Shown: one piece after another, positions 1 through 36,298 of the stretch
How positions within the stretch are numbered: position 1 is the first letter of the stretch
How the letters are laid out: the number at the start of each line of letters is the position of its first letter
Assembly (NCBI GenBank): GCA_028280505.1
Contig: JANQLO010000042.1
Span: forward strand, 1-36,298
From: Chromatiales bacterium
GTDB taxonomy: Bacteria; Pseudomonadota; Gammaproteobacteria; Chromatiales; Chromatiaceae
Length of the DNA: 36,298 bases
Direction: 5' to 3'
Position numbers and translations under genes: made by a program
The notes under the pieces: model-generated
Databases searched by the model: none
What the model was told of the DNA's origin: nothing
The model's input: only the letters and a program-made list of their open reading frames with translations

Positions 1-51
1 AACGAACGACTGATAACGCCGTCAGGCGGAAAAAGGGCGCCGGCCCTGCGG

Positions 52-150
52 GTTGCGCCTGAAAAAGCGCCACTCGGCGTTGCTCGTTGCTCATTTGGAG
101 CAACCAAACGTCGCGCCTCGCGCCTTGATTGGCGCCTTTTCAGGCACAAC
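52..150. repeat. Imperfect inverted repeat with inner hairpin
   Basis: Positions 52-71 (GTTGCGCCTGAAAAAGCGCC) and 131-150 form 20-bp inverted arms that match at 18 of 20 positions. Inside them, GTTGCTC at 86-92 and GAGCAAC at 98-104 form a perfect 7-bp hairpin. There is no open frame in the element. It looks like a REP- or MITE-like intergenic repeat, but whether it is repeated elsewhere in the genome cannot be seen here. Confidence 0.55.
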
Positions 151-179
151 AGCAACGCTTCAGTTTGTGTTAATAGGCC

Positions 180-629
180 CTAAGGCAGACGGTACCGTAG
201 CACTTGGGTAAAAGTGCCATCTTCGTTGTTGGTGGATTCCATCTGGCCGCTGATACCGACGTATGTGCCTGTGCCTCCGACAATGGCGATCGACGAGGTT
301 CCTTTGTCAAACTCTCTTCCCGCCACCTGGATGGCGCCGTCCTCGAGCGTGAGCGTCCATTGACACTGAAGACTATGCCCGACCAATGTTCGTATGCATA
401 TCCCACTGTTGTTACCGATCGCATTCATATCGCCGTCTAACAAGGGCTGATCAAAGACGAATAGATCGCCAGGTGAATCACCTGACTCGCCGGTATCGAC
501 GAACACCGCTTTATGCACTCTGGCATCCGCGATGGTGACGAGGGTGCGGGTGTCGGTCTGAGAACAACCCATGAGGAGCATACTGCCGACAAGCAGGATG
601 CTAGTCCGAAAAGTGGAATCTGCATGCAT
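180..629 (-). CDS. Small lipoprotein, dirigent/allene oxide cyclase-like barrel
   Basis: This 149-residue protein starts at the ATG at 629. It has a short hydrophobic signal segment (residues about 10-21) ending in LLMGC, a lipobox with Cys22 as the predicted lipidated residue; the Met at -2 is slightly unusual. The C-terminal half contains AIVGGTGTYVGISG, a glycine-rich signature of the dirigent/allene oxide cyclase barrel superfamily, followed by a strand-rich end. Such bacterial lipoproteins have no established general function, and no catalytic role is claimed. No clear Shine-Dalgarno sequence precedes the start. It is separated from the modC fragment by about 140 bases without a gene. 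The family call rests on one motif and the length. Confidence 0.6.
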   Translation of the reverse strand: MHADSTFRTSILLVGSMLLMGCSQTDTRTLVTIADARVHKAVFVDTGESGDSPGDLFVFDQPLLDGDMNAIGNNSGICIRTLVGHSLQCQWTLTLEDGAIQVAGREFDKGTSSIAIVGGTGTYVGISGQMESTNNEDGTFTQVLRYRLP

Positions 630-772
630 AAATGTTTACCCATGAACTCGAGGGGCTGGCCCTAAAAAGCGGAAGAACCTAGTCTGTTCCTGATTACCTG
701 TGTCAGCAATGGCCGCAGAGCGAAACCAAAAACCTGACACCCAAAGTCAAGCCAAGCCTAGCTTTCCACAAA

Positions 773-1190
773 TCACGCAATTAGTGCGACACTCTTGACC
801 TGGGCATAAAGCTCCATGCCTTCACGCAGGCCCAATGCGACGGCCGAATGCCGGGTCAGGCGCGCGAGCAGTGTCTGACCATCGGCCAGTTCAAGCCTCG
901 CCAATAACTGGCTGGGGCTGATGTCGCGCGTATCGATCACCTTCGACGGCAGTATGTTGAGAATGCTAGTGTCGCTGTGCGGATGTAACGCCAGACTGAC
1001 ATCGCGTGCCCGGATCTCGACACGGGCATGTTTACCGACCGGCAGATCTTCACGCGAGACGGCGAACCGTCCTGCTTCGGTACCGATCCATGTGAGGTGA
1101 TAGGTCAGATCGTGTGCCGAGACGAAACCTTCGATGACCGACACAGCGTCGTCGAAGCTGGCCAGCGGCAGGTCCAACCGAGTCAGCAGC
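773..1190 (-). pseudogene. modC: modC 3' fragment (C-terminal MOP-like domain only)
   Basis: The frame ends with the same residues as the intact ModC at 15817-16893 and follows it for about 138 residues, from [14 protein letters not shown] to VKSVALIA. The only amino-acid change seen is Val to Ile in the SKVVDT segment. By eye about 45-50 of 415 bases differ, nearly all at synonymous sites. The ATPase part (Walker A, signature, Walker B) is absent. The similarity stops near 1190, where hypE sequence on the other strand begins. An ATG-initiated frame could run from 1222, but it would make only the molybdate-binding-type C-terminal domain. This is a broken duplicate in the same orientation as the intact gene, not a working transporter ATPase. 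Confidence 0.85.
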
Positions 1191-1866
1191 ACAGCTTGAT
1201 CACCTGGTTGCATCGATTGCATGCTCGGCGGCCGAGTCCCGCGTGGCGGTGGTCGCCGGCGACACCAAGGTGTTGAGACGCGGCGAGGGCGGCGGTGTCT
1301 AATTCGCGACTACCGAGGTCGGTGTCGCACCACCAAAGCTCCAGCTCGGTATGGATCGCATCTTGGTCAGCGGGCCGGTCGGCGATCACGGTGTTGCAGT
1401 GATGCTGGCGCGCGAGGAGTTCGGTATGCGCGGCGATCTGGCATCGGATACCGCCAGCGTTTTCCCGCTCACGTTGGCGATACGCGATATGCCCGGACTG
1501 CGTTTTATGCGCGATCCTACCTGTGGAGGCCTTGCGACCGTGATGCACGAACTCATGCATGTGACTGGCTTGCAGATGCGTCTGGAACAGCTCAGCGTGC
1601 CGGTACGTGATCTGGTCGTATCGGTATGTGAGATGTTGGGCTATGACGCTCTCTATCTGGCCTGTGAGGGGCGGGTAGTAGCCGTGGTTGCGTCCGAAGA
1701 GGCCGAACAGGCGCTTGTCGCTTGGCAGGCTTTGCCAGAAGGCGAGGGCGCCGCAATCGTCGGCAGTGTGGTCGAGGATCGCCAACGGGTGATTCTGGTC
1801 ACTGAACTTGGCGGCGAGCGTATCCTCGAAGAGTTGGAAGACGACCCGTTGCCGAGGATTTGCTGA
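1190..1866 (+). pseudogene. hypE: hypE remnant, 5' truncated with in-frame stop
   Basis: HypE makes the cyanide ligand of [NiFe] hydrogenases by dehydrating a carbamoyl group on its C-terminal cysteine. This frame carries the HypE C-terminal half: VASIA...AVVAGDTKV, ILVSGPVGDHGVAVMLAREE, LRFMRDPTCGGLATVMHE, VCEMLGYDALYLACEGRVV and the terminal LPRIC with its cysteine. The N-terminal ATP-binding half is missing because homology begins at about 1190, the junction with the modC fragment. A TAA at 1300-1302 also interrupts the frame, so the longest piece from an ATG is 1351-1866. The C-terminal cysteine is intact, but the gene should be dead. It suggests a hyp/hup hydrogenase locus once stood here or was carried in. 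Confidence 0.85.
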
Positions 1867-1935
1867 TCCCGGTTAGATCAGCTGTGAAAATAGGATCTGA
1901 TTTGACGGTGACTGCCGGATGATTTCAAAACTAAC

Positions 1936-2805
1936 TCAATTAAGTTTCTCTTCATCCTCAGAGATCCACCTGGCGATACGCTCAATACTTTCCTCGATAT
2001 CCTGCTCTTTGGAATGGGCTTCATCGAGCCATTCTGAAAAAATCCTTTCCCACTTTTCACTGGTTGTCTCTGAGAGCTTGTCCTCGATGTCTCGTATGCG
2101 GTCGCGGGTGTGCTCAAGCGCATGCTCGGCTTTCTCCAATTTCCCCTGGTTTTTCCTTATGTTCGCCCGAACTCGATCGATCCATTCACTTCGCTTGCGC
2201 TCAAATTCCTCTCGCTTCCTTTCGGAAGCCTCCCGCCTTTCTTCCCTTAGCTCCTTGTATTTTTCCCAGAAACCATCGTGAGATTCCCGCGCTTCCTGAA
2301 TTGCATGAAAACATTCCTCCTTGTCTGAGCGAGTCATAAGCCGCTTGTTTTCGGAAAGTCTTCTTCCTGCATCCTTCAACTGACGCTGGAGGTCTTTCAT
2401 TTCCTCTACTGTTGTATGACCCAAAACAGAACCGACTAAGAAATCAGCAGACATACTCCAGTACGCCGATCGGGTCTCGCTTAGAATGTTTTCCTTGAGT
2501 TGATTGGATTGCGCTGCGAATTTTTCTTTTTCGATGTCTGCCAAGTGTGATGCACGATTCCGTAGCTGGGAAAATCTCTCCCAAGCCTGCTGATGTTGCT
2601 CTCTTGTTTCGAAGCCTTTGTAGCCCCTGAAGGTTGCTTGGATTTCTTTGCAGAGAGCCCAAATAGGACGCCAGTCGTGACGCTCGACCTCAAACCCCCA
2701 ACTAAATCCTTCATCAACGTCTGGGATAGAGGCTTCTAATCTATCGATGAGCGATATAAGTGGATTGCCAAACATGACTAGCTCGATGCTCTCCCAAATC
2801 GACAT
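1936..2805 (-). CDS. Charged coiled-coil protein, unknown function
   Basis: This is a 289-residue protein using the ATG at 2805, which has GGAG 12 bases upstream on the coding strand; a TTG at 2823 in the same frame is the alternative. Residues about 1-75 look globular and tryptophan-rich. From about residue 95 to the end the chain is dominated by Glu, Lys, Arg and Gln in heptad-like helices, a long coiled coil. No signal peptide or membrane segment is seen, so it is probably cytoplasmic. It lies 31 bases downstream of the CsgG-like lipoprotein gene on the same strand and is probably co-transcribed with it. I do not recognise a family. SMC-like or scaffold proteins can look similar, and the coiled coil makes similarity searches prone to false hits. 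Confidence 0.7.
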   Translation of the reverse strand: MSIWESIELVMFGNPLISLIDRLEASIPDVDEGFSWGFEVERHDWRPIWALCKEIQATFRGYKGFETREQHQQAWERFSQLRNRASHLADIEKEKFAAQSNQLKENILSETRSAYWSMSADFLVGSVLGHTTVEEMKDLQRQLKDAGRRLSENKRLMTRSDKEECFHAIQEARESHDGFWEKYKELREERREASERKREEFERKRSEWIDRVRANIRKNQGKLEKAEHALEHTRDRIRDIEDKLSETTSEKWERIFSEWLDEAHSKEQDIEESIERIARWISEDEEKLN

Positions 2806-2836
2806 TGCACGGTCGGGCTCCAATAAACACGGATAG

Positions 2837-4069
2837 TTATTCTGTGCCGAGTTGCCGTTGGGTTTCGCGATCCAGGCGGCCAGTCTCCGGTATCCCTTGG
2901 TCGTTCTGAAACCGCCGCATGGCCGCTTCTGTCTGACTGCCGAAAATACCGTCGGCAGGACCCGGTGCGTACCCGAGTTCGATCAATCGAAACTGAGCGC
3001 GCTGGATCTGAGGCGAGAAAGCCGGCGATGATGTCCTGGTTTGCCTAAGCTGCTTTCGCAGCGCCATTCTGTCTGACGATTGCTGGCTAAGCCTTTTCAA
3101 TGCTTGGTTGATCTCCTGCACCGGCTTGGTCGTTCGTGCGTCAGCCGCAAGATAATGGCGTCGTGCCGTGGACAGATCGCCGCGTGACTCAGCACATACC
3201 CCCTGCAGATACGGCAAGGCATAGCCGCTGGGGTGCACTACGGCGGCGTCTTCCCATAGTGCGCAGGCGCGATCGAGCCGTCCTGCCTTGGCAAATGCGA
3301 CGCCGCTATCCAGCTGGGTTTTTACGGCCGGCGGTGGAGTGGATTCGTCTTGGGTAATCAGCACGATATCCTGCGTGACATAGTAGGGCGCAATTGTTTT
3401 ATTCAGTTCAGACAGCGCCTCGACTTTCGCGACGCGCAAGAGATCGCGCTGGTTCGGGGCGCTGATCCGCCCGCAGGCCGTGGCACTACTTTGTCGTGAA
3501 ATGGAATCGGTCCCGGCGAGCCGGGCAGTCTTGACGTTGACCAGTTTCGGAACAAATGAAAACGTAGCCGTGTACTTGGTGCACGTAACGGGCACATTCG
3601 ACCACTTTTTGCAATCACCATCTCGGTCTTTTCGTGTGCATTGACGCTCAGTGCCTTTGAAGCGGACTTGGTGGACGTCGTATTCAGTGATGGTGCCCAT
3701 GAGAATTCCATCGACGCCGATGAGCCTGCCGACCCTCACGGCAGTGTCAAGATCGATCAAGCCGGAACGGCTAAGCCGCTGCTCTTCAATGATGTGGTGG
3801 AGCTGCCGGCGCTCAATGACTTGGAAATACGGCCGTCCTTCGACTTGGATGCTGGCGATAGATGCTTCAACGTCTGCTGTGATCTCTCCATTGGTTCGTC
3901 TTCCATGCTGGAAAGGCAGCACTGCAATGCGCTTGATGCCAGTAGCCTCGTTGAATTTGGCGGGAACAAGAGCCGTAGACTTGATCGCCGGACCTGAACA
4001 GCCAGCTACGATTATACTAAGGGCTAGAATTACCGCCTGAACGTATCGTCCCAGATTCTTTTCTTTCAT
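2837..4069 (-). CDS. CsgG-like lipoprotein with C-terminal peptidoglycan-binding domain
   Basis: This 410-residue protein is taken from the ATG at 4069, because that start places a signal peptide at the N-terminus ending in IIVAGC with Cys24 as the lipidated residue; the frame is open further upstream. Residues about 35-245 read as a CsgG-type domain (IKRIAVLPFQ near the start, QVIERRQLHHIIEEQRL, VGRLIGVDGILMGTITEY). Residues about 255-330 are helical and TPR-like. Residues about 350-408 form a PG_binding_1 domain (RAQFRLIELGYAPGPADGIFG, then FQNDQGIPETG). CsgG proper forms the outer-membrane curli export pore; the added peptidoglycan-binding tail and the absence of csgA, csgB, csgE and csgF argue for another envelope role. 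It is first in a leftward pair and divergent from the secreted-protein series starting at 4577. Confidence 0.8.
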   Translation of the reverse strand: MKEKNLGRYVQAVILALSIIVAGCSGPAIKSTALVPAKFNEATGIKRIAVLPFQHGRRTNGEITADVEASIASIQVEGRPYFQVIERRQLHHIIEEQRLSRSGLIDLDTAVRVGRLIGVDGILMGTITEYDVHQVRFKGTERQCTRKDRDGDCKKWSNVPVTCTKYTATFSFVPKLVNVKTARLAGTDSISRQSSATACGRISAPNQRDLLRVAKVEALSELNKTIAPYYVTQDIVLITQDESTPPPAVKTQLDSGVAFAKAGRLDRACALWEDAAVVHPSGYALPYLQGVCAESRGDLSTARRHYLAADARTTKPVQEINQALKRLSQQSSDRMALRKQLRQTRTSSPAFSPQIQRAQFRLIELGYAPGPADGIFGSQTEAAMRRFQNDQGIPETGRLDRETQRQLGTE

Positions 4070-4576
4070 GCGTTCATCCGTTGTTTTCGTCCATTTACAC
4101 GTCGTGATCCCAGTCGGCGTGGCTGGTATTGTGCTCCAGAAAAGACGGGGCAGCCAACCACGGAGCACTGTGCAAACTCGACGCGCCGGTCAGTTGCTTC
4201 TCATCTGTCGGGTCAAAGTTCACCGACGGCCGCTCGCCCGTTCACGTCGTTTGTGGGCTGCTTGTGCTGTTACTTGGTGGGGATTTGTCCGCCGCGCGTT
4301 GGCCCGCGAGTATGAAGACACACGATTTTTGAGACCTTGTTCGCCGAACTTGCCGGTTAGCTCCCCAGTGCCTCCCTCGTGGAAATCGGCACCCAGTGCT
4401 TCAAAAATCCCACCAAGTACAAGGGTGCCGGCGACGGATAGGCGGTGGGAGAGTCCCGCGCCGGGACAGTCGTTGGGAAGGCGACTGTGCTTAAGATGCG
4501 TGACAAGCACATCGGTTAGCTCATGCAGTAAGCTGAACAGCACGGTGCTCGAGTTGAGGCAACAGGTTGAAATTTG
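4070..4576. other. Divergent intergenic region, no convincing gene
   Basis: These 507 bases separate the leftward CsgG-like pair from the rightward series and must hold both promoters, but I see no convincing -35/-10 or -24/-12 pair. Short frames on both strands have no recognisable motif or ribosome-binding site. One plus-strand frame between about 4326 and 4518 has protein-like composition but two stop codons, so it may be a decayed gene. Confidence 0.45.
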
Positions 4577-5740
4577 ATGGGATTTAGCAGGCGTTGGCGT
4601 TACCAAAGGTGTGCGGTGTTCGCATTGATGATGGCAGTAACAGCCGCGTCAGCGGGCGTGCAGACGGTCAAGACTGGCGTTGCCTCACCGCAGGGCGATT
4701 CCGAGTTGGGCAACATCGAACTGCTGCGCGAACGCGCGATAAGGAACGCGATGGAGCTGGCGTTGGCGGAGGTGAGAGGCACGACGGTCAGCGCCGAGCG
4801 GTCGGTGACGGCGCGGTCCAGAAGCGAAGTGCAGGTACGCGATGGCCGGGGCACTGACGACGTTGGTCAGGACATCCGGCAGGGCAATCGTGCCCTGGTA
4901 CGTACCGAGGGGCACGTGCGTGTACTCGAAATCCTTAATGAGTGGGAAGAAGATGGCCGCTATTATGTCACGGTACGGCTTGACGTGCTGGATGCCGCCG
5001 AAGCCAACAAACAGCTCGGCGCGGGATTTTACTGGCAGCGGATTGGTAAACCGGGAGTTTCGGTCCTGCTCAAGACGACACAGGGTCAACATGCCTCGAA
5101 TACCGATCCATACACTCTTCGCTATATCCGTGATGTGTTGGGCAAAAACGGTATTCCAACGCCTCATCACGCCGAAAGGGGTGCGCGGTACGTCGTGGAA
5201 GTGACGCAGGAGGTCAACACCCGTTTCTTTCAACGGTTTGCCACCTATGCGGCGGATTGTCGTATTTCGTACCGGGTCATCGACCGGCAAACACAGCAAT
5301 CGTTGGTTGAAGACCGCAAATCATACGGTCCGCAGGGTGGCTTCTCGGACGATGCCGTGGCGCATGATTGTCTTGCGCAGATCACGCCCGGACTCTCCGC
5401 ACAACTGGTGCGTGCGTTGGCGAGTGTTTTCAATGACCAGTGGCATCAAGGTGATGACTTCGTGCTGCAAATTGCCGAATTGCCTGGGTCGCAACTCCCC
5501 GTCGCGATGGAGACAATCAGCCAGGCATTCCGGCTGAAAGAGGGACGCATGGATCGGTATGCCGAGCAGGTATTGGCAGTCACTGTACGCTACCAAGGTG
5601 ATAACACGGCGTTGCTGAATGCGGTGATGACCGCATTCGACGATGCTGGCCACGCGGTGGTGCCGCAACATGTGGAAGTCAACAAGATTCGTTTTCGATG
5701 GATTGCCCGTGACGACAGGAGAACATCAAAATGGGAATGA
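4577..5740 (+). CDS. Secreted protein with FlgT-N-like domain
   Basis: This 387-residue protein starts at the ATG at 4577; a TTG directly before it is in frame. An Arg-rich n-region, a hydrophobic core and a VTAASA cleavage-like site near residue 26 give a Sec signal peptide. The segment IELLRERAIRNAMELALAEV followed by EGHVRVLEILNEWEEDGRYY resembles the N-terminal domain of FlgT, a periplasmic flagellar-basal-body protein of Vibrio type. The rest is alpha/beta and not recognised (CRISYRVIDRQTQ, then a duplicated-looking C-terminal segment). No flagellar genes are nearby, so the fold rather than the flagellar role is inferred. Its end overlaps the next gene by 10 bases, which suggests coupled translation and a periplasmic partnership. 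Confidence 0.65.
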   Translation: MGFSRRWRYQRCAVFALMMAVTAASAGVQTVKTGVASPQGDSELGNIELLRERAIRNAMELALAEVRGTTVSAERSVTARSRSEVQVRDGRGTDDVGQDIRQGNRALVRTEGHVRVLEILNEWEEDGRYYVTVRLDVLDAAEANKQLGAGFYWQRIGKPGVSVLLKTTQGQHASNTDPYTLRYIRDVLGKNGIPTPHHAERGARYVVEVTQEVNTRFFQRFATYAADCRISYRVIDRQTQQSLVEDRKSYGPQGGFSDDAVAHDCLAQITPGLSAQLVRALASVFNDQWHQGDDFVLQIAELPGSQLPVAMETISQAFRLKEGRMDRYAEQVLAVTVRYQGDNTALLNAVMTAFDDAGHAVVPQHVEVNKIRFRWIARDDRRTSKWE

Positions 5741-7092
5741 GAATAAGTGCTGCATGGCTGCTTTGGTTGTCGGCAATGTCGGGGGCGTGGGCAACCGATG
5801 ACCCGGGCGATGTTCTGCATCGTGCGGCCGACCTGCAAAGATCGAGCGAGATCGCACAAGTGTCGTTGCACGACCGGTGGGCGGTCTACCGGGAACGCAT
5901 TGGTTGGGGCGATGGGGCGCTGGAAGGGGGGGTCGCGTACTTTCCGGACCGCCAGCTGATTGTAAGCTCGGCAGAGGAGGCTACCTGGGTCCCGATGGGA
6001 CAGCCGGGTTGGGTCGAGGCACGGGTCGTAGCCTTTGAGCGAGCGGAACTGCAGGCGAAGGCGAAGATCATCCAGTTTCTCAGCAATACGATCGATCAGC
6101 GCCGCGCGATTGATCTTTTGCAACAAAGCGAATGGTCGCACGGCACGATGGTTGAGGTGCGCAATGCCGCTGACGTCGCATCAACCCTCGAGCGTATCGG
6201 CAAGAAGACGTTGGTGGCGACCGAGGCATTGGTCACTTCGCTGATTAAGAAACTGGATCCAGACTACGATCTTGCGGCATTCGATGATCATTCTCTCGAG
6301 GGCCTGCGCCTAACGCTTGAGAACCAATTCAAGCGCAAGGTCAACAGTCTGGTCCTACAGACGCTGGGCGGGGTTACGCCGGTTTACACTACCGAAGGTG
6401 AAATCGATGGCGAGTATCGCGTGCTCGTGAGCGTAGTATGGTCGCCCAAACTCAATACTGTTGCCATGAGCCTGGCCAACGACGTCGACCCGGCGCGCCC
6501 GGTGTCGCCGGGCGAGAAATTGGAGGACGGCGTGCCTTCTGACCCGGACGTTTTGCTCGGCACCTGGGGTACGCGGGTTGTCATCGATGAGCATGGCCAG
6601 TTCGCCGTTGTCGCATACGCTCAGGCGCAGCCGCGCCGAGCCCCGCCCGGGCGCGAAGGCAGTGCGACCCATGACGCCAAGAAGGTCGCTGCCACCAGGG
6701 CACGCGCCCAGATCGTCAATTTCATCAAGGAAAGTCTTAGCATGCGCTCGGGCGAACAGGCGAGCCAGGTGCTGCGTGAGTATTCCGATCTGACATTTGC
6801 AACAAAAACGGTCCGTGAATACAGGGAACGTATCACCGGAGCAAAGGTATCGGTGACCTTCCGGGGCATCCGTACGCTCAAGGAGTGGTCTTACCCGCAT
6901 CCTGTGACGGGGCAGCCGGTCGCCGGTGTTGTCGCCGCCTGGTCGCCGTCGAGCTCTAACATGGCGGCGCAGATGAAGGATGCGATGTCGCAGCGCGCGA
7001 CGCGAAAAGCGGTGTCACCGCCACCGAAGAGAGCATCACAGGGCGCCCACCGCACTCTCGAGTCGATGCCGGTGGATACAAGCCAGTACTGA
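5731..7092 (+). CDS. Secreted protein of unknown function, partner of upstream gene
   Basis: This 453-residue protein starts at the ATG at 5731, which has AGGAGAA at 5717-5723 inside the preceding gene. The first 22 residues form a signal peptide ending in GAWA. Two stretches look related to each other: VEARVVAFERAELQAKAKIIQFL at about residues 92-114, and KVAATRARAQIVNFIKESL at about 319-337. Each is followed by a strand-rich section, so the protein may hold two copies of an LPP20- or FlgT-N-like alpha/beta module. The C-terminal 45 residues are Ser/Pro/Lys-rich and probably disordered. I do not recognise a named family. The overlap with the preceding gene supports one operon and a shared periplasmic location. 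Confidence 0.65.
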   Translation: MGMRISAAWLLWLSAMSGAWATDDPGDVLHRAADLQRSSEIAQVSLHDRWAVYRERIGWGDGALEGGVAYFPDRQLIVSSAEEATWVPMGQPGWVEARVVAFERAELQAKAKIIQFLSNTIDQRRAIDLLQQSEWSHGTMVEVRNAADVASTLERIGKKTLVATEALVTSLIKKLDPDYDLAAFDDHSLEGLRLTLENQFKRKVNSLVLQTLGGVTPVYTTEGEIDGEYRVLVSVVWSPKLNTVAMSLANDVDPARPVSPGEKLEDGVPSDPDVLLGTWGTRVVIDEHGQFAVVAYAQAQPRRAPPGREGSATHDAKKVAATRARAQIVNFIKESLSMRSGEQASQVLREYSDLTFATKTVREYRERITGAKVSVTFRGIRTLKEWSYPHPVTGQPVAGVVAAWSPSSSNMAAQMKDAMSQRATRKAVSPPPKRASQGAHRTLESMPVDTSQY

Positions 7093-7203
7093 AGGTGGTC
7101 GGCGAACCCTCACCGATGGGTTCCCGACGGGGCATGCACGTCAAAACGGTGCCTGTCTCGGTACCAACAGCAGGCACTCAGATTAGCGGAGGACTGACGG
7201 CGC

Positions 7204-8118
7204 GTGGAAATTGAGAGAGATTGGTATGGCGTCCACTGGCGATTGCTGCGCAGCAACCTGATCCGGCTGTGCGTACGGGAGGCGCAGCCGTTTTTCGACG
7301 CGCTTCAATCCGAGAGCGATGAGATCGAGCAGGTGTCGATGGCGTTTGTCGAACAGGTCATAGCGAATATCTCCAAGCGTGTGCCGCATGACCAGTTGGG
7401 ACTGTGGCAAAACGCGTTACCGTTGCTGGCGAACACCGCAAGATTTGCCGATTGTGTCGCTCGCGACGTGGACGCCTTGCGCGGACAGATGAAGCGTAAG
7501 GGGCGGCAAGTGACGTCCAAGCAAGCGCTCGGGCAGTTGCTTTGGCATTTTCTGGAGCAATCTCGTCGCGAGTTCGTTGCAATGGAGAAAGGCGTTACAG
7601 CTGATCGAATAAAGCGCTGGGAGCGGTTGGACCGGGTCAGTCGGGAAGTGGCTGCGCAGCCGCCGATTACCGATTCGCGGTGTACGGACGAACATTTCGC
7701 AGCGGTCGCAGTGTTCGTCAAGACGCATCACCCCGATGATCGCAATCTGCCACGTAAACCGTCGACGATTCGCCAATACTTCCTCGAGTTCAGCGATACC
7801 TGCCACGAACTCGGTGTCGACGACACAATTTGCTTACCCAACGAGTTGGCGGCTGAAGCGTGGGCGCAGGCAGCACCCGGCCAGGAAACGGATATCTGGG
7901 AGGCGTTGGGCACCCTGAGTGCCATGGACCGCGCTATCCTGGATATTGAGTGTGACACAACGTTGGGCGACGTGCGTTATATGAGCAAAGAGTCCTTTAT
8001 GCGTGAACATCAGCTGGATACGGCGACCTATGAGGCGCACCTGCAGGACGTTCTCGACCGTGTATTGCCGCTGGTCCAGCACATCGCACGGGGAAAGTGG
8101 GATGGAGGTGAGCAATGA
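7204..8118 (+). CDS. Unknown helical protein, faint sigma region 4-like C-terminus
   Basis: This 304-residue protein starts at a GTG at 7204 preceded by GGAGGACTGACGGCGC. It is soluble-looking, mostly helical, and has no signal peptide or membrane segment. The last 75 residues (LGTLSAMDRAILDIE, then SKESFMREHQLDTATYEAHLQDVLDRV) recall the spacing of a sigma-70 region 4 helix-turn-helix, but key residues are not clear, so this is only a hint. No region 2 is seen. The stop overlaps the start of the next gene in an ATGA arrangement, so the two products are probably made together. A regulatory role for the secreted-protein operon is speculative. Confidence 0.55.
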   Translation: MEIERDWYGVHWRLLRSNLIRLCVREAQPFFDALQSESDEIEQVSMAFVEQVIANISKRVPHDQLGLWQNALPLLANTARFADCVARDVDALRGQMKRKGRQVTSKQALGQLLWHFLEQSRREFVAMEKGVTADRIKRWERLDRVSREVAAQPPITDSRCTDEHFAAVAVFVKTHHPDDRNLPRKPSTIRQYFLEFSDTCHELGVDDTICLPNELAAEAWAQAAPGQETDIWEALGTLSAMDRAILDIECDTTLGDVRYMSKESFMREHQLDTATYEAHLQDVLDRVLPLVQHIARGKWDGGEQ

Positions 8119-8669
8119 GTAGTCGAAATCTGCATAAACTCATGGCGTATGTCCTCGCAAGACAAGTTGAATCCGGCGAGTATGGCGCGGTCTCCGAGCA
8201 ACGATTGCGTGAAGCACTGACCGATGGTCCAGATCTGGATGACGCGGAACGCGCGCTGTTGCTGCTCTCGCCGGTGGCACGCGATGATTGGGATAGGGTT
8301 CGGCGTGAGGTGCTGGACGATGTGCGTGAGCATTGGATGGGCAGCGGGGCGGATACCGAACTCGTACCGTTGGCGGCATCGTCGGCATCAGACACGGGCC
8401 AGATTGACGTCAACGGTCCGGATTTCACCGTGAGTCTGTTCCAACAGGATCACGAAGGGACGACCTGGGTCATTCTCGTCCAGCTGGGGCCCAACTTACG
8501 CGCGGGCCTGTATCCGATGTCAACGCTACGCCTCATCGATGACGAAGGACTCGAGTGGGCGAGGGGCCGGCCGGATGCGCAGGGAGAGCTGATCGCGACC
8601 TGGCACAACGACGAGGTTAGCCTGCAGGAGCGCGCGAAAGGCCATCGTCTGAGGCTTGAGCCAATCTAG
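8115..8669 (+). CDS. Unknown small acidic protein, translationally coupled
   Basis: This 184-residue protein begins at an ATG overlapping the preceding stop by four bases (ATGA at 8115-8118), with GGAGG at 8104-8108 as a good ribosome-binding site. Residues 1-75 are helical and charged. The second half is strand-rich, with FTVSLFQQDHEGTTWVILVQL followed by MSTLRLIDDEGLEWA. No cysteine motif, signal peptide or membrane helix is visible. The pairing with the upstream gene recalls a regulator and its partner, but nothing in the sequence proves this. Family not recognised. Confidence 0.6.
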   Translation: MSSRNLHKLMAYVLARQVESGEYGAVSEQRLREALTDGPDLDDAERALLLLSPVARDDWDRVRREVLDDVREHWMGSGADTELVPLAASSASDTGQIDVNGPDFTVSLFQQDHEGTTWVILVQLGPNLRAGLYPMSTLRLIDDEGLEWARGRPDAQGELIATWHNDEVSLQERAKGHRLRLEPI

Positions 8670-8683
8670 AAACCCGAAGATAC

Positions 8684-9685
8684 TTGAATCAGTGTGGGAC
8701 GGCGTGTCCCGTGAGCAGCAAAGGCGTTGGGTTGGAATCGACAAGCAGCGACAATCATCCCGATGCCGGCATCGGGCCAAGGACCGCAGTCGCGCACGTC
8801 GACGCGTTTTTTCCTTGCGTGCACGGGCACGACACCGGCGAGATGGTTCAACTACAGGCCTTTGCCGCTTCCAAGCTAAAAGCCACGATCAAGATCACCT
8901 CACCGGCCATCGACGATACGGCCGCGCAGCATGTCGTCGGGGCGTCGCGTTTTGGCGAACGTGACAGCAAAAGCGCGCTGGGCGTGATCGCGTCGGTCTC
9001 CAATCCGTCTTTCTCAGGAAACAGTTATCAGCTGACGCTGGCCATCACAGACAAGTTGGCCCGCTACGGTTGGGCGAGGGTAGCAGCGCCGCTAATTGCG
9101 ACGGGTCGCATACCCACCAACGGCTGCGGACGTGTGGAGAGCATCGATGGCCTCGAGACCAAGCTTCGTCTGATACTACGCGACGCTTCACCCGGCAGTA
9201 TTTTTGTCTTCCCGGCAGCGAATCAGCAGGTCCTGTCGTCGGCTGAACTGGGGCTGCTTGAGGAGATTGAGGCACGTGACATCATGTGGCAAGCGATCAG
9301 CCATATTGACGAACTCGAGGGACAACTCTGGAATAGCCCTGAAAGCGCGACGGCGCCGACGTCCGAACCGTACGAAGATTCGGAGGCCGATGTCGGCGAC
9401 CTTTCGTCCATGCCGGCAACGTCAAGATCCCGTGCTAGCCTCTTTGTGCTGGTTACCGTAGCGCTCGCCGGCGCCGTGCTAGTGTGGACGTTTGTTTCCG
9501 ACAAAAAAGCCGCGGATGTCTCAGAAACCGTCCACATACCTTTTGAAGTCGATATCGAGGGCAACACGAACCCGACCGAGCCGACTGTCATTGAAAATGC
9601 GAGCCCTCAGGCGAGCGGGGCAGACGAGCGCCCAGCGACCTCTCGCCCCCTTGAATCCGGCTTTATCAATACCGAAGCATACTGA
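8684..9685 (+). CDS. Membrane-anchored Lon-like (S16) protease domain protein
   Basis: This 333-residue product is read from a TTG at 8684; a GTG at 8711 is an alternative and neither has a strong ribosome-binding site. Residues about 34-185 follow the Lon proteolytic-domain pattern: SALGVIASVSNPSF, then SGNSYQLTLAITDKLARYGW in place of Lon DGPSAG, then ATGRIPTNGCGRVESIDGLETKL, then FVFPAANQQVL. Ser114 and Lys160 align with the catalytic Ser-Lys dyad (spacing 46, against 43 in E. coli Lon Ser679/Lys722). No AAA+ domain or Walker motif is present. A single transmembrane helix lies at about 251-272, followed by an acidic, Pro/Thr-rich 60-residue tail. The catalytic domain would be cytoplasmic if the tail is periplasmic. 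Whether it is an active protease or a pseudoenzyme is open. Confidence 0.6.
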   Translation: MNQCGTACPVSSKGVGLESTSSDNHPDAGIGPRTAVAHVDAFFPCVHGHDTGEMVQLQAFAASKLKATIKITSPAIDDTAAQHVVGASRFGERDSKSALGVIASVSNPSFSGNSYQLTLAITDKLARYGWARVAAPLIATGRIPTNGCGRVESIDGLETKLRLILRDASPGSIFVFPAANQQVLSSAELGLLEEIEARDIMWQAISHIDELEGQLWNSPESATAPTSEPYEDSEADVGDLSSMPATSRSRASLFVLVTVALAGAVLVWTFVSDKKAADVSETVHIPFEVDIEGNTNPTEPTVIENASPQASGADERPATSRPLESGFINTEAY

Positions 9686-9795
9686 AGCGTCCATCTTGGC
9701 ATTTCCCCACCAAGTTGTTAAGTGAGCCAGCCGGCCATAGAGGCTGCTGGTCAAGCTTTCAAACAACGTCTGGGAATACCCAAGGAGACAACGAC

Positions 9796-10179
9796 ATGAA
9801 CTTTCTCGGCAATGCCGCGGTATATGTAGTCCTCTACGTCCTTTTCATGCTGCCGACCTACCTGCTGCCCTACGTGGGCTCGAACTCGGCCGTCGTGGGC
9901 TCGCTGGCCCTGGCGAGCGACGCGGGTGTTCACCCGGCTTTTGTCGCGCATGCCGGTTTGCTGCTGGCGTTGATCGCACTTACCTGGGTCCGTGGCCGGC
10001 GGGTTGAAAAAGCCTGGCTGATCGTGTTCCCGGTACTGGCCATGGTGTTCGATCTTGCACCGGCTTTGAATAACATCCCACTTGTCCCGACCGTGATGCA
10101 CCTGTTGGCGATCATCCTCGGCGTTGTCGGGTCACGTGTGGTGGTTGAAAATAGGGCTTCAACGGGATCGGGCGTCTGA
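9796..10179 (+). CDS. Small integral membrane protein
   Basis: This 127-residue protein starts at the ATG at 9796 with AAGGAGA at 9782-9788 as its ribosome-binding site. Hydrophobic stretches at about 5-30, 32-44, 50-66, 74-92 and 97-114 indicate three to four membrane helices. No conserved motif is recognised. It sits 110 bases after the Lon-like gene on the same strand and may be in the same operon. The stop codon lies inside a perfect 14-bp palindrome. Confidence 0.65.
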   Translation: MNFLGNAAVYVVLYVLFMLPTYLLPYVGSNSAVVGSLALASDAGVHPAFVAHAGLLLALIALTWVRGRRVEKAWLIVFPVLAMVFDLAPALNNIPLVPTVMHLLAIILGVVGSRVVVENRASTGSGV

Positions 10180-10221
10180 CGTCAGACTCAGGATGCGCCG
10201 GCCGGATAGGGGCGGCCGGCG
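10174..10221. repeat. Palindrome at stop codon plus strong GC hairpin
   Basis: GTCTGACGTCAGAC at 10174-10187 is a perfect palindrome that contains the stop codon of the small membrane protein. Nine bases later CGCCGGCC (10196-10203) and GGCCGGCG (10214-10221) form a perfect 8-bp stem with a 10-base loop. No T-run follows, so it is not a standard intrinsic terminator, but it probably folds in RNA and may mark the end of the upstream operon. Confidence 0.5.
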
Positions 10222-10397
10222 GTATTCTCAGGCGGGGTCCCGGATGCTATGTGTACCGATGGTATGTCGTCGCTACGGGTAACGGAAACTAAACCCCCTT
10301 CGCGAGCGAACTTTTCAGCAATCGTTGATCGCAACGACCTGCGTGAACCGGGAAAAAACCGTCAGGTTGGGTTAAGAACTAAAAAAGGGAAAAACCA

Positions 10398-13300
10398 ATG
10401 TACATAAAGGCTTTCTGGTTGCTGTGTATCTATCTTGCTACGGCGGCCACTGTCGGATCGGCGGCTGGGAACAACGATGCGAGGCAGTGGAAAGGGCACG
10501 AATCTGCGCAGATTCAACTCGCGTTCCTAGGCGATCTTCTCAGGGACTTGGGAGACGGAGTCGACAGGTTGCTAGAAGGCAATAATAAGGAGGGGGAGGC
10601 AGACACGAACGGAACCTCTGGAAGCAACTCTACCAGGTCAGCCAGTGAGCCGAAGAAGACCTACGAGTTCTTTGGGTTATCCCTAGAGACGCATCGAGAA
10701 ATACAAACCGCGCTGAACACGCTTGGCTACCCAGTGGGCACGCCTGATGGTATTCCTGGGCCCAAAACGCAGGCTGCAATCCGTGATTATCAGGCCCAAC
10801 ACAAACTTCCAGTAACCGGCGAGCCGTCGCTTGCGTTGCTGTCGCATCTGCGCGATTCATCGAACGCCAACTCGACTGGCAGTAGCACGTCCGGTGAAAC
10901 TGCCGAGATTGTCCCCGAAGACATCCTGCAATCGACGCTCGCCGATAACGCGAACTACGCTGAGTTTCGTGAACGATTCACGGTGCAAAAAGTTAACGAT
11001 ATCGTAGACTGGGTCGAAAAGCGTCCGTCACTAGACGTTCAGCTCATCAAGATCCACGTGTTGGCTCGAATCTACGGGCTGGAGCTCCCGAAGAAGTTCA
11101 GTGTTGGCCCCCGAGTATTGCTCGAAACCAGCCCGCTGAAACGGACCGATGAGGATTCGATCCAAGGGCTGTTGCAATTGACTATGCAGGAAATCGCGGA
11201 TGCCAACGGGGTGACCGTCGATGACTTGCGAATATTGAATGATGCACGAAATATCCATCAGATCCGCGAAGACGAGGATGCCGTTCGGAACGGCAATGTC
11301 GCGCGTGCAAAAGTGGCGGCGGATCCCCTGTGGGAATTGTTACCACCGCATAAGTCTGCATTTCACACGATCGGTTATGAGCCAGGCACGATTGAGAAAT
11401 GGGTGGCCAAGGACGGCAAAGAGCTGGTTTTCCAAAAGCGAAACGGCGAGTGGGTCTTCATCAAAGACGGGATAAACAGCGGGACATACAATTACGCGCA
11501 AGCCGATTCGGCGCACACGCTCCTGGATATATTCCCCTGGTTGCTTTGGGGTGCCGGCGGTAACGAGAAACTACGTTGGGAGCAGAGACTGGCGATAATG
11601 CGAGAGCAATTGGCGCCTTATTTGAAAGGTGTATTCGTCGAAACAACGTTTGATTTGGCCTCGACGAGCAAGGAGTTGGCTGACGCAGCGATCGATAGAC
11701 TAGTAGAGAGCGCGCAGACTGTGAAGTCTGGCGTGAAGCGGCTAGACGGGGTCATTGGTGCAAGCGATTCACTTACCAATATCAGGCAATTTCTCCAGGA
11801 AAACTTCTCGGATACCTACGACGCTATTTGGAACGCCGACGTTCCGGAAATAGCGACAAAAGAGGCCCAACTGCGGGTAGCTTATGTCGTTGCCAAGTTG
11901 GTACATACACCGATTGTGGGTGAGAAGCTGCTTGAGCGTATCAGTCTGGATAGTCACGAATTCGTTAAGTTTGCTACCCAGCAGCCTTCAGCAGCTTGGG
12001 CCGCCGCCGGTCTGGACTTCAGCAAGGGAGTTGTAAAAGGTGTCGCCGAAGAACTGATCGTATCAACGGCTGCGTCGCTCGTTACTGATGCACTTTTCAA
12101 GCTCGATCCTTGGAGCAAAGTGCCAGCAAAAATGGAAAACCCATTGCGAGCATTCGTCCAGGCTTCGATCGTAGAAACCTATGCCATTGTGCGGGCAGCA
12201 ACCAGCCCATCCGAAGCCCCCGAAATCGTTATTGGGAAGGTTTTTGATCGCTACTACGAGGTGATCAAGATCATTGAGGCATCACGATTGCTTGCGGCCG
12301 AGCAAGATCAGGGGTTGCTGGCTTCGGCTTTCGCTGCCGAGACGGCTGCACGACTCGTTACGCGCTATCCAACACAAAAAAGCAAGGAAGTAGCGGAGAG
12401 TTCGATGAACTCGATGTTGTCTACGTTGAAAGACATCGTTGGCAAGGACGACGAAGAAAAAGTCAAACAAATCATGTCTCTCGGTTATCAGGCCCTCGTG
12501 GTGCACTTCGAAGGCGACGCAATGTCGAAGGCTAAGCACATTAAGGAGATCAACGCGATCGCAGGCTCACCATCAAACATTAAACCATGGAGCGCGGTGA
12601 CCAATTTCATCGACTGGGCCACGCTGGTGGCTAATAAGGGCAAAGATGCACACTACCGTGCCGGCGAGATCGTCTTATCGTCAACGGCATTAGCCGATGA
12701 CGTACTCTTGGCCGACTCCAGACAAACCGCTAATCGGGAAAACGTCGAGAATCAAACGGGTGCAGCTGAATCTGAACAGACATCAAGCGCTAAAGTGACA
12801 CCGGAAAAGCATCGATCTGAGTCAGACAGTAGTGAGAATTGCAAGACAGAATTTATTAAACTTGCGGCAAACTCAGCACATTGCGGTTATCAGCTAGATA
12901 CCGCAGGAAACCTTCGTTTCAACCGAGAGGGTATACCTGGTCTAAGCCCAATCGTAGTGACTCATGCGTATCGAAACGGAAAATGGGAACCAAGTGCAGT
13001 GGCAACCAATCTGGTTCTTTTTCCATCGTCTCCGTCAGGGCGATATAGGGTCATCCAGGCCTGCGAAAACGACCTGTGCTGGGATGTTCGCCTCTTCGAT
13101 ACAGTAACCAAGAGAAACGAAAAGGTCTCTCTTGGGAAGTATGGCCCGAGAAGATGGATCAAATGGTCTCCAAGTGGTCGATTTGCGGTGCTCTATGACG
13201 ACAACGATGGCGGCTATTGGCTGCATGTCGTGGACATGGAGAGGCTTACTTCGTTCACATACCCAGAGGGGTATGATCATCTTTCGTCTATTGACTTGGA

Positions 13301-14705
13301 GAGCTTCAAGTGGATTGATGATGATGTGTTTTCAATCATTATGAACGACTCAATCAATGCTGCATTCAAGATTCAAAAGACCGGAGTTGCCTTAGCAGAA
13401 GTGAACGCAACAGAAGGCCAACTAGCGAATCTTGATTCGCCGAAAAAAGCTCGGGCGGAGAAACTTGAGAAGCTCTTGGATGCGGAATCTTTCGATGGTA
13501 TCTCGTCCAAAGAACTTAAAATGGTATTGTCAGAAGTCCGAGAAAAAGTAGAGCGCGACATTACGAGGAAGTTTGAGCTTCAGCAATCGGTTTTCGGAGT
13601 AAACGTACCACAACAAATCGCCAACGGGCGCAGGCAATTCTCACAAGCCCATCAAGTTGCGATCTCAAAACTAAGACAGAAGTATTCTCGATTGGCGCGA
13701 ATTGGATTAATAAAACACAAAGAAAACATTGTAGAACGCGCGATGATGAGCATGCCTGTCGGTAATGTTAGTTTTCAGGCTGAGATCACTAATGCTGCTA
13801 AGCCATATGTTGTTGAAGAGAAGCATGGCAGAGTCGAATTGTTGGTTGGGGTATATGGAATTGGCGAGGTTATCGCTGTTGAAAAGTTAAGGGAAGGCTT
13901 GTTTGAGATCGAATACTCGGTGAAGCCGTTCTTTTCCGATCTAGCAAAAGAGTTTGATGTTACAAGAGAAAAAGAGCGCGAAGAGAAAGAGGTCATCTTG
14001 ATCGAGGCGTTGGAAAAGAAGGAAGAAACGTCTGGGAGGTCTTGGGCCTTGTTCGACGGACCATTTGAGCAATCGACTCGATGGTGCCAAACACTCTCCT
14101 CGCTTAGATGCACGACCCTGATTACACGTAAAGACTCGGAGCGGGTGCGGGTGATTGATTTCAAAGCACCGAAAGATGCGCCCCCTAAGTATCGCAGAAT
14201 GGAATCCTCAGAAATCCCGAAAACAATCGGGGAGCATCTGAAGAAGTTTCATAAAAGAAGATACGAAAAAATGGACTTTGAGAGGGTTAGGAGACTAAAC
14301 GGTTGGGATGGTGACGTAAAAGAGAATACCCCGATCCCTTTTCCTGATTCAAAACGTCTTTATTTCGCTTTCGATGGATATACGCCAGACGAGTTTGCGC
14401 TTCAACCCGAGAAGTACTCTTTCGCGGAATCGGATTGCAGGGATCAGATTGTTAAAGGAATCGACAACGGTGCGGTTTGTGCAGTTCAGAAATCAGGTTA
14501 TCGAATGGGTATCAAAGAGTTTCTTCGGAATCATTGGTATTTGCGGCGACATCCGATCATGAGGGATGACATCATCGACTACAAAACGAAATGGAAGAAG
14601 CCTTCTGTCGAAAAGTTCAAAGCAATGAATGGTCTCGATTCCAAATCTGTGGTCTCAAATCGCTACTACAAGATGGCGCAGCGCGGCACCGAGTCCGCAG
14701 AGTGA
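10398..14705 (+). CDS. Giant secreted protein with peptidoglycan-binding domain
   Basis: This 1435-residue protein starts at the ATG at 10398 with AAAGGGA upstream. Residues 1-24 are a signal peptide. After a Ser/Asn-rich linker, residues about 89-150 form a PG_binding_1 domain (IQTALNTLGYPVGTPDGIPG, IRDYQAQHKLPVTG). Residues about 170-780 are mostly helical, with a GYEPGTIEKWVAKDGKELVF segment near 320. Residues about 850-990 are strand-rich with repeated W-x-PSGR/SPSGRYR motifs (FPSSPSGRYRVIQA, IKWSPSGRFAVLYDD), like blades of a TolB/WD-type propeller. Residues about 1010-1100 and 1170-1200 are charged coiled coil. From about 13.3 kb onward the DNA is visibly more AT-rich. No homologue is recognised. 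It shares a peptidoglycan-binding module with the CsgG-like lipoprotein, so a periplasmic structural role is a fair inference. Confidence 0.7.
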   Translation: MYIKAFWLLCIYLATAATVGSAAGNNDARQWKGHESAQIQLAFLGDLLRDLGDGVDRLLEGNNKEGEADTNGTSGSNSTRSASEPKKTYEFFGLSLETHREIQTALNTLGYPVGTPDGIPGPKTQAAIRDYQAQHKLPVTGEPSLALLSHLRDSSNANSTGSSTSGETAEIVPEDILQSTLADNANYAEFRERFTVQKVNDIVDWVEKRPSLDVQLIKIHVLARIYGLELPKKFSVGPRVLLETSPLKRTDEDSIQGLLQLTMQEIADANGVTVDDLRILNDARNIHQIREDEDAVRNGNVARAKVAADPLWELLPPHKSAFHTIGYEPGTIEKWVAKDGKELVFQKRNGEWVFIKDGINSGTYNYAQADSAHTLLDIFPWLLWGAGGNEKLRWEQRLAIMREQLAPYLKGVFVETTFDLASTSKELADAAIDRLVESAQTVKSGVKRLDGVIGASDSLTNIRQFLQENFSDTYDAIWNADVPEIATKEAQLRVAYVVAKLVHTPIVGEKLLERISLDSHEFVKFATQQPSAAWAAAGLDFSKGVVKGVAEELIVSTAASLVTDALFKLDPWSKVPAKMENPLRAFVQASIVETYAIVRAATSPSEAPEIVIGKVFDRYYEVIKIIEASRLLAAEQDQGLLASAFAAETAARLVTRYPTQKSKEVAESSMNSMLSTLKDIVGKDDEEKVKQIMSLGYQALVVHFEGDAMSKAKHIKEINAIAGSPSNIKPWSAVTNFIDWATLVANKGKDAHYRAGEIVLSSTALADDVLLADSRQTANRENVENQTGAAESEQTSSAKVTPEKHRSESDSSENCKTEFIKLAANSAHCGYQLDTAGNLRFNREGIPGLSPIVVTHAYRNGKWEPSAVATNLVLFPSSPSGRYRVIQACENDLCWDVRLFDTVTKRNEKVSLGKYGPRRWIKWSPSGRFAVLYDDNDGGYWLHVVDMERLTSFTYPEGYDHLSSIDLESFKWIDDDVFSIIMNDSINAAFKIQKTGVALAEVNATEGQLANLDSPKKARAEKLEKLLDAESFDGISSKELKMVLSEVREKVERDITRKFELQQSVFGVNVPQQIANGRRQFSQAHQVAISKLRQKYSRLARIGLIKHKENIVERAMMSMPVGNVSFQAEITNAAKPYVVEEKHGRVELLVGVYGIGEVIAVEKLREGLFEIEYSVKPFFSDLAKEFDVTREKEREEKEVILIEALEKKEETSGRSWALFDGPFEQSTRWCQTLSSLRCTTLITRKDSERVRVIDFKAPKDAPPKYRRMESSEIPKTIGEHLKKFHKRRYEKMDFERVRRLNGWDGDVKENTPIPFPDSKRLYFAFDGYTPDEFALQPEKYSFAESDCRDQIVKGIDNGAVCAVQKSGYRMGIKEFLRNHWYLRRHPIMRDDIIDYKTKWKKPSVEKFKAMNGLDSKSVVSNRYYKMAQRGTESAE

Positions 14706-14831
14706 AGCGGGCTTCTCGAGTGAGGGTGTAATCCTCCTGGAAAATGATTGGACCCGGGAGTAGAACTTTAGAGCTGGCGATGTATTTCTTTAAATGCAGA
14801 TTATTGTTATAGAAAAATCACATTAATTTTT

Positions 14832-15587
14832 ATGCTAAATAAATTTTTCTACGCACTTTTTATCGTGTTTATGATGTTTATTGGTGCTGGGTGCAGTGGG
14901 CCGGTGGCGGAGATTGAAGGTCGCGTGATAGATGATAAAGGCGATCCGTTGTCTGGAGTTGCGGTCAACATATCGAAGACCCGTTATGAGACGCTCACGG
15001 ACGATGCTGGACAATACATAATCCCATATGCGCCGGGCCGGTTTGAGATCATCTATTCAAAGTTTGGGTATGTATCCAAAACACTATTGTTAGATATCCA
15101 GGAAAAAGTCGAGTTTCCTGCCGAGACAATAGTCTTAGAACAGGATGACTACAACTCAAGTGTAGAAAGATTGGGTGCATTCCTTCTTCGAACTTTGGCC
15201 GAAGGAAACAAGGCGGCTTTTGAGACGTTTTTGATAATGGGTGATGCAGAACTATTGAAGTTTGCCCCACATAAGTTTAAGGGATATCAGGATTTTGAAG
15301 TATTGGAACAGTTTAAAAGCCAGCGATTGGAGATTTTGGAATCATGGGACGAACGGTCCGCGATTTTTTCTGGTACGAGTAGTTCATGGAGCGAAGCCGA
15401 GTTGAGTGAGGTGATTATGCTGGCGAGCCACGAAAGCCCATATGGCAAATCGGGAGACTTCGCGATAGAATATCAACTAAATGGAGTCATTGATTATATA
15501 GAATTTTCAATTGGTTACGTTGATGATAAGTGGAAAATATATACGCCACTGACTGGAAAGAATATTACGAAGATGCTTTCCCATTAG
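14832..15587 (+). CDS. Lipoprotein with carboxypeptidase-regulatory-like domain
   Basis: This 251-residue protein starts at the ATG at 14832 without a visible Shine-Dalgarno sequence. A hydrophobic signal segment ends in IGAGC, giving Cys21 as the lipidated residue. Residues about 27-100 match the beta-sandwich regulatory domain seen in carboxypeptidases and many surface proteins (IEGRVIDDKGDPLSGVAVNI, then TDDAGQYIIPYAPGRFEI). The remaining 150 residues are alpha/beta and unrecognised (FSIGYVDDKWKIYTPL at the end). The gene and about 120 bases before it are clearly AT-rich compared with the rnf and nif genes, a sign of separate origin. Confidence 0.7.
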   Translation: MLNKFFYALFIVFMMFIGAGCSGPVAEIEGRVIDDKGDPLSGVAVNISKTRYETLTDDAGQYIIPYAPGRFEIIYSKFGYVSKTLLLDIQEKVEFPAETIVLEQDDYNSSVERLGAFLLRTLAEGNKAAFETFLIMGDAELLKFAPHKFKGYQDFEVLEQFKSQRLEILESWDERSAIFSGTSSSWSEAELSEVIMLASHESPYGKSGDFAIEYQLNGVIDYIEFSIGYVDDKWKIYTPLTGKNITKMLSH

Positions 15588-15642
15588 TGATTAACTGAAT
15601 AGGTGTTAACAAACGAGCGTAACGTATCTTGATGGTTGAGTG

Positions 15643-15675
15643 GAGCGGCCACGGAAGATTCGGTTGTGGCCGCTC
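15643..15675. repeat. Perfect 10-bp stem-loop between convergent genes
   Basis: GAGCGGCCAC at 15643-15652 and GTGGCCGCTC at 15666-15675 are perfect inverted arms with a 13-base loop. They lie between the stop of the lipoprotein gene (plus strand) and the stop of modC (minus strand). Neither side has a T-run, so a bidirectional terminator is plausible but not typical. Confidence 0.5.
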
Positions 15676-15816
15676 TCAGGCATTGACAACCTCGATCTAA
15701 AGGTATTCTTCCGTCAGATCTATCTCTCTCAGTTGACCAGCAATGTCTGTAACGGTCGCAGAGCGGAACCAACAACCTGGCACCTAGTGTCAGAATCAAA
15801 TCTAGTTTTTTGCAGA

Positions 15817-16893
15817 TCAGGCAATCAGCGCGACACTCTTGACCTGGGCATAAAGCTCCATGCCCTCGCGCAGACCCAGTGCGACGGCCGAGTGCCGGGT
15901 AAGACGCGCAAGCAATGTTTGACCGTCGGCCAGTTCGAGCCTCGCTAACAATTGGCTGGGGCTGATGTCGCGTGTATCGACTACCTTTGATGGCAGGATG
16001 TTGAGAATGCTGGTGTCGCTGTGGGGATGCAGCGCCAGACTGACATCGCGTGCCCGGATTTCGACCCGTGCATGTTTGCCGACTGGCAGATCCTCACGCG
16101 AGACGGCGAACCGTCCTGCTTCGGTACCGATCCATGTGAGGTGATAGGTCAGATCGTGCGCCGACACGAAACCCTCGATCACCGACACGGCATCGTCGAA
16201 GCTGGCCAATGGCAGGTCCAGCCGCGTCAATAGCGTTGCTGCGTCACCCTGTGCGACGACTTTCCCGTCAGCGAGTAACACCATGTGGTCGCCCAGTCGC
16301 GCGACTTCGTTCGGATCGTGTGAAACATATAACGACGGGATCGCGAACTCGTCATGCAGACTTTCCAGATAGGGGAATATCGCCTGTTTGGCGCCATGAT
16401 CAAGGGCCGACAGCGGTTCGTCCATCAGCAGGATTTGCGGACTGGTCAACAGCGCACGACCGATCGCGACCCGTTGACGTTCACCACCGGACAGGCGAGC
16501 GGTGGCGCGTTTCAACATCGGGCCTATGCCGAGCAGCTCGACCACATTGTCGAACTTGATCCAACGTTGGTTCTTGGGGATGCGCCGCCAGCCGTATTCG
16601 AGATTGTCGCGCACCGACAGGTGCGGGAACAGGCTGGCCTCCTGGAACACATAGCCGACCGACCGTCGGTGTGGCGGCAGAAAGGACTTACCGCCCTGCC
16701 AGGTTTCGCCGTTGATCCGAACCAGGCCACGTGGCGCACGCGCCAGACCGGCAACGGCGCGCAGTATACTCGTTTTGCCCGAACCCGAATGGCCGAACAG
16801 GGCGGTCACGCCATTGCCCGGTGCGGTGAAACGCACGTCGAGTTGAAAGTCGCCCAGGCGTTGGTCCAGATCGATCTCGACGCCCATACTCAT
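15817..16893 (-). CDS. modC: Molybdate ABC transporter ATP-binding protein ModC
   Basis: ModC hydrolyses ATP on the cytoplasmic face of the ModB permease to import molybdate. The 358-residue protein has Walker A GHSGSGKT at about residues 34-41, the Q-loop in [12 protein letters not shown], the ABC signature [15 protein letters not shown], Walker [13 protein letters not shown] and the switch His in YVSHD. Residues about 285-355 form the MOP-type domain that binds oxyanion. This full length is usual for ModC. The ATG overlaps the modB stop (16890-16893), so translation is coupled. Its 3' third is duplicated at 773-1190. It ends the rnf-mod operon, where molybdenum supply fits nitrogenase cofactor synthesis. 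No ModE-binding site was recognised. Confidence 0.93.
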
Positions 16894-17576
16894 GTCGTCG
16901 CCTTACGATCGAGTCGCCCGTTGATCAGGTAGAGGCTGAGCAAGACGATGAAGGCGAACACCAGCATGCCGGCCGCCAAGATATGGGCCTGGTCGTATTC
17001 CAGGGATTCGACATGATCGTAGATTGCGATCGACAGCACTTTGGTCTCGCCCGGGATGTTGCCGCCGATCATCAGGATGACGCCGAACTCGCCGATGGTG
17101 TGCGCGAACGATAAAACCGCCGCTGTGAGAAAGCCGGGGCGGGCGAGCGGCAAGACCACGGTGACGAAGCGATCCCAGGGCGATGCGCGCAGGGTCGCCG
17201 CGACCTCCATCGGCCGACTGCCGAGTGATTCGAAGGCGGTCTGCAGGGGCTGTACCGCGAACGGCAACGAATAGATCACCGACGCGACGACCAGTCCTTC
17301 GAAGGTGAACGGTAGGGTGCCCAGCCCGATCGCGTCGGTGAACTGTCCGACCGGGCCCTGGGGCCCCAGCATGATGAGCAGATAAAAGCCGAGCACGGTC
17401 GGTGGCAACACCAATGGCAAGGCGACAATGGCGGCTATCGGTTGTTTGTACCAGGCTGTCGTGCGTGCTAACCACCAGGCGATGGGTGTGCCCAGGATCA
17501 GCAGCAAGATGGTGGACAGGCCGGCGAGTTCGAGCGTCAGCCAGACCGGTTCCCAGTCGAAGCTCACGTCCGCCAT
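16890..17576 (-). CDS. modB: Molybdate ABC transporter permease ModB
   Basis: This is a 228-residue inner-membrane permease with about five hydrophobic helices. The cytoplasmic EAA loop is recognisable ([26 protein letters not shown]), as is the TIGEFG segment typical of ModB. I take the ATG at 17576, preceded by GGAG at ten bases, over a GTG at 17597. It lies 62 bases after rnfH on the same strand and overlaps modC by four bases. The periplasmic binding protein ModA is not in this window, so it must be encoded elsewhere or the system borrows another one. Confidence 0.92.
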
Positions 17577-17638
17577 CGCTTGGCTCCGTTGTTGCACGAA
17601 GTGGGAACCGCCATACCACCACCGTCTCCGGCGACGCC

Positions 17639-17902
17639 TCAGTCGAGGTCCCGGCGCTCGACCAGCTCCGGATCGGCGGTGATGGTGCGATAGATCTCGA
17701 TGCGTTCGCCTTCGTTGACTTTGGCGTCGAGCTTGGTGACCTTGCCGAAGATACCGACCTTCTGGGTCTCGAGATCGATCTCGGGAAATTGTTCGAGCAT
17801 GCCGGAGAATTTGATGGCCTCACGCACGGTCGAGCCGTCGGGCACTTCGAGCTTCAACCACACTTGCTTGAATCGATCGGCATAGGCGACACCTACGTTC
17901 AT
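17639..17902 (-). CDS. rnfH: RnfH-like ubiquitin-fold protein
   Basis: This 87-residue protein is a member of the RnfH/UPF0125 family, often encoded with rnf operons or near ratA. Recognisable features are the N-terminal [43 protein letters not shown] in the second half, and a beta-grasp-like pattern. The length is typical. The gene follows rnfE by 12 bases and is the last rnf gene before modB. In Rhodobacter capsulatus rnfH lies in the nif-associated rnf operon; its biochemical role is not established. The ATG at 17902 is the only reasonable start. Confidence 0.9.
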
Positions 17903-17914
17903 GACGATGACCTC

Positions 17915-18607
17915 TCAGGTTGCCGCTTCGGGTTTGCCGGTCAAGGTTTCCGCCGCGTTATGCGCACGCTCGGCGATGATGCGGTCGATAAGACGCTTAC
18001 CCGCGAGAAGGAAACCGAGCACGATGAAACCGCCGGGCGGCAGGATGATCAGCAAAAAGCCCTTGTAGTCCGGAATCAATACAGATTCGAGGAAGGATGC
18101 CCAAGGGCCGAGTAACAATGCCGCGTTGGCGAACAGCGTGCCGCTGCCGAGGATCTCGCGCGCCGCGCCAAGTAGCACCAACACGAAGGTGAAACCGATA
18201 CCCATCATCAGCCCGTCGAACAAGGACGGCAGCACGCGGTTGCGTGACGCGAAGGATTCGGCCCGACCTAGGATGGCGCAGTTGGTCACGATCAGCGGGA
18301 TGAACAGCCCCAACACCTTGTGCAGATCGTGTACCCAGGCGTTCATCGACATGTCCACCAGGGTCACCAACACCGCGATGATCAATACGAACACCGGTAT
18401 ACGTACCTGAGGTGTAATGAACTCGCGCAGGCTGGCGATCAGCAGACCGGACGCGACCATCACCGTGGTCGATGCCAGGCCCATGCCGAGGCCGTTGGTC
18501 GCGGTGCCGGTCACGGCGAGCAGCGGACACAGGCCGAGCGCCTGGGCGAACACGATGTTGTTGTCCCAGAAGCCGTCGCGTGCGATGCGTTTGTAATCGG
18601 TACTCAT
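17915..18607 (-). CDS. rnfE: Electron transport complex subunit RnfE
   Basis: RnfE is one of the two paralogous membrane subunits (with RnfA) that hold an intramembrane iron-sulfur centre in the Rnf ferredoxin:NAD+ oxidoreductase. The 230-residue protein has six hydrophobic helices and the family segments NNIVFAQALGLCPLLAVT and LGLFIPLIVTNCAILGRAES, each with the conserved cysteine (LCPL, TNCA). It starts at the ATG at 18607 and lies 25 bases downstream of rnfG. The C-terminal 30 residues are polar and extend into the cytoplasm. Confidence 0.95.
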   Translation of the reverse strand: MSTDYKRIARDGFWDNNIVFAQALGLCPLLAVTGTATNGLGMGLASTTVMVASGLLIASLREFITPQVRIPVFVLIIAVLVTLVDMSMNAWVHDLHKVLGLFIPLIVTNCAILGRAESFASRNRVLPSLFDGLMMGIGFTFVLVLLGAAREILGSGTLFANAALLLGPWASFLESVLIPDYKGFLLIILPPGGFIVLGFLLAGKRLIDRIIAERAHNAAETLTGKPEAAT

Positions 18608-18632
18608 GCCATTGCCCCGTTGCGTGTCCTAC

Positions 18633-19286
18633 TCATTCACCGCCGTCGAGTTGTGGCTTGTCCTGCGGCGGTTGCAGCAGGGTCTCGCGATGATCGTTGA
18701 AAAAGTGGAGTCCGCCCTCGATCGCCGCGACCACCGCGCGCGGCGTGATGGTCGCGCCGCTGAAGGAATCGAATTGGCCGCCGTCCTTGTCGACCTTCCA
18801 GCGTTCGACCGGCGGATTGCCCAGCGACAGGCCGTCGAAGGCCAGTATCCAGTTGTCTCGTGCGATTTCGATCTTGTCGCCGAGCCCGGGGGTTTCGGCA
18901 TGCGACAACACGCGTACACCCAGAATACGGCCCTTGGCATCCAGCCCGAGGATCAGCCGGATGTCACCGGCATAACCGCGACCGATTACCTCCCAGGCCA
19001 AGGCGCTCACATGCAGACCGGCGGTGCCGCGATAAATCGTGAGAGGCCGGCCGTCGGCATCGGCCAGCTCGATCGGCGCGGCCAGCAGATCGTTGTCGTA
19101 GAGTTGTTCCGGCATGACCTGTTGCAACGATTCCTGCAGGTCTTCGCGTTGACGTTCGGCGATCACATCGCGTGTCAGCAGATTGCCGGATACCAGCAGT
19201 ATGGTCGCCAAGGTCGAAAACAGACCGAGGACGAGCGCCTGATAGCCGACCTTTTCGCGGAAGGGCGTTTCGGTGGCGTCGCTCAT
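18633..19286 (-). CDS. rnfG: Electron transport complex subunit RnfG (covalent FMN)
   Basis: RnfG carries a covalently linked FMN on the periplasmic side of the Rnf complex. The 217-residue protein has one N-terminal membrane helix (about residues 16-34) and a soluble FMN-binding domain. The flavinylation motif is SGATITP at 176-182, with Thr179 as the expected phosphoester-linked residue. The segment SHAETPGLGDKI is also characteristic. Its ATG overlaps the rnfD stop by four bases (19283-19286). Attachment of the FMN would need an ApbE flavin transferase, not encoded in this window. Confidence 0.95.
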   Translation of the reverse strand: MSDATETPFREKVGYQALVLGLFSTLATILLVSGNLLTRDVIAERQREDLQESLQQVMPEQLYDNDLLAAPIELADADGRPLTIYRGTAGLHVSALAWEVIGRGYAGDIRLILGLDAKGRILGVRVLSHAETPGLGDKIEIARDNWILAFDGLSLGNPPVERWKVDKDGGQFDSFSGATITPRAVVAAIEGGLHFFNDHRETLLQPPQDKPQLDGGE

Positions 19287-20368
19287 GATTCACCGGCCTT
19301 CTTGTCGGTGTACTCCAATGCTTCGCCTTTGCGGTCGCGGCCATAGATACGCGGTTTGAAATAGTGGTCGATCAACGGCGTGCAGGCATTCATCAGGATG
19401 ACCGCGAAGGCCACCCCTTCCGGGTAACCGGCCCAGGTACGAATCACATACACCAGCAGGCCGCAGCCGGCGCCAAACAGGATTTGACCGCGTACCGATA
19501 CCGGTGAGGTGACCAGATCGGTCGCGATGAAAAAGGCGCCGAGGATGACCGCGCCGCTGAGCAGATGGGTCAGTGGATCGAGATAGCGGGTCGGATCGAT
19601 TAAATGGAAAGTGCCGGCGACGATGATCAATGTCCCCAGCATCGCAACGGGGATGGTCCAGCTGATAACCCGCTTGAGCAGCAAGAACAGTCCGCCGAGC
19701 AGAAGCAACAATGCCGAGGTCTCGCCCATGCTGCCCGAGGCATCGCCCCAGGTGAGTTGCCAGGGGGTATGGATGGCATCGATCTGGTCCAAGGTGAGGC
19801 CACGGCTCAGCTCGGTTTTGACATGCCCCAATGTGGTGGCACTGCTGACCGCATCCATATTGGCTGCACCGCCGAAGGTGATCGCCAAGCCGCCCAGCAA
19901 GCCGGGGTCGTTCGCCGACAACAGCGGCGTCGGTGTGGTGAACAGCGTCATCTCCAACGGGAAGGAGATCAACAAGGCCACCCGCGCGACCATCGCCGGG
20001 TTGAACAGGTTCTGGCCGATGCCGCCGAACACATGTTTGGCGACGACGATGGCGATCAAGGCACCGACCACGCCGATCCACCAGGGTGCCCAGGGCGGTA
20101 GTGTCATCGCCAACAGCCAGCCGGTAAGCAGGGCAGAGCCGTCGAGCAAATAAGGCTTGATCGGTTTGCCGGCGATACGCAGACAGACCGCCTCGGCGAT
20201 CAGTGCGGAGACCACCGTGACCAAAAACAAAAAGATCGCCGGCCAGCCGAACCAATACAGACTGAATGCCGTTGCCGGCAATAGCGCCAGCAGCACCAGT
20301 CCCATGGTGCGACGCACGCTCGCCTTGGCGTGCGTATAGGGACCGGAGACGAGGTTCTGCTCGATCAT
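19283..20368 (-). CDS. rnfD: Electron transport complex subunit RnfD (covalent FMN)
   Basis: RnfD is a multi-helix membrane subunit with a covalent FMN. The 361-residue protein has about nine hydrophobic helices. The flavinylation motif SSATT lies at residues 175-179 in VSSATTLGHVKTEL, and family segments include HVFGGIGQNLFNPAMVARV and ATDLVTSPVSVRGQILFG. It begins with MIEQNLVSGPYTHAK. The start overlaps the rnfC stop, and the end overlaps the rnfG start, each in an ATGA arrangement, so rnfC-D-G are translated in a coupled series. Confidence 0.95.
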   Translation of the reverse strand: MIEQNLVSGPYTHAKASVRRTMGLVLLALLPATAFSLYWFGWPAIFLFLVTVVSALIAEAVCLRIAGKPIKPYLLDGSALLTGWLLAMTLPPWAPWWIGVVGALIAIVVAKHVFGGIGQNLFNPAMVARVALLISFPLEMTLFTTPTPLLSANDPGLLGGLAITFGGAANMDAVSSATTLGHVKTELSRGLTLDQIDAIHTPWQLTWGDASGSMGETSALLLLLGGLFLLLKRVISWTIPVAMLGTLIIVAGTFHLIDPTRYLDPLTHLLSGAVILGAFFIATDLVTSPVSVRGQILFGAGCGLLVYVIRTWAGYPEGVAFAVILMNACTPLIDHYFKPRIYGRDRKGEALEYTDKKAGES

Positions 20369-21858
20369 GCCTCGGCCTCGGCGGCTTCCGCCTCGCGACG
20401 CTTTTTCTCTTCCATGGCCTTTTTACGCTTGGCCATGGCCTCGCGTTTGGCACGCTTGATCTCTTCCATGCGCAGTGTGCGTGCTTCGGCCAGGCGCTTG
20501 GTCTCGCCTTGCTTGTGTTGCGCCCGCTGACGCGCGGCCAGTTCGCCCTTGGCGAACTTGAAGTAATGCACCAGGGGAATATGCGACGGGCAGATGTAAG
20601 AACAAGAGCCACAGGCGACACAGTCCAACAGACCGAGCGATACCGAGGCGTCCAGGCTGCCGGCGCGGATGTTCGCTGCCATCTCCAAGGGCACCAGGCC
20701 GCAGGGGCAAACGCTGACGCAGCTCGCGCAACGAATACAAGGCATCTCCGGTTGTGCCCGGACCTCTTTCTCGGTTAGTGCAAGCAGGCCATTGCTGCCT
20801 TTGACCGCCGGCACTCGTATGCTCGGTAACGGTTGTCCCATCATTGGGCCACCGCTGATCAGCCGCACCGGTTCTTCTGTGAAACCGCCACAGTGATCGA
20901 CCAGGTTTTGTAAGGGTGTGCCAAGTAAAACGCGCAGATTACGCGGTCGGCTTACTGCCTCGCCGCTGACGGTCATGATACGCGAGATCAGCGGCCGGCC
21001 ATGAAAGACGGCCTCGTAGACCGCGAGTGCGGTCGCGACATTGTGCACCACGACACCGATGTCCGCGGTTAGTCCGCGTGCCGGGGTCTCCTTACCCGTC
21101 AGTGCCTGAACCATGTGTTTTTCCGAGCCCATGGGATAACGGGTCGGTATGCCGACCACGTCGACCTGCGGATGTTTCGCGGCCGCGGCGCGCATGGCGG
21201 CCTGTGCGTCCGGCTTGTTGTTTTCGATAGCGATCAGCACTTGTGTTGTGCCGAGTGCACGCGCGATCAGCAGGATGCCGTTCATGATGTCTTCCGACTG
21301 CTCGCGCATCAGGCGATCGTCGCAGGTCAGATAGGGTTCGCACTCGGCACCATTGATCACCAGGGTGTGCAAGTCGTAACGATTGCGCAGATTCAGCTTG
21401 ACCGCCGACGGGAAGGTCGCGCCGCCCATGCCGACGATACCGGCCTTCGCGACCCGCTCGGCGATCGCCTCGGGTGACAACAGAAAAGGCTCGGGTACCG
21501 GATCCAAGTCGTCGATCCAACGGTCTTCGCCGTCGGGCTTCAGCGTGATGGTGCGTACCGACAGGCCCGAGGCATGATGTGCCGGATAACCGCCGACACC
21601 CATGATGCGGCCCGAGGTCGGGGCATGCACCGGTGCCGACATCGCGCCCTGGCAGCGTGCCAGTAACTGCCCTTTGGCAACCGTTTCGCCGCGTCGAACC
21701 AAAGGCTCGGCCGGTGCACCGATGTGTTGCTGCAAGGGGATGTGCAGCAGATCGGGCAGCGGCAAGTCTTCGATCGGAAACTCGGCATTGAGCGACTTGC
21801 GATCGTCGGGATGAACGCCGCCGCGTACCTTGAACAGCTTGCGTAGGTTCGACTTCAT
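20365..21858 (-). CDS. rnfC: Electron transport complex subunit RnfC
   Basis: RnfC is the peripheral subunit with NADH/FMN-binding and iron-sulfur domains. From the ATG at 21858 (overlapping the rnfB stop) the protein has 497 residues. The N-terminal half holds the Nqo1-like fold (KAGIVGMGGATFPSAVKLNL, VINGAECEPYLTCDDRLM). Two [4Fe-4S] motifs follow at about 371-384 (CIRCASCVSVCPCG) and 410-421 (CVACGSCSYICP). The last 55 residues are an Ala/Glu/Lys-rich helical tail, shorter than in the long enterobacterial RnfC. An open extension upstream of 21858 overlaps rnfB and is not needed. Confidence 0.95.
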   Translation of the reverse strand: MKSNLRKLFKVRGGVHPDDRKSLNAEFPIEDLPLPDLLHIPLQQHIGAPAEPLVRRGETVAKGQLLARCQGAMSAPVHAPTSGRIMGVGGYPAHHASGLSVRTITLKPDGEDRWIDDLDPVPEPFLLSPEAIAERVAKAGIVGMGGATFPSAVKLNLRNRYDLHTLVINGAECEPYLTCDDRLMREQSEDIMNGILLIARALGTTQVLIAIENNKPDAQAAMRAAAAKHPQVDVVGIPTRYPMGSEKHMVQALTGKETPARGLTADIGVVVHNVATALAVYEAVFHGRPLISRIMTVSGEAVSRPRNLRVLLGTPLQNLVDHCGGFTEEPVRLISGGPMMGQPLPSIRVPAVKGSNGLLALTEKEVRAQPEMPCIRCASCVSVCPCGLVPLEMAANIRAGSLDASVSLGLLDCVACGSCSYICPSHIPLVHYFKFAKGELAARQRAQHKQGETKRLAEARTLRMEEIKRAKREAMAKRKKAMEEKKRREAEAAEAEA

Positions 21859-22385
21859 GCCGCTTTCGCCGGTTCGGGCCAATACCAGGTCTGCAGCGTC
21901 GGCTTGACCTCGCGCATTTCGATGCACTCGGTCGGGCAGACGCCGAAACACTTTTCGCAACCGGTGCAGGCATCGGCAAATACCGCATGGATCTGTTTAG
22001 GGCCGCCGATGACGGCATCGGTCGGGCAACGCTTGAAGCACTTGGTACAACCGATACAAAGGTTCTCGTGAATGAAGGCCACCATCGGCGCTTTTTCCTC
22101 GACATCGGACAGATCGACGCTGACGCCGAGCTTGTCGGCCAATGCCTCGGCCAAGGCCTTGCCGCCCGGTGGACACATGGTGACCGATGCTTCGCCCTCG
22201 GCGACGGCCTCGGCTGCAGGCGTGCAACCCGGATAGCCGCATTGGCCGCATTGCGAGCCGGGCAGGAGTTCCTCGATCTCGGCGGCGAGGGGATTGCCTT
22301 CTACCGCGAGATACTTCGCGGCAATACCCAGCATGGCGCCCATGACAAGGCCCATGACGGTGATGATCAGAATCGCAGCGATCAT
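21855..22385 (-). CDS. rnfB: Electron transport complex subunit RnfB (ferredoxin-like)
   Basis: RnfB passes electrons between soluble ferredoxin and the membrane part of Rnf. The 176-residue protein has an N-terminal membrane helix (residues about 3-25) and a cluster-binding domain with Cys46, Cys49, Cys54 and Cys71 (CGQCGYPGC then MCPPGG). Two bacterial-type [4Fe-4S] motifs follow at about 108-119 (CIGCTKCFKRCP) and 138-149 (CTGCEKCFGVCP). It starts 16 bases after rnfA and overlaps rnfC by four bases. The length matches short RnfB forms from proteobacteria. Confidence 0.95.
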   Translation of the reverse strand: MIAAILIITVMGLVMGAMLGIAAKYLAVEGNPLAAEIEELLPGSQCGQCGYPGCTPAAEAVAEGEASVTMCPPGGKALAEALADKLGVSVDLSDVEEKAPMVAFIHENLCIGCTKCFKRCPTDAVIGGPKQIHAVFADACTGCEKCFGVCPTECIEMREVKPTLQTWYWPEPAKAA

Positions 22386-22401
22386 AGCGGGGCAACCTCC
22401 G

Positions 22402-22980
22402 TTATTGCGTGGTCAGGCCGGCGAAGCCCATGAAGCCGAGGGACAACAGCCCGGCGACGACATAGGCGATGGGGGCGCCGGCAAAGGTGGCCGGTACATT
22501 GGCCAGCGCGAGGCGTTCGCGCAGGCCGGCGAACATCACCAATACCAGCGTGAAGCCCATGGCCGAGCCGAAGCCGTACAACAGGCTTTCGAGAAAACCG
22601 TTTTCCTGCTGCACATTGAGCAGCGCGACGCCGAGCACGGCGCAGTTGGTCGTGATCAACGGCAGGAAAATACCCAGCACCTGATACAGCGCCGGCGAGG
22701 TCTTGCGTACCGCCATCTCGGTGAATTGCACGACCACCGCGATCACCAGGATGAAGGTCAGGATGCGTAAGAAGCCCAGATCGAGCGGCGCCAGCACGAG
22801 ATGCTCGAGCAGCCAGCCGGCGAATGCCGCCAGGGTCAACACGAAGGTGGTCGCCAGGCCCATGCCCAAGGCCGAGTCGAGTTTGTTCGACACACCCATC
22901 AAAGGACACAGTCCGAGGAACTTCACCAGCACCACGTTGTTGACCAGTGCGGTAGAAAGAATGATCAGGAAGTACTCCAT
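22402..22980 (-). CDS. rnfA: Electron transport complex subunit RnfA
   Basis: RnfA is the paralogue of RnfE and the first gene of the rnf-mod operon. The 192-residue form from the ATG at 22980 ([20 protein letters not shown]) gives the usual family length; upstream extension lacks support. It has six hydrophobic helices and the conserved cysteine segments [12 protein letters not shown] and [14 protein letters not shown]. In diazotrophs this complex drives reverse electron flow to reduce ferredoxin or flavodoxin for nitrogenase. The gene is divergent from nifL, with 375 bases between the starts. Confidence 0.95.
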
Positions 22981-23017
22981 AAGATCCAACGGTCCTGCAC
23001 GTAATGGAGAGGGAGGA

Positions 23018-23032
23018 ACAAGAAATATGCCA
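23018..23032 (-). promoter_or_regulatory. Weak sigma-54-like element upstream of rnfA
   Basis: The minus strand reads TGGCAT-N5-TTGT. It keeps GG at -24, but has GT instead of the near-invariant GC at -12. A scan of 22981-23220 found no GG-N10-GC on this strand, so this is the best candidate and it is weak. It lies about 200 bases from the NifA box at 23217-23234. Confidence 0.25.
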
Positions 23033-23216
23033 ACCGGTTTCGCTGCCACCGAAAGGTGGCGTATGCGGTCGTGGCGTTGCCGCTAGATGGCTGAAACTAA
23101 TGGCAAAAAAGTTTGGTTCCTGCGCCAAGACAGCGCATTGTCCGGCCGTTGATCCGTCTGTAGTGAACCGATGTGGGGCGTTTTTGTAGGGCTTGCGACA
23201 AGCGATCAAAAGCGGC

Positions 23217-23234
23217 TTGTCATAGTTGTGACAA
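23217..23234. promoter_or_regulatory. NifA upstream activator sequence (nifL/rnfA)
   Basis: TTGTCATAGTTGTGACAA contains the NifA consensus TGT-N10-ACA (23218-23233) within a palindrome with 6-bp arms. It is centred about 85 bp upstream of the predicted nifL start from the sigma-54 promoter at 23285-23299, the usual working distance. It sits in the divergent nifL/rnfA region and could serve both directions. Confidence 0.85.
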
Positions 23235-23284
23235 TTACCGGCGTTTTGCGCATTTTAGATCCCATGAGGCGGGCTTGGGCGGGG

Positions 23285-23299
23285 TGGAACGGAAATTGC
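23285..23299 (+). promoter_or_regulatory. Sigma-54 promoter of nifLA
   Basis: TGGAAC-GGAAA-TTGC matches the -24/-12 consensus TGGCAC-N5-TTGC with one mismatch and correct spacing, followed by T. The predicted transcript starts near 23311, about 45 bases before the nifL ATG. With the NifA box upstream, this means nifLA is positively autoregulated by NifA. Confidence 0.85.
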
Positions 23300-23355
23300 T
23301 CGCCTAAGTCCCGAGAGCATTCGAAGATCGTTACCACTACGGAGAACGTCGGCAG

Positions 23356-24999
23356 ATGATTCAGCGCAACAGCAATCAGGCCAACGGTGAGTTTATCGAC
23401 GCCATCAGTCGCTTTCTGGCCTCGCCGCCGGAGGGCACGCCGAGCGAGGTCATCGAGGCCTTCGACATGGTCGGTACGCGTGAATTTCTACCGCCGAAGC
23501 TTTTCCTGGAAACGGTCGAACAGGCGCCAGTGGCGATCTCCATCGCCGACCCCAACGCACACATCCTGTATGTCAACTCGGCCTTCGAGGAACTGACCGG
23601 TTACAAGCGTGACGAGGTGTTGGGTAAGAACGAATCGGTGTTGTCGAGCAAGTCCACGCCGAAGTCCGTTTATGAAGACCTTTGGTCGACCATCAGGGGG
23701 GCCAGGGTTTGGCAGGGCAAGCTGGTCAATCATCGTAAGGACAAACAGGAGTACCTGGCCGAACTGGTGATATCGCCGGTGCTCAACGGTGACGGGAAGA
23801 TCGCCTACTTCCTCGGCATGCATCGCGACATGACCGTGCTGCATCGACTGGAACAGCAATTGAAGTTTCAGAAGGAGTTGACCGAGGCATCGCTCGATGC
23901 GGCGCCCATGGTGGTCGCTCTGGTCGGCGATGACGGCAAGGTGTTGTTGGACAATCATGCCTACAAAGCGCTGATGGGCGATTTTCGCGGTACCGAACCG
24001 GCCAACCTGATCCTCGATGCCTTGCAGCAACAGTTGGAAATCGATCTCGACAAATTCTGCGAGATCGAAAACTTCACCAATGTCGACGTGCGCCTGGATC
24101 CGCCGTCCGGTGCCGAACCGCGTTGGTTCGCCTGTTCGGGGGTGCGGCTTGCGGAACTGGACGAAGCGGCACGCAATTACTTTCGGCGACCGGGTGACGG
24201 TCGCTGTTGCCTGCTGTTGGTCGCCAACGAGGTCACCGGCAGTCGCAAGCGTATCAACGAGGCACGCTTGAACATGATGCGCGCCGGCATGGCCGAGCAA
24301 CAGATGTTGCAGACCACGCGCGAGGCGATCTCGGGCGCGATCTTCAAACTCCAGTTGCCGCTCAATATCATTCGTGCCGCGTTGGCGATGTCCGAGTCCA
24401 ACGTCGCCCATCTGCGTCAGGTCATGGAACAGGCCTTGCGTAGCGGTGAAGAGGCCATGGAAAGTCTGCATATCTCGTTGCCCAAGCCGTCTTCCGAGCA
24501 GCATTCGGCGGTCAACGTCAACGAGGTCGTGCACGAGGTGTTGAATCTGTCGACCGATAAACTCCTGGCTTCGGGTGTCGTGGTCGACTGGCGTCCGACC
24601 GCCGTACTGCCCACCTTCAAGGGTAGGGTCAACGCCTTGCGAGGGTTGTTCAAATACCTCATCGACAATGCCATTACCGCGGTCAACGAGGCCGAACACG
24701 GTTACCGTGAGATTCGGATCGAGACCCGCCTGGAAAATCAAGATCAAGATCAAGAGCTGGTCATCGATGTCATGGACAATGGCCCCGGTTTTGCGCCATC
24801 TATCCGACTCAAGGCATTCGAACCTTTCTACTGCGGTTGGGCATCCGCCGGCGAGCATGCCGGTATGGGCCTGACCATGGCGCAGGAAATAGCGATCAGC
24901 CATGGTGGCGGTATCAGTGTCGATCCGGATTTCCTCGGGGGTTGTCGCGTAAGAGTGCGCCTGCCGCTTGCCGTATCGCGAGGTGACTTCCTTGAATGA
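23356..24999 (+). CDS. nifL: Nitrogen fixation regulatory protein NifL
   Basis: NifL is the redox-, nitrogen- and energy-sensing anti-activator that binds and inhibits NifA. The 547-residue protein starts at the ATG at 23356 with GGAGAA at 23341-23346. Residues about 48-165 are a PAS domain (APVAISIADPNAHILYVNSAFEELTGY), the type that holds FAD in NifL, and a second PAS-like region spans about 175-300. Residues about 385-545 are a GHKL ATPase domain with N box IDNAITAVNEAE, G1 box DNGPGFAP and G2 box GMGLTMAQEI. The usual helical region between them (TTREAISGAIFKLQLPLNII) lacks a phospho-accepting His, as expected for NifL. It overlaps nifA, so the pair is made in a set ratio. Confidence 0.93.
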   Translation: MIQRNSNQANGEFIDAISRFLASPPEGTPSEVIEAFDMVGTREFLPPKLFLETVEQAPVAISIADPNAHILYVNSAFEELTGYKRDEVLGKNESVLSSKSTPKSVYEDLWSTIRGARVWQGKLVNHRKDKQEYLAELVISPVLNGDGKIAYFLGMHRDMTVLHRLEQQLKFQKELTEASLDAAPMVVALVGDDGKVLLDNHAYKALMGDFRGTEPANLILDALQQQLEIDLDKFCEIENFTNVDVRLDPPSGAEPRWFACSGVRLAELDEAARNYFRRPGDGRCCLLLVANEVTGSRKRINEARLNMMRAGMAEQQMLQTTREAISGAIFKLQLPLNIIRAALAMSESNVAHLRQVMEQALRSGEEAMESLHISLPKPSSEQHSAVNVNEVVHEVLNLSTDKLLASGVVVDWRPTAVLPTFKGRVNALRGLFKYLIDNAITAVNEAEHGYREIRIETRLENQDQDQELVIDVMDNGPGFAPSIRLKAFEPFYCGWASAGEHAGMGLTMAQEIAISHGGGISVDPDFLGGCRVRVRLPLAVSRGDFLE

Positions 25000-26554
25000 C
25001 CGGGCCGACAAACTGGCGACTTTTCCCGATGACCTCAGCCTCGAGGTCATGCAGAGCGAGCTCGAAAGCCTTTATCGCGTGAGCCAGGTATTGAGCCGCT
25101 CGCTCGATTTTCGCCAGACGCTGAGCGAGGTACTCAAGACGCTCAGCGATCATGCGCAGTTACATCGCGGTTTGATCTGTCTGCTCGACGAAGAGCATGG
25201 CGACCTGCTGGTCACTGCCCTGCACGAAAACCCCGAGCCGCCGACCCAGGTGCGCTATAAGCCCGGCGAGGGCGTGCTCGGCAGCATCATGGAAAGCGGC
25301 AAGCCGCTGATGGTCGAGCGTTTGCGCGACGAGCAGCGTTTTCTCGATCGGCTCGGCGTATACAATCTCGAACTCCCGTTCGTCGGCGTGCCGATCATGA
25401 TCGGCGACAACACCGCCGGCGTGCTCGCCGCGCAACCTTCCGGCTCGTCGGATGTGCTCGAGCAGCATGAACGCTTTCTGCAGATGGTCGCGAACCTGAT
25501 CGGCCAGAGCGTCAGGCTCGCACGCAAGGTCGAGGACGAACAGCTCGAACTCAAAAGCGAGCGCGACTCGCTGCGCCGCAAGGTGCGTGGCGAGCATGGG
25601 TTTTCGAATCTGGTGGGGCATACCCGCAGCATGCGCGTGGTGTTCGAGCAGGTTCGACAGGTCGCGAAGTGGAACACGACGGTGCTGGTCCGTGGTGAAT
25701 CCGGCACCGGCAAGGAATTGATCGCCAACGCCATCCACTACAACTCACCGCGCGCGAACGGACCCTTCATCAAACTGAATTGTGCGGCCCTGCCCGACAC
25801 CTTGCTGGAATCGGAGTTGTTCGGGCATGAAAAGGGTGCCTTCACCGGCGCGGTCAGTCAGCGCAAGGGACGTTTCGAGCAGGCCGACGGTGGGACCATA
25901 TTCCTGGACGAAATCGGTGAGATCACGCCGGCCTTCCAGGTGAAGCTGCTGCGGGTGCTGCAGGAAGGCGAGTTCGAGCGCGTCGGCGGCAGCAAGACCC
26001 AATCGGTCGATGTGCGTGTGGTCGCCGCGACCAACAAGGATCTGGAATTCGAGGTACGCGAAGGCAACTTCCGCGAGGATCTCTATTACCGGCTCAACGT
26101 CATGCCGATACACACGCCGCCATTGCGCGATCGTCGTGAGGACATCCCGGATCTCGCGCGCCATTTGGTCGCCAAGATCGCCAAGAGCCAGGGACGCGAA
26201 CTCGAAGTCGACGACAGCGCCCTTGCATATCTGATGCGTTACGACTGGCCGGGTAATGTACGCGAACTGGAGAACTGTCTGGAACGTGCGTCCGTCATGA
26301 GTAAGGACGGCACCATCGACAAGAAGGTCATCAATCTGACCGGGCTCGATGCCGGTCAATCGCCGAGCGCGCCCGTATCCGCGGCGCCAAAGGTCGATTT
26401 CGACGATCCCGAGCTGGACGAACGTGAGCGGGTCATCGCGGCACTCGAACAGGCCGGCTGGGTACAGGCCAAGGCGGCGCGCTTGTTGGGGATGACCCCG
26501 CGCCAGATCGCCTATCGTATCCAGACGTTGAACATCACCGTCCGTCAGATCTGA
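24992..26554 (+). CDS. nifA: Nif-specific transcriptional activator NifA
   Basis: NifA is the sigma-54-dependent activator of nif genes. I take the TTG at 24992, spaced six bases from GAGGTG (24980-24985), giving 520 residues; in-frame GTG 24983 and TTG 24968 are alternatives, all overlapping the nifL end. Residues about 20-180 are a GAF domain, about 206-440 an AAA+ domain with Walker A GESGTGKE, the sigma-54 contact loop GAFTGA at about 282-287 and Walker [12 protein letters not shown]. Residues about 480-520 are a Fis-type helix-turn-helix. The linker before it has no CX4C-type cysteines, so oxygen control must pass through NifL. Three matching NifA boxes are found in this window. Confidence 0.94.
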
Positions 26555-26662
26555 CACTCGGCTCTCGATGCATGCCGGGCATTTTTGGTGAGCAATCGTC
26601 ATTGCCGTTCGATGCGTTTACAAAGCCGCCGTCGCACATCCCACAAGATCATCGGATTGTCG

Positions 26663-26678
26663 TGTAATCTTGCCGACA
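26663..26678. promoter_or_regulatory. NifA upstream activator sequence (nifB)
   Basis: TGTAATCTTGCCGACA fits TGT-N10-ACA. It overlaps a wider inverted repeat, ATTGTCG/CGACAAT with an 11-base loop. The centre lies about 95 bp upstream of the start predicted from the sigma-54 element at 26739-26753. Confidence 0.75.
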
Positions 26679-26738
26679 ATGCCGATGTCGGCTCAGAAAA
26701 CACCATTTTATTCATAGGCTTAGATCGATATCCTTCTT

Positions 26739-26753
26739 AGGCATGCGGTTTGC
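26739..26753 (+). promoter_or_regulatory. Sigma-54 promoter of nifB
   Basis: AGGCAT-GCGGT-TTGC keeps the essential GG at -24 and GC at -12 with ten bases between them, followed by A. The transcript would start near 26765, about 45 bases before nifB. The first base (A for T) and the sixth (T for C) deviate from consensus. Confidence 0.75.
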
Positions 26754-26809
26754 ATCGAGTCTTCCCGAACGGTTTGTCCAGCCCCCCGGGGCGCAGTTTG
26801 GGAGACGCT

Positions 26810-28306
26810 ATGATGGAACTGCCGGTTGTCGGTCAGGAACAAGGTGGATGCAGCTCGTCCGGGTGTGGAAGCAATAGCGATCAGTTGTCGCACCTGCCGG
26901 AAAACATCCGTGACAAGGTGAAGGATCATCCCTGTTATTCCGAAGAGGCGCATCACCATTATGCGCGTATGCATGTCGCGGTCGCGCCGGCGTGCAACAT
27001 CCAGTGTCATTACTGCAACCGTAAATACGACTGTGCCAATGAATCGCGTCCCGGCGTGGTTTCCGAACTCCTGACGCCCGACCAGGCGGTCAAGAAGGTC
27101 ATGGCGGTCGCGGCCAATATCCCGCAGATGACCGTACTCGGCATCGCCGGCCCCGGCGATCCCCTGGCCAATCCCGAACGTACCTTCGAGACCTTCCGTC
27201 AACTCACCGAGAAAGCCCCGGATATCAAGCTGTGCGTGTCCACGAATGGTTTGTCGCTCCCCGATCAGGTTGAAGAGCTGTGCAAGCACAACATCGATCA
27301 CGTGACCATTACCATCAACTGTGTGGATCCCGAAGTGGGCGCCAAGATCTACCCCTGGATCTTCTGGAACAATCGTCGGATCAAGGGCAGGAAGGGCGCC
27401 AAGATCCTGATCGAGCAGCAGCAGAAAGGACTGGAGATGCTCACCGAGCGTGGCATCCTGGTGAAGGTCAACTCGGTGATGATCCCGGGTGTCAACGATG
27501 AGCACCTGGAAGAGGTCAGCAAAGTGGTGAAGGCCAAGGGTGCCTTCCTGCACAACGTCATGCCGTTGATCGCCGAGGCCGAACACGGCACCTTCTTCGG
27601 CGTCATGGGACAGCGTGGTCCCACCCACGACGAATTACAGACGCTGCAGGATAAATGCGCCGGCGACATGAATATGATGCGTCACTGTCGTCAGTGTCGT
27701 GCCGATGCGGTCGGCATGCTCGGCGAGGACCGTGGTGACGAGTTCACCATGGACAAGGTCGAGATGATGGATATCGATTATGAGGCCGCGATGCAAAAGC
27801 GTGCCGACTATCAGGCCAGCATCGAGGCGACCCGCGACGCGCAAAAGAACAACACCGGCGAGAGCTTCATTGCGCTGTCGTCGATTGGCGTGCGCAAGAA
27901 AGAAACCCGCCCGGTATTGATGGCCATCGCCACGACCGGCGGCGGCGTGATCAACCAGCACTTCGGACATGCCAAAGAGTTCTTGATCTACGAGGCGTCC
28001 CCGACCGATGTGCGTTTCATCGGCCATCGCAAGGTCGATCTCTACTGCACCGGTGGCGATACCTGCGGCGATGCCGAGACCACGTTGCAGAAGATCATCC
28101 GTACGCTCGACGGTTGCGAGGCCGTGCTGTGTTCGAAGATCGGCTACGAGCCCTGGGAACAACTCGAACAGGCCGGTATCCAGCCGAACGGCGAGCATGC
28201 GATGGAGCCGATCGAACAGGCGGTCGCCGCGGTCTATGCCGAGATGATCGAGAACGGCGTGCTCGACACGCCCAAGGAAAACCACGAACTGCAGGCGAGC
28301 GCCTGA
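26810..28306 (+). CDS. nifB: FeMo-cofactor biosynthesis protein NifB
   Basis: NifB is the radical SAM enzyme that fuses two [4Fe-4S] clusters with a carbide to make NifB-co, the precursor of FeMo-co. The roughly 498-residue protein starts at ATG 26810 or the adjacent ATG 26813, after GGGAGA. The radical SAM motif CNIQCHYC (CX3CX2C) lies at about residues 63-70, and further family segments include [15 protein letters not shown] and [17 protein letters not shown]. Residues about 365-485 form the NafY/NifX-type cofactor-binding domain ([19 protein letters not shown]), the two-domain form usual in proteobacteria. It leads its own NifA-controlled transcript, and the ferredoxin gene follows 11 bases later. 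Confidence 0.96.
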
Positions 28307-28317
28307 GGAGGCCGACC

Positions 28318-28596
28318 ATGGCATTCGCCATTATCGAAAGCTGTGTGAACTGCTGGGCCTGCGAGCCGCTTTGCCCCAGCCAGGCGATCTACGAGGCGCG
28401 TCCGCATTTTCTGATCGACGCCAAGAAGTGCACCGAATGCGACGGCGATCATGCGCATCCGCAGTGCGTGAGCATTTGCCCCATCGAGGGCGCGATTCTC
28501 GATGCGGTCGGTGAGGCCGCCAATCCGCCGGGTTCGTTGACCGGCATACCGCCCGAGGCCATGGAACGGGCGATGGCCGAGATTCAATCTCGCTGA
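28318..28596 (+). CDS. fdxN: 2[4Fe-4S] ferredoxin, FdxN type
   Basis: This 92-residue ferredoxin starts at the ATG at 28318, preceded by GAGGAGG in the nifB stop region. The cluster motifs are CVNCWACEPLCP at about 9-20, and CTECDGDHAHPQC followed by CP at about 41-60; the insertion in the second motif is typical of the nif-linked type. It sits directly behind nifB, a common arrangement; FdxN-type ferredoxins supply electrons to NifB or nitrogenase. The C-terminal 30 residues (IPPEAMERAMAEI) are helical. Confidence 0.9.
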   Translation: MAFAIIESCVNCWACEPLCPSQAIYEARPHFLIDAKKCTECDGDHAHPQCVSICPIEGAILDAVGEAANPPGSLTGIPPEAMERAMAEIQSR

Positions 28597-28621
28597 CGCG
28601 GCTTGGCGAAGGAATCCATCG

Positions 28622-28828
28622 ATGTCGACGCTCAGCCAATCGTTCGTTGCGCAGTCCTCGCCGCGTGTCTCGAGGCTGTCGTCCTGGTTACGGGGTGTCG
28701 TCGTGCGGCCGCGCATCACGATCCCCACCAAACCTGCTTGGGTCAATCTGCCCGACCGGGTCTGGCGCCGCAATTCGGCATTGATTTTGAGTTTGCATGA
28801 AGACAGGAGCGACAAGCCGCTATCGTGA
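28622..28828 (+). CDS. Possible small basic protein coupled to nifO-like gene
   Basis: This 68-residue frame begins at the ATG at 28622 after AAGGAA and ends in TGA overlapping the GTG start of the next gene by four bases (GTGA at 28825-28828). That overlap is the main support, and without it a 228-base gap would break an otherwise tight operon. The product is rich in Arg and Ser (WLRGVVVRPRITIPTK, LPDRVWRRN) with no cysteine and no known motif. A competing frame at 28603-28800 has less support. It may be only a leader that couples translation. Confidence 0.4.
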   Translation: MSTLSQSFVAQSSPRVSRLSSWLRGVVVRPRITIPTKPAWVNLPDRVWRRNSALILSLHEDRSDKPLS

Positions 28829-29247
28829 CGCTTTATTTTTATGAAAAACCCGGTTGTGTCGGCAATGCCGGTCAAAAGGCGCTGTTACGCCGGCATGGTT
28901 GTACCTTCGAAGTCCGCGATCTCCTGACTGAGCCGTGGACCGCGGAACGTCTGCGCCCGTTTTTCGGGACCAAGCCGGTGCCGGACTGGTTCAATCTGAG
29001 CGCGCCCCAGGTGAAGTCCGGCGAAGTGCTCATTCATAAATTGGATGAAGGGCAGGCGCTGATGATGATGTTGCACGAGCCCTTGTTGATCCGGCGACCG
29101 TTGATGCAAGTCGATGAGCTGCGTCAGTCCGGTTTCGAAGACGGCCCGGTGCTTGCCGCACTGGGTGTTCAACTGGACCCCGCGGTCGATCTTCAGTCCT
29201 GTCCGATGGGCGATGAGCCTGAACCGTCCTGCGGAGAACCCGCATGA
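28825..29247 (+). CDS. nifO: ArsC-like nitrogenase-associated protein (NifO type)
   Basis: This 140-residue protein of the ArsC/Spx thioredoxin-fold family is of the kind found in nif clusters. The N-terminal LYFYEKPGCVGNAGQKALL aligns with the ArsC active-site loop, having a single Cys11. The motif FEVRDLLTEPWTAERLRPFFG and the late LLIRRPLMQV (the ArsC arginine region) are also present. The start is a GTG at 28825, overlapping the small frame before it, and the end overlaps the flavodiiron gene (ATGA at 29244-29247). In Azotobacter, NifO affects molybdenum partitioning; the same role here is by analogy. The Cys-rich tail (SCPMGDEPEPSCGEPA) is unusual. Confidence 0.85.
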   Translation: MTLYFYEKPGCVGNAGQKALLRRHGCTFEVRDLLTEPWTAERLRPFFGTKPVPDWFNLSAPQVKSGEVLIHKLDEGQALMMMLHEPLLIRRPLMQVDELRQSGFEDGPVLAALGVQLDPAVDLQSCPMGDEPEPSCGEPA

Positions 29248-30527
29248 ACGCCGCCATCGACGTCTCGCGCCATCGCGATGCCGTCGAGTTCGCCGACGGC
29301 GTTTACTGGATCGGTGCGCTCGATCCGACCTTGCGTACCTTCGACATTATTCTGAGCACGGCCAACGGCACCACCTACAACGCCTATCTGGTGAAAGGCA
29401 GCGAGGGTGTCGCGGTCATCGATACGGTCAAGGAAAACTTCAGCGACGAGTTCTTTGCCCGTCTCGAATCCGAGGTGGACTATGCCGACATCAAGGTGAT
29501 CGTACTCAATCACCTCGAGCCGGATCATACGGGCGCCTTGCCGGAACTGATGCGCCGTGCGCCTCAGGCCAAGCTGTATATCTCACAACGCGCCACCTCG
29601 ATGCTGAAGGCATTGCTGCGGCCGTCGGCCGGCGTGTTCGAATACACCACGGTCAAAACCGGCAACAGTGTGAGCCTGGGCGATCGCCGTCTGCGTTTTT
29701 TGCATACGCCCTTTCTGCATTGGCCGGATACCCAGTGCACCTACCTCGAAGACGAGGCGGTGTTGTTCTCCGGCGACGTGTTCGGTTGCCACTATTGCGA
29801 CAAGCGGTTGTTCAACGACCTGGTCGGTGACTTTCGTTTTTCCTTCGATTACTACTATGCGCACATCATGCGGCCGTTCAAGAAGCATGTGATGGATGCG
29901 TTGAAGCTGATCGAGCCGTTGAAGCTGAAGCAGATCGCGCCGACCCATGGTCCGATCCTGCGCGAACGGCCCCGACGCTACGTCACGCATTATCGCGAGC
30001 TGTCGACGTCCAGTCTGTCGGGCGAGATCGGCGGTGACGATCAATCGATGGTGATTTTCTACATGAGTTCCTACGGCAACACCGCGCGCATGGCCGAAGA
30101 GATCAGCGCGGGCGCGGGTGATGTCGAGGGCGTGCGGGTGTCGCTGTACGACCTGGAAGGCGGCGAGACCGAGCCTTTCGTCGATCTGATCGAAGAGGCC
30201 GACGCCCTGTTGTTCGGGTCGCCGACCATCAATGGCGATGCGGTCAAGCCGGTCTGGGATTTGTTGTCGTCACTGGCCGTGGTCAATCTGAAGGGCAAGC
30301 TCGGCGGCGCCTTCGGCTCCTACGGTTGGAGCGGCGAGGCGGTCAAGATGATCGAAGACCGCATGCGTGGTTTGAAAATGCATATCCCGCGCGAAGGTCT
30401 GCGGGTCAAATTGATTCCCACCGACGAAGAGCTCGACGACTGTCGGGGCTTCGGTCGGTTCATTGCCGAAACTTTGGTCGGCAAGTCGCCGCAAAAGGCG
30501 GTGATCGATTTTGCCGATCTCGCGTGA
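29244..30527 (+). CDS. fprA: Flavodiiron protein, FprA type
   Basis: Flavodiiron proteins reduce oxygen or nitric oxide at a di-iron site fed by FMN. The 427-residue protein has a metallo-beta-lactamase domain with ligands His90, Glu92, Asp94 and His95 (HLEPDHTG), His159, Asp178 (FSGDVFG) and His235 (APTHGPILR). A flavodoxin domain runs from about residue 265 to 420, with the FMN-phosphate loop SSYGNTAR and the segment GSYGWSGEAVK. This is the two-domain form without rubredoxin. A NifA-dependent fprA is known in Rhodobacter capsulatus. In this operon it may scavenge oxygen or take part in electron transfer; which one cannot be read from the sequence. The start overlaps the nifO-like gene by four bases. 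Confidence 0.9.
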   Translation: MNAAIDVSRHRDAVEFADGVYWIGALDPTLRTFDIILSTANGTTYNAYLVKGSEGVAVIDTVKENFSDEFFARLESEVDYADIKVIVLNHLEPDHTGALPELMRRAPQAKLYISQRATSMLKALLRPSAGVFEYTTVKTGNSVSLGDRRLRFLHTPFLHWPDTQCTYLEDEAVLFSGDVFGCHYCDKRLFNDLVGDFRFSFDYYYAHIMRPFKKHVMDALKLIEPLKLKQIAPTHGPILRERPRRYVTHYRELSTSSLSGEIGGDDQSMVIFYMSSYGNTARMAEEISAGAGDVEGVRVSLYDLEGGETEPFVDLIEEADALLFGSPTINGDAVKPVWDLLSSLAVVNLKGKLGGAFGSYGWSGEAVKMIEDRMRGLKMHIPREGLRVKLIPTDEELDDCRGFGRFIAETLVGKSPQKAVIDFADLA

Positions 30528-30598
30528 GCAATCGGCGGATAAGGGCTGCGACGGACCTTCGCGGCCGACGAATGATTAACGTTTAGAGGTAGAAGCAC

Positions 30599-30883
30599 AT
30601 GGCTAAGGCGAAGATCACCTTCGAAGACATCGAACAAACGGTCAACGTGCCGGCCGGAACCCGTGTCATCGAGGTATCGGAAAAGATCGGGGCCGGCATC
30701 ATCTACGGCTGTCGCGAAGGCGATTGCGGCAGTTGCATGATGCATGTCACGGAAGGCTGGAACAACCTCACCGAGCCGTCGGTGCTCGAGGAAAAGGTTC
30801 TGAAGGAAAACATGGCGAGTCGTCATGACCGCCTGGCCTGTCAGGCGCAGATCATCGGCGACTGCAAAGTCAAACCCGCCTGA
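30599..30883 (+). CDS. [2Fe-2S] plant-type ferredoxin
   Basis: This 94-residue protein starts at the ATG at 30599 with AGAGGT upstream. The cluster ligands are Cys38, Cys43, Cys46 (GCREGDCGSC) and Cys81 (RLACQ), the plant-type CX4CX2C...C pattern. It resembles nif-linked [2Fe-2S] ferredoxins such as R. capsulatus FdxD. It is followed 46 bases later by the FeSII-like gene, with which it shares the fold, so the two may be an old tandem duplication. No sigma-54 element is seen in the 71-base gap before it; it is probably read from the nifB transcript. Confidence 0.88.
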   Translation: MAKAKITFEDIEQTVNVPAGTRVIEVSEKIGAGIIYGCREGDCGSCMMHVTEGWNNLTEPSVLEEKVLKENMASRHDRLACQAQIIGDCKVKPA

Positions 30884-30929
30884 GTGCCGCTGGCATTAAT
30901 CCTCATCGTCTTAATGGAGCGCTGTAACC

Positions 30930-31286
30930 ATGCCATTAATCACATTCAGCAGTCCCGAATACAAGGACAAGACCGTCTATGCCGTCGCCGGCAGTTTCAC
31001 CGAGACGGTTCTGAAGATCGCCAAGACCAACCGTATCCCGATCAGTTTCGATTGCGAAGACGGCGAATGCGGCAGTTGCCTGGTCCGGGTCAAGTATCTC
31101 GGCGACAAGACCCCGATGGGTTATCACCTCGAAGAGAAGGAGAAAAAGGTCCTGCGCGAAATGGGCAAGCTCAGCAAAGCCGATCTGGAACGCATGATCG
31201 TCGACGATATCCCGAGCGAATGGCGACTGGCCTGTCAGTTCATTCCGCGCGATGAAGACATCGTGGTCGAGTTCGAGGTCGAATGA
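30930..31286 (+). CDS. Shethna protein II-like [2Fe-2S] protein (FeSII)
   Basis: The 118-residue protein follows the Azotobacter vinelandii FeSII pattern along its length: ITFSSPEYKDKTVYAVAG at the start, CEDGECGSC at 42-50 (Cys42, Cys47, Cys50), KVLREMGKLSKADLERM in the middle, then RLACQ (Cys102) and DEDIVVEFE at the end. FeSII binds oxidised nitrogenase and locks it in a protected, inactive complex during oxygen stress (conformational protection). The extra helical insert between the third and fourth cysteines sets this family apart from ordinary ferredoxins. It overlaps nifQ by four bases (ATGA at 31283-31286), tying it to the nif operon. Confidence 0.85.
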   Translation: MPLITFSSPEYKDKTVYAVAGSFTETVLKIAKTNRIPISFDCEDGECGSCLVRVKYLGDKTPMGYHLEEKEKKVLREMGKLSKADLERMIVDDIPSEWRLACQFIPRDEDIVVEFEVE

Positions 31287-31861
31287 TGGCCGTTGCGTTG
31301 CGCAGACACGTGACGCCCGAGGCGGTGTACGATGAATTGATCGCCGCCCGCCGCGGCGATTCGGTCGAGGAGACACTGGCACGCATACTGGCCTCCTGGT
31401 CGGTCGGCGAGGGTGCCATGCCGGAATGGCTGGGGCTGGGCGAGCCGGGTTACCGGGCGATGATGGCGCATCATTTTCCGTACGTCGATGCATCCCTGAT
31501 GGCAGCCGGTGGCCGCGCGGTCGAACCCACACGCAGCGACGAGATGGAGGATCTGCGCCGACTGCTGCAGCAAAACGGCAGCGGTGACGAATCCTCGCAG
31601 CCCTGGATGGTCGAGATCCTGATCGCCGGCTGTATGGGTGCCGATCATCTATGGCAGGATCTGGGCCTGTGGTGCCGGGCCGATCTGTCGAAGCTGATGA
31701 ACGATAACTTCGCACCCTTGGCACAGCGCAACGATCGCGACATGAAGTGGAAGAAATTTCTGTACAAGCAATTGTGCGAATCCGAAGGCATCTATGTCTG
31801 TCGCGCGCCCAGTTGCGAGGTATGTGCCGACTACCGGAACTGTTTCGGTCCGGAAGACTAA
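31283..31861 (+). CDS. nifQ: NifQ, molybdenum donor for FeMo-co
   Basis: NifQ carries a Mo-Fe-S cluster and donates molybdenum to the NifEN/NifH cofactor assembly step. The 192-residue protein has the diagnostic C-terminal motif CX4CX2CX5C: Cys173, Cys178, Cys181 and Cys187 (CRAPSCEVCADYRNC). Upstream segments MVEILIAGCMGADHLWQDLGL and LMNDNFAPLAQRN are also typical. The start overlaps the FeSII-like gene. Its presence with modBC in the neighbouring operon shows that this locus handles molybdenum uptake and delivery as well as electron supply. Confidence 0.95.
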   Translation: MMAVALRRHVTPEAVYDELIAARRGDSVEETLARILASWSVGEGAMPEWLGLGEPGYRAMMAHHFPYVDASLMAAGGRAVEPTRSDEMEDLRRLLQQNGSGDESSQPWMVEILIAGCMGADHLWQDLGLWCRADLSKLMNDNFAPLAQRNDRDMKWKKFLYKQLCESEGIYVCRAPSCEVCADYRNCFGPED

Positions 31862-31866
31862 ACATC

Positions 31867-32829
31867 ATGGCGCAGCCGATCTCGGATTATGACCCGACTG
31901 ATGACGGTATCAGGCCGGGGCCGGACGAATCCGTCGTACCGCTGACCCGACGTGTGGTCGGGGCCTATCTCGGCCTGGCGGTCGGCGATGCCTTGGGTGC
32001 GACCACCGAGTTCATGACGCCGAGTGAAATCCGCCATCAATACGGCGTGCACGATCGTATTCGCGGCGGCGGTTGGTTGAAGCTCAAGCCCGGTGCGGTT
32101 ACCGACGACACCGAAATGAGTCTCGCGCTTGGCGATGCCATCATCGCCAAATGTGGTGTGCAGGCCGACGCAGTCGCTGATGCCTTCAGCAATTGGATGC
32201 GCACCAAACCGGTCGATATCGGCAACACGGTGCGCCGCGGCATCGTGCGCTATCGCAGTAGCGGCGTCACCGAGATGCCCGAGAACGAACACGATGCCGG
32301 CAACGGCGCCTGTATGCGCAGTTTGCCGGTCGCCATTGCCTATTGGAATGCATCCCCCGAGCAGCGCCGCGTCGTGTCGCGTCTGCAATCACACGTGACG
32401 CACAACAATCCGCAGGCCGATGCCGGTACCGAGTGCCTGCTGGAGATGTTGGTCGCTGCCTTTCACGGTGACTCGAAGGCCCGTCTGCGTGAACTCGCCG
32501 ACGGTCTGGTTGCACACGACGCGTCTTATCGCTTCGACGTCCGGCGGGCCGAGAATCCGAGCGGCTGGATCGTCGAAACCCTACGCACCGTGTTCCAGGC
32601 CTTTTTCACCAACGACTGCTTCGAGTCCATCCTGACCGATGTCGTCAACCGCGGTGGCGACGCCGATACCACCGGCGCGATTGCCGGCATGTTGGCTGGC
32701 GCGCACTTCGGCGCGGGTGCAATACCTGCGCATTGGCTCAAGGCCTTGGATGCCGATGTTCGTCGACGTTGTGAGGATCAGGCATTGACCTTGATGCAGC
32801 TCGATGCCGATATAAGGCCCGACTCATAA
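31867..32829 (+). CDS. draG: ADP-ribosyl-[dinitrogen reductase] hydrolase DraG
   Basis: DraG removes ADP-ribose from the Fe protein of nitrogenase and so reactivates it. From the ATG at 31867, five bases after nifQ, the protein has 320 residues. The dinuclear metal ligands are recognisable in AVTDDTEMS near residue 78 and RGGDADTTGAIAGM near 262, with GAYLGLAVGDALG at the N-terminus. An N-terminal extension open to 31747 overlaps nifQ and is rejected. The partner transferase DraT is not in the window. Its linkage to nifQ favours a true DraG over a general ADP-ribosylglycohydrolase. Confidence 0.9.
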   Translation: MAQPISDYDPTDDGIRPGPDESVVPLTRRVVGAYLGLAVGDALGATTEFMTPSEIRHQYGVHDRIRGGGWLKLKPGAVTDDTEMSLALGDAIIAKCGVQADAVADAFSNWMRTKPVDIGNTVRRGIVRYRSSGVTEMPENEHDAGNGACMRSLPVAIAYWNASPEQRRVVSRLQSHVTHNNPQADAGTECLLEMLVAAFHGDSKARLRELADGLVAHDASYRFDVRRAENPSGWIVETLRTVFQAFFTNDCFESILTDVVNRGGDADTTGAIAGMLAGAHFGAGAIPAHWLKALDADVRRRCEDQALTLMQLDADIRPDS

Positions 32830-33002
32830 AGTCTAAAGCGTTACCACTATTCTCATCGCTTGATTACCGAAATTGGAATGCCCCAGAAAGTGTTGGGTTG
32901 GCACTGCGTTGAATGTCATCGCACGATGGCCGTGAAATTTAAGCTGCGCTTTCTCGGTCTGAGAGATCGGCGACTGGCGGTGACACGCAACAGGGGGAGA
33001 CA

Positions 33003-33272
33003 GTGGATGCCGATCTTGATCAAATGAGCAGGGAAGAGCTGATTGCGGAAGCGAGAAAGTTGAGGGATGGCATCCGCCGGCACCGTGATACTCAAGGGCA
33101 TGAGCTTTGCTGGTATCACCCGGATCTTTGGGGGCTGCTGCCGGAAAAGACAGATCCGCTACCACGGGTGCCCGAGTGGCCGAAGTTTATGGAGGGCTGT
33201 GTGCGTTATCGGCAGTCCTTGGATGCCCGGATTCCGGGCGCCCCTGGAACAAACGAATCGTTCGACGAATAG
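33003..33272 (+). CDS. Small protein of unknown function, nif-neighbourhood type
   Basis: This 89-residue protein is taken from a GTG at 33003 directly behind GGGGGAGA; an ATG at 33024 is the alternative. It has a helical start (MSREELIAEARKLRDGIRRHRD) and a compact motif with CWYHPDLWGLLPEK and VPEWPKFMEGCVRYRQSLD, which looks strongly conserved in character (Trp, His, Pro, Cys). I have an impression of similar short proteins beside other nif genes but cannot name a family. The C-terminus is disordered. No NifA box or sigma-54 element was found in the 173 bases before it. Confidence 0.65.
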   Translation: MDADLDQMSREELIAEARKLRDGIRRHRDTQGHELCWYHPDLWGLLPEKTDPLPRVPEWPKFMEGCVRYRQSLDARIPGAPGTNESFDE

Positions 33273-33321
33273 GCATGGGTGTTCACTCAGGCCGAAACAT
33301 AACAATTAAGGACACGACCCA

Positions 33322-33792
33322 ATGAAAAAAGCGCTTTTTTTGATGTTCTCGCATGCCTTGGTCGGGCTCGTCGGTTTTGCGGCCGGCATTTATTTGTTGC
33401 CCATACTGACGGCGCCACCGCCGCCACCGGACGAGATGGTCGAGGCGGTGGCAAACAAGGCCTTGTTCAGCGGCGAATTTCGACGCGATCTTGCCGGTAG
33501 CGATGCCTTGCACTGGGGTGAGGGAAGCATTTCGATCGGACGCGACAAAGTGGCCTTGCAAGGCGAGATTGCGCCGGGTCCGGACTACAAGCTGTATCTT
33601 TCACCGGGCTTTGTCGAAACCGAGGAAGAATTCTTAGGTTTGAGATCTCAGATGGTGCGCGTCGGCGATGTCAGGACTTTCAAAAACTTCGTCGTCAATA
33701 TGCCGCCTACAATCGATCCCGCCGCATTCGATACCGTTATTGTTTGGTGTGAAGCCTTTGGTGAGTTCATCACCGCCGCGAAGTATCGCTAA
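33322..33792 (+). CDS. Membrane-anchored DM13-domain protein
   Basis: This 156-residue protein starts at the ATG at 33322 after AAGGACAC. Residues 5-29 form one membrane helix or uncleaved signal anchor, followed by a Pro-rich linker. Residues about 60-156 fit the DM13 domain (LHWGEGSISIGRDKVALQGE, YKLYLSPGFVETEEEF, then VIVWCEAFGEFITAAKY with its conserved Cys). DM13 domains are proposed to act in redox or electron transfer, but this is not well established. It is convergent with the Fe-S oxidoreductase gene, with only 13 bases between the two stops. Confidence 0.75.
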   Translation: MKKALFLMFSHALVGLVGFAAGIYLLPILTAPPPPPDEMVEAVANKALFSGEFRRDLAGSDALHWGEGSISIGRDKVALQGEIAPGPDYKLYLSPGFVETEEEFLGLRSQMVRVGDVRTFKNFVVNMPPTIDPAAFDTVIVWCEAFGEFITAAKYR

Positions 33793-33805
33793 GCCTGACG
33801 GTCTG

Positions 33806-35179
33806 TTAACGGGTCTTGGGCAGAATGCTCTGTAAGAGCAGTGCCAAATGCTCGGATGCGCGACCGGTACCTTCGCGAATTTGTTCGCGACAGGAGAAGC
33901 CGTTGGCGACGATTCGTGCTTCGGGCTGTTCGCGCACGGCGGGAAACAAGGCGGCTTCGCCCATTTGCATTGCCAGATCGGTATGTTCGGCCTCGACACC
34001 AAAGCTGCCGGCCATGCCGCAGCAGCTCGATTGCACCACAGAGAAGTCGAGGTTCGGTATCTGTTTCAGTACGCGGCGCATCGCCTTCATCGCGCCGGCT
34101 GCCTTTTGATGACAATGACCGTGTACCAGCACGGTCGTCGATTGTGCCGGCGGTGTCTCGAACGCGATGTTGAAACGTTTGGCCGTTATCTCGCGCGCGA
34201 TGAACTCCTCGAACAAGAGTGCCTCGGACGCGATTCTGTTCGCCGGTTCGCCGAGCCCGAGAAAGGCGTAGTCGTCGCGAATCGCCAGCAGACATGACGG
34301 CTCCAGGCCGATGATTTTGCATCCGGCCTCGACGTGCGGGAGCAGGGCATCGATCACACGCTGCGCCTCTTCTCTGGCCTGATCGATCAGGCCATTGGCC
34401 AGAAAGGTACGACCGCAACATAGCGGACGTTGGGTCTCCATGTCGTTCGATGCGGGGCGCGCAATCCTGATCTGGTAGCCAGCGTGCGACAGCACCTCGA
34501 TGGCCGCATCGGCGATCTCCGGCGTGAAACGATCGATGAAGGTGTCGATGAACAACACCAGTTCACCGTTTTGTTGAACATCGTTTTCGGGTCCTGTGAC
34601 ATCGGCGTTATGGTTGTTGAAAAAGCTGCGTTGCGTTGGCACCGGTAGTTGTCGATTTGCGCTAATCCCCAGCAGATGTTCACCGAGGCTTGCGAGCCAG
34701 GGAGAACGGTTGCGGCGTTGTGTGATGTTTCTCAACGCTGGATAGCGATGCAGCAGACGGGGCAGCGCGGCGAACAGGCGGGTACGTTTGTCCGCCGGGC
34801 GTTGTCGATAACGTTGCGCCAGGTATTCGACCTTGAGCATCGCCATATCGACTTCGCTTTCGCATTCGCGCTGGCAGCCCTTGCAGGCCACGCATAACGC
34901 CATGGCCTCGGCGAGTTCGGGATTGGCGAGGGCGCCCTTCGAATCGGTATCGTTGAGCAGGCGTTTCAGCAGGCGAACGCGTCCGCCGGTCGAAAGATTG
35001 GGATTGCCCGAGATTTTGAAACTTGGGCACATGATGCCGTTGTTCTCCCGCTCACAGCCGCCGCTGCGGATGCACACGGCCACGGCCTTGGCGAAATCAC
35101 CGCCATGCTTCGGGATGTCGGCATAGGCATCGCCCATGCCGGCGTCTTGGTAGCTCGACCAATCGAGTACCGGTTTCAT
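33806..35179 (-). CDS. CCG-domain Fe-S oxidoreductase (YdiJ/GlcF C-terminal type)
   Basis: The 457-residue protein corresponds to the iron-sulfur half of FAD/Fe-S oxidoreductases such as YdiJ. Cluster segments are CIRSGGCERENNGIMCPSF at about 36-54 and CVACKGCQREC at about 96-106, where the usual CP is CE. Two cysteine-rich CCG modules follow, with LCCGRTFLANGL near residue 254 and SSCCGMAGSFG near 390; HGHCHQKA lies between them. Such domains bind [4Fe-4S] or non-cubane clusters and move electrons between a flavoprotein and a quinone or cofactor. The FAD-binding half is missing; the gene before it is an unknown protein. It lies 18 bases downstream of that gene in a predicted NifA/sigma-54 operon. 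Confidence 0.85.
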   Translation of the reverse strand: MKPVLDWSSYQDAGMGDAYADIPKHGGDFAKAVAVCIRSGGCERENNGIMCPSFKISGNPNLSTGGRVRLLKRLLNDTDSKGALANPELAEAMALCVACKGCQRECESEVDMAMLKVEYLAQRYRQRPADKRTRLFAALPRLLHRYPALRNITQRRNRSPWLASLGEHLLGISANRQLPVPTQRSFFNNHNADVTGPENDVQQNGELVLFIDTFIDRFTPEIADAAIEVLSHAGYQIRIARPASNDMETQRPLCCGRTFLANGLIDQAREEAQRVIDALLPHVEAGCKIIGLEPSCLLAIRDDYAFLGLGEPANRIASEALLFEEFIAREITAKRFNIAFETPPAQSTTVLVHGHCHQKAAGAMKAMRRVLKQIPNLDFSVVQSSCCGMAGSFGVEAEHTDLAMQMGEAALFPAVREQPEARIVANGFSCREQIREGTGRASEHLALLLQSILPKTR

Positions 35180-35197
35180 GTGGATATGATTAGACGG

Positions 35198-35758
35198 TTA
35201 AACGGCGCCCCAGCTTTCGCGTTTGACGTCGGTCGTGGCGCCCAATGCGTCGGCGAACGACTGCTCCGCATACTTGGGTTTGTAGCTTTTCAACTCGTCG
35301 CTCAAGGTCACGATTTTGTCGGCGGCCGACTGGCCCTTGAAGTCGCTCTTTTCCAGGCCGAGTTCGTCGATCATCTCGTTCCAGGGCACGCCCTGCACCA
35401 ACGGAATCAAGACGAAGTCGGCACCGCCCAGCTCGACCTTCATTGCATCACCGATGTCGACCACATAGATCATGGCCTGCATGTCCGACGCGAAGTCATC
35501 CCGGTATTTGTCGACGAAGGTCTGCAACAGTTCCAGGCGATCGATCGCGCCGACCACCAGCTGCAGCTTTTCGCCGGCCAGCAGCGTGGCGCCGCGCATG
35601 ACCTCGACCGGGGGTTTGGTATGGCCCTTGTCGTCGGCGATCTCGCCTTGGATCAGCACCAACTCGCCACGGTATCCGGCGATACCTGCCGTGCCGGTTG
35701 CCTCGAGGAAGTTGGTGTTGAACAGAAGGCCGTTGTCTTTGTAGGAATCCAGCAACAT
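35198..35758 (-). CDS. Unknown protein, first gene of predicted NifA-controlled operon
   Basis: From the ATG at 35758 this is a 186-residue soluble protein; upstream in-frame codons to 35818 would run into the promoter and are rejected. Features seen are LLFNTNFLEATGTAGIAGYRGELVLIQGE at the N-terminus, a central AMIYVVDIGDAMKVELGGADFVLIPL and a polar helical C-terminus. There is no cysteine, signal peptide, membrane helix or known motif. It is followed 18 bases later by the CCG Fe-S oxidoreductase gene. A sigma-54 element at 35803-35817 and a NifA box at 35889-35904 lie upstream, so it is probably made under nitrogen-fixing conditions. I do not recognise a family. Confidence 0.75.
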   Translation of the reverse strand: MLLDSYKDNGLLFNTNFLEATGTAGIAGYRGELVLIQGEIADDKGHTKPPVEVMRGATLLAGEKLQLVVGAIDRLELLQTFVDKYRDDFASDMQAMIYVVDIGDAMKVELGGADFVLIPLVQGVPWNEMIDELGLEKSDFKGQSAADKIVTLSDELKSYKPKYAEQSFADALGATTDVKRESWGAV

Positions 35759-35802
35759 TGATTTGTCCCGTTGAGTTGGTTGAAGCCTGATAGCTGGCTT
35801 TC

Positions 35803-35817
35803 GCAAGATGCATACCA
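35803..35817 (-). promoter_or_regulatory. Sigma-54 promoter of unknown/Fe-S oxidoreductase operon
   Basis: The minus strand reads TGGTAT-GCATC-TTGC, with invariant GG and GC ten bases apart and two mismatches to TGGCAC-N5-TTGC. The predicted start near 35792 leaves a leader of about 35 bases before the ATG at 35758. Confidence 0.75.
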
Positions 35818-35888
35818 ATTAAGGGGCGGTTTCCAGGCCTTGCCGGAACAAAGACTTAGACTGTTCTTTTGATGTTGCCGTCGATCGA

Positions 35889-35904
35889 TGTTGCAAACAC
35901 GACA
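35889..35904. promoter_or_regulatory. NifA upstream activator sequence (operon at 35758)
   Basis: TGTTGCAAACACGACA fits TGT-N10-ACA. Its centre is about 105 bp upstream of the predicted sigma-54 start of the leftward operon, close to the spacing seen at nifL and nifB. Confidence 0.7.
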
Positions 35905-36238
35905 TCAATGAGGAGTTCGGCATGTTCGTAGTCGGACAAGGGACCGTTCTTTTTGCTCAATTCGTTGAAGTCAACGTTGGGTGTGAGGATTGGGTCGAGG
36001 CTTTTTCTGCCTCGTACTCGATCGCATTTGCCCCGTTGATGGCGCATGCCGATTTCCGATACGTGAGGTATCGGATCGGAGACGTATCATTACTTACTGT
36101 TTGATTTGATCTGGCGCAAAGTCGGTATCGTATTGTTGTGAGAGTTTTTCCACGGCTTTCGGATCGGGTGCTCGTCGTTGATCGACGACACGCGTACCTG
36201 ATCAACAACCGACAACGTTAGGGAGGACGCATCGCGTC
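35905..36238. other. Intergenic stretch without a convincing gene
   Basis: Short frames exist on both strands (a 63-codon minus frame ending at 35856 and a 60-codon plus frame from 35922), but they overlap each other or the NifA box and have no motif or ribosome-binding site. No GG-N10-GC element was seen on the plus strand between the NifA box and 36238. Confidence 0.45.
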
Positions 36239-36298
36239 ATGGCAAGACAAGCATCGAACGCGCTTCCCATAAGAAGCCGCCCTGCACATGTAACGCTA
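36239..36298 (+). CDS. Possible start of a gene cut by the window edge
   Basis: An ATG at 36239 follows GGGAGGA (36221-36227) at about 11 bases and stays open for 20 codons to the window end (MARQASNALPIRSRPAHVTL). Too little is present to name a family. Confidence 0.3.
   Translation, partial: MARQASNALPIRSRPAHVTL

Follow-up and report, generated by a model that had tools for sequence, protein, structure and literature searches.

Near one end of the window (the whole stretch of DNA analysed here, one entire contig of 36298 bases), two genes on the minus strand follow what looks like a NifA-controlled promoter, which raises the question of whether they belong to the nitrogen-fixation (nif) regulon and what they might add to it. 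The first gene encodes a 186-aa protein (UP, 35198-35758, minus strand) that contains no cysteine and belongs to an unnamed, diazotroph-linked family, related by gene order to PST_1324 (see below). The second, separated from it by 18 bases and completing the two-gene operon, encodes a 457-aa stand-alone Fe-S/CCG protein (FS, 33806-35179, minus strand) resembling the Fe-S half of GlpC/YdiJ-type dehydrogenases, with a predicted fold like that of LutA, HdrB and EtfD. An alternative start of UP, a TTG opening a 206-aa frame, would fall inside the promoter; the first methionine (M1) is invariant in the family alignments, which supports the ATG at 35758. Since the window is the entire contig, the sequence past position 36298 cannot be read.

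At its 3' end the operon abuts a convergent gene for a DM13-domain protein (33322-33792; Pfam name, electron transfer DM13), upstream of which the window scan found no composite NifA promoter. Elsewhere in the window, nifL, nifA, nifB and draG were recognised above curated cut-offs, and Rnf genes are present. The nif cluster also holds a flavodiiron protein gene (29244-30527), recognised by its domains, with homologues of 84-86% identity at three other loci (L039, L043 and L174); its product is a possible candidate for an oxygen-scavenging partner. A further gene (10398-14705) encodes a 1435-aa protein whose sole Pfam match is a peptidoglycan-binding domain, and the same region has a CsgG-domain gene and another whose FlgT_N match falls below the cut-off.

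Upstream of UP, a NifA activator box of the form TGT-N10-ACA (TGTCGTGTTTGCAACA, 35889-35904, minus strand) is followed after 71 bases by a sigma-54 (-24/-12) element of the form GG-N10-GC (TGGTATGCATCTTGC, 35803-35817, minus strand), with a predicted transcription start near 35791 and 44 bases between the element and the UP ATG. A second TGT-N10-ACA box (TGTCCGACTACGAACA, 35923-35938, minus strand) also lies upstream of UP. The sequence-only reading had placed the first box and the element at normal spacing before a two-gene operon and had seen the same geometry before nifL and nifB; both observations were confirmed. On the plus strand, nifL is preceded by two NifA boxes (23185 and 23218) and a sigma-54 element at 23285 (23185-23300 overall), and nifB by a box at 26663 and an element at 26739 (26663-26754). 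The window was scanned for every GG-N10-GC site with a home-made sigma-54 weighting (maximum score 20.4), a composite promoter being a site that scores at least 18 and has a NifA box 50-220 bases upstream. Only three such promoters were found, those of nifL (23285), nifB (26739) and UP-FS (35817), which together hold five box-promoter pairs. In 200 dinucleotide shuffles of the window the mean was 0.09 pairs (maximum 2), and a laxer threshold of 16.5 returned the same five pairs, while the shuffles then averaged 0.835 (maximum 4). Because the shuffles gave on average far fewer pairs than the five observed, the promoter site of UP-FS lies beyond chance expectation, and a fortuitous promoter before UP was rejected.

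The distribution of UP offers a second view of its link to nitrogen fixation. UP is present in 34 of 195 genomes of the order sample, 11 of 369 of the class sample and 12 of 299 of the phylum sample, and the GTDB contig collection yielded 215 confirmed relatives, the best 80 of which include Azotobacter, Stutzerimonas, Azoarcus, Methylomonas, Methylobacter, Thiothrix, Thiodiazotropha and Chromatiaceae genera. With nifB scoring above its curated cut-off in 95 of the 195 order genomes and 32 of the 369 class genomes, it occurs in 33/34 UP genomes of the order and 11/11 of the class (Fisher 4e-11 and 3e-13, values in which shared ancestry is not corrected), so that UP accompanies nif in related genomes and its homologues do not fall mostly in non-diazotrophs. 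In the phylum sample the nif link was judged by genes within about 9-10 kb, not by a nifB search, and nif genes lay within that distance of UP in 9 of 11 genomes besides the window's own; one of the two remaining loci is a 4-kb contig (L211), and at the other (L213) UP is preceded by a sigma-54 site and by NifA boxes. Since 62 of the 95 nifB-positive order genomes do without UP, the protein appears dispensable and accessory.

In the order and class samples, both UP and FS are confined to nif-bearing genomes with a single exception, a draft genome (G136) in whose assembly neither nifB nor nifD was found; either the nif genes were lost or the assembly has a gap there. In this draft UP and FS (L035 and L184) each have a NifA-like box and a sigma-54 match upstream. 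A separate 8.8-Mb genome of the same phylum (G742) carries two copies of UP on one contig (L219 and L221), each with a sigma-54 match (score 17.7) about 56 bases upstream.

The promoter recurs before orthologues of both genes above chance, though not in every lineage. We compared 84 UP loci (the best 80 of the 215 relatives, the window and three plasmid loci), many of them close relatives, so that the lineages are not independent. A sigma-54 element lies at -40 to -115 before UP in 33 of them and is joined by a NifA box in 26, against means of 0.29 and 0.0 in 100 dinucleotide shuffles and 0 and 0 on the reverse complement. The full site pair is thus kept at these 26 loci and is missing, at the thresholds used, from the other 58; 16 of the 58 lie directly behind pnfA. 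For FS, 27 loci were considered, leaving out the duplicates L230 and L231 and the long-frame L235 and including five close relatives from one genus (L180-L184), with slightly wider limits than for UP (-40 to -140, box 40-250 bases upstream). An own sigma-54 element precedes FS in 11 of the 27, with a NifA box as well in nine, five of these nine from one genus; means over 300 single-base shuffles were 0.08 and 0.0, respectively.

In part of the Chromatiaceae the order of the sites before UP is reversed, with the NifA box downstream of the best sigma-54 match. This arrangement occurs at L046-L048, L051, L056-L058 and L061 and at the matching L068, L069, L072, L075, L079, L082 and L083; the TGT-N10-ACA palindrome is found some 97-122 bases upstream of UP and the best sigma-54 match at about -196 to -303. 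At L049/L077 there is a distant sigma-54 match and the box is absent.

Promoter, recurrence before homologues, co-occurrence with nifB and gene neighbourhood all point the same way, and judged from these sequence features the UP-FS pair is very probably a member of the nif regulon, as the sequence-only reading had proposed.

The neighbourhood of UP in other genomes connects it with an earlier study. Among the best 80 of the 215 contig relatives, UP lies directly behind pnfA on the same strand in 16 loci, Pseudomonas and Azotobacter included, nifH usually flanking it on the opposite side; in 12 loci the gene before it is rnfH. In Pseudomonas stutzeri A1501, PMC2820453 gives PST1326 as nifH, PST1325 as pnfA and PST1324 as a conserved hypothetical gene; the order in S. 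stutzeri KOS6 (L106), nifH, a pnfA homologue and UP, agrees with it, and on this ground, gene order and not comparison with the A1501 sequence, the UP family is identified with PST_1324. Homology together with a place next to pnfA/nifH was found in the named Stutzerimonas and Azotobacter loci. The same paper reports that PST1324 was 25.99-fold up under nitrogen fixation and that ammonium shock brought it down to a ratio of 0.15 (PMC2820453). The UP family is thus already known as a nitrogen-fixation-induced hypothetical, and the word 'undescribed' in the sequence-only reading has to be withdrawn for a gene already printed as such beside pnfA (PMC2820453).

That study further describes a pnfA mutant that kept 23% of nitrogenase activity, the defect showing itself at microaerobic oxygen levels and, when nitrate was present, also under anoxia; no PST_1324 mutant was found in the sections consulted (PMC2820453). 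A list from 2024 names PST_1325 a SIR2 family protein and PST_1324 a conserved hypothetical (PMC11332353), and the pnfA homologue of one tandem locus (L088) matches SIR2_2. In the window's genome a different contig carries pnfA (76% identity), transcribed divergently from nifHDK and equipped with a sigma-54 match (17.9) and a NifA box of its own. The major nif cluster of A. vinelandii starts at Avin_01360, according to PMC10581106, and from this position we would guess that Avin_01360 is UP. No sigma-54 match of its own was found before UP in the Pseudomonas and Azotobacter loci scanned. Within the accessible portions of the open-access literature searched, we found no description of the UP fold, of a nif-linked stand-alone FS branch or of a UP-FS operon, and none of the papers found could be recognised as dealing with a stand-alone CCG protein linked to nif.

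The UP sequence itself offers few handles. It has no match at E<=1 in Pfam and NCBIfam, its best PHROG reaches E 0.24 and its best PDB sequence E 0.19; a profile built from 12 members retrieved no PDB chain, and when the 12 members were scanned against Pfam only two families came up, both at sub-threshold scores. The description of the 186-aa protein as one of no known family therefore holds for Pfam, NCBIfam, PHROGs and the PDB. The AlphaFold model is confident (pLDDT 94, pTM 0.89); compared with 350,542 PDB chains it gave no match at E<=0.001 (best E 8.3e-3, TMq 0.29), and compared with viral models (BFVD) no significant match.

UP contains no cysteine and one histidine, and among 81 family sequences no cysteine or histidine is invariant; the invariant residues include R30, G31, P50, W126, K137, D139, K141, D147 and K148. 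A metal or haem protein with Cys/His ligands is thereby rejected, and because the family is cysteine-free in this member and has no invariant Cys or His, UP probably has no redox function of its own; for this highly conserved protein, a part in binding, protection or gating is likelier than one as a redox carrier. A phage protein was rejected as well, the best PHROG reaching only the E-value given above. Plasmids gave five matches, distant relatives annotated as hypothetical on four Paraburkholderia plasmids and one Methylococcus plasmid. A plasmid protein was likewise rejected: the three loci read (two Paraburkholderia, one Methylococcus) show UP beside nifHDK, which is oppositely transcribed, and in two of the three a truncated globin adjoins UP.

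FS is more readily placed. Its Pfam matches are Fer4_8 and CCG, and the CCG domain (PF02754) scores 25.8 bits against a cut-off of 20.6, which assigns FS to the CCG-domain Fe-S electron-transfer proteins. Fourteen cysteines are invariant in all 23 aligned members (C36, C42, C51, C96, C99, C102, C106, C254, C255, C296, C356, C386, C387 and C430). At position 39, where GlpC has a cluster-ligand cysteine, all 23 have serine, and the first cysteine of CCG domain 1 (position 213) is kept in four only. Identity to E. coli GlpC is 25% and to YdiJ 24%. FS was rejected as a GlpC equivalog, with 169.8 bits against a cut-off of 278 (NF008369) and 102.8 against 279.9 (TIGR03379), and as a YdiJ D-2-hydroxyglutarate dehydrogenase (NF049975), with 129.2 against 1350 bits for a 457-aa protein that covers the Fe-S half only. 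The claim of an Fe-S subunit lacking its FAD half is borne out, FS being a stand-alone protein with no FAD partner in the operon. Nor does the operon include glpA or glpB, the partners of glpC. A search of PDB sequences with FS gave nothing useful. The FS model, built from 4 sequences, is of modest confidence (pLDDT 69); its Foldseek matches were LutA (E 1.7e-9, a PDB entry that is an integrative model), M. smegmatis EtfD (7e-6) and HdrB (2.4e-5), at aligned identities of 14-19%.

At E<=1e-40, FS was matched in 23 of the 195 order genomes, or 22 after removal of a YdiJ-like 1011-aa frame with 37% identity (G087), partial matches in G113, G119 and G140 being kept; nifB is found in 21 of the 22. 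Matches in the class sample (23/369) fall into six stand-alone proteins (at least 49% identity, frames of 454-482 aa), all in genomes with nifB and UP, and 17 long frames (933-1178 aa, 31-46% identity), none of them in a nifB-positive genome and all dropped from the FS count. In the class sample, therefore, the nif-linked FS branch stands cleanly apart from the long-frame family.

Among the 27 FS loci, a flavodoxin gene lies directly before FS in three (L176, L179 and L186; those of L176 and L186 scored as long-chain flavodoxins), in two of which the flavodoxin gene is itself preceded by a NifA box and a sigma-54 site. At L233 a homologue of the window's flavodiiron gene takes this place. A gene for a SagB-like nitroreductase (about 550 aa) adjoins FS at L073, L178 and L185; the window's genome encodes one (44% identity) on another contig (G000:C34), which was rejected as a NifA target for want of a site pair in the stretch scanned.

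Whether the two families belong together was examined among nifB-positive genomes. In the order sample UP is present in 15/21 genomes with FS and 18/74 without (p = 1.5e-4), and in the class sample in 6/6 and 5/26, respectively (p = 5e-4); shared ancestry is not corrected in the co-occurrence tests of UP, FS and nifB, and many counted loci are close relatives. UP and FS thus co-occur more than nif alone predicts in both samples. The tandem itself was found in four genomes: the window's, L125, L088, where about 440 bases separate the genes, and L211, which lies outside the class of the window's genome. Because FS adjoins UP in only 1/34 order genomes with UP and 2/80 contig loci (best 80 of 215), the tandem is an exception, and because it was found in only four genomes, the pair is not a widely conserved module. 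The sequence-only reading of the pair as a module accordingly survives for the co-occurrence of the families and not for their adjacency.

We consider it rather probable, from these sequence data, that UP-FS is an accessory nif operon in which FS would pass electrons to or from flavodoxin-type carriers and the cysteine-free UP would support nitrogenase or FS. NifA would bind at the 35889-35904 box, perhaps also at 35923-35938, and sigma-54 RNA polymerase would transcribe the operon once NifA contacts the -24/-12 element. FS would be an electron-transfer protein dedicated to nif, composed of a ferredoxin-like N-terminus, with cysteines that suggest two Fe-S clusters, and a two-CCG body, related to YdiJ/GlpC-type FAD/Fe-S dehydrogenases through their Fe-S half. 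Taken together, its conserved cysteines, its LutA/HdrB/EtfD-like fold and the flavodoxin and flavodiiron neighbours of its gene suggest that FS exchanges electrons with FMN carriers that serve nif; the partner would most likely be of the flavodoxin type, NifF or the flavodiiron protein of the cluster, and the electrons may feed nitrogenase or an O2-scavenging branch. Taken by itself, the proposal that FS acts on flavodoxin-type carriers has, in our estimate, just under an even chance. UP would be a small, cofactor-free folded protein aiding nitrogenase or FS, for example as a binding or protection factor. The redox or electron-transfer role that the sequence-only reading gave to the pair would thus apply to FS, as a prediction, and probably not to UP, which has no cysteine. 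A more specific version seems improbable to us. In it, UP-FS would serve nitrogenase as a dedicated electron-delivery module next to Rnf and FixABCX: FS would draw electrons from either the quinone pool or a soluble dehydrogenase to reduce NifF or the flavodiiron protein, and UP, with a fold not seen in the PDB, would dock or gate the transfer.

The rarity of the tandem also fits a different account, in which UP and FS are two independent genes of the NifA regulon brought together by shuffling, UP working with the pnfA/nifH region rather than with FS. The 16 loci with a pnfA homologue directly upstream of UP suggest this, as do the separate contig and separate NifA/sigma-54 sites of pnfA in the window's genome, the few loci in which FS adjoins UP and the nine FS loci with a NifA promoter of their own; it is harder to reconcile with the co-occurrence of FS and UP beyond nif in both samples and with the recurrence of the tandem outside the order and once outside the class. 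We regard such independence as tenable, at somewhat less than even probability. The kinship of FS to GlpC and YdiJ could alternatively mean that a split FAD-dependent 2-hydroxy-acid dehydrogenase (YdiJ/GlcDEF type) uses it as Fe-S subunit, the FAD subunit being encoded elsewhere and the operon oxidising, for example, lactate or glycolate for reductant. The 31-46% identical relatives in presumably FAD/Fe-S-fused frames, in 17 genomes without nifB, and six FAD-oxidase_C matches in the window's genome are compatible with this; the two-gene operon, however, contains no FAD gene, the six class-level orthologues of FS are frames of stand-alone length, and the stretches around three of the six FAD-oxidase_C matches, when scanned, had no NifA/sigma-54 pair, by which a nif-linked FAD half in the window's genome was rejected for those three. 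A split dehydrogenase is therefore, in our view, an unlikely origin of the operon's function.

The promoter might also be real and the operon serve oxygen protection only, FS feeding the flavodiiron O2 reductase and UP shielding nitrogenase, with no electrons passed to NifH. FS directly follows a flavodiiron gene at L233, the window's nif cluster contains such a gene, a truncated globin precedes UP at L032, L033, L215 and L224, and the phenotype of the P. stutzeri pnfA mutant is oxygen-dependent (PMC2820453). Against an exclusive role of this kind, FS follows flavodoxin genes in 3/27 loci and occurs in Chromatiaceae. These are largely anaerobic phototrophs. The pnfA mutant, moreover, also lost nitrate-supported fixation under anoxia (PMC2820453). 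Protection from oxygen as the sole function strikes us as unlikely.

Electron routes to nitrogenase and accessory genes for efficient fixation limit the transfer of nif to new hosts. UP is a testable candidate in this respect, a diazotroph-linked protein without a Pfam or NCBIfam family or a matching PDB fold, and FS is another, an Fe-S protein that goes with nif and whose gene order links it to flavodoxin and flavodiiron genes. Since UP homologues occur in the well-studied genera Azotobacter, Stutzerimonas and Azoarcus, the question can be answered there.

Compared with known systems, FS shares with GlpC and the Fe-S half of YdiJ, the closest NCBIfam models, two Fe-S motifs and CCG domains; unlike these, it stands under a nif promoter. 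LutA, HdrB and EtfD are CCG-domain electron-transfer proteins whose fold matches the FS model, whereas no Lut, Hdr or Etf partner genes were noticed adjoining FS in the window. Rnf and FixABCX are accessory electron-transfer functions of nif regulons, and FS differs from both in being a subunit of neither. PST_1324 of A1501 comes closest to UP, being of the same family by gene order and reported as induced under nitrogen fixation (PMC2820453); UP of the PST_1324 type follows pnfA, whereas in the window UP stands behind a NifA/sigma-54 promoter of its own, with FS downstream.
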